Below, one piece after another: positions 1 through 64,000 of a stretch of 64,000 nucleotides of DNA. This stretch comes from Pseudomonas sp. S06B 330 (lineage in GTDB: Bacteria; Pseudomonadota; Gammaproteobacteria; Pseudomonadales; Pseudomonadaceae). Numbering within the stretch: position 1 is the first letter of the stretch; every line of letters begins with the position of its first letter. Location of the stretch: assembly GCF_002845275.2 (NCBI RefSeq), contig NZ_CP088149.1:4460501-4524500 (forward strand), in the 5' to 3' direction. Both the position numbers and the translations under genes were made by a program. Below the pieces are notes generated by a model, which was not told where the DNA came from, did not search any database, and was given only the letters and a program-made list of their open reading frames with translations.

Positions 1-1091
1 GCGGGCGTAACGGCGGCCAACTGATCCGTGGCATTGGTCACGAGGTTGAAGGCTTTGCCCGCTACGTTGGCCAGGACGGTGTGAAGTACCTGCAACGTGC
101 CGGCATCGAATCGGTCGAGGTGGTGGCCAACCGCATCCAGGAGCACAGCATTGACTGCGACCTGCGCTGGGGCTTCTGTGAACTGGCCAACACCCCGGCT
201 CAGTTCGCCGCCTTTCGCGCCGAGCAGGACAGCCTGGCAGCACTGGACTACCGCCACGAAACGCAATTGGTCGGCCCTGAGCAGATGCACCAGGTGGTCG
301 CCTCTTCGGCTTACGCCGGCGGTTTGATCGATCGCGGCTCGGGCCATCTGCACCCGCTCAACCTGGTGCTGGGCGAGGCCCGCGTGGCGACCTCGCTGGG
401 CGTACGGATCTTTGAGCACAGCCCAGTGCTGGAGATCAATCACGGCGCTACCGTGCAGGTACGCTGCGCCCAAGGCAGCGTACGCGCCGGCAGCTTGGTG
501 CTGGCCTGCAACGCGCACCTGGATGAACTGGAACCCCGCCTGAGCGGCAAGGTGTTGCCCGCCGGCAGCTACATCATTGCTACTGAACCGCTGTCAGCGG
601 CCCAAGCCAGTGAACTGATCCCACAGAACCTGGCGCTGTGCGACCAGAAAGTCGGCCTCGACTACTACCGCCTCAGCGCCGACCGGCGCCTGTTGTTTGG
701 CGGCGCGTGCCACTACTCCGGCCGCGACCCCCTGGACATCGCCGCCTACATGCGTCCGAAGATGCTCAAGGTATTCCCGCAACTGGCCAACACCCGCATT
801 GAGTTTCAGTGGGGGGGCAAGATCGGCATCACAGCCAATCGCTTTCCCCAGGTCGGTCGCCTGTCACAGCACCCGAATGTGTACTACGCCCAAGGCTATT
901 CAGGCCATGGCCTGAATGTCACCCACTGGACCGCCCGGTTACTTGCTGAAGCAATCGATGTCGGCCACAGCCAGGGCATGGATGTGTTCAGTGCCGTGCC
1001 GCACATGACCTTCCCGGGCGGCAAGGCGCTGCGTTCCCCCCTGCTGGCATTGGGAATGTTGTGGTACCGCTTGCGCGAAGTGCTGGGTTAA
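1..1091 (+). CDS. FAD-dependent amine oxidoreductase (5' truncated by window edge)
   Basis: The reading frame is open from base 3, so the gene starts upstream of the window; about 363 codons are visible. The first visible residues, GRNGGQLIRGIGHEVE, resemble the segment that follows the Rossmann FAD site in DadA/PuuB-type (DAO superfamily) flavoenzymes. Near the C-terminus the motif QGYSGHGLN is the conserved FAD-contacting segment of gamma-glutamylputrescine oxidase-like proteins. These enzymes oxidatively deaminate amines or amino acids in the cytoplasm. The GTG at 81 is internal and not a start. The substrate cannot be read from the sequence. No partner gene for polyamine use is visible in the window. 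Confidence 0.8.
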   Translation, partial: GRNGGQLIRGIGHEVEGFARYVGQDGVKYLQRAGIESVEVVANRIQEHSIDCDLRWGFCELANTPAQFAAFRAEQDSLAALDYRHETQLVGPEQMHQVVASSAYAGGLIDRGSGHLHPLNLVLGEARVATSLGVRIFEHSPVLEINHGATVQVRCAQGSVRAGSLVLACNAHLDELEPRLSGKVLPAGSYIIATEPLSAAQASELIPQNLALCDQKVGLDYYRLSADRRLLFGGACHYSGRDPLDIAAYMRPKMLKVFPQLANTRIEFQWGGKIGITANRFPQVGRLSQHPNVYYAQGYSGHGLNVTHWTARLLAEAIDVGHSQGMDVFSAVPHMTFPGGKALRSPLLALGMLWYRLREVLG

Positions 1092-1196
1092 TCGGCACGA
1101 GTATTTACGACGGGCGACTTGCGACAGACGCAATTGCAGCTACTTTCAGCTAAGTCCTTGTTTCAACATATGACTTGCTTCGGAGGGCATCGGAGA

Positions 1197-1607
1197 ATGT
1201 TTGCAGCTCAGCTGTCGCACCGCCCAACCCCTTGGTTTCTTGGCGCTCTGCTGCTGGCCTTGGCAGGTTGCAGCAGTATTGACGCCCGCACCACAGAGTA
1301 CGTCGGTGCGCCTCACGCCGCGCCCAGCAGTGCGGCAAACGTCGAAGTACTGCGCAGCGAGCCAACCCGCGCCCACGACCGCTTGGGCGAGATCGTGGTC
1401 GACGCCAGCGTCGAGCCAGCACCACCGATCACCGAGGTCGAACAGAAACTACGCGAGGAAACTGCGAAGATCGGCGGCGATGCAGTCGTAGTGGTCTACG
1501 ACCGCATCCAACCGGTCTCAGCCTATGTCAGCGGCCCGCTCTGGGACCGCGATATCCAGACCATCGAAGGGCGCAAGCTCAAAGGCATCGTTATCAAGTA
1601 CCAGTAA
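1197..1607 (+). CDS. Small outer-membrane-type lipoprotein of unknown function
   Basis: 136 residues from the ATG at 1197, which is preceded by a GGAGGG-type ribosome site about 10 bases upstream; the longer frame starting at 1119 has no such site. A hydrophobic signal ends in the lipobox LAGC followed by SS, so it should be lipid-modified and exported. The mature part (about 110 residues) is mixed alpha/beta with a repeated valine-rich DAVVVVYDR stretch. I do not recognise a family with certainty. It stands alone between the oxidoreductase and a convergent gene. Confidence 0.75.
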   Translation: MFAAQLSHRPTPWFLGALLLALAGCSSIDARTTEYVGAPHAAPSSAANVEVLRSEPTRAHDRLGEIVVDASVEPAPPITEVEQKLREETAKIGGDAVVVVYDRIQPVSAYVSGPLWDRDIQTIEGRKLKGIVIKYQ

Positions 1608-1694
1608 TGCATCGCCTTCACTGATCGGCCCAACCTGGCTTGAGCTCAACACGTGGGTCCTGCGCCTGCAATACGCCTGGTGAGACCGCGAAGC

Positions 1695-2375
1695 TCAGCC
1701 GGCAGACGGCAACACGGCCAGCGGATCAATCGGCTTGCCGTTCTGGCGAATCTCGAAATACAGCTGCACCCTGTCAGCGTCCAGGGAGCCCGCTTCAGCG
1801 ATTTTCTGCCCCTTGCTGACCGTCTGCCCTTCCTTGACCAGCAACTTGCTGTTGTGGCCGTAGACGCTGGCATGGGACGACCCGTGCTGGAGGATGATCA
1901 GGTTGCCGTATCCGCGGATGTTCACCGCAAAAGCCACCTTGCCACCGAGGCTGGCATATACCGGCTGGCCTTGGGTCGCGGAAATGGTAATGCCCTTGTT
2001 CAACTTGTCGGCGGCCGAGAAGCGGCGAATCACGGCGCCTTTCACCGGCCAATCCCAACCGCGCAAGGTCACCTTGGTGGTTGAAACCGGTTTGCTCTTG
2101 CTGGCCGTCGAGGTGCTACGCGTTGTGGTTTTCGAGCCACCAAAGCGAATGGTCTGGCCGACATTCACCGCATAGGGCGCAGCAATACCGTTGTAACGCG
2201 CCAGCTCCTTGAAATTCCAGCCGTGGCGTGAGGCAATCGAATACAAGGTGTCGCCACGCTTGACCTTGTAGGTACCGGCCACAACTTTGTTAGCAGCGAC
2301 ACCAGAGTTTGGAGAATGCGAACTGCATGCGGACATCGCCAGCATCACGGCGATCAGAATAAACCTGAAAAACAC
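1695..2375 (-). CDS. LysM / degenerate LytM (M23) lipoprotein, NlpD-like
   Basis: 226 residues. An N-terminal lipoprotein signal ends in SAC at residue 17. A LysM peptidoglycan-binding domain follows (about 36-80, with YKVKRGDTLYSIA) and then an M23/LytM domain (about 115-222). The zinc ligands of active M23 peptidases are missing: the usual HxGxD segment reads NKGITI and the HLHFE motif reads QLYFE. It is therefore probably not a hydrolase but an activator of amidases, like NlpD or EnvC, acting at the outer membrane or septum. It is convergent with the lipoprotein at 1197. Confidence 0.88.
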   Translation of the reverse strand: MFFRFILIAVMLAMSACSSHSPNSGVAANKVVAGTYKVKRGDTLYSIASRHGWNFKELARYNGIAAPYAVNVGQTIRFGGSKTTTRSTSTASKSKPVSTTKVTLRGWDWPVKGAVIRRFSAADKLNKGITISATQGQPVYASLGGKVAFAVNIRGYGNLIILQHGSSHASVYGHNSKLLVKEGQTVSKGQKIAEAGSLDADRVQLYFEIRQNGKPIDPLAVLPSAG

Positions 2376-2463
2376 ACCACTTCCTTTTCCCGGAGACGCC
2401 GTTAACGAGGTCGCTACTATAAATCAGTCTGTTGCTTTGCGCGGCACAGTCTGTACTCGACGC

Positions 2464-2919
2464 TCAGTTCTCCTGCGTCCAATGCAGATTCACTTTCTCA
2501 GTCTGGCCTGGCACTACATTGACCGCGCCGACCTGTTGCTCACCATTGCGCGAAGCAATCAGGTTGTACTTCCCCGGAGGCAGCTTGACCTGAACCATCG
2601 GGCCAACCTGGTTCAACCGCAACAGTATCTGGCCTTGCACGCCCTGAATCATCAGATCAACATCCGGTACGTACTTGTTTTGCGAGCCGCTGGAAAACGT
2701 AAGCTGCAGGTTGTAACCCTGGACTTGCTGAATGGCCCGTGACTCATCCTGGCCAATGCCGCCAGTCACATAGCTGATACCGTTTTGCTGTTGGGGCTGC
2801 AGATGCACTGCAGAGTTATCGATTGGCTCTTGGTATTCAGAGGCTTGTACCTGCTGGGCTACCAACACCAAGACCACTGTTGTGGTAAATGCGAGTGTGC
2901 TGAAAGTTCTCATCGCCAT
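2464..2919 (-). CDS. Secreted carboxypeptidase-regulatory-like domain protein
   Basis: 151 residues, or 149 from a second in-frame ATG at 2913. A Sec signal peptide ends near QVQAS (about residue 26). The C-terminal half contains a short beta-sandwich pattern (VQVKLPPGKYNLIAS) typical of carboxypeptidase regulatory-like or PEGA-type domains. It is probably periplasmic. No catalytic residues are seen. An AGG ribosome site lies just upstream of the first ATG. It is transcribed alone, in the same direction as the NlpD-like gene downstream. Confidence 0.7.
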   Translation of the reverse strand: MAMRTFSTLAFTTTVVLVLVAQQVQASEYQEPIDNSAVHLQPQQQNGISYVTGGIGQDESRAIQQVQGYNLQLTFSSGSQNKYVPDVDLMIQGVQGQILLRLNQVGPMVQVKLPPGKYNLIASRNGEQQVGAVNVVPGQTEKVNLHWTQEN

Positions 2920-3117
2920 GAACCTCGCGCTACATTGTGCTAACCATTTTACTGCCTTGATCCCTCGCTTTTAGAACGATTCGGCGTTACCAGGCCGGGC
3001 AATACCGCTGGATGCTTTCAGATTCATCTTATTAAGCCGCAAAACCTCTCTTGATAGCCTTGGGTCTTCGTTTGCACGCAGGTGCAGTGAACTAATCGAA
3101 GGTTGGAAGGAATTGCA

Positions 3118-3450
3118 ATGAGTGGTTGGTACGAGCTGAAAAACTACAGCAATGGTACGTGTCGCTTTTATCTGTATTCGCGCGACGGCCAGCGGTTACT
3201 GCAAAGCGCAGTGTATCCGGACAGCGTCAGCGCTGAGCAAACCATTGAGGCAATCCAGAACAGCTGCGGGACGGTGGAGCGTTTCAAGAAGGGTATCCAT
3301 AGCGGTGGCAAGAACTACTTTGTTCTACGCGGAGCAGGCAACACCGAACTGCTCACCAGCCACCTGTATGACTCCGAGAGCGCGCTTGAGCGGGCCATCT
3401 CGTTGATTTCATCAGTCGCTCAGACAGGCGAGCTGAAGAAAGCTGCCTGA
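3118..3450 (+). CDS. YegP-type UPF0339/DUF1508 protein
   Basis: 110 residues from the ATG at 3118, with GAAGGA seven bases upstream; the TTG at 3103 is rejected as start. It contains two tandem copies of the DUF1508 fold: WYELKNYSNGTCRFYLYSR at the start and KNYFVLRGAGNTELLTSHLY in the second half. The family is small, cytoplasmic and of unknown biochemical role. It is a single-gene unit ended by a strong hairpin at 3472. Confidence 0.85.
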   Translation: MSGWYELKNYSNGTCRFYLYSRDGQRLLQSAVYPDSVSAEQTIEAIQNSCGTVERFKKGIHSGGKNYFVLRGAGNTELLTSHLYDSESALERAISLISSVAQTGELKKAA

Positions 3451-3471
3451 GCCGAAATACGGCGCCACTTC

Positions 3472-3503
3472 GCACAAGGCCCATCAATTGATGGGCCTTG
3501 TGC
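3472..3503 (+). terminator. Palindromic intrinsic terminator after the YegP gene
   Basis: A 32-base perfect palindrome (GCACAAGGCCCATC and its complement, AATT at the centre) is followed by TTTTCTATT on the plus strand. It lies 22 bases past the stop codon of the YegP-like gene. Confidence 0.85.
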
Positions 3504-3585
3504 TTTTCTATTACAGCATTGCTCGAGGTGCACCTGAACGCGCCGACTAGATGCAACGCGCAGAAAATAGCTGCGGTCCAGACAC

Positions 3586-3617
3586 GAAAAAGCCCGCTCC
3601 TTTGCAGGAAGCGGGCT
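3586..3617 (-). terminator. Intrinsic terminator downstream of tRNA-Lys
   Basis: On the minus strand, stem AGCCCGCT/AGCGGGCT with a short loop is followed by TTTTTC. It lies about 100 bases beyond the 3' end of the minus-strand tRNA-Lys gene. Confidence 0.75.
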
Positions 3618-3718
3618 ATTTCACATGACGCCCTAAACTAGGGATCGTCACTGGCGTCTGCATGATTATGAATCCGGCAATACCTTACCGTTTCAAGATT
3701 CACACATCCGGCCATATA

Positions 3719-3794
3719 TGGTGGGTCGTGTAGGATTCGAACCTACGACCAATTGGTTAAAAGCCAACTGCTCTACCAACTGAGCTAACGACCC
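3719..3794 (-). tRNA. tRNA-Lys (anticodon TTT)
   Basis: 76 bases including an encoded CCA. Read on the minus strand it starts GGGTCGTTAGCTCAGTTGG and has anticodon TTT in the loop CTTTTAA, a T-arm GTTCGAATCC and acceptor GGGTCG/CGACCC. It decodes AAA and AAG. Confidence 0.97.
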
Positions 3795-3855
3795 GTTGGA
3801 TGGCGCGTATAATACTGATTTCTAACAGGAAATCAACACCCCATCGCAAAATAAT

Positions 3856-4530
3856 TTAAAAATAACGTGTTGGGTCTTCTACACCCGCCGCTTTAAAGCC
3901 GTCGGCACGCAGGCGGCAGCTGTCGCATTTACCGCATGCTCGGCCTTCATCGTCGGCCTGATAGCAGGACACTGTCAGGCTGTAGTCCACCCCACGGGCA
4001 ATACCGGCCTGGACGATCTGCGCCTTGCTCAGGTTCTGCAGTGGCGCCTGAATACGAAAGCCCTGCCCTTCGACACCAGCCTTGGTCGCCAGGTTAGCCA
4101 TGCGTTCGAACGCCTCAACGAACTCCGGGCGGCAATCCGGATACCCTGAATAGTCCACGGCGTTGACGCCAATGAAGATATCCCGCGCCTCCAGCACCTC
4201 AGCCCAGCCAAGTGCCAAGGACAGGAACACGGTATTGCGTGCCGGCACGTAGGTCACCGGGATGCCTTCGCTCGGCGCTTCGGGCACATCGATGCTGGTG
4301 TCGGTCAGGGCCGAGCCACCGATGCCGTCCAGGTTCAGGCCGATGACCTTGTGCTCAACCACACCCAGGTCGCGGGCTACTCGCGCAGCGGCGTTGAGTT
4401 CTGCACGGTGACGCTGACCGTAATCAAAGCTCATGGTGTAGCAGCTGTAGCCTTCGGCCTTAGCCATAGCGACCACGGTGGCCGAATCCAGACCACCGGA
4501 AAGCAGGATTACCGCACGTTTCTCAGTCAT
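3856..4530 (-). CDS. queC: 7-cyano-7-deazaguanine synthase
   Basis: 224 residues starting at MTEKRAV; the ATG at 4530 has CAGGAG upstream and the upstream extension is rejected. The PP-loop SGGLDS at the N-terminus binds ATP. The C-terminal cysteine cluster (CYQ...CGKCDSC) binds zinc. The enzyme converts 7-carboxy-7-deazaguanine to preQ0 in queuosine biosynthesis in the cytosol. It lies 14 bases after queE on the same strand, so the two steps that yield preQ0 are co-transcribed. Confidence 0.97.
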
Positions 4531-4544
4531 TGCATTCACTCCTG

Positions 4545-5192
4545 TCAGCGTCCCGGCTCGTCGTTCCACAGCAGCTTGTGCAGCTGCATCTGAAAACGAA
4601 CCGGCAAATTATCAGCCACGATCCAATCGGCCAGGTCAGTGGCACTCACCTGATGGTGGCTTGGCGAAAACAGCACGTCGCCGGCACGTTGCTCAAGACC
4701 GTACTGAATGAGTTTGGACACCGCCCAGTCGTAGTCCTCACGCGAACAAATGACAAACTTGACTTGATCATTAGGTGTGAGCAGTTCGATGTTCTCGTAA
4801 CGATTGCGGTGCACTTCTGCCGAGCCCGGGGTTTTCAGGTCAACAACCCGACTGACACGCGTGTCCACCTTGGAAATGTCCAAGGCACCGCTGGTCTCAA
4901 GCGAGACGTCATAGCCTGCATCACAGAGCTGCTTAAGTAGCGCAATGGCGTTCGGCTGGGCCAGCGGCTCACCACCGGTGACGCAGACATAGCGCGGCTT
5001 GAAGCCAGCGACCTGCTCCAGGATCGAATCGAGAGTGCGAATGCTGCCGCCGCTGAAGGCGTATTCGCTGTCGCAATACTGGCAGCGCAGCGGGCAGCCG
5101 GTGAGACGGACAAATACCGTGGGCAGGCCAGCGGTACGCGTTTCACCCTGCAAAGAGTAAAAAACTTCGGTAATACGTAATGTGTCTTGCAT
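4545..5192 (-). CDS. queE: 7-carboxy-7-deazaguanine synthase
   Basis: 215 residues from the ATG at 5192 (MQDTLRITE); an ATG three codons upstream is possible. Radical SAM enzyme: CPLRCQYCD carries the CX3CX2C cysteines for the 4Fe-4S cluster, in the QueE family arrangement, and GGEPL follows. It converts 6-carboxy-tetrahydropterin to 7-carboxy-7-deazaguanine, the substrate of QueC. It is the first gene of a queE-queC unit placed downstream of the tol-pal cluster; the cpoB terminator separates them. Confidence 0.96.
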
Positions 5193-5307
5193 AGTCGCCA
5201 CGGGCGTAACAGCTAAACAGGCTGTCCGCCTCCGTCAGGCACTGCTGAAAACCCGTCATCGCGTAGTTCACAGCAGCGTTTTTCAATAAAAGGGCAGAGA
5301 TTCTAAC

Positions 5308-5334
5308 GAAAAAACCCGCGACTGGCGCGGGTTT
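5308..5334 (-). terminator. Intrinsic terminator of the tol-pal-cpoB operon
   Basis: On the minus strand, AAACCCGCG-CCAGT-CGCGGGTTT followed by further T residues, 18 bases beyond the cpoB stop. It should separate tol-pal transcription from queEC. Confidence 0.85.
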
Positions 5335-5351
5335 CTTTTGAAACGACTGAG

Positions 5352-6164
5352 TTAGAGCTTTTGCAGGTCGCGCTGGGCCAGTTGTGCAGCCGAGGTACCC
5401 GGATACTGGGTAATCACTTGCTGCAAAATGCCTTTGACCCGGTCGGTGTGACCCAGGCGGCGCTCTACGTCGGCCAGCTTGTACAGAGAATCTGGCACTT
5501 TGTTGTGCTTGGGATACAGCTGACTGACCTTGGCGAAGGCTTGCCCTGCGCCTTGCAGGTCGCCCTTGGCCAGGTTCACTTCACCCAACCAGTACTGGGC
5601 GTTGCCAGCGTACTGACTATTGGGGTATTTGCGCAGAAAGGCGTTGAACGCCTGACTGGCCTTGTCGAAATCCTTGGCTTTGATCAGGTCAAAAGCAGCG
5701 TCGTAATAGAGCTTCTCTTTGGCCGGATCGCCAGGTTCGCTACTGGCGGCAGGTTGTTGCGCGGCGGCAGCACCTGCAGCGGCACCGGCGGCTTCACCAC
5801 CAGCGGAAGAATTCTCTGGAGCCACGGCAGGAGCGCCGGTTCCAATACGCCGATCCAGGTCCTGATAACGCTCCAGGCTTTCCTGTTTCATGCGCGCAAC
5901 ATCGTTTTGCAGCTCTTCGATGATGCCTTGTTGACGCGACAACTGATCTTGCATCTGCTGCAGTTGCATGAACAGCTGACCCTGCGCCGAGGCAGGGGCC
6001 GTAACCCCTCCCCCGGCGTAGGCGCCGTTCGTACCATAACCCGCTGGTGGGTAGCTGCTTGCGCCGCTATAGCCAGCGTTGTCATCAACAACAGGAACCT
6101 CAGCCCAAGCCACGAGTGGCAGGCTGAGCGCCAGGACGGTTAAAGCACGACGGCACGTTCGCAT
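5352..6164 (-). CDS. cpoB: Cell division coordinator CpoB (YbgF)
   Basis: 270 residues. Signal peptide cleaved near LVAWA (residue 21). An N-terminal coiled coil (about 60-105, Gln-rich) trimerises the protein, a low-complexity Ala/Gly linker follows, and a C-terminal TPR block (about 150-270, with NAQYWLGEV repeats) closes it. In E. coli CpoB couples the Tol complex to PBP1B during septation in the periplasm. It is the last gene of the tol-pal operon, six bases after pal. Confidence 0.95.
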   Translation of the reverse strand: MRTCRRALTVLALSLPLVAWAEVPVVDDNAGYSGASSYPPAGYGTNGAYAGGGVTAPASAQGQLFMQLQQMQDQLSRQQGIIEELQNDVARMKQESLERYQDLDRRIGTGAPAVAPENSSAGGEAAGAAAGAAAAQQPAASSEPGDPAKEKLYYDAAFDLIKAKDFDKASQAFNAFLRKYPNSQYAGNAQYWLGEVNLAKGDLQGAGQAFAKVSQLYPKHNKVPDSLYKLADVERRLGHTDRVKGILQQVITQYPGTSAAQLAQRDLQKL

Positions 6165-6170
6165 ATCGAA

Positions 6171-6668
6171 TTACTTACGCAGTTCGACGCGACGGTTCTG
6201 AGCCCACGACTGCTCGTCGTTGCCGGTAGCAACTGGACGCTCTTCGCCGTAGGAAACCAGTTCCAGCTGGGCAGGAGAAACGCCTTGCAGTACCAGGTAG
6301 CGTTGAACGGCTTTCGCACGACGCTCGCCCAGAGCCATGTTGTATTCGCGAGTACCACGCTCGTCGGTGTTACCTTCCAGCACGACGCGAGCGCCGTTGC
6401 CTTTCAGGTCCTTGGCATGAACGTCCAGAGCGCGCATGGCTTCTGGCTTCAGGTCCGAGCTGTCGTATTCGAAGTAGAAGGTGGTGATTGCGCGCAGAGC
6501 AGCTTCTTCGCTCAGGCTGCCGTCAACAGCGCCAGTGTTGGCACCGTAGCCAGCGTTAGGATCAACAGCGCCTTGACCAGCGTCGTCGCCGCCTTTGGAA
6601 GAGCAACCTACGGCTACGGCCATGGCCAGAGCCAGCGCAGCAAACTTACCAAACTTCAGCATTTCCAT
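6171..6668 (-). CDS. pal: Peptidoglycan-associated lipoprotein (OprL)
   Basis: 165 residues from the ATG at 6668 (AGGAG upstream); the longer frame is rejected. Lipobox VAVGC with lipidated Cys22. A C-terminal OmpA-like peptidoglycan-binding domain carries [10 protein letters not shown] and [12 protein letters not shown], where Asp and Arg contact diaminopimelate. It anchors the outer membrane to murein and binds TolB. In Pseudomonas it is known as OprL. Part of tolQRAB-pal-cpoB. Confidence 0.97.
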
Positions 6669-6720
6669 CGTGAAACTCCTAATGAACCCCAATGTGTTAA
6701 GTACAACGTAAAGCGCCGCG

Positions 6721-8022
6721 TCAGTTCAGGTAAGGGGACCAGGACGGTTCTCTGACTTCGCCTTGAGCGGTAGGAAGCGGGAGCCTCACGCGTCCGTTGA
6801 GAGAGACGAGCATCAAGACTCCCCGGCCCTGCTGGCGGGTGGCGTAGATTAGCATGGTGCCGTTGGGCGCAACAGTGGGAGACTCATCAAGACTTGTTTC
6901 CGAGAGAATCTTTACACTGCCACGTTGCAAATCTTGTGCAGCCACCTTGAAGTTGGTGAAACCTTGTTGACGATGAATCATCACCAGGGTCTTTTCATCC
7001 GCCGAAAGTTTAGGGTTGGCGTTGTAGTTACCTACAAAAGTTACACGCTCGGCGCCACCGCCAGAAACATTGGTTTTATAGATCTGAGGTTTACCACCGC
7101 GGTCGGAAGTGAAATAGATGGTCGAGCCATCTTTACCCCAGAACGGTTCGGTGTTGATCCCAGGACCTGCAGTAACACGCGACAGCTGGCGCGAACCCAT
7201 GTTCATCACGTAGATGTCCGGGTTGCCGTCCTTGGACAGCACGAACGCCAGGCGCGAACCGTCTGGCGACCAGGCTGGCGCACCGTTGAGGCCTTCGAAG
7301 TTGGTGATCTGCTCGCGACGACCAGTGTCGATGTGCTGAACGAAGATGCGCGGACGCTTCTGCTCGAACGACACATAGGCAATGCGCTTGCCATCAGGTG
7401 CAAAACGTGGCGACAGGATCGGCTCTCGCGATTGCAGCAGGGTGACTGCACGAGCACCGTCGTAATCCGAACGCTGCAGGGTGTAACGGGTATTGTTGGT
7501 GGAGAAGCGCTCAGCCGTCACGTACAACATGCGGGTAGAGAACGCACCCTTGATGCCGGTGAGTTTCTCGAACGACTGGTCAGCGATGTAGTGCGACATG
7601 TCGCGCAACTGATCGGTGCTGCCCGAGACGCTGCCGGTCAACACTTGCTGTTCGGTAGCGACGTTGAACAGGGCGTACTGCACCTGCAGGCGACCGCCTG
7701 CCGGAACAATGCTACCCACCATGACGTACTGGGCACCCAGGGCTTTCCAGTCACGGAAGATCACTTCGCTGGCCTGACTTGGCTGGCTGATCATGTTCTG
7801 CCGTGGGATCGGCGAGTAATAACCGGAGTTGCGCAGGTCATTACCGATAATGTCAGCCATGTCTTCAGGCAGCACGCTGCCGCCCTGCAGACCGAAAGGT
7901 ACAACGGCGATAGGCGTGGCACGATCACTACCGCTGGTGACCAGAATGTTCTTTTCTTCTGCCACGGCCATCCCTGCTGCGCAGCAGAGAACGACCAGCA
8001 GTCCTCGAAGAAGTTTAATCAC
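6721..8022 (-). CDS. tolB: Tol-Pal system protein TolB
   Basis: 433 residues with a GTG start at 8022, overlapping the tolA stop by four bases (GTGA), which suggests translational coupling. Signal peptide ends at AVA (about residue 21). The N-terminal domain is followed by a six-bladed beta propeller with WD40-like repeats ([26 protein letters not shown] type blades, about 200-430). TolB is periplasmic and binds Pal. Confidence 0.97.
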
Positions 8023-9095
8023 AAGGCTAGATCCTCAGGTGTGAATGTCATCTTGAATGAACGATAGGGATTGAATTCGCTCGGTTTCAAGCCCTGCATC
8101 TCGGTTAAACGACCAATGTTCTTGACCGCGGCAACTGCCGAGCTGTCGAACGGACCATCGCCACTGGAGCGGGCTACGCTCACCGAGGTAATGGTGCCAT
8201 CAGGCAGCATGCCGATCTGCAGAACCACCGTCATGTTCTTGCGTGCAGAAGGTGGACGGGCCCAGCCTTCAGCTGCACGTGCACGGATCAGGTCGTCGAA
8301 ATCGCCGGCTACCTGGTCGCCCTGCTCGTCAGCCAATGCCTGCTGGCGCTCGGTGGTGTCAGACAACAGCTCGGCCAGGGCCTGGGCTTTCTTGTCTTCT
8401 GCCGCCTTGCGGGCTGCATCCTGTGCCTTCTTCTTGGCCGCATCTGCTGCAGCTTTCTTCTTGGCGTCTTCAGCAGCTTTTTTCTTCGCCTCTTCGGCCA
8501 CTGCTTTCTTCTTGGCATCCTCGGCCGCCTTCTTCTTGGCGTCCTCGGCTGCTTTTTTCTTGGCTTCTTCAGCCGCCTGCTTCTTGGCGTCTTCAGCAGC
8601 CTTTTTCTTGGCTTCCTCTTCGGCCTTTTTCTTGGCGATGTCAGCCTGTTGCTTCTCGGCAGCCTTCTTGGCTTCTTCGGCTTTCTTGGCTTCGGCGGTT
8701 TTCTTCGCTTCGTCAGCCTTCTTGGCTTCCTCGGACTTCTTCGCCTCAGCTTCGGCGCGCGCCTCTTCAGCCTTTTGAGCCGCTTCCTCTTTCTTTTGTT
8801 CCGCAGCCTTCACTGCTTGCTGCTCGACCTTCTTCTGCTCCATCTGTTCTTCTTCGGTCTGACGCGAAGCAGTTTTCTTCGCTTCACCCGCAATCTTCTG
8901 ATTGGTCTGGGTGGTGGCCTGACTTTTTGATTTCAGCTGGTACAGGGTTGCCTGGACAATAGGCTTGGCCGGCGGCAGTTCAGGGGTCATGGCAAAACTG
9001 ACGAACAGCATGCCGAACACCAGAACGTGCAGCGCAATGGCCCAGACACTGGGCCAGAAATAGCTTTCCGAGGCGGATGGCTCTCGCTGTTGCAT
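8019..9095 (-). CDS. tolA: Tol-Pal system energy-transducing protein TolA
   Basis: 358 residues. A single N-terminal membrane segment (about 15-35) is followed by a very long Ala/Lys/Glu-rich helix (about 75-245) built of [20 protein letters not shown] repeats, and a globular C-terminal domain III (about 255-358). It spans the periplasm and links TolQR to Pal/TolB using proton-motive force. Its start overlaps the tolR stop (TGATG). The repeat helix gives misleading Pro/Arg-rich frames on the opposite strand. Confidence 0.97.
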
Positions 9096-9547
9096 CAGGG
9101 CGCCTCGGTAATCAGGCCAACGTTACCGACACCTGCTTTCTGCAACCCGCCCATGGCACCCATGACCGCGCCGTAGTCGACGGACTTGTCGCCACGGATG
9201 AAGACCTGGGTCTGTTTGCCCTGGTCACGTCCGGCGGCGATGATCTTGGTCACCGCGTCGGTCATTTGCGGCAAGGTCATGGCCTTGTCCATCTGCTTCT
9301 CGGTGTCGACTTCACTGCCAAGGTTCCAGAAGTAGGTCTTGTCTGCCTTGATCGAAATAGTCAGGACCTGGACGTTGTTGTCCTGCGGCAAGGCTTCACT
9401 GGAAACCTTGGGCAGGTCGACCTTCACGCCCTGGTTGAGCATCGGTGCGGTCACCATGAAAATGACCAGCAGTACCAACATCACGTCGATGTAAGGCACC
9501 ACGTTCATCTCGGCGACCGGCTTGCGTTTGTGGCGAACTCGGGCCAT
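9095..9547 (-). CDS. tolR: Tol-Pal system protein TolR
   Basis: 150 residues of the ExbD/TolR family. The short N-terminal cytoplasmic part leads to one membrane helix containing the proton-path aspartate (PYIDVMLVLLVIFMV), followed by a periplasmic domain. With TolQ it forms the proton channel that energises TolA. It lies 14 bases after tolQ. Confidence 0.97.
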   Translation of the reverse strand: MARVRHKRKPVAEMNVVPYIDVMLVLLVIFMVTAPMLNQGVKVDLPKVSSEALPQDNNVQVLTISIKADKTYFWNLGSEVDTEKQMDKAMTLPQMTDAVTKIIAAGRDQGKQTQVFIRGDKSVDYGAVMGAMGGLQKAGVGNVGLITEAP

Positions 9548-9561
9548 GGGCTTTTACCTGA

Positions 9562-10257
9562 TCACTCTTCGCTGGTGTGCACTTTACGGTGCAGGATGGC
9601 CTGGAACTCGTCGGCGAACGTGTAGTAACGGCCGATCAAGACTTCACTGCGGGCAGCGAAACGGTTGTAGGCAATAACCGCTGGAATGGCGGCAAACAGG
9701 CCGATCGCGGTGGCGATCAGCGCCTCGGCGATACCCGGCGCTACGGTCGCCAGGGTTGCCTGCTGGGCACTGGCCAGACCGCGGAAGGAGTTCATGATGC
9801 CCCAGACGGTACCGAACAGACCGATATACGGGCTGGTGGAACCGACTGTCGCCAGGAACGGCAGGCTCTGCTCGAGCTTTTCTTCTTCGCGCGAGATAGC
9901 CACGCGCATGGCACGACCAACGCCTTCCATGACCGCGTCAGGATCGACACCAGGCTGCTGACGCAGACGGGAAAACTCCTTGAAGCCGGCACGGAAGACC
10001 TGCTCGACGCCCGAATCCGGATCCGGGTTGCTGCCGGCCTGACGGTACAGCTTGGACAGGTCGATCCCCGACCAGAAGCGCTCTTCGAAGCTGTCCAGGG
10101 CTCGACGACCGGCGCGCAGCATGGTGCTGCGCTGAAAAATCATGATCCATGACGTTACCGATGCGGCAACCAGAATCAGCATAACCAGCTGTACCACGAT
10201 GCTGGCATTGCTGACCAGGCTCCACATGGAGGTATGGTCGACGACGTTAGCTTCCAC
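9562..10257 (-). CDS. tolQ: Tol-Pal system protein TolQ
   Basis: 231 residues with a GTG start two bases after ybgC. ExbB/TolQ/MotA family: three membrane helices (about 15-40, 135-160, 170-195), with the conserved LGLFGTVWGI-type segment (here YIGLFGTVWGIM). It is the inner-membrane stator with TolR. Confidence 0.97.
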   Translation of the reverse strand: MEANVVDHTSMWSLVSNASIVVQLVMLILVAASVTSWIMIFQRSTMLRAGRRALDSFEERFWSGIDLSKLYRQAGSNPDPDSGVEQVFRAGFKEFSRLRQQPGVDPDAVMEGVGRAMRVAISREEEKLEQSLPFLATVGSTSPYIGLFGTVWGIMNSFRGLASAQQATLATVAPGIAEALIATAIGLFAAIPAVIAYNRFAARSEVLIGRYYTFADEFQAILHRKVHTSEE

Positions 10258-10259
10258 GC

Positions 10260-10715
10260 TTAATCTCCTGCATTTGAATGAATACCCGGATCGCCAGCCT
10301 CGGCAAAGGCTGCACGCAGCGCTGGGGGGATGGCCCGGGGTTTGAAAGTATCGGCGCGCACACAGGCCACCAGGAACTGCCCTTCGCAGAGCAGCGTTGC
10401 ATCTTTTTCGCGCCAGACCTGCTGTACGAAGCGCAAGCTGGCCCGGTTCAACTCAAGCACCTGCGCGGTAACCCGCAATTCGTCGTCCAGCCGCGCAGGC
10501 GCGTGATAGCGCGCCTCGCTGGAGTGGACCACGAACAGCAGGTTGTCCTGCGCCAATGCCGACTGGGCAAAACCCAGTGCGCGTAACCGCTCGGTGCGGG
10601 CACGCTCCATGAATTTCAGGTAGTTGACGTAATACACCACGCCGCCCGCATCAGTGTCTTCGTAGTAGACCCGACAACGGTGTGCGAACGACTCAAGCCC
10701 ATTTTGCGCGCGCAT
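10260..10715 (-). CDS. ybgC: Tol-Pal-associated acyl-CoA thioesterase YbgC
   Basis: 151 residues with a hot-dog fold. [17 protein letters not shown] holds the family's catalytic Asp in the 4-hydroxybenzoyl-CoA thioesterase-type active site. It hydrolyses short or medium acyl-CoA or acyl-ACP in the cytosol and is the usual first gene of the tol-pal operon, two bases before tolQ. No intrinsic terminator is evident between it and ruvB, 126 bases upstream. Confidence 0.95.
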
Positions 10716-10841
10716 ACTCTAGTGCTTACTCCTCAGCTTGCCAATCCGCCCCGGCAACTGTTTTTTCATCGATTATGTCGTATTGCCAGCGTGGTCCTTC
10801 CATGACAGGCGATAGGACCACGAATTCACCAGATAAATCTG

Positions 10842-11897
10842 TCATTCATCGGTCTGGGCGGAAAAACCTTCGCTATTGACCGACTCGCCGAGGCGATTGG
10901 GAATGTTCAGGCCGAAATGCAGATAGGCATGGCGAGTGACCACCCTGCCCCGCGGCGTGCGCATGATGTAACCCTGCTGGATCAGGTAGGGTTCGAGCAC
11001 ATCCTCGATGGTGTGGCGCTCCTCACTGATCGCCGCTGCCAGGCTGTCGACACCCACTGGACCACCGTCGAACTTCTCAATCATGGTCAGCAGCAAGCGT
11101 CGGTCTTGGTGATCGAAACCACGCTCGTCAACATCCAACAGGTTCAACGCCATGTCGGCAATCGACTTGGTGATATGGCCCTTGCCGCGCACTTCGGCAA
11201 AATCTCGCACGCGGCGTAGCAGACGGTTGGCGATCCGCGGCGTACCACGAGCACGCCGGGCGATCTCGAAGGCCCCCTGGTCTTCGATCGGCAGCCCCAG
11301 AATACCGCCGGAACGGCTGACGATGGTCGCCAGGTCTTCGGTGTTGTAGAACTCCAGGCGCTGGACGATACCGAAACGGTCACGTAGCGGGTTGGTCAGC
11401 ATACCGGCACGGGTGGTCGCCCCAACCAGAGTGAACGGCGGCAGGTCGAGCTTGATGGAACGTGCCGCCGGCCCTTCACCAATCATGATGTCGAGCTGGA
11501 AATCTTCCATGGCCGGGTACAGCACTTCTTCGACAATCGGAGACAAGCGGTGGATTTCGTCGATAAACAGCACGTCGTGCGGTTCAAGATTGGTCAGCAA
11601 TGCCGCCAAGTCACCAGGACGCTCAAGGATCGGACCCGAGGTGCTTTTGATCGACACGCCCATTTCCTGAGCGATGATATTGGCCAGGGTGGTCTTGCCC
11701 AACCCCGGCGGGCCGAAGATCAGCGTGTGATCCAGCGATTCACTGCGCCCGCGGGCGGCCTGGATGAACAGCGCCATCTGCTCGCGTACCACTGGCTGAC
11801 CGATGTATTCAGCCAGGCGTAGCGGACGGATCGCCCGGTCCTGGACCTCTTCACGGTCACGTCCGCTGGCGGCTATCAGTCGATCGGCTTCTATCAC
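10842..11897 (-). CDS. ruvB: Holliday junction branch-migration helicase RuvB
   Basis: 351 residues with a GTG start immediately after the ruvA stop. AAA+ ATPase: Walker [10 protein letters not shown], Walker [10 protein letters not shown], sensor residues and a C-terminal winged helix. It drives branch migration with RuvA during recombinational repair. Gene order ruvC-ruvA-ruvB on the minus strand is standard for gamma-proteobacteria. Confidence 0.97.
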
Positions 11898-12506
11898 TTA
11901 GATCATTCCCTTCAGGCTGCGGCGGATCAGCTCTTCGCTGCTCAAACCTTTGGCATCGACGGCGGCCACGGCCTTGCTGGCCTCCTGGGGCTTGTAACCC
12001 AGGGAAATCAAGGCACTGACCGCATCAGCTTCGGCGCTGGAAACACTGGCGAGCGGCAATGGCCCATTGGGCACCAGCGCGAACATCGCGGGTGAAGTCT
12101 CCCAGGCTTTGAATCGGTCTTTGAGCTCGACCAGCAGACGCTCGGCGGTCTTTTTGCCGACACCGGGCACCTTGACCAGTGCTGATGCATCTTGAGCCTG
12201 GACGCAGCGTACCAGTTCGTCGACATCCAGACCTGACATCAATGCCAGCGCCAGCTTGGGACCGACACCATTAAGCCGGATCAACTCACGGAACAGCTCT
12301 CGCTCGCGCTTCTCATGAAAGCCATAGAGCAAGTGCGCATCCTCGCGCACCACCAAGTGGGTGTGCAAGGTCACGGCCTCACCCACTTTGGGAAGACGGT
12401 ACAGGGTGGTCATCGGCACTTCGAGCTCGTAGCCCAGGCCGTTGACATCGACAATCAGGTGCGGCGGCTGTTTTTCAGCCAGTGTGCCGCGCAAACGTCC
12501 AATCAC
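11898..12506 (-). CDS. ruvA: Holliday junction DNA-binding protein RuvA
   Basis: 202 residues from the GTG at 12506 (VIGRLRGTL, with AAGGA upstream); the longer frame starting at 12602 does not match the family. It has an OB fold (1-65), two helix-hairpin-helix motifs (LNGVGPKLA and [12 protein letters not shown]) and a C-terminal RuvB-binding three-helix domain. The stop abuts the ruvB start. Confidence 0.96.
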
Positions 12507-12614
12507 GTTGCAATCCTTCCTTATGGGCACCGGCAAACAACCGGTAAACCCTAACAGCAAATTCAATGACCGATGGCATTGCCCGGCCAAAATTTGTTTC
12601 AACGCATGATGTTA

Positions 12615-13139
12615 TCAGAGCCGTAAGCGCCCGCTGCGACTGCGCGCGGTCCCCAGGCCGTGTGGCAACAGGCTGGAGCGGGTGTGTGCATGACACAGGG
12701 CGATGGCCAAGGCATCGGAGGCATCGATTTGCGGCTTCTGGGTCAACTTGAGCAGGTGCATGACCATCATCTGCACTTGCTCCTTGTTCGCCCCACCCGT
12801 GCCGGCAACCGCCTGCTTGACCTGGGTGGCACTGTATTCGGCGATTTCCAGCCCCTCTTCAATGGCGGCGACGATGGCCGCACCACGCGCCTGGCCCAAC
12901 TTGAGCGCCGAATCGGCGTTGCGGGCCATGAACACCCGCTCAATGCCCATGGTCACCGGGCCGTACTGGCTGATGATCTCGCGCACACCTCGAAACACGA
13001 TCTGCAAGCGCTCGGGCAACTCGCCGCTACCGGTTCGAATACACCCGGATGCCACATACTCACAGCCCCGTGGCCCCTGGCGCACCACGCCGTAGCCGGT
13101 GATGCGCGAGCCAGGGTCGATGCCCAGAATCAAAGTCAT
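12615..13139 (-). CDS. ruvC: Crossover junction endonuclease RuvC
   Basis: 174 residues from the ATG at 13139 ([11 protein letters not shown]). The N-terminal GIDPGS aspartate and later acidic residues ([15 protein letters not shown]) form the RNase H-like nuclease centre. It cleaves Holliday junctions symmetrically. First gene of the ruvCAB unit, 117 bases past the yebC stop. Confidence 0.97.
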
Positions 13140-13185
13140 AACGCCTGCATCATCAATGACACCCGTAGGCATCGTTGCAAAGACA

Positions 13186-13236
13186 GAAGCCGGACCCTCC
13201 TGCAGTCACGGTGTGTCTGCAAGGGGGCCCGGCTTC
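13186..13236 (-). terminator. Imperfect hairpin between yebC and ruvC
   Basis: GAAGCCGG at 13186 pairs with CCGGCTTC ending at 13236, and inner CCCTCCTGCAG pairs imperfectly with CTGCAAGGGGG. It lies 20 bases beyond the yebC stop. The T-tract is weak, so termination may be partial. Confidence 0.5.
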
Positions 13237-13255
13237 CAACCCGCCAAGGCTTTAG

Positions 13256-14002
13256 TTAACCAAGGCTTTCCATGACGTCGTCAGGAATCTCGGCGTTGGA
13301 GTAAACGTTCTGCACGTCGTCCAGGTCTTCGAGCATGTCAATCAGCTTGAGGACCTTTTGCGCACCGTCCAGATCCAGTTCGGCACTGGTGGTCGGCTGC
13401 ATGACGATTTCCGCATCCGCCGCCTTGAAGCCGGCTTCTTCCAGCGCATTGCGCACGGCATAGAAGCTGGCAAAAGAGGTAAATACATCGAAGGAGCCGT
13501 CTTCATTGCTGACGACGTCGTCAGCATCGGCCTCCATCGCCGCCTCCATCAGCGCATCCTCGTCGACACCTGCGGCAAAACTGATCTGCCCCTTGCGCTC
13601 GAACAGGTAGGCAACCGAACCGTCGGTACCGAGATTGCCACCGCATTTGCTGAAGGCATGACGCACGGCCGCTGCAGTACGGTTGCGGTTGTCGGTCATG
13701 GCCTCGACCATGATCGCCACGCCGCCCGGGCCGTAGCCCTCGTAGCTGAGCTCTTCAACGTTATCGGCCTCGGTCGCGCCAGCACCACGGGCAATCGCCC
13801 GATCGATGATGTCGCGGCTCATGTTAGCCCCCAACGCCTTGTCCAGGGCCAGGCGCAAACGCGGGTTGGTAGCCGGGTCGCCACCGCCCTGCTTGGCGGC
13901 GACGGTCAGCTCACGAATCCACTTGGTGAAGATCTTGCCCCGCTTGGCGTCCTGACGCTCTTTGCGGTGCTTGATGTTTGCCCACTTGGAATGACCAGCC
14001 AT
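13256..14002 (-). CDS. yebC: YebC/PmpR-family regulatory protein
   Basis: 248 residues beginning [14 protein letters not shown], the family signature, and containing the GYGPGGVAI loop of the YebC/TACO1 fold. Members bind DNA as regulators (PmpR in P. aeruginosa) or assist translation at proline stretches. Cytosolic. It sits between aspS and ruvC on the same strand, as in most Pseudomonas. Confidence 0.95.
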
Positions 14003-14091
14003 AACGCACTCCGAATCCTTTGAAACAATGCCATGCCCCTCCCCGGCGCAAACCGGGCAGGGACGATAAAATCAGTACTGCTTAACGCAAA

Positions 14092-14113
14092 GGCGCATCC
14101 ATGTGGATGCGCC
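14092..14113 (-). terminator. Hairpin between aspS and yebC
   Basis: Perfect stem GGCGCATCC/GGATGCGCC with a four-base loop, 11 bases past the aspS stop, followed on the minus strand by TTTGCGTT. The weak T-run suggests partial termination. Confidence 0.55.
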
Positions 14114-14123
14114 CGGGGTCCGC

Positions 14124-15899
14124 TTACTCAGCCTTGGGCTGTTCGCGCAGACGGATGTGCAGTTCGCGCAGGGCTTTGGCGTCGACCAGGCCTGGCGCCT
14201 GGGTCATGACGCAGGCGGCACTCTGGGTTTTCGGGAAGGCGATGACTTCACGAATCGACTGAGCGCCGGTCATCAGCATAACCAGACGGTCCAGACCAAA
14301 GGCCAGGCCACCGTGCGGTGGGGCGCCAAACTTCAGGGCGTCGAGCAGGAAGCCGAACTTCTCTTCCTGTTCAGCCGCCTCGATACCCAGCAGACGGAAT
14401 ACCGCCTGTTGCATTTCCTTGCGGTGAATACGGATCGAACCGCCGCCCAGCTCAGTGCCGTTGAGGACCATGTCGTAGGCACGCGACAGTGCGGTGGCCG
14501 GGTTGGCCTCCAGCTCTTCGGGGCTGCACTTGGGTGCGGTGAACGGGTGGTGCAGCGCGGTGAAGCTGCCGTCGTCGTTCTCTTCGAACATCGGGAAATC
14601 AACAACCCACATCGGTGCCCACTCGCAGGTGTGCAGGTTGAAATCGTTGCCGACCTTGATCCGCAGGGCGCCCAGCGCCTCGCTGACAATCTTGGCCTTG
14701 TCGGCACCGAAGAACACGATGTCGCCGTCGACCGCACCGACGCGATCAAGGATCACGTTGAGGTTGGCCTCAGGAATGTTCTTGACGATTGGCGACTGCA
14801 GGCCCTCGACGCCTTTGGCGCGTTCGTTGACCTTGATGTACGCCAGGCCCTTGGCACCATAAATGCCGACGAACTTGGTGTACTCGTCGATGCGGCTGCG
14901 CGGCATGCTGGCTGCGCCAGGTACACGCAGGGCGGCAACGCGGCACTTCGGATCGTTGGCCGGGCCACTGAAGACCTTGAATTCAACGTCCTTGAGCTGG
15001 TCAGCGACGTCGACCAGTTCCAGCGGGTTACGCAGGTCTGGTTTGTCGGAACCGTAGCGGCGCATGGCTTCTTCGAAGGTCATGTGCGGGAACTCACCGA
15101 ACTCCAGGTCCAGGACTTCCTTGAACAGCTTGCGGATCATGCTCTCGGTCAGGCCCATGATCTCGGATTCATCGAGGAAACTGGTCTCGATGTCGATCTG
15201 GGTGAATTCTGGCTGACGGTCAGCACGCAGGTCTTCGTCGCGGAAGCACTTGGCAATCTGGTAGTAGCGATCGAAACCGGCAACCATCAGCAATTGCTTG
15301 AACAGTTGCGGCGATTGCGGCAGGGCGAAGAAGCTACCGGCGTGGGTACGGCTCGGCACCAGGTAGTCACGCGCGCCTTCAGGGGTGGCGCGGGTGAGGA
15401 TCGGCGTTTCCACGTCGAGGAAACCGTTTTCATCCAGGAAGCGACGGATGCTGGTGGTGATGCGCGAACGCAGACGCAGCTTTTCGGCCATTTCTGGACG
15501 ACGCAGGTCGATGAAGCGATAGCGCAGGCGGGTTTCCTCGCCGACATCGGAGTATTCGTTGAGCGGGAACGGCGGGGTCTCCGCCTCGTTGAGCACGGTC
15601 AGCTCATAACCCAGCACTTCGATGGCACCGGAGGCCATGTTGGCGTTCACAGCGCCAGCTGGACGCGGACGCACCTTACCGGTGATCTGTACCACGTATT
15701 CGCTACGCACGCGGTCAGCGGCGGCGAAGCTGTCTGCGCGATCCGGGTCGAAGACGACCTGAGCCATGCCTTCGCGGTCACGGATATCGAGGAAAATCAC
15801 CCCGCCGTGGTCGCGGCGACGATGGACCCATCCGCAAAGGGTAATTTCCTGACCTTCCAGGCTCTCGTTCAGTTGGCCGCAATAATGGCTGCGCATCAT
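14124..15899 (-). CDS. aspS: Aspartyl-tRNA synthetase
   Basis: 591 residues from MMRSHYCG at 15899. An N-terminal OB anticodon domain (1-105) is followed by the class II catalytic core with motif 2 ([18 protein letters not shown]) and motif 3 ([11 protein letters not shown]), with the bacterial GAD insertion domain between. It charges tRNA-Asp. In Pseudomonas this enzyme is known to be non-discriminating and also loads tRNA-Asn for amidation. Confidence 0.97.
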
Positions 15900-15993
15900 G
15901 ATGGTGGTTTCGCTTCTCGTCATTCGTGTGTTCAGTGGAGGCCTTGGCGCCCCAAAGGGCTAATAGTGCAAGACCCTGCCGGTGCAATTCAAC

Positions 15994-16215
15994 TCAGTCG
16001 GCCTTGTCGCCGCCTGCAAGGTTCTTTTTTGCGCCGGTCTTGAAGTCGGTTTCGTACCAACCTGTGCCGCCCAGACGGAAACCGGGGGCAGAAATCAGCT
16101 TCTTGAGCTCAGGCTTTTGACACGCCGGGCAATCGGTCAGCGGCGCGGCGCTGATTTTCTGGAGGACTTCCATCTGGTGATCACAGGAAGCACATTGATA
16201 GTCGTACAGGGGCAT
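15994..16215 (-). CDS. FmdB-type zinc ribbon protein
   Basis: 73 residues: MPLYDYQCASCDHQMEV followed by CPACQ gives the CxxC...CxxC zinc ribbon of the FmdB/CxxC_CXXC_SSSS family. The tail is basic and unstructured. It is 94 bases upstream of aspS on the same strand, a conserved pairing in Pseudomonas. Function unknown. Confidence 0.9.
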   Translation of the reverse strand: MPLYDYQCASCDHQMEVLQKISAAPLTDCPACQKPELKKLISAPGFRLGGTGWYETDFKTGAKKNLAGGDKAD

Positions 16216-16314
16216 AGGCGTGTCTCGTTAACCACAGCGCGGGCGGGTTCAGGCAGTAAAGAGCGGGATTATATATGGTTAAGGAGTGCTGTGCAGCCCG
16301 GCAACCGACTAGCG

Positions 16315-16629
16315 TCATACCTGTGTGCCGAGCAGATAGACGACACAGACCACCCGAATCAGGCCGCTGAAATTTTTCACCCCGCCATGGCGCAGGTGCA
16401 CCTCGCGGTCTACGTAGGACAACACCGCGTTGACTGAGCACTGGTTGGCCTCAGCGATACGCTCAAGGATGCGCCAGTAGACCTCCTCCAGACGCAGGCA
16501 GGTGGCAAACCCATTCAACCGCACCGAGCGGGATAACGGCTGAGCCAGACCCATATTGAAATTCGCCTCGAACGGATCGACACCCTCCTTGCCGGGCACA
16601 CGCCCTCCGCGACTCTTCCATGAAGACAT
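16315..16629 (-). CDS. Ribbon-helix-helix domain protein
   Basis: 104 residues. The central part (SVRLNGFATCLRLEEVYW, then LERIAEANQCSVNAVLSYVDRE) fits the RHH_4 family, in which a short beta strand and two helices contact DNA or pack as a dimer. The C-terminus is hydrophobic (FSGLIRVVCVVYLL). Probably cytoplasmic; regulatory role unproven. ATG at 16629. Confidence 0.75.
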   Translation of the reverse strand: MSSWKSRGGRVPGKEGVDPFEANFNMGLAQPLSRSVRLNGFATCLRLEEVYWRILERIAEANQCSVNAVLSYVDREVHLRHGGVKNFSGLIRVVCVVYLLGTQV

Positions 16630-16815
16630 ACAAGCACCACGCGATTTAACTAACAGGGAAATAACCCTGAGTAATGTTATTCACTCAGAGACAGGCCCTA
16701 ATAAAGCGCTGTAGTACTGATGGCTTCCAGCGGACCTACTTAACGCTCGCTGTAGGATTGCTCAGCAAATTGCCAGGGATCGAATAACGAATAGAACGCT
16801 TTCCCTAGTAACGAT

Positions 16816-16848
16816 AAATACCTGGACATTCGATAAATCCAGGTATTT
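16816..16848 (-). terminator. Hairpin downstream of dps
   Basis: AAATACCTGG at 16816 pairs with CCAGGTATTT ending at 16848 with a 13-base loop; it is followed by ATGTTTTT on the plus strand. It lies just beyond the dps stop and can act for dps. The rest of 16630-16876 holds no gene I can support. Confidence 0.6.
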
Positions 16849-16876
16849 ATGTTTTTCCGATTACCGCGTAACGGAC

Positions 16877-17350
16877 TTATCTCTCTTCTAGCAGCGAGCG
16901 CAGCATCCAGGCCGTCTTTTCATGCACCTGCATACGCTGGGTGAGCAGGTCTGCCGTCGGCTCGTCGCTGACCTTATCGAGCAGCGGGAAGATGCTGCGC
17001 GCCGTACGGGTCACGGCCTCCTGCCCTTCCACCAACTGCTTGATCATTTCATTGGCGGGCGGCACGCCCTCTTCTTCCTTGATTGACGACAAGCGTGCAT
17101 ATATCGAGTAAGCCCCTGGCGCTGGGAACCCCAGAGCACGGATACGCTCAGCGATGGAGTCTACCGCCAGCGCCAGTTCGTTATATTGCTCTTCAAACAT
17201 CAAGTGCAATGTGCGAAATGCCGGACCCGTGACGTTCCAGTGGAAGTTATGGGTTTTCAGGTACAGTACATACGTGTCGGACAAGAGACGCGACAATCCA
17301 TCGACAATGGACTTGCGATCTTCTTCGCTAATACCGATATCAATAGCCAT
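16877..17350 (-). CDS. dps: Dps-family DNA-protecting ferritin
   Basis: 157 residues from MAIDIGIS at 17350 (AAGGGG upstream); the long upstream extension is rejected. Ferritin-like four-helix protein: HNFHWNVTG and [19 protein letters not shown] give the inter-subunit ferroxidase ligands typical of Dps. It stores iron and protects DNA in stationary phase and under peroxide. Divergent from the cold-shock-domain gene; the 320-base gap between them must hold both promoters but shows no clear operator to me. Confidence 0.93.
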
Positions 17351-17672
17351 GCGATTCCCCTTTCTATGATGCTTGATGATCAAGTAGGTACACCCCACTG
17401 TATCAAGACTTGCCGCTGGCTGCAGCCTTGCCCCTGCGACACAACGCTGCAGGCACCGAGGGCTCGGGCCGAGAGCCAAGCGACACACGGTTTGCCGATG
17501 ATTTGAGAAGCCAGGGGCTTTGCTGTTAAATAGGCGGCGTGCCGCCCCTGAAGATTGTCAACGCAGGGGCGTATAGGCTGACCTTTTCTCACGTTTTTGC
17601 GCTTCTCAAGCCAATGCGCGCCGTGATGTCAGCTCTTCCTGTGATATGCCTTATCAATGTGAGCCAACCAAC

Positions 17673-18260
17673 ATGTTCAAGATCGTCCACCTGTTGACGG
17701 GCGCTGCAGCTTTGCTGCTGTCCTTCATCCCGAGCCTAAGAACCGACGCAGTTCCCCTGCTGCAGCAACCGGAAGCCGTTTACCTGGCGCTCTTCGGCCT
17801 GCTCAACCTGCTCCTTGCCCCCGTCGTGCCTCAGCACTACAAAGGCGCACGCCTGCATTTGCAACGCCTTGCCAGTGCTCTGCTGGTACTGGCCGTGGTA
17901 CTGCAGACCCTGACCCTGCTGGCCCGCCCGGAGCTGGGCAACCTGCCTGCGCTGGCCAGTTCGCTGTTAGCTGTCGCGCTGCATCTGGTCGCTGGCTTGC
18001 TCAAAACCACCAGCGCGCGCAGCCAGCACACGCAATACGACATGAGCAACCGCGATACCGGCACGGTCAAGTGGTTCAATACCTCCAAAGGTTTTGGCTT
18101 CATTTCCCGCGATTCAGGCGATGATATCTTCGTGCACTTTCGCGCCATTCGCGGCGAAGGTCACCGCGTACTGGTCGAGGGCCAACGCGTGGAGTTCTCC
18201 GTGATGAACCGCGACAAAGGCCTGCAAGCTGAAGACGTGATCGCCGCCCCACGGCGCTGA
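17673..18260 (+). CDS. Membrane-anchored cold-shock-domain protein
   Basis: 195 residues from the ATG at 17673; a start nine codons earlier is possible. The first 110 residues hold about four hydrophobic segments (for example [16 protein letters not shown] and [17 protein letters not shown]). The last 70 residues are a complete cold-shock domain: [11 protein letters not shown]1 KGFGFIS and RNP2 DIFVHF. CSDs bind single-stranded RNA or DNA, so this protein would hold a nucleic-acid chaperone at the inner membrane. It ends at a strong bidirectional terminator. Confidence 0.85.
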
Positions 18261-18272
18261 TCCGGCAATAAA

Positions 18273-18305
18273 AAACCGCGGCGCCTGGGCGACCGCGGTT
18301 TTTTT
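18273..18305. terminator. Bidirectional terminator between CSD gene and slyX
   Basis: AACCGCGG...CCGCGGTT stem with A-run before and T-run after (TTTTTTT on the plus strand, TTTTTT on the minus). It can stop both convergent genes. Confidence 0.88.
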
Positions 18306-18325
18306 ACGTCTGCATCAAGCGCCTA

Positions 18326-18532
18326 TTAATAGTGAGGCGGTGGCGCCTCTTCTTCGCTGCTCGAGTACTGACCGACCATTTCCTCGTAACGCTTGAGCAA
18401 AGCGCCCATCTGCAGCTGCAGGCGCTCCACCACCCGCTGCTGCTCAACCAGCACATCATTGAGCGCCTGAATTGTATCGTCCTGAAAGGCCAGGCGGCTT
18501 TCCAGCTCGGTTACCCGCGCTTCAAGTGTCAT
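18326..18532 (-). CDS. slyX: SlyX-family coiled-coil protein
   Basis: 68 residues. A heptad-patterned coiled coil ([20 protein letters not shown], then [11 protein letters not shown]) ends in the acidic, proline-rich tail EEEAPPPHY typical of SlyX. Cytosolic, function unknown. Three bases after the HIT gene, so co-transcribed. Confidence 0.92.
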
Positions 18533-18535
18533 TTT

Positions 18536-18961
18536 TCACACCTCGGCGAATGTAAAGTCGTCGTCCAACACCGTCGCCAAACGCTGGCGGATCTGCGCAA
18601 TGTGCTCGACGTCATACGCCACAGCCGGCTTGGTCCCCCAGACCGGCGCAGGCCAAGCGGGATCATTACGTCGGCGGACAATGACATGCATATGCAGTTG
18701 GCTAACCACATTGCCCAGGGTCGCGACATTCATTTTATCAGCGGCAAAACTGTCTTTAAGCGTTTCAGCGAGGAACGTGGTTTCTTTCCAGAGTTGCGCC
18801 TGATCACTGTCATCAAGTTGAAATAATTCACTGATATCAGCGCGGCGCGGCACCAGAATAAACCAGGGATAGTTGGCATCCTTGCTCAGCAACAGCCGGC
18901 AGAGAGGAAAGTCCCCCAGTACATAAGTGTCTTCTTGAAGACGCGGATCCAAACTAAACAC
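18536..18961 (-). CDS. HIT-family nucleotide hydrolase
   Basis: 141 residues from the GTG at 18961 (VFSLDPRLQ), chosen because AGGAGA lies seven bases upstream; the ATG at 18982 has no ribosome site. The histidine triad QLHMHVIVR carries the HxHxh catalytic motif for hydrolysing nucleoside phosphoramidates or dinucleotides. Cytosolic, upstream of slyX. Confidence 0.88.
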   Translation of the reverse strand: MFSLDPRLQEDTYVLGDFPLCRLLLSKDANYPWFILVPRRADISELFQLDDSDQAQLWKETTFLAETLKDSFAADKMNVATLGNVVSQLHMHVIVRRRNDPAWPAPVWGTKPAVAYDVEHIAQIRQRLATVLDDDFTFAEV

Positions 18962-19768
18962 AGGGGAATCTCCTACACCCATTTAATACTTTGTCCACGC
19001 AACGCACCGCAGACCGAATGCTGCAGGATACCTCCGATTGCTTGGCGGAGCATGGTCAGCCTGTCAGCAAAGTCGACAAACGCACCTCATTCAGCCACGT
19101 TCATACGCCACACCGGCGAAAAATGAGCAGGTAACAGGACCCACGGTAACGAAACGCTACTTTTCGCACCAAAATGAGGCTTGCCCCGCACGAACAGCAC
19201 CCAAAGTATCCGTAAACTACTCAGCACGCAGGATTTACGGTAACGATCTGACCTAAAGGACAGCTTTTAGTTTTATTCCAAAACAAGCTGGCCAAACGAA
19301 CCAACGGATCTTAGCCCCCCGGATTTACGGCACCGAAAGGTTTTTTTTCAGGCAGTCGTGAAAATTTTGTGAACTGCGCCCTCTTTTGAGCACGCTTGTT
19401 GCATTCACATCCGCCACAGTCGGCACGACACCTGCACTCATGCGGTGGAGCGCGACAAATAACACAGTTGCATGGGTAAACCAGGGAGTACTGGGGGGCC
19501 AAGAGGCTAGATTGTTTTTACCTAACCTTAAGCCGCCCGGACCAGCGCTGGAGTTGTACGCCCCGCAGAAACGGGACGTGATTTGCGACAGGGACTTAAC
19601 CGTTAGCGACATGACCGTAAAGTTACCGAAAGGTTCTTTTCCCCCATATCGCCAACTACAGTCTGCGTGATATACATTTCCGCCGACACAAAAAGAAAGA
19701 GCCGCGCCGTAAAAAAAAATCAAAGGCGACGGCAGTACTCTTCCTAAAAACCAAAGGAGCAAGTCACG
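18962..19768 (+). promoter_or_regulatory. Long gene-free 5' region of the OprD-type porin gene
   Basis: About 800 bases without a convincing gene. It carries recurrent TTACGGTAACG-like motifs: CACGGTAACG near 19141, GGATTTACGGTAACG near 19228, GGATTTACGGCACCG near 19320 and the inverted CCGTAAAGTTACCG near 19616. The base composition is more AT-rich than the flanking genes. A good ribosome site (AAAGGAG) precedes the porin start. The repeats may be binding sites for a regulator. The small open frames here have no ribosome sites and no family resemblance. Confidence 0.45.
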
Positions 19769-21067
19769 ATGCGCGTGATGAAGTGGAGCATGATCGCCCT
19801 GGCTGTTGCAGCCGGCGCCTCGCAGATGGCAGTAGCCTCGTCCCAAAGTGAGTCCAAGGGCTTTGTAGAAGACAGCCAACTGAACGTCAAAACTCGCATG
19901 CTGTATTTCAGCCGCGACTTCCGTAACAACGATGATCCAAAAAGCCGTTCCGAAGAGACCGGCCTGGGCTTTCTCGGCACTTACGAATCCGGCTTCACTC
20001 AAGGTGCTGTCGGTTTCGGTGTTGATGCCATTGGCATGCTTGGCCTGAAACTGGACAGCGGCAAGGGCCGTGCCGGTACCGGCCAGTTCCCTACCGGCTC
20101 CGACGGACGCTCCGAAGACTCCTTCTCCGAAGGCGGCGGTGCAGTCAAAATGCGCATCTCCGACACCGTCCTGAAATACGGCACTCAGTTCACTGCCATG
20201 CCTGTCCTGGCCACTGACGACAGCCGTCTGCTGCCAGAAACCGTTGAAGGCTTCCTGCTCACCAGCCAGGAAATCAAAGGCCTGGAACTGAATGCCGGTC
20301 ACTTCACCTCGCTCAATGCCCAGTCGCAGTCATATCACGACAGTATCGGCGGCCTTGACGAAAACCGCCAAAAGAAACCAGGCCTGACCAGTGCCGACGT
20401 TCTCGGTGGTAGCTACTCCTTCACCGACAACCTGAGCACCAGCCTCTATTACTCCAAAGTTGAAGATTACTGGCGCAAGTACTACGCCAACGTCAACTGG
20501 GCGCTGCCAATCAATGATGACCAAGGTCTGGTGTTCGACGTTAACTTTTATGACACTAAGAGCGACGGCGCTGCGCTGTATACCGCCTATGACGGCGACA
20601 AACTGGACAACCAGGCATACAGCCTGTCGGCTGCCTACAATATTGGCGCTCACACCTTCACCCTGGCTCACCAGCGTGTAACCGGCGACGGTGACTACGG
20701 TTATGGCGTCGACGGTGGCGGTACCATCTTCCTGGCCAACTCCGTGGCCCGCTCTGACTTCAACGCCGAAGACGAAAAATCCTGGCAGGCTCGCTACGAC
20801 CTGAACATGGCCAGCTACGGCGTTCCAGGCCTTAGCTTCATGACCCGTTACGTTACCGGTGAAGGCGCCAACGTCGAAGGCACCAGCAATGGTAAAGAGT
20901 GGGAACGTGACATCGAAGCCAAGTACGTCCTGCAAGAAGGCGCTGCCAAGGACCTGAGCTTCCGTATTCGCCAAGCCACCTACCGTTCCGCCGACGGCGT
21001 TTACTACGGTTCGTCATCGCTGGACGAACTGCGTCTGATCGTCGAGTACCCGCTGAGCATCCTGTAA
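19769..21067 (+). CDS. OprD-family outer-membrane porin
   Basis: 432 residues. Signal peptide cleaved near MAVAS (about residue 24). The mature protein begins with the OprD-family pattern [20 protein letters not shown] and ends [12 protein letters not shown], consistent with an 18-stranded barrel closed by the C-terminal strand. The family carries basic amino acids, small acids or peptides through narrow channels; the substrate of this one cannot be assigned. Single gene with its own terminator. Confidence 0.92.
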
Positions 21068-21099
21068 GCCCCGCGCTTTCAGTATCCCCAGTACGAAAG

Positions 21100-21123
21100 A
21101 GCCCGGCACTGCCGGGCTTTTTC
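21100..21123 (+). terminator. Terminator of the porin gene
   Basis: AGCCCGGCA-CTGCCGGGCT followed by TTTTTC on the plus strand, 33 bases after the stop. Confidence 0.85.
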
Positions 21124-21237
21124 TTGTCTCGATTCGGGCTGACAACGCCTTCGTGCTCCGGCATCCTGTACGCCACCGAATCGCCCCCGTACAATGCGGG
21201 GTCATTTAAAGTCTTAAGCAACCGACAACGGCCTACC

Positions 21238-22953
21238 ATGCGCACCAGTCAATATTTGCTCGCCACCCAGAAAGAAACCCCTTCCGACGCGGTCGTCATC
21301 AGCCACCAGCTCATGCTGCGGGCCGGCATGATCCGCAAGCTCGCATCCGGCCTTTATACCTGGCTGCCGATGGGCCTTCGGGTAATGCGCAAGGTTGAGA
21401 CCGTGGTCCGCGAAGAAATGAACGCCGCCGGCGCCCTGGAAGTGCTGATGCCGAGCATCCAGCCTGCCGAGCTGTGGCAGGAATCCGGTCGTTGGGAACA
21501 ATACGGCCCAGAGCTGCTGCGCTTGAAAGACCGCCACGGTCGTGACTTCTGCGTGGGCCCAACCCACGAAGAAGTGATCACCGACCTGGCCCGCAACGAG
21601 CTCAACAGCTATAAACAGCTGCCACTGAACATGTACCAGATCCAGACCAAGTTTCGTGACGAAATCCGTCCGCGCTTCGGCCTGATGCGTGGCCGCGAGT
21701 TCATCATGAAGGACGCCTACTCCTTCCATGCCGACCAGGCTTCCCTGCAGGAAACCTACGACCGCATGCACCTGGCCTACAGCAACATCTTTACCCGCCT
21801 GGGCCTGGACTTCCGTCCTGTGCAAGCCGACACCGGCTCGATCGGCGGTAGCTACTCCCACGAATTCCATGTACTGGCAGAGTCCGGTGAAGACGACGTG
21901 ATCTTCAGCGACAGCTCCGACTACGCCGCCAATATCGAAAAGGCCGAGGCCATTCCACGGGAAACCGTGCGCCCGGCGCCTAGCGAAGAATTGCGCCTGG
22001 TCGACACCCCGGATGCCAAGACCATTGCGCAGCTGGTGGAAAACTACAACTTGCCGGTCGAAAAGACCGTCAAGACCCTGATCGTGCACGCCGCCGAAGA
22101 AGGCAAGCTGATTGCCCTGATCGTCCGTGGCGACCACGAGCTCAACGAAATCAAGGCCGCCAACCTGGAACAGGTTGCCAGCCCGCTGGTCATGGCCACC
22201 GACGACGAACTGCGTAACGCCATTGGCGCCGGTGCCGGTTCGCTCGGCCCACTGAACCTGCCCCTGCCGTGCATCATCGACCGTTCGGTTGCACTGATGA
22301 GCGACTTCGGCATTGGTGCCAACATCGACGACAAGCACTATTTCGGCGTCAACTGGGAACGTGACCTGCCCGTTCCGCAAGTGGCCGACCTGCGCAATGT
22401 CGTAGAAGGCGACCCAAGCCCAGATGGCCAGGGTACTCTGGTGATCAAGCGCGGCATCGAAGTCGGGCACATCTTCCAGTTGGGCACCAAGTACAGCGAA
22501 GCGCTCAAGTGCCAGGTCCTGGGTGAAAACGGCAAGCCGGTGACCCTGAGCATGGGTTGCTACGGTATTGGCGTGTCCCGCGTGGTGGCTGCCGCCATCG
22601 AGCAGAACTACGACGAGAACGGCATCATCTGGAGCGACACCCTGGCGCCGTTCCAGATCGCCCTGGTACCGCTGCGCTACGAAACCGAACAGGTGCGTGA
22701 AGCCACCGACAAGCTCTACGCCGAGCTGACTGCTGCCGGATTTGAAGTGCTGCTGGACGACCGCGACAAGAAAACCAGCCCAGGCATCAAGTTCGCTGAC
22801 ATGGAACTGATCGGCATTCCACACCGGATCGTGATCAGCGACCGCGGCCTGGCTGAAGGCAACCTGGAATACAAACACCGTAAGGAGCGTGACGCACAAC
22901 CGCTGCCATTGGCCGAGGTGGTGTCCTTCCTGCAAGCTCGCATCCGCCGCTAA
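21238..22953 (+). CDS. proS: Prolyl-tRNA synthetase (bacterial type, with editing domain)
   Basis: 571 residues from [13 protein letters not shown] at 21238; the upstream extension is rejected. Class II synthetase: motif 2 [20 protein letters not shown], motif 3 [11 protein letters not shown] and a C-terminal anticodon domain. The YbaK-like editing insertion (about 225-395), which clears Ala-tRNA-Pro, is present. It is followed 18 bases later by a lipoprotein gene. Confidence 0.97.
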
Positions 22954-22971
22954 GCCAACGCAAGAGTAATC

Positions 22972-23925
22972 ATGTTCAAGCGAAGTACCTTTACCCTGGG
23001 GGGCGCCGCACTAAGCGGCGCCCTGTTGCTCAGCGGTTGCGCCAACCAGATGTCCCAGCGCAGCGAGCATGAGGAACGCATCGAGCGCAAGCTGCTCGAA
23101 CATAGCCTGCAGATCGATGTCGGGGACCCCAAGGTACTCGAGCTGCCGCAGCGGCGTGTGCGTATTAACGAACAGAAGAACTTCGAAGTCACTGAGTTCG
23201 AAGTCACCCGTCGTTACGATCGCTACACGCCCTACCAGCCCTGGCGGGAAGTCTACGAGATTCCGCTGGGTGCGGTGGCCGTGGTCGCCGGTGTCGGCGC
23301 CAACGTGGTCAACATCTTTGCGCTGGGCAACCTGCCCGATAGCGTCACCCGTGACTGGTTCAGCTACGGCGTCGACGGCCTCAATCCCTTTATGAACGCC
23401 CAGTCCAATGGTCGCTCCCAGCAGAACCTTGCCGGGATCACCGAGGTACAGAAGGACAAACGCCAGGAGTACACCAGCCTGCCGTGGAGTGATCGTCCGG
23501 TCGAGGTCAAGGCTGGCAAGGTCAGCCATAGCCTGACCACGGACCGCAACGGGGTATTGCTGCTGAATTTGCTCGACAGCCCCTTCTCTGAGCAGAACCT
23601 GACGCACATCGGCACCCTGCACCTGCAAGTCGCCGATGAAGACAACAATGTCCGTGGTGATGCCAGCCTGTTGATTAGCAGCAACTTGCGCAACAAGCTG
23701 GTGGAAGCCCACGACCTGATCTTCGATGATCTTGAAGATGATGAAGTCAGTCAGTGGGTGCACCGGGTCAAGCGTCTGTCGGAGTTGGGCCTGGAAGAAG
23801 AAGCCAGTGAGCTGGAACAAAGCCTGATTGAGCTCACCCGCAATGATCCTGAGCTGCAACAGGAGTTTCTGCAGTCGCTGACCAAGGATGCCGGCCGCCT
23901 GGTTGCTGATCCTGGCGTGCATTGA
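22972..23925 (+). CDS. Conserved lipoprotein of unknown function
   Basis: 317 residues. Lipobox LLSGC at about residue 23. The mature domain has a beta-rich middle part, a hydrophobic stretch (AVAVVAGVGANVVNIF, about 100-120) and an acidic helical C-terminus. It is probably anchored in the envelope. It follows proS closely in what looks like a co-transcribed pair. I do not recognise a characterised relative. Confidence 0.75.
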   Translation: MFKRSTFTLGGAALSGALLLSGCANQMSQRSEHEERIERKLLEHSLQIDVGDPKVLELPQRRVRINEQKNFEVTEFEVTRRYDRYTPYQPWREVYEIPLGAVAVVAGVGANVVNIFALGNLPDSVTRDWFSYGVDGLNPFMNAQSNGRSQQNLAGITEVQKDKRQEYTSLPWSDRPVEVKAGKVSHSLTTDRNGVLLLNLLDSPFSEQNLTHIGTLHLQVADEDNNVRGDASLLISSNLRNKLVEAHDLIFDDLEDDEVSQWVHRVKRLSELGLEEEASELEQSLIELTRNDPELQQEFLQSLTKDAGRLVADPGVH

Positions 23926-23949
23926 TTACTGAACATCGATCCGTTGTAG

Positions 23950-23968
23950 GCGCCAGCCTTGCTGGCGC
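23950..23968. terminator. Hairpin between the lipoprotein gene and dinB
   Basis: Perfect stem GCGCCAGC/GCTGGCGC with a three-base loop between two convergent genes. T-runs are lacking, so it may be a REP-type remnant or a weak terminator. Confidence 0.45.
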
Positions 23969-23991
23969 TGGGATCGCCCCAGGGTCAGGTC

Positions 23992-25056
23992 TCAATCGCG
24001 ACTAAACAGCTCCAGCTGTTCATGGCCACCCCGCAAATCCTGCAAACGCACACCAATCCCCAACAACCGTACCGGTTTGCTGCCCCGGGCAAACGCCTGG
24101 CTGAGCAATAACTGGTAACTGCCCAAGTCGCGTCCGGCACCGGCCTGTTCCAGAGTCGTCTGGGTAAAGTCGTGAAACTTCACTTTGACGAAGGGCTTGC
24201 CCGGTCGGTAACTGTCATCGATACGCGCCATTCGTCCCGCCAGGGTTTCCATCAGTTCCGGTAGTTTTTCCAGGCAACTGGCCAGGTCAGGCAGATCCGT
24301 GTCGTAGGTGTTTTCCACACTGACCGACTGACGACGGCTGTCATTGTGCACCACGCGATCATCGATACCCCGCGCCAGCCCCCACAGCCGTTCGCCAAAG
24401 CTGCCAAATTCGCGTGCCAACGCCAACCGACTCCAGTCGCGCAGCTCCAGGCAGTGGGTGATACCCAGGCGCCCGAGCTTGTCGGCGGTTACCTTCCCCA
24501 CACCGTGCAACTTGCTGACCGGCAGCGCGGCAACAAAGGCTTCGACTTCATTGGGGGTGATCACAAACAAGCCATTGGGTTTACGCCAGTCACTGGCGAT
24601 CTTGGCCAGGAACTTGTTCGGTGCCACCCCAGCCGACACCGTGATATGCAGTTGCTGGGCTACCCGACGGCGAATATCGGCGGCTATGCGCGTGGCACTG
24701 CCGGCGAACCAGGAGCTGTCGGAAACATCCAGGTAGGCTTCGTCCAGCGACAACGGCTCGATCAGGTCGGTGTAATCGCGAAAGATCGTGTGAATTTCCC
24801 GAGATGCTTCTTTATAAGCATCCATACGTGGCTTGACGATCAACAAATCGGGGCACAGGTGAAGTGCATGTCGGGACGACATCGCCGAACGCACCCCATA
24901 CGCCCGAGCCTCGTAGTTGCAGGTAGCAATGACGCCACGCCGCTCAGCCGAGCCCCCTACCGCCAGCGGCCGTCCAGCCAGGCGCGGGTCGTCACGCATT
25001 TCAATAGCGGCGTAGAAGCAATCGCAATCAATATGGATGATCTTGCGCTGGGACAT
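23992..25056 (-). CDS. dinB: DNA polymerase IV
   Basis: 354 residues from MSQRKIIHID at 25056. Y-family polymerase: IDCDCFYAAIEM and SLDEAYLDVS carry the catalytic Asp/Glu residues, helix-hairpin-helix VGKVTADKLG follows, and the C-terminal clamp-binding tail QLELFSRD is intact. Error-prone translesion synthesis; usually SOS controlled, though I see no clear LexA site just upstream. Confidence 0.96.
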   Translation of the reverse strand: MSQRKIIHIDCDCFYAAIEMRDDPRLAGRPLAVGGSAERRGVIATCNYEARAYGVRSAMSSRHALHLCPDLLIVKPRMDAYKEASREIHTIFRDYTDLIEPLSLDEAYLDVSDSSWFAGSATRIAADIRRRVAQQLHITVSAGVAPNKFLAKIASDWRKPNGLFVITPNEVEAFVAALPVSKLHGVGKVTADKLGRLGITHCLELRDWSRLALAREFGSFGERLWGLARGIDDRVVHNDSRRQSVSVENTYDTDLPDLASCLEKLPELMETLAGRMARIDDSYRPGKPFVKVKFHDFTQTTLEQAGAGRDLGSYQLLLSQAFARGSKPVRLLGIGVRLQDLRGGHEQLELFSRD

Positions 25057-25236
25057 CGGCAACCGTTGGTAGAGATGAACAATCGTGTAGGCAGTATCTC
25101 ATTCCACCGCGCCTGCGCACCACAAGCACTGGATAAACATCCACGCCTTTACCCTCAATCCCCAGCACAGCTACCCTGCGGGGCTAATGGGAAGCGCTAA
25201 GCATTTGAACAAAAAAGGATTTCTTAAAATGAGCGC

Positions 25237-25264
25237 TTGACACCCCAGCGCAAAACTGTAGAAT
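25237..25264 (+). promoter_or_regulatory. Promoter of first initiator tRNA
   Basis: -35 TTGACA at 25237 and -10 TAGAAT at 25259 with a 16-base spacer, ending 12 bases before the tRNA. Confidence 0.85.
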
Positions 25265-25276
25265 TCATCTCACAGG

Positions 25277-25353
<77 letters not shown>

Positions 25354-25361
25354 GATTAAGA

Positions 25362-25389
25362 AAAGGCCACTCTTCGGAGTGGCCTTTTT
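25362..25389 (+). terminator. Terminator of initiator tRNA copy 1
   Basis: AAAGGCCACTC-TTCG-GAGTGGCCTTTTTC: long stem with a stable tetraloop and a T-run, nine bases past the tRNA. Confidence 0.9.
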
Positions 25390-25444
25390 CTTTGCCTGAA
25401 ATAAGTACTCAGGCATAAATTTATTGAAAATCAATAATTAAGCG

Positions 25445-25472
25445 TTGACAGCCTAGTCAAACGCTGTAGAAT
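25445..25472 (+). promoter_or_regulatory. Promoter of second initiator tRNA
   Basis: -35 TTGACA at 25445 and -10 TAGAAT at 25467 with a 16-base spacer: same elements and geometry as copy 1. Confidence 0.85.
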
Positions 25473-25484
25473 CCGCCCCACAGA

Positions 25485-25561
<77 letters not shown>

Positions 25562-25570
25562 AACAACAGA

Positions 25571-25600
25571 AAAGGCCACTTTGAAAAAAGTGGCCTTTTT
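25571..25600 (+). terminator. Terminator of initiator tRNA copy 2
   Basis: AAAGGCCACTTT...AAAGTGGCCTTTTTT stem-loop with a T-run, ten bases past the tRNA. Confidence 0.9.
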
Positions 25601-25771
25601 TGCATCTGCAATTCGGTCATCCCCCTCCCCCAGCCCGCGCGGCAATATGAATTTTGTTTAACTATCCTCTAGGCAGGCAGCGGCCCGATCATAGGCGCCA
25701 CTACTCTCCATAGGGATTGCTACCTTGGCTGGATACTTTCCTCCTGGCGTGCACCATCAACGAGGTGCTTG

Positions 25772-28414
25772 ATGCGCAGCCAGAGATCCGAAACAGAAGC
25801 GCCCGTTACCTCCGCTTTGCCCAACGCCGCCCAGCATTTGCGCTGGATTGACCGCTTGAGCCGCTACCGTCAGCCCATCAGCCTGGCCGTGACCTTGCTG
25901 CTGTTCACCATTGCCCTGATCGCCTGTCGCCATCTGCTCAGCGAACTGGACATCTATGTACTGCATGACTCGTTGCTCGCTGTACCGCCCGCAGCCCTGA
26001 CCGGCGCAGTTCTGACCACCGTCGTCGGCTTCATCATCCTGCTTGGTTACGAATGGTCAGCCAGTCGCTATGCCGGCGTTCAATTGCCGCTACAGACCTT
26101 GGCCATGGGTGGGTTCAGCGCGTTCGCCATTGGTAACGCCATAGGCCTGTCGCTCCTTTCCGGTGGCTCGGTACGCTACCGGCTGTATGCCCGCCAGGGT
26201 GTTGCTGCCGCTGAAGTTGCACGCATGACCCTGTTCGCCAGCCTTTCGCTGGGCTGTGCGCTGCCGCCGCTAGCAGCCTTGGCAACCTTGAGCAACTTGT
26301 CGGCGGCAGCGGCAGCGCTGCATCTTCCCCAAGCACTGCTGGCAGCTATAGCCCTGGCTGTACTGGGCCTGGCACTGCTGTTGATGTACGGCCTGTACCG
26401 TCGCCGCCTGCCGGAGCAACCCCTGGCAGACAATCTACTGGTGCGCATCGGGCGCCGCACCCTGCGCCTGCCTGGAGCACGCCTGACTTTCCTGCAATTG
26501 CTGATTACTGCGCTGGATGTTGCGGCAGCGGCGACCGTGCTGTACCTCCTGCTACCGGATGCGCCGCCCTTCGGCGCCTTCCTACTGGTGTACCTACTGG
26601 CCCTTGCTGCGGGTGTACTTAGCCATGTGCCCGGCGGCGTCGGGGTGTTCGAGGCAGTCCTGCTGGCGGCCTTTGCCGATCAGCTGGGCGCGGCGCCGCT
26701 GGCTGCCGCCCTGCTGCTCTATCGCCTGATCTATGTAGTGCTTCCGCTGCTGCTGGCTTGCGCCCTATTGCTGGCCAGTGAGGCACGGCGCTTCATCCTT
26801 GCCCGTCAGGCTATCAGGGCCGCGTCTGGATTGGCGGCGCCGGTACTGGCCGTCCTGGTGTTTCTCTCCGGTGTCGTACTGTTGTTTTCCGGAGCAACCC
26901 CGGAGATCGACGAGCGCCTGCAACACCTGGGCTTTCTGATCCCTCATCGGTTGATCGACGCATCGCATTTCGGCGCCAGCCTGATTGGCGTGCTATGCCT
27001 GTTGCTGGCTCAAGGCCTGCGCCGACGCCTGTCCGCCGCCTGGATGCTGACGACCATCTTGCTGCTGGTTGGCGCCCTACTCTCGCTGCTCAAGGGGTTT
27101 GACTGGGAAGAGGCCAGCATCTTGACCTTCACGGCCTGCCTGCTGGCCCTGTTCCGCCGCTCCTTCTACCGCCCCAGTCGCCTGCTGGAGCTGCCCTTCT
27201 CGCCGGTCTATCTGGCCGCCAGCGCCTGTGTTCTGGGAGCATCGATCTGGTTGCTGCTGTTCGCCTATCAGGACGTGCCCTATAGCCATCAACTCTGGTG
27301 GCAGTTCACCCTGGATGCCGACGCCCCGCGCGGCCTGCGCTCAGCCTTGGGGAGTGCGGTATTGCTGGTGGCAGTGGCCCTGACGTGGTTGTTACGCACC
27401 GCACGCCCGGTGATTCACCTACCGAACGCGCAAGAACTGCAACGAGCCAGCGTGATCCTGCAGGCTTCCGACCAACCGGATGGCGGTCTGGCGCTGACCG
27501 GCGACAAGGCCTTGCTGTTTCATCCCGATGGCGATGCCTTCCTGATGTACGCCCATCGCGGCCGCAGCCTGGTCGCGCTGTACGATCCGATCGGCCCGGC
27601 ACAAAAGCGAGCCGAGATGATCTGGCAGTTTCGCGACCTGTGTGATGTGCACCACGCTCGACCAGTGTTCTACCAGGTGCGCGCAGAGAACCTGCCGTTC
27701 TACATGGACATCGGCCTGACGGCGATCAAGCTCGGCGAAGAGGCACGGGTCGACCTCAAGCGCTTCGACCTGGACGCCAAGGGCAAAGAGATGAAGGACC
27801 TGCGCTACACCTGGAATCGGGGTGGCCGCGATGGCTTGAGCCTGGAAGTGCATGAACCGGGACAAGCGCCCCTTGATGAACTCAAGGTCATTTCCGATGC
27901 CTGGCTCAGTGGCAAGAACGTCCGCGAGAAAGGCTTCTCCTTGGGCCGCTTCAGCCCCGAGTACCTACAACACTTTCGCATCGCCCTGATTCGCTTCGAA
28001 GGGCGCCCGGTAGCCTTTGCCAACTTGCTGGAAACCCATAGCCGAGAGCTTGCCAGCCTCGACCTGATGCGCGCCCACCCACAAGCACCGAAGCTGACCA
28101 TGGAGTTCATGATGATCGGCTTGATCCAGCACTATAAAAGTCAGGCTTACACCCGCTTCAGCCTGGGCATGGTGCCACTTTCCGGCCTGCAACCCCGCCG
28201 TGGTGCGCCGTTGACCCAACGCTTGGGCTCGATGGTGTTCCAGCGTGGCGAGCAGCTCTATAACTTTCAGGGCCTGCGCCGGTTCAAAGACAAGTTCCAG
28301 CCGGACTGGGAACCCCGCTACATGGCTGTGCCCGCCGGACTCGATCCACTGGTGGCACTGGCTGACACCGCCGCCCTGATCGCAGGCGGCCTGACCGGAC
28401 TGGTGAAACGCTGA
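25772..28414 (+). CDS. mprF: Bifunctional phosphatidylglycerol aminoacyltransferase/flippase (MprF)
   Basis: 880 residues from the ATG at 25772 (GAGG upstream). The N-terminal two thirds is polytopic membrane (about 14 hydrophobic segments between 40 and 535), the flippase part. The C-terminal DUF2156/GNAT-like domain (about 555-870) transfers the amino acid from aminoacyl-tRNA to phosphatidylglycerol. The P. aeruginosa homologue makes alanyl-PG, many others lysyl-PG; the specificity here is not readable. It changes membrane charge and resistance to cationic peptides. The stop overlaps the next start by one base. Confidence 0.94.
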   Translation: MRSQRSETEAPVTSALPNAAQHLRWIDRLSRYRQPISLAVTLLLFTIALIACRHLLSELDIYVLHDSLLAVPPAALTGAVLTTVVGFIILLGYEWSASRYAGVQLPLQTLAMGGFSAFAIGNAIGLSLLSGGSVRYRLYARQGVAAAEVARMTLFASLSLGCALPPLAALATLSNLSAAAAALHLPQALLAAIALAVLGLALLLMYGLYRRRLPEQPLADNLLVRIGRRTLRLPGARLTFLQLLITALDVAAAATVLYLLLPDAPPFGAFLLVYLLALAAGVLSHVPGGVGVFEAVLLAAFADQLGAAPLAAALLLYRLIYVVLPLLLACALLLASEARRFILARQAIRAASGLAAPVLAVLVFLSGVVLLFSGATPEIDERLQHLGFLIPHRLIDASHFGASLIGVLCLLLAQGLRRRLSAAWMLTTILLLVGALLSLLKGFDWEEASILTFTACLLALFRRSFYRPSRLLELPFSPVYLAASACVLGASIWLLLFAYQDVPYSHQLWWQFTLDADAPRGLRSALGSAVLLVAVALTWLLRTARPVIHLPNAQELQRASVILQASDQPDGGLALTGDKALLFHPDGDAFLMYAHRGRSLVALYDPIGPAQKRAEMIWQFRDLCDVHHARPVFYQVRAENLPFYMDIGLTAIKLGEEARVDLKRFDLDAKGKEMKDLRYTWNRGGRDGLSLEVHEPGQAPLDELKVISDAWLSGKNVREKGFSLGRFSPEYLQHFRIALIRFEGRPVAFANLLETHSRELASLDLMRAHPQAPKLTMEFMMIGLIQHYKSQAYTRFSLGMVPLSGLQPRRGAPLTQRLGSMVFQRGEQLYNFQGLRRFKDKFQPDWEPRYMAVPAGLDPLVALADTAALIAGGLTGLVKR

Positions 28415-29709
28415 TGATTCGACGCTACTGGCTGCACCTGCTGGCGGCCCTTCTACTGGCTCTACTGGCTGGGGCCTTGGGCTTCTGGCTGTGGACCCGC
28501 CCCGCACCTGAGGCGCGCCTGGAACACCTGACCCTGGACGATGGCAGCAGCCTGACCCGGGTGACCCCTGGCACCCACCCCAAAGCACGGGTAGCCGTTG
28601 CCGTGCTGCAAGATCAGGCGCTGACCGACAAGCAACTGCTGAACCTGAGCCAAAGCAGTGAGGCGCAAATGGTCCAGGTGATCCTGCCGCCCACCGATTG
28701 CACCTTGCAACACACCGCCTTGAACCATGCCCTGCAACAACTGCAAGGCCCGGCGACCCTGGTTGCCGGTATCGGCCCAGGTGCCGCCCAGGCCTGGGAA
28801 TGGCTGGCCACCCAGACAGACGACAAGGCCCAGGCTATCTCGGTGGATTTCAGTGTCGAGCGTCCCGGTTGCACCACAGCGCTGCCCAAGTCGGCGACCC
28901 ACGGCCACTGGAACGTGGCCTGGAATGACAACCCCGATGACGCCAGTGCGGCATTTGTTCGAGACCAAGCCAATGCTGAGACCAGCATCAGCGATTACGA
29001 CATTCATTTGCCGCAAGTACTCAAAGCTCAGCTGAGCCAAGCCTTGCTGGGCGAAGAAGGTAACGCCTTGAGCATCCCAGTGGTTGAAGTGCCGGCCGGG
29101 CAGACCACCGATACCGTGACCCTGTTTCTCTCCGGTGATGGCGGCTGGCGCGATTTGGACCGCGATGTGGCTGGTGAAATGGCCAAGCTTGGCTATCCGG
29201 TGGTCGGCATCGACACCTTGCGCTACTACTGGCAACACAAGACACCGGAACAAAGTGCCGTCGACCTGTCGGAACTAATGCAGCACTACCGGCAGAAATG
29301 GGGCACCAAGCGCTTTGTGCTGACCGGCTATTCGTTCGGCGCCGATGTCTTGCCCGCTATCTATAACCGCCTGCCCGCCGAAGACCAGAAGCGTATCGAC
29401 GCCGTTATCCTGCTGGCCTTTGCCCGCAGTGGCAGCTTTGAGATCGAGGTTGAAGGCTGGCTAGGCAATGCCGGCAAAGAAGCGCCTACCGGGCCGGAAA
29501 TGGCCAAACTGCCGGCAGCGAAAGTGGTGTGCATCTATGGCGAGGAAGAGGCTGATGAAAGCGGCTGCACGGATCACACGGCGGTTGGCGAGCGGCTGAA
29601 GCTGCCGGGTGGACATCACTTCGACGAAAACTACCCGGCCTTGGCCAAGCGCTTGATCGGTGATATCGAGAGTCGCCAGGGCAAGACCAGCGTTGCCGAG
29701 CAGAACTGA
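28414..29709 (+). CDS. acvB: AcvB/VirJ-family aminoacyl-phosphatidylglycerol hydrolase
   Basis: 431 residues. An N-terminal signal or anchor (HLLAALLLALLAGALGFWLW) sends it to the periplasm. The C-terminal VirJ domain (about 225-425) is an alpha/beta hydrolase with SGDGGWRDLD and nucleophile elbow GYSFGAD. Relatives in Agrobacterium (AcvB) and P. aeruginosa hydrolyse lysyl- or alanyl-PG. The one-base overlap with mprF (TGATG) means synthase and hydrolase are translationally coupled. Confidence 0.9.
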   Translation: MIRRYWLHLLAALLLALLAGALGFWLWTRPAPEARLEHLTLDDGSSLTRVTPGTHPKARVAVAVLQDQALTDKQLLNLSQSSEAQMVQVILPPTDCTLQHTALNHALQQLQGPATLVAGIGPGAAQAWEWLATQTDDKAQAISVDFSVERPGCTTALPKSATHGHWNVAWNDNPDDASAAFVRDQANAETSISDYDIHLPQVLKAQLSQALLGEEGNALSIPVVEVPAGQTTDTVTLFLSGDGGWRDLDRDVAGEMAKLGYPVVGIDTLRYYWQHKTPEQSAVDLSELMQHYRQKWGTKRFVLTGYSFGADVLPAIYNRLPAEDQKRIDAVILLAFARSGSFEIEVEGWLGNAGKEAPTGPEMAKLPAAKVVCIYGEEEADESGCTDHTAVGERLKLPGGHHFDENYPALAKRLIGDIESRQGKTSVAEQN

Positions 29710-29714
29710 CACAT

Positions 29715-29750
29715 TCCGGTGGGAGCCGCGCCACGACGGCTCCCACCGGA
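29715..29750. terminator. Perfect hairpin between convergent acvB and kup
   Basis: 14-base perfect arms TCCGGTGGGAGCCG and CGGCTCCCACCGGA with an eight-base loop, 5 bases after acvB and 2 bases before the kup stop. No T-run, but its position fits a shared terminator or a REP-type element. Confidence 0.6.
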
Positions 29751-29752
29751 CA

Positions 29753-31651
29753 TCAGATTTCCACCTGGGTACCCAGCTCAATGACCCTGTTCAGCGGCAG
29801 CTTGAAAAAGCGCAGGTTACCGTTGGCGTTCTTCAACAGGAAGGCAAACAACATCGCCCGCCAGTGCGTCATGCCCACCAGCCGCGAAGGGATCACGGTC
29901 TCACGGCTGAGAAAAAAGGTGGTGCGCATGGGGCTGAAATCCAGCCCCTCCAGATGACACAGCTTCAACGCTGCCGGCACATCCGGTTCGTCCATGAAAC
30001 CAAAGTGCAGAAGTACCCGGTAGAACCCCTCCCCATAGGCTTCGACCTCGAAGCGTTGCTGCGCTGGCACCCGTGGCATGTCCTCACTGACTACCGTCAA
30101 CAGCACCACCTGATTGTGCAACACCTGGTTATGCAACATGTTGTGCAGCAAAGCATGGGGGACGGCGTCTGGTCGCGCAGTCAGAAAAATCGCCGTGCCT
30201 TCGACCCGGTGCGGTGGTTGCACACGGATGCTGGCAATAAACAGTGGCAACGGCAGGCTACCTTCATCGAGGCGCTCTACCAGGATCTGCTTGCCGCGCT
30301 TCCAGGTGGTCATCAGCACAAACAGAGCAATCCCCGCCAATACCGGAAAGGCGCCGCCTTGCACCACTTTAGGGACGTTTGCAGCAAAGAACAGACCATC
30401 GACAAACAAAAAGCCCAGCAACACGGGCACCGCCAATACCGGTGGCCACTTCCACAGCAACAGCATCACCGTGGACACCAGCAGCGTGGTCATCAGCATT
30501 GTCCCGGTCACGGCTACCCCATAGGCCGAGGCCAGTGCCCCGGACGACTCGAAGCCCAGCACCAGCAAGACCACGCCAACCATCAGCGCCCAGTTCACCG
30601 CCCCAATATAGATCTGGCCCTGCTCGTCGCTTGAGGTGTGCTGGATTTGCATGCGTGGCACGTAGCCAAGCTGAATGGCTTGCCGGGTCAGGGAGAAGGC
30701 CCCGGAGATGACCGCCTGAGAGGCAATCACTGTCGCCAAGGTGGCAAGACCGACCAGGGGTATCAATGCCCAGCCCGGTGCCAATAGATAGAAGGGATTG
30801 CGTGCAGCTTCAGGGTTTTGCAGCAACAAGGCGCCCTGACCGAAGTAGTTGAGCACCAGCGCCGGTAGCACCAGGATGAACCAGGCCCGGGCAATCGGCT
30901 TGCGGCCGAAGTGGCCCATGTCGGCGTACAGTGCCTCGGCACCGGTCAACGCCAACACCACAGCCCCCAGGATCGCCACCCCCATGCCCGGATGGACAAT
31001 AAAGAAGCGTACCGCCCAGAGCGGATTGATCGCCTTGAGCACTTCCGGGCTCTGGGCAATGCCATGCACGCCCAGCGCCGCCAGCACCAAAAACCAGGCC
31101 ACCATTACTGGCCCGAACAGAATACCGATGCGTGCGGTGCCATGCTTCTGGATCAGAAACAGCCCCACCAGCACCACCAGAGCCACCGGCACCACCCAGT
31201 GATCGATGCCATCGAAGGCCAGCTCCATCCCCTCCACCGCCGACAACACCGAGATCGCCGGGGTGATCATGCTGTCGCCATAAAACAGCGCTGCGCCGAT
31301 CAGGCCGCAGACCACCATGACTGCGCGCAGCTTGGGGTAAGGCGCAGACGCACGTCTGGCCAGGGCGGTCAGGGCCATGGTGCCGCCTTCACCCTGGTTG
31401 TCGGCACGCAGGATGAACAGCATGTACTTGATCGACACCACCCAGATCAGTGACCAGAAGATCAGCGCCAGGATGCCCAGTACCCCGTCGTGATTGACCG
31501 GCACACCATAGTCGCCGGAAAACACCTCCTTGAGGGTGTACAGCGGACTGGTACCGATATCGCCGTAAACCACCCCTACCGCCGCTACCAGCAAGCTCAA
31601 CGGCTTCGCTGCCGAATGCCCGGAATCTGCCTGCTCGCTTGCCTGAACCAT
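29753..31651 (-). CDS. kup: Low-affinity potassium uptake protein Kup
   Basis: 632 residues from MVQASEQAD at 31651. Twelve hydrophobic helices occupy the first 450 residues, beginning with [18 protein letters not shown], the Kup/HAK signature. A cytoplasmic C-terminal domain follows. It imports K+ with protons at the inner membrane. Confidence 0.95.
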
Positions 31652-31855
31652 CCGCCACTCCCGCAACCAAGACCCTTGGGCCGGTAAAATTCACGCCAGA
31701 CACTGAGTGCTCTGTTACCGCACCGCTGGAGCCATCAGGACCCGATAGAAACACAGGCACAGTGCCGCGAAGCATAGCCCAGGGTTTGCCGCTTTTCTGC
31801 TGGCCAAATGACACCACCGTCTTTAGCATTGCGCGCTTTTCACCAGGAGCGGTGC

Positions 31856-32710
31856 ATGCGCCATCTCAGGAGCCTGACCCGGGCGTTGCATAAACAGCAG
31901 ATCGAGGGCATTACCTTTTATCTTGATCCGCAGCAGCATCAAGCGTTGGCTACTGCCGTGCGAAGCTTTATTACCGCACCGCAACAGCACACCGCCCTGG
32001 ACGTGCCGGAAGCGACCCGCGGGGTTTTCCTGTTGCACGGTGAGCGTAAATGGGTGCTCAAACACAATCGTCTGACCCATTGGAAAAAGCAGTTGCAGAA
32101 CTACCTGGGGTTGAAAAAGGCCTTCGGTCTGCATGATCTGACCAACGAATTCATCAATCTCTGGGCAGTGTCCGCCAAGTCCGCCTGTGCCCCGAGCATT
32201 GCCGCCTTCGGCTACAAGGGACGATTTCCGTTCCTCAAAGAGGAATACCTGCTGGTTGGCTTTCTGGAAGACCACTGCAGCGTTGATGAGCGGTTGACTG
32301 CACATCCCGAGCAGGCCGCAACCTTGCTGCCTGAAGTCTTCCGGCTGTTTGCACGCATGCTTGATGAAGGCTTCGTGCACATGGATCCTCACCCCAAGAA
32401 CATCCTGATCGCCCCTGATGGTGGACTACGTTTGATCGACTTCGAATGTTGCGCTCACTCAGTGCTGGATCGCGACTTCAGCCTGGGATTTTTGATGGGC
32501 TATTTTTTCCATTACTGGATCAAACGATTCATCTCGCTGGACGACTACCGGGCGTGCTGCGAGCAGTATTTGCAGGCCGAGCAACCGACCTTGCAACGTA
32601 GCGTTTTCATGCCTGTATACGAGCGTTTTCTCAATGGAAAAGTCTCTCGCACAACTCGCTACTCGATTCTTACCTGCCCGAAGGCGCAGGCAACGTTCAA
32701 GGCGCTGTAG
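31856..32710 (+). CDS. InaA-type lipopolysaccharide kinase-like protein
   Basis: 284 residues from the ATG at 31856 (CAGGAG upstream). Protein-kinase-like fold of the WaaP/InaA (Kdo kinase) group: a nucleotide-binding lysine region (KWVLKHNRLTHWKK), catalytic loop HMDPHPKNIL with Asp and Asn, and metal-binding IDFE. It probably phosphorylates a sugar of LPS or a related molecule on the cytoplasmic side. It stands alone here, away from waa genes, so the substrate is uncertain. Confidence 0.8.
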   Translation: MRHLRSLTRALHKQQIEGITFYLDPQQHQALATAVRSFITAPQQHTALDVPEATRGVFLLHGERKWVLKHNRLTHWKKQLQNYLGLKKAFGLHDLTNEFINLWAVSAKSACAPSIAAFGYKGRFPFLKEEYLLVGFLEDHCSVDERLTAHPEQAATLLPEVFRLFARMLDEGFVHMDPHPKNILIAPDGGLRLIDFECCAHSVLDRDFSLGFLMGYFFHYWIKRFISLDDYRACCEQYLQAEQPTLQRSVFMPVYERFLNGKVSRTTRYSILTCPKAQATFKAL

Positions 32711-32933
32711 CGCCTACGTGCATCAGCAATGCCCTTGCACGCTCCAGAGCGCGGCAGCCAGCGGCTTGGGGAGAGAACGCCCGGGCACAGCACTCGTCGT
32801 TTTTCCCTGTTTAAAGCTGGTCAACTCCGTTGCGCACCGCTAGAATTGCGCACTTTTTGATCAGAGGCGCTGCTAGCGCCCAACAGGACAGCGGGCTTGT
32901 GGCACGACTGTCCCCATTACACCGAGGTTAGTC

Positions 32934-34271
32934 ATGTCCACCACTCCTACGCCCACCACGCCTAAGGTCGGCTTCGTCTCCCTGGGTTGCCCCAAAGCCC
33001 TGGTCGATTCCGAACGCATCCTGACCCAACTGCGCATGGAAGGCTACGAAGTCGTGCCCACCTATCAGGATGCCGATGTGGTGGTGGTCAATACCTGTGG
33101 CTTCATCGACAGCGCCAAGGCCGAATCCCTTGAAGTGATCGGCGAAGCGATCAAAGAAAACGGCAAGGTCATCGTCACCGGCTGCATGGGTGTCGAAGAA
33201 GGCAGTATCCGTGACGTGCACCCAAGCGTGCTGGCTGTAACCGGCCCGCAGCAGTATGAGCAAGTCGTCAACGCCGTACACGAAGTGGTGCCGCCGCGTC
33301 AGGATCACAACCCGTTGATCGATCTGGTGCCACCGCAGGGCGTCAAGCTGACCCCGCGCCACTACGCTTACCTGAAGATTTCCGAAGGCTGCAACCACAG
33401 CTGCAGCTTCTGCATCATCCCGTCGATGCGCGGCAAGCTGGTCAGCCGCCCGGTCGGTGACGTACTCAGCGAAGCCGAACGCCTGGTCAAGGCCGGGGTC
33501 AAGGAAATTCTGGTGATCTCCCAGGACACCAGCGCCTACGGCGTCGACGTCAAGTACAAGACCGATTTCTGGAATGGCCGACCGGTCAAGACGCGCATGC
33601 TCGAACTGTGCGAAGCGCTGAGCAGCCTGGGTGCCTGGGTGCGCCTGCACTACGTCTACCCCTACCCGAACGTCGACGACATCATTCCACTGATGGCCGC
33701 CGGCAAGGTCCTGCCGTACCTGGACATCCCGTTCCAGCACGCCAGCCCGAAAGTGCTCAAGTCGATGAAGCGTCCGGCGTTTGAAGACCGCACCCTGGCG
33801 CGCATCAAAAAATGGCGCGAGCAGTGCCCGGAGCTGATCATCCGCTCCACCTTCATCGTCGGCTTCCCTGGCGAAACCGAAGAAGACTTCCAGTACCTGC
33901 TCGACTGGCTGACCGAAGCCCAGCTCGACCGCGTCGGCTGCTTCCAGTACTCGCCTGTCGAAGGCGCCCCGGCCAACGACCTGGGCCTGGATGTCGTCCC
34001 TGATGACATCAAGCAGGAACGCTGGGATCGCTTCATGGCCCATCAGCAGGCAATCAGCACTGCTCGCCTGCAACTGCGCATCGGCCGCGAAATCGACGTA
34101 CTGATTGATGAAGTGGAAGAAGAAGGCTCGGTAGGCCGTAGCTACTTCGACGCCCCGGAAATCGACGGCAACGTGTTCATCGATGGCAACCACGGCTTCA
34201 AGCCTGGTGACACCGTCCGCTGCCGCGTTACCGACGCTGACGAGTACGACATGTGGGCTGAACCGATCTAA
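32934..34271 (+). CDS. rimO: Ribosomal protein S12 methylthiotransferase
   Basis: 445 residues. Three domains: UPF0004 ([18 protein letters not shown] with cluster cysteines, about 12-125), radical SAM ([13 protein letters not shown]3CX2C, about 140-380) and TRAM (about 380-445). It adds methylthio to Asp88 of S12. Plus-strand single gene with a strong terminator. Confidence 0.97.
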
Positions 34272-34290
34272 GCCGGCTCTGCGCAAAATA

Positions 34291-34320
34291 GCCCTGCCAG
34301 TTATGGCGGGGCTTTTTTTT
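34291..34320 (+). terminator. Terminator of rimO
   Basis: GCCCTGCCA-GTTA-TGGCGGGGC stem (one G-U pair) followed by eight T. The DNA from here to 34547 carries a REP-like remnant around 34380-34440 and no gene. Confidence 0.88.
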
Positions 34321-34547
34321 GGTTCTTCAAGGATTAGCGGTTGAAGTTGCTGGGAGCTTATCCATTCAATGTGGCGATGCTGTCGCCGGCAAGACTGGTT
34401 CCCACAATGGGCCAGCGAGCATGCTCGCGATGGTGTCCGGCTCTGAGCACCCAGCACCAGCACCATAAACATCTTCCCGAGATTCCGTGAAGAACCTTTT
34501 TTTGCAACTATCGTTTTCTTTGTCGGCCAAGGAAAGGAAAGCAAATA

Positions 34548-35018
34548 ATGTACAACCACAGCCGTGTACAGACCCCCAGCCTGAGCGATTACCCGGAGTT
34601 GGCGAACGTCTGGGAAGCCTCAGTGCGAGCGACCCACGACTTCTTGCCCGAGAGCTACATCTGCCTGCTGCGTGAGCTGCTACTCAGTCAGTACCTGGAC
34701 GCGGTGATGCTGATCTGCTGCAAGGATGCCAAGCAGCGCATCAGCGGTTTTGCCGGTGTGGCTGCCGGGCGCGTGGAAATGCTCTTCATCGACCCCGCAG
34801 CGCGCGGTCAAGGCTTGGGCAAGCACCTGTTGCGCTACGCCATCGACGAACTCAATGCCATTCAACTCGACGTCAACGAACAGAATCCCCAGGCGCTGGG
34901 TTTCTACCTGCGCCAAGGCTTCGAAGTGGTCGGCCGCTCGGAAACGGATGGCATGGGGCAGCCCTACCCCCTACTGCATTTGAGGCTTATTCAGACAAAA
35001 GCCGCGCAAACCGGCTGA
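34548..35018 (+). CDS. GNAT-family N-acetyltransferase (YjaB-like)
   Basis: 156 residues. GNAT fold: the acetyl-CoA loop motif RGQGLGKHLL follows strand VEMLFIDPAA, and NPQALGFYLRQGFEVVGR is the typical C-terminal half. AGGAAAG ribosome site upstream. Substrate unknown. Confidence 0.88.
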   Translation: MYNHSRVQTPSLSDYPELANVWEASVRATHDFLPESYICLLRELLLSQYLDAVMLICCKDAKQRISGFAGVAAGRVEMLFIDPAARGQGLGKHLLRYAIDELNAIQLDVNEQNPQALGFYLRQGFEVVGRSETDGMGQPYPLLHLRLIQTKAAQTG

Positions 35019-35148
35019 CAGAAAGCGTCGTACCTTTCTGAAATGCAGCGAAATCACAGAATAATGGCCCGATGGACGAATGTTGCCGGACCTGGGCCTG
35101 TCCACGCGGTTACAATGGACATCTTTCCCTGTACCTACGGCTGTCGTC

Positions 35149-35859
35149 ATGTCTGAACCCATTCGCCTTTCCAAACGCCTTATCGAACTGGTCGGTTGCT
35201 CCCGACGGGAGGCTGAGCTGTACATCGAAGGCGGCTGGGTCACCGTCGATGGCACGGTCATCGATGAGCCGCAGTTCAAGGTAACCGAACAGAAGGTCGA
35301 GCTGCTGACCGGGGCCCGTGCCGAAGCCCTGGAGCCGGCAACCCTGTTGCTCAACCAGCCCGCCGACCAAGACATCGACAGCGCCTGCAACAGCATTACC
35401 GTTGCCAGCTTTTGTGCAGAGCTCAGCCAAGACCGTCGCCCGCTCAAAGGCCACTTCGCCCGCCTGAACAACGTGGCACCGTTGCAGCAAGGCGCCAGTG
35501 GCCTGCAAGTGTTCACGCAGGACTGGCGAGTAACCCGCAAGCTCGAATCTGACCTGGCCAAACTCGAGCAGGAATATGTGGTTGAGGTCAGCGGCGACAT
35601 GATCGCCCACGGCCTGGAGCGCTTGAACCGCGGCTTTACCTGGAAAGGCAAGGAGCTGCCGAAGATCAAGGCCAGTTGGCAGAACGAAACGCGCCTACGC
35701 ATGGTCATGAAAAACCCGCAGCCCGGCCTGATCGCCCTGCTGTGCAGCAGCGTCGGGGTCACCCCGGTGAGCATGCGACGGATTCGCCTCGGCGGCGTGT
35801 CGATGAGCAAGCTGCCCCTGGGCCAGTGGCGCTATCTGGCGGCCAGCGAAAAATTCTAG
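35149..35859 (+). CDS. RNA pseudouridine synthase-like protein lacking the catalytic Asp
   Basis: 236 residues from the ATG at 35149. An S4 RNA-binding domain (about 5-60, RLIELVGCSRREAELYI) is followed by an RsuA/RluB-type pseudouridine synthase fold. Family members carry GRLDxxSxGLL, where the Asp is the nucleophile. Here the matching segment is PLQQGASGLQVFTQD, so Gln113 replaces Asp and Pro111 replaces Arg. The later conserved Tyr (EYVVEV) is kept. It may be a non-catalytic RNA binder. It is followed by yehS, 47 bases downstream. Confidence 0.8.
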   Translation: MSEPIRLSKRLIELVGCSRREAELYIEGGWVTVDGTVIDEPQFKVTEQKVELLTGARAEALEPATLLLNQPADQDIDSACNSITVASFCAELSQDRRPLKGHFARLNNVAPLQQGASGLQVFTQDWRVTRKLESDLAKLEQEYVVEVSGDMIAHGLERLNRGFTWKGKELPKIKASWQNETRLRMVMKNPQPGLIALLCSSVGVTPVSMRRIRLGGVSMSKLPLGQWRYLAASEKF

Positions 35860-35906
35860 CAACAAGGCGCTGTCACTCAGGCAGCGCCCCGAACAGGATT
35901 GTCACT

Positions 35907-36368
35907 ATGATTCACAACGATGTACTGCGCAGCCTGCGCTACCTGCTGGACGTCAACGACGCCAAGCTGACCGATATCATCAAGCTCAGCGGCTTCGACG
36001 TCGCTACCGACGATATCGTCTCGTACCTGAAAAAAGATGACGAAGAAGGCTTCGTGCGCTGCCCTGACGAAGTCATTGCACACTTCCTCGATGGTCTGGT
36101 GATCTTCAAGCGTGGCAAGGACGACAGCCGTCCTCCACAGCCTGTAGAACTGCCGGTGACCAACAACATCATCATGAAGAAGCTGCGGGTAGCCTTCGAA
36201 CTCAAGGAAGATGACCTGCACGCGATCCTCAAAGCTGCCGACTTCCCGGTGTCCAAGCCGGAACTCAGCGCCTTGTTCCGCAAGGTCGGGCACAACAACT
36301 ACCGTCCGTGTGGTGACCAGTTGTTGCGCAACTTCCTCAAGGGTCTGACCCTGCGAGTGCGTGGCTGA
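35907..36368 (+). CDS. yehS: YehS/DUF1456 family protein
   Basis: 153 residues from the ATG at 35907; the long upstream frame is rejected. Two copies of the DUF1456 repeat: MIHNDVLRSLRYLLDVND... and NNIIMKKLRVAFELKEDD..., each with a conserved acidic segment. Cytosolic, function unknown. Its end overlaps the possible GTG start of trmO. Confidence 0.88.
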   Translation: MIHNDVLRSLRYLLDVNDAKLTDIIKLSGFDVATDDIVSYLKKDDEEGFVRCPDEVIAHFLDGLVIFKRGKDDSRPPQPVELPVTNNIIMKKLRVAFELKEDDLHAILKAADFPVSKPELSALFRKVGHNNYRPCGDQLLRNFLKGLTLRVRG

Positions 36369-36375
36369 GCCGTCG

Positions 36376-37071
36376 ATGAACTACAGCGTCGCCCCGATTG
36401 GCTTCGTCCGCTCCTGCTTCAAGGAAAAGTTTGCCATCCCGCGCCAGCCGCAGTTGGCGCCCGCAGCGCGCGGTGTACTGGAACTGCTGCCGCCGTTTGA
36501 CAGCGGCGACGCGGTAGCTGGGCTCGAACAGGTCAGCCATGTCTGGTTACTGTTCCTGTTCCACCAGGCCCTGGAGGACAAGCCACGGCTCAAGGTGCGC
36601 CCGCCTCGTTTAGGCGGCAATACCTCCATGGGGGTGTTCGCTACCCGTGCAACCCATCGTCCCAATGGTATCGGTCAATCGGTGGTGCGGCTGGAGCGGG
36701 TTGAGGCTGGGCGCTTGCTGCTTTCGGGCATTGATCTGCTCGACGGTACCCCGGTGCTCGACATCAAGCCCTATGTGCCCTACGCCGACGCGGTCAGTGG
36801 CGCGACCAACCAGATGGCCAGTGCAGCACCGGCACCGATTGCGGTGGCCTGGAGTGACAGCGCCCTGCCGCAGGCGCGCGAGCACGCCTTGCGCCTGGGC
36901 GAGCCACTGGTTGAGCTGATTGAACAGTGCCTGGCGCAGGACCCACGTCCGGCGTATCAGGTTCCGCCAGCGGAGCGTGTGTACGGCGTTAAGTTTTGGG
37001 ATGTGCAGGTGCGTTGGCACTACCCGCAGCCGGATCAGATCCGGGTGCTGGAAGTGGTGACTGAGGCCTGA
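36376..37071 (+). CDS. trmO: tRNA t6A37 N6-methyltransferase TrmO (TsaA)
   Basis: 231 residues from the ATG at 36376; a GTG at 36361 overlapping yehS is an alternative. UPF0066/TsaA barrel: IGFVRSCFKEKFAIPRQP at the N-terminus, and RATHRPNGIGQSVVRLERV and DIKPYVPYAD in the core. It methylates t6A37 of threonine tRNA with SAM. It probably forms an operon with yehS. Confidence 0.9.
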   Translation: MNYSVAPIGFVRSCFKEKFAIPRQPQLAPAARGVLELLPPFDSGDAVAGLEQVSHVWLLFLFHQALEDKPRLKVRPPRLGGNTSMGVFATRATHRPNGIGQSVVRLERVEAGRLLLSGIDLLDGTPVLDIKPYVPYADAVSGATNQMASAAPAPIAVAWSDSALPQAREHALRLGEPLVELIEQCLAQDPRPAYQVPPAERVYGVKFWDVQVRWHYPQPDQIRVLEVVTEA

Positions 37072-37170
37072 CTCCTGCCGGCTACTCTGCAGCCATCGTC
37101 GGCACGACCGGCTCCCACAGGCGCCCAGGCGACCTTAAAGAGCCACCATCCTATGGCAGAAACGAAAAAA

Positions 37171-37192
37171 GCAGGCCTAGGCCTGCTTTTTC
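37171..37192. terminator. Bidirectional terminator between trmO and fpr
   Basis: AAAAAAGCAGGCCTAGGCCTGCTTTTTCT: a perfect palindrome with A-run and T-run between convergent genes; the symmetry extends outward through CAGAAAC/GTTTCTG. Confidence 0.88.
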
Positions 37193-37206
37193 TGTTTCTG
37201 CGTTGC

Positions 37207-37986
37207 TTACTTCTCGACGAATGCACGCTCGATCAAGTAATCACCCGGCTCACGCATACGTGCCGAGATCTTCAGGCCGAAACTGTCCAGCACTTCGCTG
37301 GTTTCGTCGAGCATGCTCGGGCTGCCGCAAATCATTGCGCGGTCGTCCTGCGGGTTGATCGGCGGCAGGCCGATGTCGCTGAACAGCTTGCCGCTACGCA
37401 TCAGATCGGTCAGGCGCCCCTGGTTCTCGAACGGCTCACGGGTCACAGTCGGGTAGTAGATCAACTTGTCACGCAGCGCTTCGCCGAAGAACTCGTTCTG
37501 CGGCAGGTGCTCGGTGATGAATTCGCGGTAGGCGACTTCATTGACGTAACGCACACCGTGAACCAGGATCACCTTTTCAAAGCGCTCGTAGGTTTCCGGA
37601 TCCTGGATCACGCTCATGAACGGCGCCAGGCCAGTACCGGTGCTGAGCAGGTACAGGTGCTTGCCCGGGTTCAGGTCGTCCAGTACCAGGGTACCGGTAG
37701 GCTTCTTGCTGATGATGATCTCATCGCCTTCCTTCAGGTGTTGCAGCTGCGAGGTCAGCGGGCCGTCTGGCACCTTGATGCTGAAGAACTCCAGATGCTC
37801 TTCCCAGTTCGGGCTGGCGATCGAGTAGGCACGCATGAGCGGGCGGCCGTTAGGCTGTTGCAGGCCGATCATCACGAACTGACCGTTCTCGAAGCGCAGG
37901 CCCGGATCGCGGGTGCACTTGAAGCTGAACAGGGTGTCATTCCAGTGATGAACACTGAGGACACGTTCGTGGTTCATGTTGCTCAT
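37207..37986 (-). CDS. fpr: Ferredoxin-NADP+ reductase
   Basis: 259 residues from the ATG at 37986 (GGAG eight bases upstream). FAD domain with RAYSIASP (FAD binding) and NADPH domain with LLSTGTGLAPFMS and AMICGSPSM; the C-terminal VEK is typical of the bacterial subclass. It exchanges electrons between NADPH and ferredoxin or flavodoxin. Divergent from a LysR gene; in P. putida fpr is induced by superoxide stress through FinR. Confidence 0.95.
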   Translation of the reverse strand: MSNMNHERVLSVHHWNDTLFSFKCTRDPGLRFENGQFVMIGLQQPNGRPLMRAYSIASPNWEEHLEFFSIKVPDGPLTSQLQHLKEGDEIIISKKPTGTLVLDDLNPGKHLYLLSTGTGLAPFMSVIQDPETYERFEKVILVHGVRYVNEVAYREFITEHLPQNEFFGEALRDKLIYYPTVTREPFENQGRLTDLMRSGKLFSDIGLPPINPQDDRAMICGSPSMLDETSEVLDSFGLKISARMREPGDYLIERAFVEK

Positions 37987-38057
37987 GTACGGGCTCCTGA
38001 AATAAAACGCAGCGCTAACCTAGAGCGCGATTGCGCGATAGTTTAGTGCGAGCGACA

Positions 38058-38085
38058 ATATCTGTTAAATGAATTATCAAGATAT
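38058..38085. promoter_or_regulatory. Candidate FinR operator in the fpr-finR intergenic region
   Basis: Perfect inverted repeat ATATCT-N16-AGATAT in the 119-base gap between divergent fpr and finR, about 20 bases before the finR start. LysR regulators usually bind such dyads next to the target promoter. Confidence 0.5.
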
Positions 38086-38105
38086 GTCTTATCGGTTATA
38101 TAGAT

Positions 38106-39032
38106 ATGCGATTTACGCTCCGTCAGCTCCAGGTGTTCGTCGCCGTAGCCCAGTATCAAAGCGTCTCACGAGCCGCAGGGATACTGGCGTTATCGCAGTC
38201 GGCCGCCAGTACCTCAATCACCGAACTTGAGCGCCAGTCCAGCTGTCAGCTGTTTGACCGTGCCGGCAAACGTCTGAGCCTCAACGCCTTGGGTCATCAA
38301 CTGCTGCCCCAGGCCGTGGCACTGCTCGATCAGGCCAAAGAAATCGAAGACCTGCTCAACGGCAAGTCCGGCTTTGGCTCCTTGGCAGTGGGCGCTACTC
38401 TGACCATCGGTAACTACCTGGCCACCCTGCTGATCGGCAGTTTCATGCAGATCCACCCGGAGAGTCAGGTCAAGCTGCATGTACAGAACACTGCGCACAT
38501 CGTGCAACAGGTTGCTCATTATGAAATTGATCTGGGTCTAATCGAAGGCGACTGCAACCATCCGGATCTTGAAGTCCAACCCTGGGTTGAAGACGAGCTG
38601 GTGGTTTTTTGTGCACCGCAGCACCCGCTGGCCAAGCGTGGCCAGGCCAGCCTTGAAGAGCTGACCCATGAAGCCTGGATCCTGCGCGAACAGGGTTCCG
38701 GCACCCGCCTGACCTTTGATCAGGCCATGCGTCACCACCGCTCCCACCTCAACATCCGCTTGGAGCTTGAGCATACCGAAGCGATCAAGCGCGCCGTCGA
38801 GTCAGGTTTGGGTATCGGCTGTATCTCCCGCCTGGCCCTGCGCGACGCATTTCGTCGCGGCAGCTTGGTAGCGGTAGAAACGCCGGAGCTGGACCTGGCC
38901 CGACAGTTTTACTTCATCTGGCACAAGCAGAAGTACCAGACCTCAGCCATGCGCGAGTTTCTCGAGTTGTGCCGTAGCTTTACGGCCGGCGTCAGCCGCA
39001 GCGACGAGATCGTGCTGCCAACCATTGCCTAA
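38106..39032 (+). CDS. finR: LysR-family regulator FinR
   Basis: 308 residues. LysR winged helix-turn-helix at 1-60 (MRFTLRQLQVFVAVAQYQSV and ALSQSAASTSITELE) and a periplasmic-binding-like effector domain. Its divergence from fpr matches finR of P. putida, which activates fpr under oxidative stress and is also needed for some sulfur and redox functions. Its last four bases overlap the end of convergent dgkA. Confidence 0.88.
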   Translation: MRFTLRQLQVFVAVAQYQSVSRAAGILALSQSAASTSITELERQSSCQLFDRAGKRLSLNALGHQLLPQAVALLDQAKEIEDLLNGKSGFGSLAVGATLTIGNYLATLLIGSFMQIHPESQVKLHVQNTAHIVQQVAHYEIDLGLIEGDCNHPDLEVQPWVEDELVVFCAPQHPLAKRGQASLEELTHEAWILREQGSGTRLTFDQAMRHHRSHLNIRLELEHTEAIKRAVESGLGIGCISRLALRDAFRRGSLVAVETPELDLARQFYFIWHKQKYQTSAMREFLELCRSFTAGVSRSDEIVLPTIA

Positions 39033-39394
39033 AGCAGGATCACAGCCCAGACCAACCCCACCATCGTCAAGGCGACGAATTGAGCGGCGCTGCCCATGTC
39101 CTTGGCGTTTTTCGACAGGGGGTGGCGATCCAGGGAAATCCGGTCGATTGCCGCTTCGACTGCCGAGTTGAGCAATTCAACGATCAGGCCCAACAGGCAG
39201 ACAGCGATCAGGATAGCTCGCTCGGCTCGGCTGACCTCTAGCCAGAACGCCAGCGGAATCAGCACAACATTAAGCAGCACCAGTTGGCGGAACGCCGCTT
39301 CGCCGGTAAAGGCTGCACGCAGCCCGTCAAACGAATAACCGGTAGCGTTGAAAATACGTTTAAGGCCGGTCTGGCCCTTGAAAGGCGATGACAT
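39029..39394 (-). CDS. dgkA: Diacylglycerol kinase
   Basis: 121 residues. Three membrane helices, with the catalytic/Mg region VELLNSAVEAAIDRIS and DRHPLSKNAKDMGSAAQF diagnostic of prokaryotic DgkA. It recycles diacylglycerol to phosphatidate. It lies 76 bases after the ErdR-type regulator on the same strand, as in P. aeruginosa. Confidence 0.96.
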   Translation of the reverse strand: MSSPFKGQTGLKRIFNATGYSFDGLRAAFTGEAAFRQLVLLNVVLIPLAFWLEVSRAERAILIAVCLLGLIVELLNSAVEAAIDRISLDRHPLSKNAKDMGSAAQFVALTMVGLVWAVILL

Positions 39395-39470
39395 AGAAGG
39401 TCACTTCGTCCACTGAAAATGCGCTAAAGCCTAGCGTAAATCGGGTCAAAAAAGCGTGAAGGCATAAGCC

Positions 39471-40121
39471 TCAGCTCGCTGAAACCGATTCCAGTTGTTG
39501 CAAGAGCAATGCGGCCTGCGTCCGGGTACGCACACCAAGCTTGCGGAAAATTGCCGTGACATGGGCCTTGATGGTCGCCTCAGAAACGCTCAACTCGTAG
39601 GCGATCTGTTTGTTCAACAAGCCTTCGCAGACCATGGTCAGCACCCGGAACTGCTGGGGCGTGAGGCTAGCCAAGCCTTCACTGGCGGCTTTGGCTTCAG
39701 CCGACACGTCGACTTTTTCAAAGGCTTGCGGTGGCCACCAGACATCACCCTCAAGGACCTTTTTCACCGCATCCTGAATGACTTCCAGTGAGCTGGATTT
39801 GGGAATGAAGCCACTGGCACCAAACTCACGCGACTTCACCACGACGGCGGCTTCTTCCTGAGCCGAAACCATGACGACCGGAATCTGTGGGTACTGTCCG
39901 CGCAGCAGCACCAGGCCGGAAAAACCGTAGGCACCTGGCATGTTGAGGTCCAGCAGCACCAGGTCCCAGTCGGACTTCTCGGCAAGGCGGGTTTCCAGTT
40001 CAGCAATGCTCGCCACTTCTACTAGGCGAACATCGGGCCCCAGGCCCAGGGTTACAGCCTGACGCAGGGCACTGCGAAACAGCGGGTGGTCATCGGCAAT
40101 CAGGATTTCGTACGTGGCCAT
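39471..40121 (-). CDS. erdR: LuxR-type response regulator ErdR/CrbR
   Basis: 216 residues from MATYEILIADDHPLF at 40121. Receiver domain with phosphorylatable Asp in VLLDLNMPG and Lys in IPKSS; LuxR helix-turn-helix at the C-terminus (LTPQQFRVLTMVCEGLLNKQ). The adjacency to dgkA matches erdR of P. aeruginosa, the partner of the CrbS-type kinase in controlling acetate and ethanol use. The kinase is not in this window. Confidence 0.82.
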   Translation of the reverse strand: MATYEILIADDHPLFRSALRQAVTLGLGPDVRLVEVASIAELETRLAEKSDWDLVLLDLNMPGAYGFSGLVLLRGQYPQIPVVMVSAQEEAAVVVKSREFGASGFIPKSSSLEVIQDAVKKVLEGDVWWPPQAFEKVDVSAEAKAASEGLASLTPQQFRVLTMVCEGLLNKQIAYELSVSEATIKAHVTAIFRKLGVRTRTQAALLLQQLESVSAS

Positions 40122-40386
40122 CGATCTAATGATCCTGTTCTGTGCAGGCGCAGGGAGGAAGAATAGGCGCCTGGCGGGCAACTCAAGGTGTTGACGGCAC
40201 GGCCGCACACCCAAAAGGCACTTCAAGGCCAGGAAAAACGCAGTTTCAAGCCTTGTATATGCCCGAATCGGCGCCAAGGATGCCGAGCCAGAACCGGGTG
40301 GTCAAGTTGATTGCCCGGTCGTGGCAGGCAAGCGATGGTCGCCAGCCTGGCTATTATGACCGATTGTGCAACGTCTGCCCCTTGTA

Positions 40387-41097
40387 CTATAGGAAGGTAT
40401 GCAAACGCTGGTGAACCGCATCCTGCTCATCCAGCGGCCACTGGTGCTTGGCACTCAGATAATGCGTACTGAACACATCCAGGTAAGCATCCAGCGCCTC
40501 GGCAGCGCGTTGATCGCCCGCCAGCTCCAGGCACATGGCCGCGACCTCGGCGGTACAGAAGTGGTCGTCACGCTTGGAACGCCGCAAGCGGTAGCGCGAC
40601 AGTTGCTCGGGCTGCAGGCTGAGCACCGGGAAGCGATCCAGGTACGGGCTCTTGCGAAACATCTTGCGCGCCTCGGTCCAGGTTGCATCGAGCAAGATGA
40701 ACAATGGCCGCTTGCCGGGCTCGCGGGCCACTTCGCTGACCACCCTTTGCGGCGCAACGAACTCACCGGGGAAGACGATATACGGCTGCCACTGCGGCTG
40801 ATCGAGCAAGGCCAGTAGTGCCTCATCGACCGAAGTACGCTGCCAGCCAAAGGCCGAAGTGTCGGCAATCAGGTCAGCGATCAACCAACCGGTGTTGCTC
40901 GGTTTCAATGGTTCGGTGTCGTGCATCAGCAGGCACATGGCCGAATCGGACGGCACCTGCGGACGCCAGGCACACAGGCAATGGCTGAAGATCACCCGGC
41001 ACTGCGGGCAGCGTGGTGCCCGTGATCCGCGTGCAACGAAAGGTTTGACACTGCGCGCCAGGCGCTCGGCGCGCAGGCGCGATACGGCATGGCTCAT
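40387..41097 (-). CDS. DTW-domain tRNA-uridine aminocarboxypropyltransferase
   Basis: 236 residues. Zinc cysteines at the N-terminus (RCPQCRVIFSHCLCAW) and the DTW signature as LLDATWTEARKMF, with HDTEPLKPSNTG upstream. DTW proteins (TapT/YfiP type) transfer the aminocarboxypropyl group of SAM to uridine in tRNA (acp3U). The 265-base gap to erdR shows no further gene. Confidence 0.88.
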   Translation of the reverse strand: MSHAVSRLRAERLARSVKPFVARGSRAPRCPQCRVIFSHCLCAWRPQVPSDSAMCLLMHDTEPLKPSNTGWLIADLIADTSAFGWQRTSVDEALLALLDQPQWQPYIVFPGEFVAPQRVVSEVAREPGKRPLFILLDATWTEARKMFRKSPYLDRFPVLSLQPEQLSRYRLRRSKRDDHFCTAEVAAMCLELAGDQRAAEALDAYLDVFSTHYLSAKHQWPLDEQDAVHQRLHTFL

Positions 41098-41335
41098 GGC
41101 AGCAGACTATAGAGGCAGGAAAAGGATGGCACTGCACGGACTCGGCAAGACAGGAAATCCGCGCCAGTTTATCAGAGCCAGAGGGACGGTAGACGGTAAT
41201 TGCCGTGCAGGCGCAGCACCGTCTCCCCTATAATCCTCAGCCTGTCGCTACCCGCTGGCACCACGACTACGCGCGTGAGGGAACACCGTGCACAGTTGCC
41301 GGTCCAACCGCCAGTTACCGAACCTGGAGAAATTC

Positions 41336-41752
41336 ATGCTGCGTTTCATCGCCCCGTCCCTGAGCCTGTTGCTCGCCCTGCCGCTGGCCGCCAATGCTGC
41401 CTCCAAACAGGAATACGAGCTGGGCCAGATGCTGCAAAAAGTTGCTGCACAAAGCAGCGTGGGCACGCCGCGAGCAATCAATGAAGACATCCTCGACCAG
41501 GGTTACACCGTCGAAGGCAAGCAACTGATCAATCACCTGAGCGTGCTTCCCAGCCACGCGCAAAAGATGAAGGCCGACCCGAATCGGGTGCGCAGCCAAT
41601 TGGGTGACAGCGTCTGCAAGAACACCGGTTTTCGTCAACTGCTGGAAAAAGGCGCGGTGTTGACCTACCGCTTCACCGAGTACAAAACCAACCGCCCGGT
41701 GAGCGAGCAAGCTTTCAATGCTGCCAGCTGTGGTCTGAAAGTCGCCAAATAA
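41336..41752 (+). CDS. Secreted PA3611-type protein (quorum-sensing-regulated virulence factor family)
   Basis: 138 residues from the ATG at 41336 (GGAGA upstream). Signal peptide ends at ANAAS (about residue 21). The mature helical domain keeps two cysteines (DSVCKNTGF and AASCGLKV) that probably form a disulfide in the periplasm. It resembles the P. aeruginosa PA3611 family; the family name reflects regulation, and the molecular role is unknown. Confidence 0.75.
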   Translation: MLRFIAPSLSLLLALPLAANAASKQEYELGQMLQKVAAQSSVGTPRAINEDILDQGYTVEGKQLINHLSVLPSHAQKMKADPNRVRSQLGDSVCKNTGFRQLLEKGAVLTYRFTEYKTNRPVSEQAFNAASCGLKVAK

Positions 41753-41754
41753 CG

Positions 41755-41955
41755 CTAGGCCACCTGTTCACTGTCGCGCCGCTGCTTTTCATCGGCGCGC
41801 AGTTCAGCCACCAGGGCCTGGACGTAACGTGAGTGCCTTACCCCTCCCCCCAAGCGACGTAGGCACTCTTCTTCAAGGCTCAGGTTATTGGCCTGAGCCG
41901 AGCGCTCGAGCAACTCGAACAGCTGCGCATCGAGCTCCAGATTAAGCCGTTGCAT
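41755..41955 (-). CDS. Small ribbon-helix-helix-like protein
   Basis: 66 residues from MQRLNLELDAQ at 41955 (GGAGG ten bases upstream). The short strand RLNLELDAQLFELLERSA followed by NNLSLEEECLRRL fits an Arc/CopG-type RHH fold. A possible DNA-binding regulator or antitoxin; no toxin-like partner is next to it. Convergent with the PA3611-type gene. Confidence 0.7.
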   Translation of the reverse strand: MQRLNLELDAQLFELLERSAQANNLSLEEECLRRLGGGVRHSRYVQALVAELRADEKQRRDSEQVA

Positions 41956-42064
41956 GTGACAGCCTCCCTGCACTGCGGCAATCGCTCAGGTTTCCAGTTA
42001 ACCAGACCCACGTCTGCGTTGGATCCCGGCTGACGAGCGGTTATTCCAGCCCCCGAACCTTGTA

Positions 42065-42170
42065 GCCGCTGCCGCCAGGCTGCGATCGACTGCAGAGCAG
42101 TCGGCACCCTGCCACCTACATCGGTGAGTTGCGGCCGCTTCGCGCCCGATCGCAGCCTGGCGGCAGCGGC
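42065..42170. repeat. Inverted pair of REP-type elements
   Basis: A 24-base arm at 42065-42088 (GCCGCTGCCGCCAGGCTGCG...) has its perfect reverse complement at 42147-42170, 58 bases apart. The arms resemble Pseudomonas intergenic REP sequences arranged as a pair. The rest of 41956-42421 contains no gene I can support; a frame at 42124-42522 crosses the repeat and is judged spurious. Confidence 0.75.
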
Positions 42171-42421
42171 GACAACGAAGATTCAGCATGAAGTCCCATC
42201 AGGGTCTAGATTGAAAGCAAGCGCCCGCCCGTTTCAGGGCTCGCACCGGGGGATGCCCAGCGAGAACAACAAAGAGCCCATCACCACTGCACTAAGACCT
42301 TGCAGGTCTACTGCAATGCTCGAGGCGCACACTCGAGCCACGGCAGCCAGCGACACACGCAGTGTCGCGGCCGGTACCGATCAGGTCCGGTCAGAGGTTT
42401 TGCTGCAGAAGGAGACGTTGA

Positions 42422-43540
42422 ATGCCTTACCAACCGAGCGAACTGCTATCGAGCCACTTCAAGAACAATGGAATCGACCTGAGCAAGCTGGAAGAACAAT
42501 TGACGCTGGTTGCGCCCGATAGCCCCAACCTGCCGCTGTACCGCGACATGATGCTGACCGTCCTGCGCATGGCCCACGACGACAGCAACCGCTGGAACGC
42601 CAAGATCACCCTGCAGGCCCTGCGCGAACTGGACCATGCCTTCCGCACCCTTGAACAGTACAAGGGACGGCGCAAGGTCACCGTATTCGGCTCCGCCCGC
42701 ACCCCGATCGAACACCCCATGTATGCACTGGCCAGGGAGCTTGGTGCGACCCTGGCACGTTCCAACCTGATGGTCATCACCGGTGCTGGCGGCGGCATCA
42801 TGGCCGCCGCGCACGAAGGCGCAGGTGTCGAACACAGCTTGGGTTTCAACATTACCCTGCCCTTCGAGCAGCATGCCAACTCCACCGTGGACGGCACCGA
42901 CAAGCTGCTGCCGTTTCACTTTTTCTTTATTCGCAAGCTGTTCTTCGTCAAGGAAGCGGATGCCCTGGTGCTGTGCCCAGGCGGCTTCGGCACACTGGAC
43001 GAAGCCTTGGAAGTCCTCACCCTTATCCAGACGGGCAAGAGCCCACTGGTACCGGTGGTGTTGCTGGACTCCCCGGGGGGTAATTTCTGGCTGGACGCAC
43101 TGAACTTCATTACCCGCCAACTGGAAGAAAACCGCTATATCCTGCCCAGCGACCTGAAGCTGTTGCGACTGGTACAAAGTGCCGAGGAAGCGGTTGAGGA
43201 GATCAACCAGTTTTATAGCAATTACCACTCCAGCCGCTGGCTGAAAAACCAGTTTGTGATCCGCATGCACCACCCGCTCAGCGAGGGCGCGTTACTCGAT
43301 CTACAGGAGGGTTTTGCCGACCTACGCCTAAGCGGTCAATACCACCAGCACGCCTACGCAGGGGAACACCACGATGAGCCCAGGTTCAGCCACCTGACGC
43401 GCCTGACCTTCGCCTTCAACGGCCGTGACCAGGGGCGCCTGCGCGAGCTGGTAGACTTCATCAACCTGTCGGAAAACTGGGCCAAGCCCGAACCCATGCA
43501 CACCACTCAACGCGCCCGCGAAGCACTCAGGGTCACATAA
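42422..43540 (+). CDS. LOG-family Rossmann protein (nucleotide 5'-monophosphate phosphoribohydrolase type)
   Basis: 372 residues with AAGGAG upstream. The lysine decarboxylase-like/LOG fold occupies about 80-280: VTVFGSART, GAGGGIMAAAHEGA and the signature PGGFGTLDEALEVLTLIQ. LOG enzymes release base from nucleoside monophosphates. The N- and C-terminal extensions make it longer than plant LOG (about 200 residues). Convergent with recX. Confidence 0.88.
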   Translation: MPYQPSELLSSHFKNNGIDLSKLEEQLTLVAPDSPNLPLYRDMMLTVLRMAHDDSNRWNAKITLQALRELDHAFRTLEQYKGRRKVTVFGSARTPIEHPMYALARELGATLARSNLMVITGAGGGIMAAAHEGAGVEHSLGFNITLPFEQHANSTVDGTDKLLPFHFFFIRKLFFVKEADALVLCPGGFGTLDEALEVLTLIQTGKSPLVPVVLLDSPGGNFWLDALNFITRQLEENRYILPSDLKLLRLVQSAEEAVEEINQFYSNYHSSRWLKNQFVIRMHHPLSEGALLDLQEGFADLRLSGQYHQHAYAGEHHDEPRFSHLTRLTFAFNGRDQGRLRELVDFINLSENWAKPEPMHTTQRAREALRVT

Positions 43541-43553
43541 ATCCCGTACGCGG

Positions 43554-44021
43554 CTAGTCGTCCAGCCCTCGGCCGCTCAACAGGCGGCCGATCATCTCCA
43601 TGGAAAATCCACGGTAGACCAGGAAACGGGTTTGCTGGGCGCGACTGCGCGGATCGGTAGGTAACTGACCGGCAAACTTGCGCTGCCAGACATTCTGCAA
43701 CTGCCCTGCCCAATCCACCCCGCTTTCGCGCAGCGCCTGATCAATGTCACCGCGTTGCAGGCCACGCTGGCCCAACTCTTCGCGAATACGTGCAGGGCCG
43801 TAGCCAGAACGTGAGCGATAGCTGATGAAGCTTTCCAGATAGCGGGCTTCACTGAGCAGGCCCTCTTCCGTTAAACGGTCGAGTTCCTGGTCAATCAATT
43901 CGGGGGGAGCGCCACGCTGACGCAATTTGCGCGTCAGCTCGACTCGACCGTGCTCGCGGCGTGCGAGCAGGTCCATGGCTGTCCGCCTTACGGCGACGGG
44001 GGTGTCGAGTACGACGGACAT
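43554..44021 (-). CDS. recX: RecA regulatory protein RecX
   Basis: 155 residues with the three helical RecX repeats ([19 protein letters not shown] first repeat; [20 protein letters not shown]). It inhibits RecA filament growth. It begins eight bases after the recA stop, so it is expressed with recA and shares its SOS control. Confidence 0.95.
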
Positions 44022-44029
44022 GGGGACAA

Positions 44030-45100
44030 TCAGTAGCCGGCTTCGGCGTCAGCCAGATCGTCTTCAGGCTCGGCGGTGACCGCAGCAGCCTTGGCAGCAG
44101 CCTCAACAGCACCGGCATTGAGCAGCTTGTCGCGGATCTGCTTCTCGAGGGTAGCGGCGATCTCCGGGTTCTCCTGGAGGAACTTGGCCGAGTTGGCTTT
44201 GCCCTGACCGATTTTGCTGCCCTGGTAGCTGTACCAGGCACCGGATTTTTCCAGGAAGCCGTGCAGCACGCCGAGGTCAATGATCTCGCCGTTGCGGTAG
44301 ATGCCCTTGCCGTAGAGGATCTGGAATTCAGCCTGACGGAACGGCGGTGCCACCTTGTTCTTGACGATCTTGACGCGGGTTTCACTGCCGACCACTTCGT
44401 CGCCTTCTTTCACCGCGCCAGTGCGACGGATGTCGAGACGGACCGAAGCATAGAACTTCAGCGCGTTACCACCGGTGGTGGTTTCCGGGCTGCCGAACAT
44501 CACGCCGATCTTCATACGGATCTGGTTGATGAAGATCACCAGGCAGTTGGCGTTCTTGATGTTACCGGTGATTTTACGCAGCGCCTGAGACATCAGGCGG
44601 GCTTGCAGGCCGACGTGCATGTCGCCCATTTCGCCTTCGATCTCGGCCTTGGGTACCAGGGCGGCAACGGAGTCGACGATGATCACGTCTACGGCGTTGG
44701 AGCGCACCAGCATGTCGGTGATTTCCAGGGCCTGTTCGCCGGTATCAGGCTGCGAGACCAGCAGGTCGTCGACATTGACGCCCAACTTGCCAGCGTACTC
44801 GGGATCCAGCGCGTGTTCGGCGTCGACGAAGGCACAGGTAGCGCCCATTTTCTGAGCCTGGGCGATAACCGACAGGGTCAGCGTGGTTTTACCGGACGAC
44901 TCAGGGCCGTAGATCTCGACGATACGGCCTTTTGGCAGACCGCCAATGCCCAGGGCAATGTCCAGGCCCAGGGAGCCAGTGGAAATGGCCGGGATCGCCT
45001 GACGCTCGTGGTCGCCCATGCGCATGACCGCGCCTTTACCGAATTGACGCTCGATTTGCCCCAGGGCCGCAGCCAAGGCGCGCTTCTTGTTGTCGTCCAT
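44030..45100 (-). CDS. recA: Recombinase RecA
   Basis: 356 residues from [13 protein letters not shown] at 45100 (GAGGA upstream). Walker A GPESSGKT (65-72), L1/L2 DNA loops and an acidic C-terminal tail. It forms filaments on single-stranded DNA, performs strand exchange and triggers self-cleavage of LexA and S24 phage repressors; this includes, by inference, the tailocin repressor at 59973. A LexA-like site lies upstream. Confidence 0.98.
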
Positions 45101-45142
45101 TGAAGTCCTCACGTAATCGATAGGGCCTGACGGCCTGAACAC

Positions 45143-45158
45143 CTGTATAAGTAGCCAG
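45143..45158 (-). promoter_or_regulatory. LexA (SOS) box upstream of recA
   Basis: CTGTATAAGTAGCCAG: the left half CTGTATA is consensus, the right half CCAG differs in one base from ACAG. It lies 42 bases before the recA start, where the promoter is expected. Confidence 0.7.
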
Positions 45159-45203
45159 TATTATTCCACAGGCTTTTCTTCCCGCCTACCCCCGATGTGC
45201 GAT

Positions 45204-45686
45204 TTACTCTGCGCCAAGGTGTAACAAGCCCTCTAGCGCGGCGATTACCGTTTGTCGGCGCACCGCATCACGGTCGCCATCGAAGTGCCGGCGCTCGCTG
45301 CTCACATGGCTGCCATCGGCCCAAGCCAGCCACACGGTGCCCACCGGTTTGGCCGCTGATCCACCGTCCGGCCCGGCCACGCCGCTGACCGCCACGGCAA
45401 AGCGCGCACCGCTGGCGACCTGGGCGCCACGGACCATGGCCTCGACCACCTCCTGGCTGACCGCTCCGACATGAGCGAACAGGGCCTCGGGCACACCTAA
45501 CTGGCGGGTTTTCTGCGCATTGGAATAGGTCACATATCCGGCCTCGAACCAGGCCGAGCTCCCCGGAATCCGCGTGATGGCCTCGGCAATGCCGCCACCG
45601 GTGCAGGATTCGGCGGTGGTCACCTGGGCATTGAAGCGCCGCAGGTGTTCACCCAGGCGGGCGGAAAGTGCTGTGATGGGGTCCAT
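45204..45686 (-). CDS. pncC: CinA C-terminal-type nicotinamide-nucleotide amidase
   Basis: 160 residues, a stand-alone CinA C-terminal domain: TTAESCTGGGIAEAIT and SGVAGPDGGSAAKPVGTVW. It deamidates NMN to nicotinate mononucleotide (PncC). Located just upstream of recA, the usual Pseudomonas order. It marks the right border of the tailocin insertion locus. Confidence 0.93.
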   Translation of the reverse strand: MDPITALSARLGEHLRRFNAQVTTAESCTGGGIAEAITRIPGSSAWFEAGYVTYSNAQKTRQLGVPEALFAHVGAVSQEVVEAMVRGAQVASGARFAVAVSGVAGPDGGSAAKPVGTVWLAWADGSHVSSERRHFDGDRDAVRRQTVIAALEGLLHLGAE

Positions 45687-45745
45687 GGCAAACTCCTTGA
45701 AAGTCAGCTGTCTACCCTACACCAGCTACCACCTGGCACACAGCC

Positions 45746-46246
45746 TCAGGGTTGCAGCGCCCGCACATAGGCCTGACAGGCGCGCAAGGCGATCAATCCC
45801 TGGTCGCCGCGGTCGGTGATGGCGATAATTCGTCGAGCATGCGCGGGGTCAAGTCGGGCGCGTACGGGGTCATGATCCAAGCGGCCGGTTGCGGCGGCGG
45901 CAGGCAGGCCGGCACAGCCGGCGGCGTCACGTTCGACCAGGACTGACAGGCGCAGATCAGCAGTAGCCAGACGGTCACGCAGGCGAGCCTGATTGTGTTG
46001 GGCATCGACAAGCTCCTGATAATGCTGCTGCTCGTTGGCGTGCAACTGTTGAGTCAGTTCCTGGCGCTGCTGACGCTCAGTGTGCAATTGCGTGGCTGCG
46101 GACTCAGCTAGAGCCTGACGTTCCCGCGCATACTGCTCGGCTTGCTGCGCCAACTGGCGCCCCATGCGCCAGCCCTGCACGTGCCAGGTCAGCGCACAGG
46201 CCAGCAGCATCAGCGCCAGCAAAACGCCGAGCTGCACACGGTTCAA
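45746..46246 (-). CDS. Rz: Rz-type inner-membrane spanin
   Basis: 166 residues. One N-terminal membrane helix (LGVLLALMLLACALTWHV) and a long periplasmic coiled coil rich in Gln/Glu (about 30-105), the Rz i-spanin layout. It fuses inner and outer membranes together with Rz1 during lysis. Its start overlaps the endolysin stop (ATGA), and a complete Rz1 gene lies inside it in another frame. Confidence 0.88.
   Translation of the reverse strand: MNRVQLGVLLALMLLACALTWHVQGWRMGRQLAQQAEQYARERQALAESAATQLHTERQQRQELTQQLHANEQQHYQELVDAQHNQARLRDRLATADLRLSVLVERDAAGCAGLPAAAATGRLDHDPVRARLDPAHARRIIAITDRGDQGLIALRACQAYVRALQP
45793..46005 (-). CDS. Rz1: Rz1-type outer-membrane spanin lipoprotein nested in Rz
   Basis: 70 residues in a different frame wholly inside Rz. 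ATG at 46005 with AGGAG seven bases upstream. The signal LACVTVWLLLICAC ends in a lipobox with Cys20, and the mature part is proline-rich (VTPPAVPACLPPPQPAAW), both Rz1 hallmarks. It would be the outer-membrane half of the spanin. Nested Rz1 is known from phage lambda. Confidence 0.8.
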   Translation of the reverse strand: MPNTIRLACVTVWLLLICACQSWSNVTPPAVPACLPPPQPAAWIMTPYAPDLTPRMLDELSPSPTAATRD

Positions 46247-46788
46247 CCCAACACCTCGCGGGCCCGCGCCCAGAGCTGCAAACGATCTTCCAGGCCGTTA
46301 AGGCCACCATTGATATGCCGGGTGATGCGGTTGAACTCGCCGCGATCAGCCAACTGATTCAGCCCGCGTGAATGCCAGAACCAGGCAGCCGACTCCGATG
46401 CCCACTGGGGGTGCTCAAGCAGTTGCGGTTGCGTGAGCAGACGTTCGTCGCCAAACAGCGCCATGCTGCAGGCCTGGTAATTGTTGCGTCCGGTAACCTG
46501 AATCAGGCCGCGACCGCAATACAGCTGGCCATCACCATCGGCTTCAGGGGTATTGCCCAAACGCAGGGCCAGGTTGCCGGTGTCGTAACGCGACAGATAA
46601 CGGTCATTGCCCAGCTCTTTGACATAGCGAAGCTGGCCGGATTCATGGCCGACCTGAGCGAGAAAGGCCGCCATGCGCCGTGGGTTATCGATCTCCCAAC
46701 GGGCCATGGCAAGGTTCAATGCCGGTAAGAAAACGCCCGCATTCAGGCGGGCGTTGGGAAATATCGCAGCAAGTTGCTCCAGTGTCAT
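46243..46788 (-). CDS. Glycoside hydrolase family 19 endolysin
   Basis: 181 residues from MTLEQLAAIFPNA at 46788 (GGAG upstream); the long N-terminal extension is rejected. GH19 chitinase-like muramidase fold: FLAQVGHESGQL has the catalytic Glu and YCGRGLIQVTGRNNY the substrate groove. It degrades peptidoglycan to free the tail particles after the holin opens the inner membrane. Confidence 0.92.
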   Translation of the reverse strand: MTLEQLAAIFPNARLNAGVFLPALNLAMARWEIDNPRRMAAFLAQVGHESGQLRYVKELGNDRYLSRYDTGNLALRLGNTPEADGDGQLYCGRGLIQVTGRNNYQACSMALFGDERLLTQPQLLEHPQWASESAAWFWHSRGLNQLADRGEFNRITRHINGGLNGLEDRLQLWARAREVLG

Positions 46789-46810
46789 GTGGGGTTCTCC
46801 TCCTTGACGT

Positions 46811-47863
46811 TCAAAAGGGTTCGAGCGTGATGGTCCGCAACGCTTGCTGGCGCCTGACGGGCTTGCCTTTGCGCTTGGCCTTGCCTTGCTTGCCGCCATT
46901 GCACTCAATAGATGTGGTCCAACCGCTGGCACTGAACTGTTGCTCGACCGACTCGATCAGGTACTCGCCATCCAGGCCTTGCTTGAATCCCTGGGCGATG
47001 ATCAGCCGTTCGGCGAACAGGTCTGTGCGCCCGGCCATGTCCAGACGCACGTTGGCTGTGCTGCGGTTAAAGGCCGCCAGACGTGCCTTGGCGGCTTGTT
47101 CAGCAGCGGCTTTGTTGGGATAGATGTGGCGATCGCTGTGCACCGGTTGCAGCCCCTCGGGCGCCGCGTCGTTCCCCAGCTCGACTACTTTCAGGGCGCC
47201 GCTCTTAGGGTCTTGATGGCGCGTTTGTACGGCCTTGTGCGTACCCTTGTCAGCCAGACGAATTTGCCAGCGACTCACGTCGCCACGGCTGATCGTGATC
47301 GTTCCCAGTACCTTGCCGCTGGCGCTTTGCGCAGCTTGGCGCGGCAACACCAGCAACGTGCCGTCGCCCACCTTGGCCGTGCAGTCGTACTGCCGCGCCA
47401 GGCGGGTGATAAAGTTGAAGTCTGACTCATTGAGCTGGTCGACCCGGGGCACCTGAAGGGTGACCGGGCAGGCCGGTTGCCAGCCATTGCGCGCAGCGAT
47501 ATCAGCCACGATCTGTTGCAATGCGACATTCTCCCAGCTACCACTGCGGGTGCTTTTGCCAGTGCCGCGCATGTCGCTGGCCTTGCCCCGGATGACGATG
47601 CTGTCGGGCGGCCCAGACAACTCGACTTCATCCACGGTGTACCGCCCCAGACGGGTCAGCGTCTGACCGGCGTACCCCAGATGGACTTCAACAATGGCAC
47701 CGCGCGCGGGCAGCGTCACGGCACCGTCACGATCATCGATACGCAACTCAAACTCGTCGGACTCCATACCCGGTTTGTCCGATGTACGCAGCGACAGCAA
47801 GCGGTCATTGATCAACGCGGTAATGTCCTTGCCGTCAGCGACAAGGCGAAATACAGGTTGCAT
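46811..47863 (-). CDS. D: Late control protein D / tail hub (gpD)
   Basis: 350 residues of the phage late control gene D (gp27-like hub) family. The N-terminus PVFRLVADGKDIT and the WNFI-like segment LNESDFNFITRLARQYD are typical. In P2-like tails it forms the baseplate hub under the spike. It lies 68 bases after gene X. Confidence 0.9.
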   Translation of the reverse strand: MQPVFRLVADGKDITALINDRLLSLRTSDKPGMESDEFELRIDDRDGAVTLPARGAIVEVHLGYAGQTLTRLGRYTVDEVELSGPPDSIVIRGKASDMRGTGKSTRSGSWENVALQQIVADIAARNGWQPACPVTLQVPRVDQLNESDFNFITRLARQYDCTAKVGDGTLLVLPRQAAQSASGKVLGTITISRGDVSRWQIRLADKGTHKAVQTRHQDPKSGALKVVELGNDAAPEGLQPVHSDRHIYPNKAAAEQAAKARLAAFNRSTANVRLDMAGRTDLFAERLIIAQGFKQGLDGEYLIESVEQQFSASGWTTSIECNGGKQGKAKRKGKPVRRQQALRTITLEPF

Positions 47864-47931
47864 GGCTCATGCTCCAGAAAAGGCAGACCCCGCACACGGC
47901 GGGGTCTGGTTGATACCGGTGACGGCGGGGG

Positions 47932-48138
47932 TCAATCCCACAGCTGCACCATGGCCTCAGCCGCCGCTGGCAGATCCGGCAGCACAATCTGTATACCTGC
48001 GCGAAACGGCTGCACGTGCTCAGCCAGGCCCTGATTGGCGGCCAGCACCGCCTCGACACAGCCGTTCAGGTGCCCGTAATAGTGCTGACACAAGGTGTCT
48101 AGCACGTCACCATCAGCGGTTCTGCAAGTCATCGCCAT
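47932..48138 (-). CDS. X: Tail protein X (LysM-like)
   Basis: 68 residues from the ATG at 48138; an ATG two codons later is possible. GDVLDTLCQHYYGH...VLAANQGLAEH is the P2 gpX/LysM-like pattern. The start lies inside the end of gene U (26-base overlap), so translation is coupled. It probably binds peptidoglycan or the hub during assembly. Confidence 0.88.
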   Translation of the reverse strand: MAMTCRTADGDVLDTLCQHYYGHLNGCVEAVLAANQGLAEHVQPFRAGIQIVLPDLPAAAEAMVQLWD

Positions 48139-48958
48139 AGCTGACAAACTCCAGTGAGAAACCTTGTTTACGGGGAATACCACCGGCCAGCAGATTGCTC
48201 TGGTCTTCATCAACGCTGGTCAAACACCAGCGTCCCAGCACTTCACCGTAGCCGGTGGTCAGCGTCAGTGGTTGAAGTTGTCGGCCGATGCTGCGCAAGG
48301 CCTGCAACTGCCCAAGCCCGCCCTTGAAACTCGGGAAGATCGCGCCCTTGATACTGATCTTCTCATCGCCCAGGCCCACCGCCTGCTGCGCGCTGCTGCG
48401 GGTCAGACGCTCCTGCCCCGCCCAGCGAAAACTGGTTTGCCTGCGCAGTTCATCAAAGGCCGCCGTGTCGAGGTTGAAGTAGTACGCTGGCGCCTCAGCC
48501 TTGAACGGCTGAAGGATCAGCAGGTGCGGGAAGGGTTTGACCGCTTCGGCCGCCGGCGTTGCTTCGGGGGCGAAGCTGCTGGTCGGCAGAATATTGGCCA
48601 GGCTAGGACTGATCTTGCCCGCCACCCGATTGATCGCGGCGCTGACCCTGCCCACCTGGGTTTTCACCGTGGCGACACCATCGCGCACCTGCGCTACCAC
48701 CGCTACAGCCTGATCGTACTTGGCCAGAACCTTGTCGACGTGGGCCTGCGCCGTGTTGATGGCCCGCAGGCTACGTTGCAATTTCGCGCCGATCGCCGGG
48801 CCGACGAAGGGCAAGCCTTCAAGCTCGGCAGCAGCACCGCGAAACTCGCCGATGGCGTCATTGACCGGCGCCAGCATCTCATCGGCACTGCGCCGCCCCG
48901 CTTCGCCTGCGGCCACCAGGGCGCCGAGCCCCGATTGCAGTTGATCCATGTAGGTCAT
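48113..48958 (-). CDS. U: Tail protein U (gpU)
   Basis: 281 residues. The C-terminal 135 residues match P2 gpU (FPHLLILQPFKAEAP... KQGFSLEFVSYGDD), the tail terminator/assembly factor. The first 140 residues are an Ala-rich helical extension that P2 gpU lacks. Follows the tape measure by nine bases. Confidence 0.85.
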   Translation of the reverse strand: MTYMDQLQSGLGALVAAGEAGRRSADEMLAPVNDAIGEFRGAAAELEGLPFVGPAIGAKLQRSLRAINTAQAHVDKVLAKYDQAVAVVAQVRDGVATVKTQVGRVSAAINRVAGKISPSLANILPTSSFAPEATPAAEAVKPFPHLLILQPFKAEAPAYYFNLDTAAFDELRRQTSFRWAGQERLTRSSAQQAVGLGDEKISIKGAIFPSFKGGLGQLQALRSIGRQLQPLTLTTGYGEVLGRWCLTSVDEDQSNLLAGGIPRKQGFSLEFVSYGDDLQNR

Positions 48959-48967
48959 GGCACCTCC

Positions 48968-51310
48968 TTAGACAACATGGGGAGCGTCGTACAGCTGACG
49001 GCTGGTAGCCTGACTGACAAGCCCATCGAATTCGCGGCGGACAATCGCGCCCACTTCCTGGGCAAGCTGCATGGGGTCGCTCAGCCCGCCCTGGACGGTA
49101 AATGGCATGTTGGGTGCGAACGTGAACTGCTGGTTGATCTGGGGCGCCGGTCCTCGTTCCTGCACTGGCGCACCGGCAAGGCTGGCCATGCTGGACTGCG
49201 TTGTAGGTTGGCCAGCCAAAGCGCGCACAACGTCCCCCGGTCCCGATGTCTGCGGCGGCACGTTGTCAGCGGGCTGGGCAGAGGCGTTGCCTGAAGCGTC
49301 CGAGCCAAACAGGCGTTTGCCCAGCCATCCGCCCAGGTTTTCGCCCCCCATGCCACCGATCATCGCGCCGATTGCACCGCCAACGGCGGTACCTAACACC
49401 GGCACTACCGAGCCCAATGCCGCACCTGCGGCCGCACCGGCCAAGGCACCGCCAAAGCCGCCGGCGGCAGCACCGTAACCTTTGGCCTTTTCATCGACGG
49501 TGCGCGCGTTTCGGTAGGTGTCGACAACCCCGAGACCGGCGCCGATCAGATTCCCGCCTGGCACTCGCTTGAGCAGCCCACCGAATTTGCTTGCACCACT
49601 GGCCAGACGCGCAACACCTCCGCCAACTCCCGGTGTTGACGCGGGAGCAGGTGTGCTCCGAGCGGATGAAGTGCTGCGTCGTGCATTACGCGAATTGCCC
49701 TGACGACGCCGTGAGGTACGTCGCCCTCCGGGGTTACCTGGCCCGGCACCGCCACCGGTAAAGTCACCGGCATTGACCACGAACACCTTCAACGGCTCGG
49801 TTCCCATACCCGCACCTTGCGGGCTGTCCTCGCCACCAAAGCCCAGTACCTTGAGACCGATATTCATCAACCTCGACACCCTGCCCGGCTTGGCACCGGG
49901 CGGGTCTTTCGCAGTGACCTCCTTGAACAAACCTCGACCGACGTTCAGCACCCCCTTACCCATCTGCACCACACTGGCAACCGCCGTCAGTGCAGAAATA
50001 GCCGCACCGACTGCGGCAATGCCGAGCACCAGTGGCTGGGCTTTGTCAGTCAATGCGGTAAAGGCTTGGGCGACGAAGGTGATGACCTTGGCTGTGTTGT
50101 CGGTCAGCGGCCGGATAGCGTCCCCCATACTTCGCATCGACTCATCGATCGCCTGGTAGGCCTCGTTCCAGATTTGCACCGACGTTTCTCGACGCGCGCG
50201 CAGGTCGCTGTCGAGCCCACCCTTGGCTTGTGGCGCAATGTCCCGATATTGCGTGTACAGCGTTTGGTTCGGGGCAAATCCCATCAAGGCAGCGCTAATC
50301 TGCTCTGGCACATCGAGCTGTGCCTGGGCCTTCTGCGGATCAGCTTCCTTACTCATCTGCGCGCTGGCGAGACTCGATAACCAACTGCCCAGATTGCTGG
50401 CCGCTTGATCGGAACTGCCTGTGGCGCTGCGTTGCACCTGCAACATCGCCCCCACCTGACTGACGGCACTCAGGCCAGTGGTACCCAGGCCACTCATTTT
50501 TTCCAGCAACGGTGCCAACGACGTCGCCAGGTCGGCCGCTTCGAAGCCCCCGGCCTTGGTCTGCGCTGCGATCACCTCCAAAGCGCTTTCCATGACCATA
50601 GGATCAGTGATCTTGGCGTTCGCCTGTAACGCGTTGATGATGCCCGCAGTATCAGCGCCACTGACGCCCTGACCGACAGCAAATTTCGCTGCCAGCGGAG
50701 CGTAAGCCAGCGCCGTGTCTGCCTTCATGCCACCATCAACCAGGCTTCTGACCATGTTGGCCACGTCGTTACGCGCCATCCCGGTCGATTGCGAGGTGGT
50801 GATGAAGGTACGAGCCATCTGCTTTTCCTGTGGCTCGCCAGCCACCCCGGCCTTAATCGCAATATCGCGGACGATGCTTTGAAAGTCCGCACTGATCATT
50901 GCCGGTATCGCAATGGCCTTAACACCTGTGACCGCACGGCCAATACCGGCCTTGCCGTCGGCCCACTGTTGCCTGCCTTTGGCTTGCAGTTCGCTGCCTT
51001 CGAGCGCACGACCCAGCGCCTGGTATTGCTCTCGCAATTTGCTGACATCGACGCCTTGACTACGCAGGCTATTACGCGCTTTGTCGAGTCTGCTTTGCAT
51101 GGCTGAAGCAGCACTTGAACCACTTCTCTGCGCGGCCCTGACGGCCTCGTCCAGGCGCATCACATCACCGATGGCGTTCCTCAGCACCCGAGGTTGATTT
51201 CCCTCCTGTTGCACTTGTTTGATTCGGTCTTCGACCGTGTTGAAAACGGCACCTACCGTCGGTTTGACGGCGGCACCGATCACCAGCTCAACAGCCAGTT
51301 TGCTCGCCAT
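48968..51310 (-). CDS. T: Tail tape measure protein (gpT)
   Basis: 780 residues from MASKLAVELVIGAA at 51310 (GGGAGA upstream). A helical N-terminal part with TP901-type core motifs (about 100-400), a hydrophobic segment (AVGAAISALTAVASVVQ) and a Gly/Ala-rich membrane-like region (about 630-700, GGALAGAAAGAALG). It sets tail length; about 780 residues predicts a tail of roughly R-pyocin size. It follows E' by 29 bases. Confidence 0.92.
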   Translation of the reverse strand: MASKLAVELVIGAAVKPTVGAVFNTVEDRIKQVQQEGNQPRVLRNAIGDVMRLDEAVRAAQRSGSSAASAMQSRLDKARNSLRSQGVDVSKLREQYQALGRALEGSELQAKGRQQWADGKAGIGRAVTGVKAIAIPAMISADFQSIVRDIAIKAGVAGEPQEKQMARTFITTSQSTGMARNDVANMVRSLVDGGMKADTALAYAPLAAKFAVGQGVSGADTAGIINALQANAKITDPMVMESALEVIAAQTKAGGFEAADLATSLAPLLEKMSGLGTTGLSAVSQVGAMLQVQRSATGSSDQAASNLGSWLSSLASAQMSKEADPQKAQAQLDVPEQISAALMGFAPNQTLYTQYRDIAPQAKGGLDSDLRARRETSVQIWNEAYQAIDESMRSMGDAIRPLTDNTAKVITFVAQAFTALTDKAQPLVLGIAAVGAAISALTAVASVVQMGKGVLNVGRGLFKEVTAKDPPGAKPGRVSRLMNIGLKVLGFGGEDSPQGAGMGTEPLKVFVVNAGDFTGGGAGPGNPGGRRTSRRRQGNSRNARRSTSSARSTPAPASTPGVGGGVARLASGASKFGGLLKRVPGGNLIGAGLGVVDTYRNARTVDEKAKGYGAAAGGFGGALAGAAAGAALGSVVPVLGTAVGGAIGAMIGGMGGENLGGWLGKRLFGSDASGNASAQPADNVPPQTSGPGDVVRALAGQPTTQSSMASLAGAPVQERGPAPQINQQFTFAPNMPFTVQGGLSDPMQLAQEVGAIVRREFDGLVSQATSRQLYDAPHVV

Positions 51311-51339
51311 CTGATCTCCCCTTTGCATGGGCTCTCGGC

Positions 51340-51504
51340 TCAGTCCGTGAGCCACCAGACCATGTCGCTGTACGACATGGTCATGATCTCGGTAGCGGCA
51401 AAATTCAGCTCTTTGGCGAGCCGTTTTGCCGCCGCCTTCTGCAGCCGAGGATCAAAGCTCGTCGTCTTGCACCAGACGAAAATAGCCCGCCTGCAAGCGG
51501 CCAT
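51340..51504 (-). CDS. Tail assembly chaperone E' (small frame downstream of E)
   Basis: 54 codons if started at its own ATG (51504). The convincing part begins after the E stop: DPRLQKAAAKRLAKELNFAA then MSYSDMVWWLTD, which has the gpE' pattern of P2-like tails. It overlaps the last 53 bases of E in the +1 frame. The ATG-proximal residues (AACRRAIFVWCK) look non-coding, so it is probably made by frameshift from E at CTT TGA (51457-51452). It ends 29 bases before the tape measure gene, the usual place. Confidence 0.7.
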   Translation of the reverse strand: MAACRRAIFVWCKTTSFDPRLQKAAAKRLAKELNFAATEIMTMSYSDMVWWLTD

Positions 51505-51754
51505 AGTCCTTCAGCGACAGGCCTTCCAAGTCCTTGACTCCGACTTCGGCCAGGGAAGCGAAGAGGTTGAGCTCACGCTGTTCGTCATCACCACTGGCCG
51601 CCGACTGCGCGGTGCGAATGTCGCGCACAGTGGGTGCGCGCATCGACAGATTGTCGACCTGCAGGCCGTTGGCCTCGCTGGGCTTGCTCAGATGGACGAC
51701 CACGCGCTCGGCGCTGACAGTCAACCAGCTCGGCGTTTTCGCAGTTTGTGTCAT
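51452..51754 (-). CDS. E: Tail assembly chaperone E (gpE)
   Basis: 100 residues, gpE/phage tail assembly chaperone family (LSKPSEANGLQVDNLSMRAP; LSLKDYGRLQAGYF). It sits between tube and tape measure, the canonical chaperone position. Its last codons are GAG CTT TGA T; a +1 shift on CTT leads into E'. Confidence 0.88.
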   Translation of the reverse strand: MTQTAKTPSWLTVSAERVVVHLSKPSEANGLQVDNLSMRAPTVRDIRTAQSAASGDDEQRELNLFASLAEVGVKDLEGLSLKDYGRLQAGYFRLVQDDEL

Positions 51755-51763
51755 GACTGCTCC

Positions 51764-52273
51764 TTACAGGCCCAGGGCCGAACGTTGGGCGGCGAGCTGG
51801 TCGACACCGTTGATGACACGCTTCATACCCAGCGGATCGATTTCGTAGACCACGCGGCCGTCGACTTCGAGCTTGTAGTAAGTCACTGCAACGTTGTGCT
51901 TGATCTCGGCTTTGTCGCCGGGTTTCCAGTCGCCCATGTCGACTTCCTTCAGGGCGCCACGCAGCGTAACGATGACTGGGGTGATTTGGCCCTTGAGGCC
52001 TTTGAAGGCGCCGCGGAAGGTGCCGTTGAAAGCTGAACCGTCGGCCAGGCCGAAGAACTTCAGCGACTCGCGGCGCACGCCGGTGGTCACGAAGCCGGCT
52101 TCCTGCTTCTCCATGCCCTGATCGATCTCGATCGGCATGTCCATGCCGCCGGCACGGTGCTCCTCCATCTTCAGGGTGAGTTTCGGTAGGGTCAGGCTGG
52201 GGACGTCACCTTGAAAGCTGACGCCATCGACGAACAGGTTCAGGTTGGCCAGGGTTTCGGGAATCATTGCCAT
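51764..52273 (-). CDS. FII: Major tail tube protein (FII)
   Basis: 169 residues of the P2 FII family (MAMIPETLANLNLFVDG at the start; KAEIKHNVAVTYYKLEVDGR at the end). It polymerises into the inner tube driven through the envelope. It follows the sheath gene by 12 bases and precedes E by nine. Confidence 0.94.
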   Translation of the reverse strand: MAMIPETLANLNLFVDGVSFQGDVPSLTLPKLTLKMEEHRAGGMDMPIEIDQGMEKQEAGFVTTGVRRESLKFFGLADGSAFNGTFRGAFKGLKGQITPVIVTLRGALKEVDMGDWKPGDKAEIKHNVAVTYYKLEVDGRVVYEIDPLGMKRVINGVDQLAAQRSALGL

Positions 52274-52285
52274 GGTTATTGCTCC

Positions 52286-53452
52286 TTAAGCGGCTTGGTC
52301 GAGGACTTCGGTCAACCACTGGTTGGTGACCTCGACACGGAAGTTCGGGTTCTCGGCGGGCGGCACGTCGGTGAAACGGATGTTCCAGTAGACCTTGCCC
52401 TGCTCCAGCTGGCTGGCGGTGTTCAACTCGGGATCGGCGAACACCTCGAAATTGATGATTGCGCCCTGGGCCTTGAGATCACGCATGAACGCCTGCAGGC
52501 CTTCGGTGACATCACTGACGTAGGTGGCGGTGATCGAACGGTCGACCGCCCACTTGTGGCCGTAGAGGATCGCGTCCATGACGATATCCATGGTCCGCAC
52601 GCGGGTGACGAAGGCCCATTTCGGATCGCTGCTCAGGGTGCGGTTGCCCCACAGGCGGTAGCCGTCGTCGCGAATGATCGTGGTGATATTGGCGTTGTTG
52701 AGCAGGTTGGCCCGGCAGGTTTCGTCGCCGTCCAGGTACTCGATGGCACGGCCGGTACCGGTGATGCCGACAAACTCCTTGTTCGACGGCGAAGCCCAGA
52801 AGCCGTACTCGCTGTCGGTGTAGGCAAACAGCCCGGCGACCCAGGCCGATGCCGGTGCGTCGACCGTGGCACTGGCATCGGTGTCCCAATACTTGACTCC
52901 CGGATCGACCAGAAACGCGCGCTTGGCACCAAAGTTCTCGGCGTAGGCGATAGCGGCTTCGTCGGTGCTATTGGGGCCGTCGATGATGGCCAGGCCGCGT
53001 AGCTTATCGGCCAGCGCTACCAGGGCGGTGCCGACGGCCTGGGTGGCACTGTGCTTGGGTGTCACCAGCAGCCGTGGCTGGGCGTTGAAACGACTTTTAC
53101 CGTCGAGCAGCGCCTGCAGGCCGGTACGAGTGCCGTCGGCCAAAACGCCGCCGATGATGGCCGATGTTTGCTCGGCAGCGTCTTCAAGCTTGGCCACGCC
53201 GCAGGCGACAATCACCGCCTTGGCGCGGGTGTAGATAGCCTGACAGGCCTTGGTGATCGCCGAGCCAGCACCGAAGGCCGCCACCGCTTCGCGCTCGCTG
53301 GTGATCAACACCAGGTCATTGGCCTTGGCGCTGGCGCCTGGGCCGGGGGTGAAGGTGTCGACCAGACCGATGATCGAGGACGACGGCAGTGCGATGGTGC
53401 GTGCGCCGGTGTCGACGTTGGTGACGGTAACGCCGTGGAAGAATCCACTCAT
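52286..53452 (-). CDS. FI: Contractile tail sheath protein (FI)
   Basis: 388 residues of the P2 FI sheath family: MSGFFHGVTVTNVDTGART at the N-terminus and NIRFTDVPPAENPNFRVEVT with the C-terminal strand exchange region. It contracts to push the tube. A contractile sheath shows this is an R-type and not an F-type particle. Confidence 0.95.
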   Translation of the reverse strand: MSGFFHGVTVTNVDTGARTIALPSSSIIGLVDTFTPGPGASAKANDLVLITSEREAVAAFGAGSAITKACQAIYTRAKAVIVACGVAKLEDAAEQTSAIIGGVLADGTRTGLQALLDGKSRFNAQPRLLVTPKHSATQAVGTALVALADKLRGLAIIDGPNSTDEAAIAYAENFGAKRAFLVDPGVKYWDTDASATVDAPASAWVAGLFAYTDSEYGFWASPSNKEFVGITGTGRAIEYLDGDETCRANLLNNANITTIIRDDGYRLWGNRTLSSDPKWAFVTRVRTMDIVMDAILYGHKWAVDRSITATYVSDVTEGLQAFMRDLKAQGAIINFEVFADPELNTASQLEQGKVYWNIRFTDVPPAENPNFRVEVTNQWLTEVLDQAA

Positions 53453-53473
53453 AGATAAATCTCCAGAAATACG

Positions 53474-53496
53474 AAGGCCCCGCGGTGCGGGGCCTT
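53474..53496. terminator. Hairpin upstream of the sheath gene
   Basis: AAGGCCCCGC...GCGGGGCCTT stem with only a short T-run on the minus strand. It is the second hairpin between the fibre chaperone and sheath genes. Confidence 0.6.
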
Positions 53497-53520
53497 TGAT
53501 GGGTTTTTTACAGGTAAGAA

Positions 53521-53543
53521 AAAGCCCCGGCGGTGCGGGGCTT
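53521..53543 (-). terminator. Intrinsic terminator inside the tailocin operon
   Basis: On the minus strand AAAGCCCC-GCACCGC-CGGGGCTTT is followed by TTTC, overlapping the fibre-chaperone stop and preceding the sheath gene. Confidence 0.75.
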
Positions 53544-53977
53544 TATTGGACTTGCTCGGCGATCCAGGGTGGCGCCACCGGACGCTGCTCGGTGTCGGGG
53601 AACAGACCGGACTGGGGCCAATCGCGCAACGCCTGGCGGTAGGTCAGCAGTTCAGTAAATTGCTCAGCGGTCAGCGTGGTGGCCAACTGCATGTCCTGTT
53701 CGTCGCGGTAACGCGTTATCAGCCATTCAGTAGCGCTCACTTGAGCATCACGCCAAGCGCGTTCACGGGCAGCGAGATACTCCGGCGACAGATCTACAGC
53801 TTCAAGATCGATCAGAATCGGCAGCCCCTCAGCATCATGGCCTCGGACTTTTCCCCGCTCGGGGTTGGCAATCACCGCCTGATAACGGTCATCGTCGATC
53901 TCTTTGGCGTCCGCCGGGATCTCGTTATGGATATCCGACAAGTAACAACAGCCGGTACTTGCGCTATAAAGCCGCAT
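53543..53977 (-). CDS. G: Tail fibre assembly chaperone
   Basis: 144 residues of the tail fibre assembly family (Caudo_TAP): N-terminal RLYSASTGCCYLSDIHNEIP, middle EYLAARERAWRDAQV and the C-terminal Trp-rich LRDWPQSGLFPDTEQRP. It folds and trimerises the adjacent fibre. Its specificity normally co-varies with the fibre, 12 bases upstream. Confidence 0.88.
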   Translation of the reverse strand: MRLYSASTGCCYLSDIHNEIPADAKEIDDDRYQAVIANPERGKVRGHDAEGLPILIDLEAVDLSPEYLAARERAWRDAQVSATEWLITRYRDEQDMQLATTLTAEQFTELLTYRQALRDWPQSGLFPDTEQRPVAPPWIAEQVQ

Positions 53978-53989
53978 AATTCTCTCCAG

Positions 53990-55999
53990 TCATTTACCAA
54001 TGGCGAACCAGTACAGAGTCCCCGCCACAACGTTGATCGATGGATCCCGACCCGCGATGGTCACGCCGACATTGTTACGGTTGAACCCGTTCAAGTCGGA
54101 GGTAGTCGTACCCGCGTCAGAAATACACTGCACGTTGTAGCAGGCCTCGGGAAACGCAATGTTGAAGGGGACACTAACAGCCAAGTAGTTAACCGCCTCA
54201 CCATGGTTATGGCCGCCCCACTGGATGATCAGCCCGCCCAGCCAGGACGGGAAAATAATGTAGCCATTAGGTGCCAGGCCCGCAGCGAAGCCGAAGCGAA
54301 GCTTCCTGGGCGTTACGAAAGAAGCATCGTCGGTTCCGGCGTTCACCTGGGCTTGGCTCGCCAGCTTGGCGCCGCCAACGGCCGATTCAGTGGCCGGGTA
54401 ACCATCATTGAGTACCTTGCGCCAACTGATTTCGGTCATACCGGTACCGTAATGGCCCTCAAAGTCATGCCCGGTTGTTAACTCGTACACCCGATACATG
54501 GTGGTGTCTGCCCTGACCCGTTCGGCAGCGATAGCCAAGAGCGAGTTCCGCGCCGGATCGGTGAACATTTCTGGGATGCCCAACGTTTTCAGCGGGTTGC
54601 CCCAGCCATAGCCACGGTAAACACCCGTAGTCATATGCTTCAAACAGGTATCAAGGTGAGGCGCTTCCTCAGTGAAAAACCCGATACCTGCCATCGCCAC
54701 CCTAAACTTCTTCGGGGTGACTATCGTGGCGTCATCCGTACCCGTACTGACCTGCGCCTGGGTGGCCACCTTGGCCCAACCAAAGGCACTTTCAGTCGCC
54801 TGTTTCACCACCTTGGCGATGGCCTGGGACACCCGCAGCGGTGTCATCACCTTGGTGTTGTCGGTGCCACCCTCAGCTTCGGCCTGAGTGGCCTGAGCCG
54901 CTCGTAGCTTCTTAGGCGTAACAATCGTGGCGTCATCCGTTCCGGCTGTTACCTGCGCCTGGCTCGCCAGCTTGGCGCCGCCAACGGCCGATTCAGTGGC
55001 CGAGTAACCATCACTGAGCACCTTGCGCCAGTTGATTTCGGTCATGCCGGTACCGTAATAGCCCTCAAACTCATGCCCGGTTGTGAACTCGTACACCCGA
55101 TACATGGTGGCGTCTGCCCTGACCCGTTCGGCCGCGATAGCCAACAGCGAGTTCCGCGCCGGATCGGTAAACATTTCTGGGATGCCCAGCGTTTTCAGCG
55201 GGTTGCCCCAGCCATAGCCTCGGTAAGTGGCCGTAGTCACATGCTTCAAACAGGTATCAAGGTGAGGGGCTTCATCTGTAAGCAATCCGATATCTGCCAT
55301 CGCCACCCTGAACTTTTTCGGGGTGACCATCGTGGCGTCATCCGTACCCGTACTGACCTGCGCCTGGGTGGCCACCTTGGCCCAGCCAAATGCGGTTTCG
55401 GTCGCTTGCCTCACTACTTTGGCAATCGCCTGAAATACCCGCAGCGGAGTCATGATTTTGCTGTTTTCGGCACCGGCCTCAGCCTCGGGCTGACTCGCTC
55501 TCACTGTCCGCCCGTCAACGTACTCCCGTGTTGCCAACACGACGCTGGGGTCAATCTTGAGCTGTACATTGCTGGAACTGCTCACCACCAAGTTCATGCG
55601 CACCACCTGGGTACGACCTGAGCCCTGATTGAGCAACGGCTTGTAAGTCGGCGCACAGTTGGCCACCGCCACCAAATCGCCGTCGGCATCGTATAGGCCT
55701 ACCTCACGAATCCAGCGCCCGCCAACCTCGGCCGGAATCACCTGCTCGGCGACGATGACTGAATTGTCCTTATCGTCGACCTTCAATTGATTCAACGGTG
55801 CGCGGCGCCACTCATTGAGCAAGCTGGTCCAACTCGCATCAGGTTGAGGCAGCGCTGGATTCTCCACGCCGCTCGGGTTGCCATCACCGACGGCCATTTG
55901 CGTAATTTTCCAAGGGATACCCAACGCATCGGCGTTGGCCTGTTTCGCGGCGCCCACATTGGTGAGGATCGCGTAGAACTGAGATGTCTGGTCGACCAT
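53990..55999 (-). CDS. H: Receptor-binding tail fibre with internal duplication
   Basis: 669 residues. The N-terminus (about 1-160, QFYAILTNVGAAKQANADAL) is the tail-collar fibre domain that joins the baseplate. The middle holds two copies of a 202-residue module, each with VSTGTDDATxVTPKKFR repeats and GYGWGNPLKTLGIPEMF. The C-terminus (GYIIFPSWLGGLIIQWGG) is a gp53-like receptor tip. It decides which strains are killed, probably by LPS. Start overlaps the gene I stop by one base. Confidence 0.92.
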   Translation of the reverse strand: MVDQTSQFYAILTNVGAAKQANADALGIPWKITQMAVGDGNPSGVENPALPQPDASWTSLLNEWRRAPLNQLKVDDKDNSVIVAEQVIPAEVGGRWIREVGLYDADGDLVAVANCAPTYKPLLNQGSGRTQVVRMNLVVSSSSNVQLKIDPSVVLATREYVDGRTVRASQPEAEAGAENSKIMTPLRVFQAIAKVVRQATETAFGWAKVATQAQVSTGTDDATMVTPKKFRVAMADIGLLTDEAPHLDTCLKHVTTATYRGYGWGNPLKTLGIPEMFTDPARNSLLAIAAERVRADATMYRVYEFTTGHEFEGYYGTGMTEINWRKVLSDGYSATESAVGGAKLASQAQVTAGTDDATIVTPKKLRAAQATQAEAEGGTDNTKVMTPLRVSQAIAKVVKQATESAFGWAKVATQAQVSTGTDDATIVTPKKFRVAMAGIGFFTEEAPHLDTCLKHMTTGVYRGYGWGNPLKTLGIPEMFTDPARNSLLAIAAERVRADTTMYRVYELTTGHDFEGHYGTGMTEISWRKVLNDGYPATESAVGGAKLASQAQVNAGTDDASFVTPRKLRFGFAAGLAPNGYIIFPSWLGGLIIQWGGHNHGEAVNYLAVSVPFNIAFPEACYNVQCISDAGTTTSDLNGFNRNNVGVTIAGRDPSINVVAGTLYWFAIGK
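54301..55506 (-). repeat. 606-bp in-frame tandem duplication in the fibre gene
   Basis: Copy 54301-54906 aligns with 54907-55506 at an offset of 606 bases (202 codons), for example CCAGCTTGGC at 54361 and at 54967. The copies differ at scattered, often synonymous sites, with the highest identity between about 54361-54640 and 54967-55246. Confidence 0.9.
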
Positions 56000-56610
56000 T
56001 AGTAGATGTCCATATAGTCAATGCTGTGCTCTCGTCCACCACGCCCAATGCGTCCGGTCGCCACGATGTCCATGGCGGCTGGCGGGTAGATGTCGAGGGT
56101 GTCGCCGTCTTGGATCGAGCTGGCCATGTAAATGGCACCGGCGGTTTCCAGGCTGATGGTCAGCCCGGTCATGTGGCGGCTGACGGGCCTGGCGTCGTCG
56201 ATCAGCCACGTCAGCTCTTGGTAGGTTTCTTCACTGATCCCTGCGTCGGATACCCCGACCTTGAGGGCGAAGGTGCCCGGCACGCCTTGGGGCACGCTGT
56301 CGAACCATTCGATGACCTCAATGAGATAGCCGAACGGTTCCACCACCCGCCGCAATGCACCGATGGTGCCCTTGTGCGCATGCACATAGAACGCCGAGCG
56401 GATCATCGAGCGTTTGATAGTGTCGGGCCAGGTTTCGTCCCAGCGGTCCACCGACCAGGCCCAGGCCAGTTGATGCAGCAAATGGGGCGGGCAGGTGTCA
56501 GGGTTGTACAGCGCCCGCAGGGGAATGTCGGTAGTTTCAACACCGGCGGCCTCGACGGCCTGTTCCAGGACGGTGCTGTTGAGCGGGAGCAGGCTGTTCA
56601 TGTCAGCCAC
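55999..56610 (-). CDS. I: Baseplate/tail protein I
   Basis: 203 residues of the P2 gpI family (LLPLNSTVLEQAVEAAG; LHQLAWAWSVDRWDETWP; IRSAFYVHAHKGTIGALRRV). It belongs to the baseplate wedge that carries the fibres. Overlaps J by eight bases. Confidence 0.94.
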   Translation of the reverse strand: MADMNSLLPLNSTVLEQAVEAAGVETTDIPLRALYNPDTCPPHLLHQLAWAWSVDRWDETWPDTIKRSMIRSAFYVHAHKGTIGALRRVVEPFGYLIEVIEWFDSVPQGVPGTFALKVGVSDAGISEETYQELTWLIDDARPVSRHMTGLTISLETAGAIYMASSIQDGDTLDIYPPAAMDIVATGRIGRGGREHSIDYMDIY

Positions 56611-57484
56611 CCCGCGTCACGCTGATGCCTTCGCACCAGGCTGCTTGCGCCATGCTCGGGCGGATATCAGTCCAGTTGTTCAAATCAACCCGGCTGACAC
56701 CATTGATATGCAATTGAGCGTCCACCCCTGAGCGCGCCACTTCAACGCCCAGGCGCCGTCGAGGATTGACCCAGGCCTGCAAGCGACGCTTGCACTCGAC
56801 CAGAGTCGCCTCGATTTCCGGGCCACTGCCGCTCATGTGCACCACGGCATCGATGCGGTAGCGCAGGATCTCGGCGCTTTGCACCGTGAGTCGATCGCCG
56901 ACTGGGCGCACATCGTCGTCGTTAAGTTTGAGACGTACCGTCTCCAATAGCGCTGCCCCGGCGCTGCCGTTGCCTTCCAGCGCCAGTACAGTAACCACCA
57001 CCTGCGCAGGCGCAGGACTTTGCGCGGTGGCGTCAGCCACCTGTCCGGAAGCATTGCGCGCATGCAGGATGTAACTATTGCGTGGCCCTGCGGTGGTCAG
57101 GCCTTCGTAGACCAGTTGAATCCGCTCACGCAGGGCATCGTCTGCTTCGAGCACCTTGGACGTTGGCGGCACATTGCTCAGGTTTTCAGCCTGCACCACC
57201 AGTCGCTCAAGGCGGACATTAGCGGCAAGTTGATCGAGGTCTGTGCCTTGGGCATAGGCCAGCAGCAGCGCCTTGGCGGCGTCATTGACCCGCGCTCGAT
57301 TGAGCAGCTTGCGATAGGCGCCGACCTCCAGCAGTTTGCTAACCGGATCGCTCTCCAGCGCTGCATCCCAGTTGTCGCCCATGTACGACCGGAAGGTCGC
57401 CAGGTCAGCCTCGAAGAGTGTCTCGAAGTCGAGGTCTTCCAACACCTGCGGCGCGGGCAGCGCCGAAAGATCCACACTACTCAT
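56603..57484 (-). CDS. J: Baseplate assembly protein J
   Basis: 293 residues of the P2 gpJ/gp6-like baseplate family (DFETLFEADLATFRSYMGD; RARVNDAAKALLLAYAQGTD). Wedge component. Overlaps W by four bases and I by eight, so translation is coupled. Confidence 0.94.
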   Translation of the reverse strand: MSSVDLSALPAPQVLEDLDFETLFEADLATFRSYMGDNWDAALESDPVSKLLEVGAYRKLLNRARVNDAAKALLLAYAQGTDLDQLAANVRLERLVVQAENLSNVPPTSKVLEADDALRERIQLVYEGLTTAGPRNSYILHARNASGQVADATAQSPAPAQVVVTVLALEGNGSAGAALLETVRLKLNDDDVRPVGDRLTVQSAEILRYRIDAVVHMSGSGPEIEATLVECKRRLQAWVNPRRRLGVEVARSGVDAQLHINGVSRVDLNNWTDIRPSMAQAAWCEGISVTRGG

Positions 57485-57807
57485 GCCGTCACCTCCAGGA
57501 TCTGGCTGTTGCCCAGGTACTGTCCGCTCAACTGCAAGGTAATTTGCCCCGCCATGACCGACACCACCCGTACCCGCTCCAACTTCAGACGCGGTTCCCA
57601 GCGTCCCAGGGAACGTGCCACCTCAGCCTGCACCGCGCTTTTCCAACCTTCGTTGACCGGCAGGTCGACAAAGCGGCGCAGCTTGCTGCCGTAGTCCGGG
57701 CGCATACGCCGGCTGCCAAGCGGGGTGGTGAGGATGTCTTCAATGGACTGGCGCACATGGGCGAGGCCAGATAGCGGCTGGCCGCTCCGGCGATCCATTC
57801 CGATCAT
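57481..57807 (-). CDS. W: Baseplate protein W (gp25-like)
   Basis: 108 residues from MIGMDRRSG at 57807 (GGAG upstream); the long N-terminal extension is rejected. gpW/gp25 family: ILTTPLGSRRMRPDYGSKL and the LEPR-like WEPRLKLERV. It starts sheath assembly at the baseplate. Confidence 0.93.
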   Translation of the reverse strand: MIGMDRRSGQPLSGLAHVRQSIEDILTTPLGSRRMRPDYGSKLRRFVDLPVNEGWKSAVQAEVARSLGRWEPRLKLERVRVVSVMAGQITLQLSGQYLGNSQILEVTA

Positions 57808-57811
57808 CGCG

Positions 57812-58009
57812 CTACTCCTGCGGTTTGAGCTGCGGATGCTCCTGCAGGTAAGCCAGGGCGATGGCATCGTCGGCCTGGGCAGTGACCTGCCCGCGGCTGA
57901 CGAGCAACGAGCGGGCATCCGGCAGGATCAAGACGCGTGAGGTATAGAGGGTGTCGCGAAACACCACGGCAGTGGATGCTTGGGTGTTGCTCTTTTTAGC
58001 AGTAGCCAT
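57812..58009 (-). CDS. Small tailocin protein of unknown function between V and W
   Basis: 65 residues from MATAKKSNTQASTAV at 58009 (CTGGAG upstream). A basic N-terminus is followed by a beta-like segment (RDTLYTSRVLILPDARSLLV) and a short acidic helix. Not recognised. It lies four bases before W and after the V terminator-like hairpin, so it may be a baseplate accessory or regulatory peptide. Confidence 0.65.
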   Translation of the reverse strand: MATAKKSNTQASTAVVFRDTLYTSRVLILPDARSLLVSRGQVTAQADDAIALAYLQEHPQLKPQE

Positions 58010-58023
58010 GTTTGCTCCAGGCG

Positions 58024-58046
58024 AAAAAAAGCCCGCGGCGCGGGCT
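58024..58046 (-). terminator. Intrinsic terminator after baseplate gene V
   Basis: AGCCCGCG-CCGCGGGCT followed by TTTTTTT on the minus strand, five bases after the V stop, inside the late operon. Confidence 0.75.
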
Positions 58047-58050
58047 GGTT

Positions 58051-58611
58051 TCAATGTTTGTGGTTGGCGGTGTTGCCACCGGTATCGATGATCTTGCCGC
58101 CACCGAGAATGTCGCCACTGACCTGCAACGGGCCGTTGATCTGTACCGCACCAGTCAAGGTTATGGTGGCGGCCTTGAGGTCGATAGCCTGATCACTGAC
58201 CACCAGCGAACTGCCACCGACCTTTACGGTAACGGTGCCAGTGGGCAATTCGATGCTGTAGCTGCGAGCCTGCCAGTCATAGGTCAGTGAGCCACCGTCG
58301 TCGAAGCGCCAGACCTCGACATGCTCGCGGTTGTCTGGCGGTGCGCCGGCATTGCCATACAGGCCCGGTACAAAGGTACCTTGCGCAGGCTCGCCGCTCG
58401 GGCTGATCAGCACCCCCTGCTCGTCAAGACTGGGTACACGCCAGTGTCGGGCCTTGCCTGCGGCCTGGCTGTGCCAGCGCAGCCAGGCGCTGGTCCAGCC
58501 GGCACCGTCGGAAACCCGCACGCGGGCGGCGGCAAGATCAACGGCGACTACTCGGCAAGGAATGACCAGGCCGGCGAGCATGCGGTCGTGCATGGCACTG
58601 GCGTAACTCAT
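58051..58611 (-). CDS. V: Baseplate spike protein V
   Basis: 186 residues of the P2 gpV spike family: an OB-fold N-terminus ([20 protein letters not shown]) and a beta-helix C-terminal part with [15 protein letters not shown] and repeated short strands, ending in a His-containing tail (GGNTANHKH) that binds the metal at the spike tip. It pierces the outer membrane. Overlaps the preceding gene by four bases. Confidence 0.92.
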
Positions 58612-59132
58612 GGAAGTTCCTCCGGCGTCTGATAGCCGCCTTCATGACCAGGACCGGTGTCGGGGCTGAAGGCAAAGGCAATCGGACCGGGCTCATCCGG
58701 CCATGGCCATTGTGGGTCGCCCAAGTGCAGGGTTTGCTCCCATTGCACTACCCAGCTAACGGGGTGGAGGGCACCAGGCGCGGCTTGAACCGGTAGCCCC
58801 TGAACATTTTTGGCCTCTTCGACGAAGTCCAGATCCCAGAACTGTTTGCGCAGCAGCACCGTCAACTGAGTCGCCAATGTCGCTGCCTGCAACGATGCCT
58901 GGGCAAGGCTGGCATCGACCAGGATGCGCGCGTCGATGATTGCCACAATGCACGAGCGACCATCACCTGGGTCAACTCCAGGCTTAAGACCGGCAATGGA
59001 ATGGAACAGCGCAGGCAATGCCGTATCCTGAGCCGCCATTGCATAGGCATCCACGATTTGCAATTGAGGCATGGCGGATTTGATCGTCGCGGTGATGGCC
59101 TCGTGCAAGGTCTGCAATTCGTTCACGTTCAC
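58608..59132 (-). CDS. R-tailocin conserved protein (PA0615-like position)
   Basis: 174 residues. Helical N-terminus ([19 protein letters not shown]) and a Trp/Pro-rich end (QWPWPDEPG). It occupies the place of PA0615 in the R-pyocin, between holin and V, and may be a tail completion or initiator protein like P2 gpR/S. Overlaps holin by four bases and V by four. Function inferred from position only. Confidence 0.7.
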
Positions 59133-59494
59133 TCCTCCCGATTACCCACATGCGCATCAACGGCCTTCCCCGCCTGCGGTTGCTCCAGCCCCAATCGTTT
59201 CGCCGCCCAGCGCTCATAAAGGCCGATGGCAACATCCGCGCCAGCCATCGCGGTAAGGCAGCCGAAAGCGCTGGCGGTCCAGATTGACAAGCCGCTGGCA
59301 TACAGCAGCATCACGGTCGAGACACCACATACCATGCAAGCGCCCGAGCGCAGTACCAGCCGTCGAACCAGCGCCCACCCGTAAGTGCCTGCCTTGTCCG
59401 CCCGCCACATCTCGCCAGACACACCGCCTAGCAATGCCAGGACGATCACCAACCAGATCGGTATTTCCAGCAACGTCTGTTGTTCATGTGTCAC
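59129..59494 (-). CDS. hol: Holin
   Basis: 121 residues with a GTG start at 59494 and AAGGAG eight bases upstream. About three membrane helices (IPIWLVIVLALLGG; SGACMVCGVSTVMLLYASGL; ASAFGCLTAMAGADVAIGLY) and a charged C-terminus, the layout of the R-pyocin holin. It permeabilises the inner membrane for the GH19 endolysin. First structural/lysis gene of the operon. Confidence 0.85.
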   Translation of the reverse strand: MTHEQQTLLEIPIWLVIVLALLGGVSGEMWRADKAGTYGWALVRRLVLRSGACMVCGVSTVMLLYASGLSIWTASAFGCLTAMAGADVAIGLYERWAAKRLGLEQPQAGKAVDAHVGNREE

Positions 59495-59580
59495 TGTCCT
59501 GTCTCCTTGTTTGTTAGCTCCTTAGCCTTAAGGCCACGGAGCGTTGTTCTACTGTTCAAGCGCCGATTACTCGGCATTCC

Positions 59581-59606
59581 AAAAAGCCCGGCCTCCCCAG
59601 GCTTTT
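59581..59606 (-). terminator. Terminator-like hairpin in the leader of the tailocin operon
   Basis: Stem AAAAGCCTGG/CCGGGCTTTT (one G-U pair) with the loop GGAGG and a short T-run, between the promoter and holin. It may act as an attenuator. The 59495-59808 leader otherwise shows a CTGAACAGTTCAG palindrome at 59750-59762 and one small frame. Confidence 0.65.
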
Positions 59607-59661
59607 CAGTAATGCGTTGTCGAACCGCCCGCCACGACTGGTGCGCTGGGCGACTCCGCTT

Positions 59662-59772
59662 CTAATTGTTCCTCCGGCCGCGGCCACCTGCCCGCCGGAT
59701 AACTGCTTGTGGTGCTTTACGCTGCACACCCGGGCCAGTTGCCAACCCTCTGAACAGTTCAGGCCTGTTCAT
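59662..59772 (-). CDS. Candidate 36-residue leader peptide
   Basis: ATG at 59772 with AAAGG five bases upstream and a frame ending TAG at 59662, between the tailocin promoter and the leader hairpin. The product would be basic (MNRPELFRGL...RAGGRGRRNN). It is open but has no family support; it may be chance. Confidence 0.2.
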   Translation of the reverse strand: MNRPELFRGLATGPGVQRKAPQAVIRRAGGRGRRNN

Positions 59773-59813
59773 CGCTGCCTTTGTTGCTGCCGGTGTCGAC
59801 CGGCTTGAGACAG

Positions 59814-59842
59814 AGATTATGCATTGATGCATATGCAGTCAA
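59814..59842 (-). promoter_or_regulatory. Sigma70-like promoter of the tailocin structural operon
   Basis: On the minus strand -35 TTGACT (59842-59837) and -10 TAATCT (59819-59814) are separated by exactly 17 bases. The spacer contains two ATGCA(T) repeats, so a repressor bound there would block RNA polymerase. Predicted start near 59807. Confidence 0.75.
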
Positions 59843-59888
59843 TGCATTTATGGAAATATTTATGCATAAGAATTTGCACCTATGCATG
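59818..59888. promoter_or_regulatory. ATGCAT operator array
   Basis: Five exact ATGCAT copies start at 59819, 59827, 59842, 59862 and 59882, with an ATGCA at 59833. The last three are exactly 20 bases apart. The set spans the operon promoter and 45 bases upstream of it. Related TGCAT motifs lie at the repressor start. Confidence 0.65.
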
Positions 59889-59930
59889 TAGGCCTTGTCT
59901 GGTATGGGCTTGGGAGGTTTTCCATAGACG

Positions 59931-59956
59931 AAAAAAAACCCGCCGAAGCGGGTTTT
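59931..59956 (-). terminator. Terminator of the repressor gene
   Basis: On the minus strand AAAACCCGC-TTCG-GCGGGTTTTTTTT: GC stem, stable loop and T-run, 17 bases past the repressor stop. It isolates repressor transcription from the tailocin promoter. Confidence 0.88.
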
Positions 59957-59972
59957 GGGGAGAGCAGGTGAA

Positions 59973-60707
59973 TCAGCGTGCGTACATGCCCCACCAGAAT
60001 ACATGGCCAAGGATGCTGATCTGCTCTTCCTGCATCTGCTGGAAGCTGTAGTCTTCATCCGGGTGTTCGTCACGGTTGAAGCTGCGCAGGCGAATGCCGG
60101 TAGGCAAGCGATAGAGTTGCTTCACCCGCAGTTGGCCATTGTGGTTGATCGCGTAGAGGTCGCCATCAACGATGTCGCCAATACCACTCTTACCGGCATT
60201 GACCCCCACCGTGGCGCCATCACGCAGCACCGGCAACATACTGTTGCCGCGCACCGTGACGCACTTGGCCTGGTCGAACTGCACGCCGTTGTGGCGCAGG
60301 CTGCGCTTGCCGAAACGCAGGCTGGCCTTCTCGCTTTCCTCGATGACAAATCGTCCTGATCCTGCAGCCAACTCGACCTCGCGAAGAAACGGAATGGACA
60401 CCTCGTCGTCCTCGACCGGTGTGTCATCATCCCACAGGCTGATATCACGCAACTCGGCATGACTGCGGGCGGGCGTGGCCTCACGGCTTTCGCCAAGTTC
60501 AACGCGACCACGCAGTTGATCGGTGCTCACGCCGAAATACTCGGCGATCTTCGACACATGCTTATCGGAAGGATCGACGATCTTCTCGCTGAGAATGCGC
60601 GACAGGGTTGATTGCGGCACGCCGGTACGCCGGTGCAGCTCCGTGGGGGAGATACCGTGACGGTCGAGCAATGCTCTTAAGACGGATGCTACGTTGCGTT
60701 TTTGCAT
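59973..60707 (-). CDS. S24-peptidase (CI/PrtR-type) tailocin repressor
   Basis: 244 residues from [10 protein letters not shown] at 60707. XRE helix-turn-helix at 15-45 ([20 protein letters not shown]), then an S24/LexA-like domain: cleavage site Ala115-Gly116 (VELAAGSG), nucleophile Ser156 (RGNSMLP) and Lys196 (LRVKQLYR). RecA-stimulated self-cleavage should free the operators and start tailocin and lysis gene expression. It resembles PrtR, but there is no prtN activator gene here. Confidence 0.9.
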
Positions 60708-60767
60708 AACGTGCATAATGCAACCGGTTTAGCTCAATTGCAATTGCCGATATGCACGAAAATGCAT
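60703..60767. promoter_or_regulatory. Repressor promoter with TGCAT operators
   Basis: On the minus strand -35 TTGCAA (60743-60738) and -10 CATTAT (60720-60715) are spaced 17 bases, placing transcription start at the ATG at 60707. TGCAT/ATGCA motifs sit at 60703, 60712, 60718, 60752 and 60762. No ribosome site precedes either ATG (60716 or 60707). The segment also forms the 5' flank of divergent mutS. Confidence 0.6.
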
Positions 60768-60875
60768 GGAAAAATGGTCGCAGCGCCGCGCTTGGCCTCG
60801 GCATCGCCTGCAAAATCCCTGTACCATTGCCCGCTTGCCTTTGGTCTAAACGACACTGCGAGCCAAGTTTCTGTA

Positions 60876-63443
60876 ATGAGCGATCTTTCCGCACACACCC
60901 CGATGATGCAACAGTACTGGAAGCTGAAAAACCAGCACCCAGATCAACTGATGTTCTACCGCATGGGCGACTTCTACGAGATCTTCTATGAAGACGCGAA
61001 GAAGGCCGCAAAACTCCTCGACATCACCCTGACGGCCCGTGGCCAGTCAGCTGGCCAGTCGATTCCCATGTGCGGCATCCCCTTCCATGCGGCCGAAGGT
61101 TACCTGGCCAAGCTGGTGAAGCTGGGCGAATCGGTGGTGATCTGTGAACAGATCGGCGACCCGGCCACCAGCAAAGGCCCGGTGGAGCGCCAGGTCGTGC
61201 GCATCATCACCCCCGGCACAGTCAGTGACGAGGCGCTGCTAGATGAGCGCCGCGACAACCTGATCGCGGCCGTACTCGGTGACGAGCGCCTGTTCGGCCT
61301 GGCGGTGCTGGACATCACCAGCGGCAACTTCACGGTGCTGGAGATCAAGGGCTGGGAGAACCTGCTGGCTGAGCTTGAGCGCATCAACCCGGTGGAGCTG
61401 TTGATCCCCGATGACTGGCCACAAGGCCTGCCGGCCGAGAAGCGCCGTGGCGCCCGCCGTCGCGCACCTTGGGATTTTGACCGTGACTCGGCACGCAAGA
61501 GCCTCTGTCAGCAATTCGCAACCCAAGACCTCAAAGGCTTTGGCTGCGAGAAGCTGACCCTGGCCATCGGCGCAGCCGGCTGCCTGCTCGGTTACGCCAA
61601 GGAAACCCAGCGCACTGCCCTGCCGCACTTACGTAGCCTCAAGCACGAACGACTGGACGATACCGTGGTGCTCGACGGCGCCAGCCGTCGCAACCTCGAA
61701 CTGGACGTGAACCTCGCAGGCGGCCGCGACAACACCCTGCAGTCGGTCATCGACCGCTGCCAAACCGCCATGGGCAGCCGCTTGCTGACCCGCTGGCTGA
61801 ACCGCCCGCTGCGCGACCTGAAAGTACTGCAAGCGCGCCAAGGCTCGATTCGCTGCCTGCTCGACAGCTACCGTTTTGAAAAGCTGCAGCCGCAGCTCAA
61901 GGAAATCGGCGACATCGAGCGGATCCTTGCCCGGATCGGTTTGCGTAACGCCCGTCCTCGCGACCTGGCACGCCTACGCGATGCCCTTGGTGCCCTGCCC
62001 GAGCTGCAGAACGCCATGGCCGAGCTGGAAGCGCCGCACTTGGCCTTGCTGGCGGCCATCGCCGGCACCTACCCGGAACTGGCTGACCTGCTGGCAAAAG
62101 CCATTATTGACAACCCGCCGGCGGTGATCCGCGATGGCGGCGTCCTCAAGACCGGCTACGACAGCGAACTGGACGAACTGCTGGCCATGAGCGAGAACGC
62201 CGGCCAGTTCCTGATCGACCTCGAAGCACGGGAAAAAGCCCGTACCGGCCTTGCCAACCTCAAAGTGGGCTACAACCGGGTGCACGGCTACTTCATCGAG
62301 CTGCCGAGCAAACAAGCCGAGCAGGCGCCTGCTGACTATATTCGCCGACAGACCCTCAAGGGCGCCGAGCGTTTTATCACCCCGGAGCTGAAAACCTTCG
62401 AAGACAAGGCGCTGTCAGCCAAGAGCCGCGCGCTTGCTCGCGAGAAGATGCTCTACGACGCGCTGCTGGAAACCCTGATCGGTCACTTGGCACCGCTGCA
62501 GGACACCGCCGCCGCCCTGGCCGAGCTGGACGTGCTGAGCAACCTCGCCGAGCGCGCGCTGAACCTGGACCTGAACTGCCCGTCGTTCGTTGACGAGCCA
62601 TGCATGCGCATTAGCCAAGGCCGCCACCCGGTGGTCGAGCAAGTGCTGACCACGCCATTCGTGGCCAACGACCTGGCACTGGACGACAATACTCGCATGC
62701 TGGTGATTACCGGCCCGAACATGGGCGGTAAATCCACATACATGCGTCAGACCGCACTGATCGTGCTGATGGCGCATATCGGCAGCTTCGTGCCGGCTGC
62801 CAGCTGCGAGCTGTCGCTGGTCGATCGGATTTTCACCCGAATCGGCTCCAGCGATGACCTGGCCGGTGGGCGCTCGACCTTTATGGTCGAGATGAGCGAA
62901 ACCGCCAACATCCTGCACAACGCGACCGAGCGCAGCTTGGTGCTGATGGACGAAGTCGGCCGTGGCACCAGCACCTTCGACGGCCTGTCCCTGGCCTGGG
63001 CGGCGGCTGAGCGTCTGGCACAACTGCGTGCCTACACGTTGTTCGCCACCCACTATTTCGAACTGACAGTGCTGCCGGACAGCGAGCCGCTGGTGGCCAA
63101 CGTCCACCTCAACGCCACCGAGCATAACGAACGCATCGTGTTCCTCCACCATGTGCTGCCGGGGCCTGCCAGCCAGAGTTACGGCTTGGCCGTGGCGCAG
63201 CTCGCCGGGGTACCAACACCGGTGATCCAGCGCGCGCGTGAACACCTGGGCCGCCTGGAAACCGCCAGCCTGCCCCATGAAATGCCCGTGCAGCCCAAAG
63301 GTGCGGCAGATGTTCCGCATCAAAGCGACCTGTTTGCCAGCCTGCCACACCCGGCCATCGAGAAGCTCGGGAAGCTTGACCTGGACAATATGACGCCGCG
63401 TCAAGCTATCGAAATGCTCTATACACTAAAGACTCTGTTATAA
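60876..63443 (+). CDS. mutS: DNA mismatch repair protein MutS
   Basis: 855 residues from [15 protein letters not shown] at 60876. The mismatch-binding [11 protein letters not shown]he-x-Glu motif is near residue 36. Core, clamp and ATPase domains follow, with Walker [14 protein letters not shown] and Walker [16 protein letters not shown]. It starts mismatch repair. Divergent from the tailocin repressor. Confidence 0.97.
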
Positions 63444-63463
63444 CGCGAGCCCACACAAGCTGA

Positions 63464-63583
63464 TAGAATCCCGCGCGGTTTGGTGCTGCTGCAGATTACT
63501 AGCCTGGTCTGCAACCGAACGACCAAACCGAGCGACCCTGTCTGGAAGGGTATCGCTGCCGTCGCCTGAGGAGAGAATTAGAA
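63464..63583 (+). promoter_or_regulatory. fdxA promoter and structured 5' leader
   Basis: A -10-like TAGAAT at 63464 is followed, eight bases on, by a leader beginning GGTTTGGT (63477), which pairs with ACCAAACC at 63522-63529. An inner stem GCAGA (63491)/TCTGC (63508) sits within. The ribosome site GAGGAGAG follows. Confidence 0.5.
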
Positions 63584-63907
63584 ATGACCTTCGTCGTCAC
63601 CGACAACTGCATCAAGTGCAAGTACACCGACTGCGTAGAAGTGTGTCCGGTGGACTGCTTCTACGAAGGCCCGAACTTCCTGGTCATTCACCCGGATGAG
63701 TGCATCGACTGTGCGCTGTGCGAGCCTGAATGCCCTGCCGTCGCCATTTTCTCGGAAGACGAAGTGCCAAGCGGCATGGAAAACTTCATCGAGCTCAATG
63801 CCGAGCTGGCGGATATCTGGCCGAACATCACTGAAAAGAAAGACTCGATGCCCGACGCTGCAGAGTGGGATGGCAAGCCAGGCAAGATCGCCGATCTGGA
63901 ACGCTAA
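63584..63907 (+). CDS. fdxA: Seven-iron ferredoxin FdxA
   Basis: 107 residues. [17 protein letters not shown] and [12 protein letters not shown] provide cysteines for one 3Fe-4S and one 4Fe-4S cluster, the Azotobacter FdI type. Cytosolic electron carrier; Fpr at 37207 is a plausible redox partner. Its place after mutS is conserved in Pseudomonas. Confidence 0.96.
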
Positions 63908-63920
63908 GCGCCAAGATCAC

Positions 63921-63947
63921 AAAAAAGGCCCTTCGAGGGCCTTTTTT
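63921..63947 (+). terminator. Terminator of fdxA
   Basis: AAAAAAGGCCCTTCGAGGGCCTTTTTTC: perfect stem with T-run, 14 bases past the stop. The last 50 bases of the window show no gene. Confidence 0.9.
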
Positions 63948-64000
63948 CATGTTTGCTGCGGGCCCTACGCGCCTGAAGTCGCGAGGTTACGGGCGGCGCC

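Follow-up and report, generated by a model that had tools for sequence, protein, structure and literature searches.

In the R-type tailocin described here, two open reading frames, E and E', overlap between the genes for the tail tube and the tape measure protein, and the question is how E' comes to be translated and where the ribosome would change frame. Our reading, to which we give a probability of about 0.9 and which is drawn from sequence comparison, is that a +1 slip on TTT_C yields the long form of the tail chaperone. The initial annotation of the window (the whole stretch of 64,000 nucleotides that was analysed) had likewise proposed a programmed +1 shift joining E to E', placed at the CTT TGA that ends E and possibly coupled to release factor 2 (RF2). 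Comparison with relatives upholds the shift and speaks against both this site and the RF2 coupling.

Organization of the tail gene cluster

By the ORF list, the tailocin lies on the minus strand of the window, flanked by mutS and cinA/recA; gene names around it were assigned by eye. Prophage-like tail clusters have been described at the mutS-cinA/recA site in P. fluorescens strains (PMC2647930; this and the other sources given by PMC number are quoted from excerpts). The gene order is sheath, tube, E/E' and tape measure. Sheath, tube, E and tape measure all match Pfam families, and a Pfam search with the E' part gave no match. Two overlapping ORFs thus lie between the tube and tape measure genes, and the first has the known chaperone domain PF10109. 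The features are as follows.

52286..53452, minus strand: tail sheath protein FI (PF04984)
51764..52273, minus strand: tail tube protein FII (PF04985)
51452..51754, minus strand: gene E, tail assembly chaperone, 100 amino acids (PF10109, 69.8 bits, cut-off 25)
51511..51513, minus strand: TGA closing the E' frame upstream, the limit of the overlap
51502..51504, minus strand: ATG in the E' frame, conserved in 32/186 loci only
51478..51481, minus strand: candidate +1 slip site TTT_C (Phe92, UUU to UUC); the next zero-frame codon is CGT
51340..51477, minus strand: E' part, read in the +1 frame after the putative slip, VWCKTTSFDPRLQKAAAKRLAKELNFAATEIMTMSYSDMVWWLTD, then TGA (51342-51340)
51452..51457, minus strand: CTT TGA including the E stop codon, the site first proposed
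51454-51452, minus strand: E stop TGA, the predicted endpoint for non-shifting ribosomes
48968..51310, minus strand: tape measure protein (Pfam match); its start, ATG 51310, was picked by eye and is preceded by AGGGGAG

E ends in GAC GAC GAG CTT TGA TCC, in agreement with the initial annotation. The E' tail is indeed in the +1 frame, but it has 37 residues beyond the E stop and not the 35 given at first. This frame is open between the TGA at 51513 and the TGA at 51342, and the E-E' fusion has 137 amino acids.

On this reading, the R-type tailocin would have its tail assembly chaperone in two forms, a short one (E) and a long one (E'). The majority of ribosomes would read E through to its own stop. 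In a minority, the peptidyl-tRNA-Phe on UUU (51481-51479) would slip +1, pair with UUC and skip 51478, and the shifted product would join E residues 1-92 to 45 E' residues. By analogy with G and GT of lambda, the E part may coat the tape measure and the E' part may recruit the tube protein. The +1 rather than -2 direction, the minority status of the shifted form and these functions are what we infer.

Relatives and profiles

Relatives were collected as 64 loci from one scan of species genomes, 80 loci from viral contigs (80 kept of 213), 20 loci related to record OQ658366.1, and 90 loci from Pseudomonadaceae genomes, of which 30 were taken as the scan gave them and 60 were hand-picked for duplicated E and for spread. 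The 20 loci are called R-pyocin-like, a label that rests on the P. aeruginosa host of OQ658366.1 and on its 386-residue sheath, which we take to match that of R2 pyocin. Together with the window, phage records and class-level loci, 293 loci were scanned with a profile of E and a profile of the E' tail. The tail profile was built solely from residues beyond the E stop, so the slip site was not presupposed. The number of distinct loci (182, 186 or 185) varies with the stretch used for removing copies. As the loci are related and were mostly found by similarity to the E of the window, relatedness inflates every count given below.

The rows used for constraint, surroundings and the DNA tree (186, 185) were chosen for one TTT_C near the E end and therefore test the surroundings of TTT_C, not its presence. 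Its presence was tested by the tail-profile scan (182/182) and by a count of the motif YF.[LM] over all E ORFs.

Conservation of the E' frame

The tail-profile scan placed E' in the +1 frame in 217 of the 293 loci (182 distinct) and in the -1 frame in 6. Another 63 had E and no tail match, and 7, one of them Mu, had no E match. Of the 63 loci without a tail match, most are P2-like and were assigned to -1 on visual inspection; a small number are truncated contigs (L102 and L263 among them), and four (L211, L236, L245 and L249) form a different +1 group. Going by this comparison, the overlap of E and E' is not a chance one and the two are a real pair.

In 85 of 186 distinct loci, no ATG, GTG or TTG occurs in the E' frame anywhere between its upstream stop and the stop of E. 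The E' tail is thus conserved while its start codon is not, and its translation calls for a frameshift. Natural in-frame E-E' fusions were absent among the best 120 of 606 protein matches, a weak negative since all of these are duplicated-E proteins. A tblastn search of phage records with a 39-residue piece of the tail gave no match, though OQ658366.1, which is among them, carries the tail; that search was thus too insensitive to count as evidence.

The proposed slip site TTT_C

TTT_C was found in frame within the E/E' overlap in all 182 distinct +1 loci, and the next commonest +1 tetramer that re-pairs perfectly, GGG_C, in 38 of them. By sequence, the site is thus UUU followed by a pyrimidine, with the downstream product in the +1 frame. 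It sits 24 nt upstream of CTT_TGA. The distance from TTT to the E stop ranges over the 182 loci from 6 to 30 codons and is 9 codons in 141. Over 186 loci, the slip is confined to an interval that opens 14 nt before the first base of TTT and closes 18 nt after it, as set by the closest upstream E'-frame stop (L252) and the closest downstream E stop (L062). TTT_C is kept without NTT before the stop in L058 and L059 (CTG TAA) and in L062 (AGC TGA), all from the species-genome scan.

The R-pyocin-like loci (L154 and L161-L180; 21/21 loci, 19 distinct) have the E stop 15 or 23 codons past TTT, and in all of them the +1 frame reads FAWC straight after the slip codon.

The codon itself is also held constant. 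Over all E ORFs, redundant loci counted, the Phe of YF.[LM] is TTT in 216 and TTC in 1 (L223), an ORF of PF10109 and YF-LV type that has no E' tail match, while Phe codons further upstream in E are TTC in 157 cases and TTT in 45. Against this, TTT before C is not rare in long stop-to-stop ORFs, with a share of 0.33 of the Phe codons before C. On the DNA tree of 185 rows, 16 changes are needed for a Phe codon elsewhere in E and 19 for the Tyr codon that precedes the slip. The position of the slip site at TTT_C is supported by these comparisons.

Constraint on E downstream of TTT

If both frames are translated from TTT on, synonymous variation in E should drop there, and it does. In the 143 loci whose E stop follows TTT by 9 codons, the ratio of observed to expected synonymous diversity was 0.40 over the stretch that begins one codon ahead of TTT and ends at the stop, as compared with 0.82, 0.86 and 0.83 for three upstream stretches. 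In 186/186 loci a Trp comes first or second after TTT_C. The E leucine lying over this Trp (136 of the 143 loci have leucine) is encoded by CTG in 133 and TTG in 3, both of which keep TGG in the E' frame. The next E valine is GTG in 128/135; the 7 GTC turn E' Cys into Ser. CAG and CAA interchange freely in E (Arg or Lys in E'), and GAC to GAT, which makes E' Thr Met, is rare (8/140 and 1/141). The pattern supports coding in both frames from TTT_C onward.

CTT TGA and other proposed routes to E'

CTTTGA stands at the E end in 83 of 182 distinct loci, so the conservation that the first proposal had called for is lacking. NTT followed by a stop occurs in 142 of the 182: CTTTGA in 83, GTTTGA in 41, GTTTAA in 11, CTTTAA in 3, ATTTGA in 2, and TTTTGA and GTTTAG in 1 each. 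In our view, CTT TGA is probably kept in place by the E' codons that overlap it, TTT GAT CCT.

It is unlikely that two sites act together, mainly TTT_C with minor +1 slippage at NTT_TRA, which would be a sub-case of the TTT_C model. NTT_T is kept in 142/182 loci and a slip at either place yields a product of 137 amino acids, but the E' codons TTT GAY CCN account for NTT_TRA without any slip, and GTT is common beside CTT (41+11+1 against 83+3).

A slip of -2 near the same TTT, as in Mu, would reach the same net frame with one extra residue (LQAGYFFVWCK), and the Mu record is annotated with a verified -2 shift. Such a slip would move the Phe tRNA back by two bases onto poorly matching triplets, pairing being worst in the 64 of 186 loci where TAC precedes TTT and in the 5 with ACC, AAC or CGC there, whereas a +1 slip gives UUC always. 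On these grounds we regard a -2 shift as very improbable; it is disfavoured by pairing alone.

Slippage at CTT_TGA itself, as initially proposed, would have a Leu tRNA move +1 on CTT with TGA in the A site and would couple tail assembly to RF2. CTT TGA is present where it was said to be and NTT plus stop is common. The host itself uses such a site in prfB, where the gene goes from GGGGG TAT CTT TGA C into its +1 frame. Shifts of +1 are favoured by a slow A site (PMC5009743). Of the 142 NTT loci, 94 have C after TGA, a context disfavouring strong termination, and 32 have T; the use of GAC and GAT for the overlapping E' Asp codon can, however, explain this. None of the 21 R-pyocin-like loci has a stop at this place, and yet their E' keeps to the +1 frame. 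Ahead of CTT_TGA, the +1 frame is under coding constraint. CTT is often replaced by GTT; CUU_U was by far the most efficient in prfB tests (PMC5009743). NTT before the stop is missing in 40 of 182 loci, and 15 of the other 142 end in TAA or TAG; RF2 specificity is thus not kept. Compared by eye with host prfB, the window has no Shine-Dalgarno-like element near the slip codon: E at CTT TGA lacks the G-run upstream and has T after TGA, and the mean duplex energy at the NTT codon is -3.09. CUU_UGA is not conserved at the junction. In the RECODE data as treated for PRFect, every +1 entry of the CUU-stop kind is prfB (PMC10885494). The tempting link to RF2 is corrected here as unsupported, and slippage at CTT_TGA alone seems to us even less credible than a -2 shift.

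Least probable of all is that E' is a separate protein made by coupled re-initiation at the ATG at 51504, which lies in the E' frame of the window with AAGGA directly upstream; we reject it because start codons are not conserved, an ATG being there in 32 of 186 loci and 85 of 186 lacking ATG, GTG and TTG up to the E stop.

Duplicated E genes

In some Pseudomonas tailocins, E is tandemly duplicated inside one ORF (proteins P0002-P0121; loci L060 and L212-L222). Such genes offer a natural test of the +1 slip at TTT_C, since only the second copy is joined to E'. Among the best 120 of 606 protein matches, the second copy has Phe at the slip position in 120/120, and the first copy has Ser in 111 and Ala in 9; the 120 proteins may stem from few duplications. 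The 12 DNA loci agree on this pattern, L060 and L216 being the same E.

Direction of the proposed shift among relatives

More distant relatives have their E' in the -1 frame, and a -1 slip could plausibly occur at the corresponding Phe codon (AAT_TTT, GGT_TTT, CGT_TTT and similar); Persinger has TTC at this Phe. Of the class-level loci with an E match, about 15/18 were read as -1, and L285, L286 and L291 have no clear E'. In a second, distant Pseudomonas group with PF10109 (L211, L236, L245 and L249), the downstream frame is +1 and TTT_C lies in the overlap, its form being TTT_CAA or TTT_CGG on visual inspection.

A tree of 73 E domains has two changes between -1 and +1 forced by starred branches; it is an unrooted tree of 97 columns made by a quick method, with 39 of 70 inner branches open, its stars are less safe with long rows, and many of the -1 labels were assigned by eye. 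We somewhat favour the view that slippage has persisted on one Phe codon, at the end of the chaperone gene, and that its direction can switch in evolution: -1 in most of the relatives read, and +1 at TTT_C in two separate Pseudomonas lineages, namely the R-type tailocins including the R-pyocin-like ones and the second small group. The duplicated E copy that is not joined to E' would have lost both the Phe and the slip site. If so, the direction of a programmed frameshift may flip while both protein parts stay homologous, and -1 and +1 relatives can be compared within one family.

In the Foxunavirus loci L148 and L157, E' is annotated as a separate gene (Murka) or as a hypothetical protein (FoX1). 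In both phages the end of E is overlapped by the homologous tail, which lies in the -1 frame (CGT_TTT_ACC).

Comparison with known frameshift sites

Frameshifting in tail chaperone genes is known with steps of -1, -2 and +1 (PMC5009743). The -1 shift of P2 and the -2 shift of Mu, which the initial annotation had cited, are annotated as such in their records. Like the pair described here, E and E+E' of P2 (AF063097) lie between tube and tape measure genes, E is matched by the E profile (which included it), and the annotated shift is at a Phe codon near the E end (GGT TTT TTG). The P2 shift, however, is -1 on T_TTT_TTG, whereas E' here is in the +1 frame, with TTT_C. A homology between the F-x-W start of E' and the FHW motif of P2 E' was considered and dropped, the P2 motif lying about 30 residues further on. 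Mu gp41 (AF083977) is also a tail assembly chaperone with the same net frame (+1 equals -2); it differs in its annotated -2 shift, against the +1 re-pairing proposed on TTT_C, and Mu E is not matched by the E profile. The chaperones of Burkholderia phage Mica and Achromobacter phage Mano have a homologous E and E' tail by the tail-profile match and are annotated as joined products, but their E' is in the -1 frame around AAT_TTT_ACC and GGT_TTT_CTC.

In the excerpts consulted, UUU_Ynn is described as especially prone to +1 shifts in bacteria (PMC5009743), and UUU_CGN is a +1 site established for influenza A PA-X (PMC3498833) and proposed for plant amalgaviruses (PMC5052127). There, as we propose here, UUU in the P site slips to UUC ahead of CGN (PMC3498833, PMC5052127); the hosts are eukaryotic and the genes are others, and PA-X has UCC before UUU against UAU or UAC here. 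For the HF1-group haloviruses, TTT-CGC was proposed as the chaperone shift site from six aligned genomes, by authors who themselves call for experiments (PMC7230728). Their chaperone pair is also upstream of the tape measure gene and also uses the +1 frame; these viruses are archaeal, and the likeness noted is one of motif, frame and gene position (PMC7230728). By these accounts, UUU_CGN is already known as a +1 site and already proposed for the tail chaperones of the HF1 group.

A +1 programmed shift in a tail gene is also described for SPP1, at CCC before a stop, but in the tube gene and not the chaperone, the SPP1 chaperone pair having a putative -1 shift (PMC6316719). prfB resembles the present case in a +1 slip on a P-site codon containing UU, and the motif CTT TGA is shared; it differs in its A-site stop and its upstream Shine-Dalgarno-like element, neither of which is at the TTT_C site.

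The arrangement appears to be a known kind of device in an unusual direction, with +1 slippage at a fixed Phe codon and not at a stop. In the full-text literature searched, whose coverage leaves most subscription journals outside, no report was found of a TTT_C site in Pseudomonas tailocins or R-pyocins, and the excerpts of PMC3711429 and PMC5411513 had no bearing on it. For Pseudomonas R-type tailocins and R-pyocin-like particles, this amounts to a precise and testable candidate slip site in the chaperone pair.

Sequence surroundings of the proposed slip site

The codon before TTT is UAU or UAC in 181/186 loci. Anti-Shine-Dalgarno pairing upstream of TTT is unremarkable (mean -2.85, with stronger pairing elsewhere in E), and no stimulator of this kind was seen. 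A slow A site is not evident at TTT_C, since no arginine codons in the background set are commoner than CGC and CGT, the A-site codons here.

In the group with the stop at distance 9, the consensus fold 3' of the site was empty or weak (0 to -4.2). Folded singly, 50-nt stretches that begin 20-40 nt past TTT rank with the more stable ones of the region (-18.5 to -19.9), and stretches 80-100 nt past TTT also fold comparatively well. A match to the Rfam family RF02876, at 19.8 bits against a threshold of 40, was taken as chance. Not singled out by the consensus fold, a perfect 9-bp inverted repeat (ACCATGTCG / CGACATGGT, loop 5) lies within E' at window positions 51359-51381, near the start of the tape measure gene.
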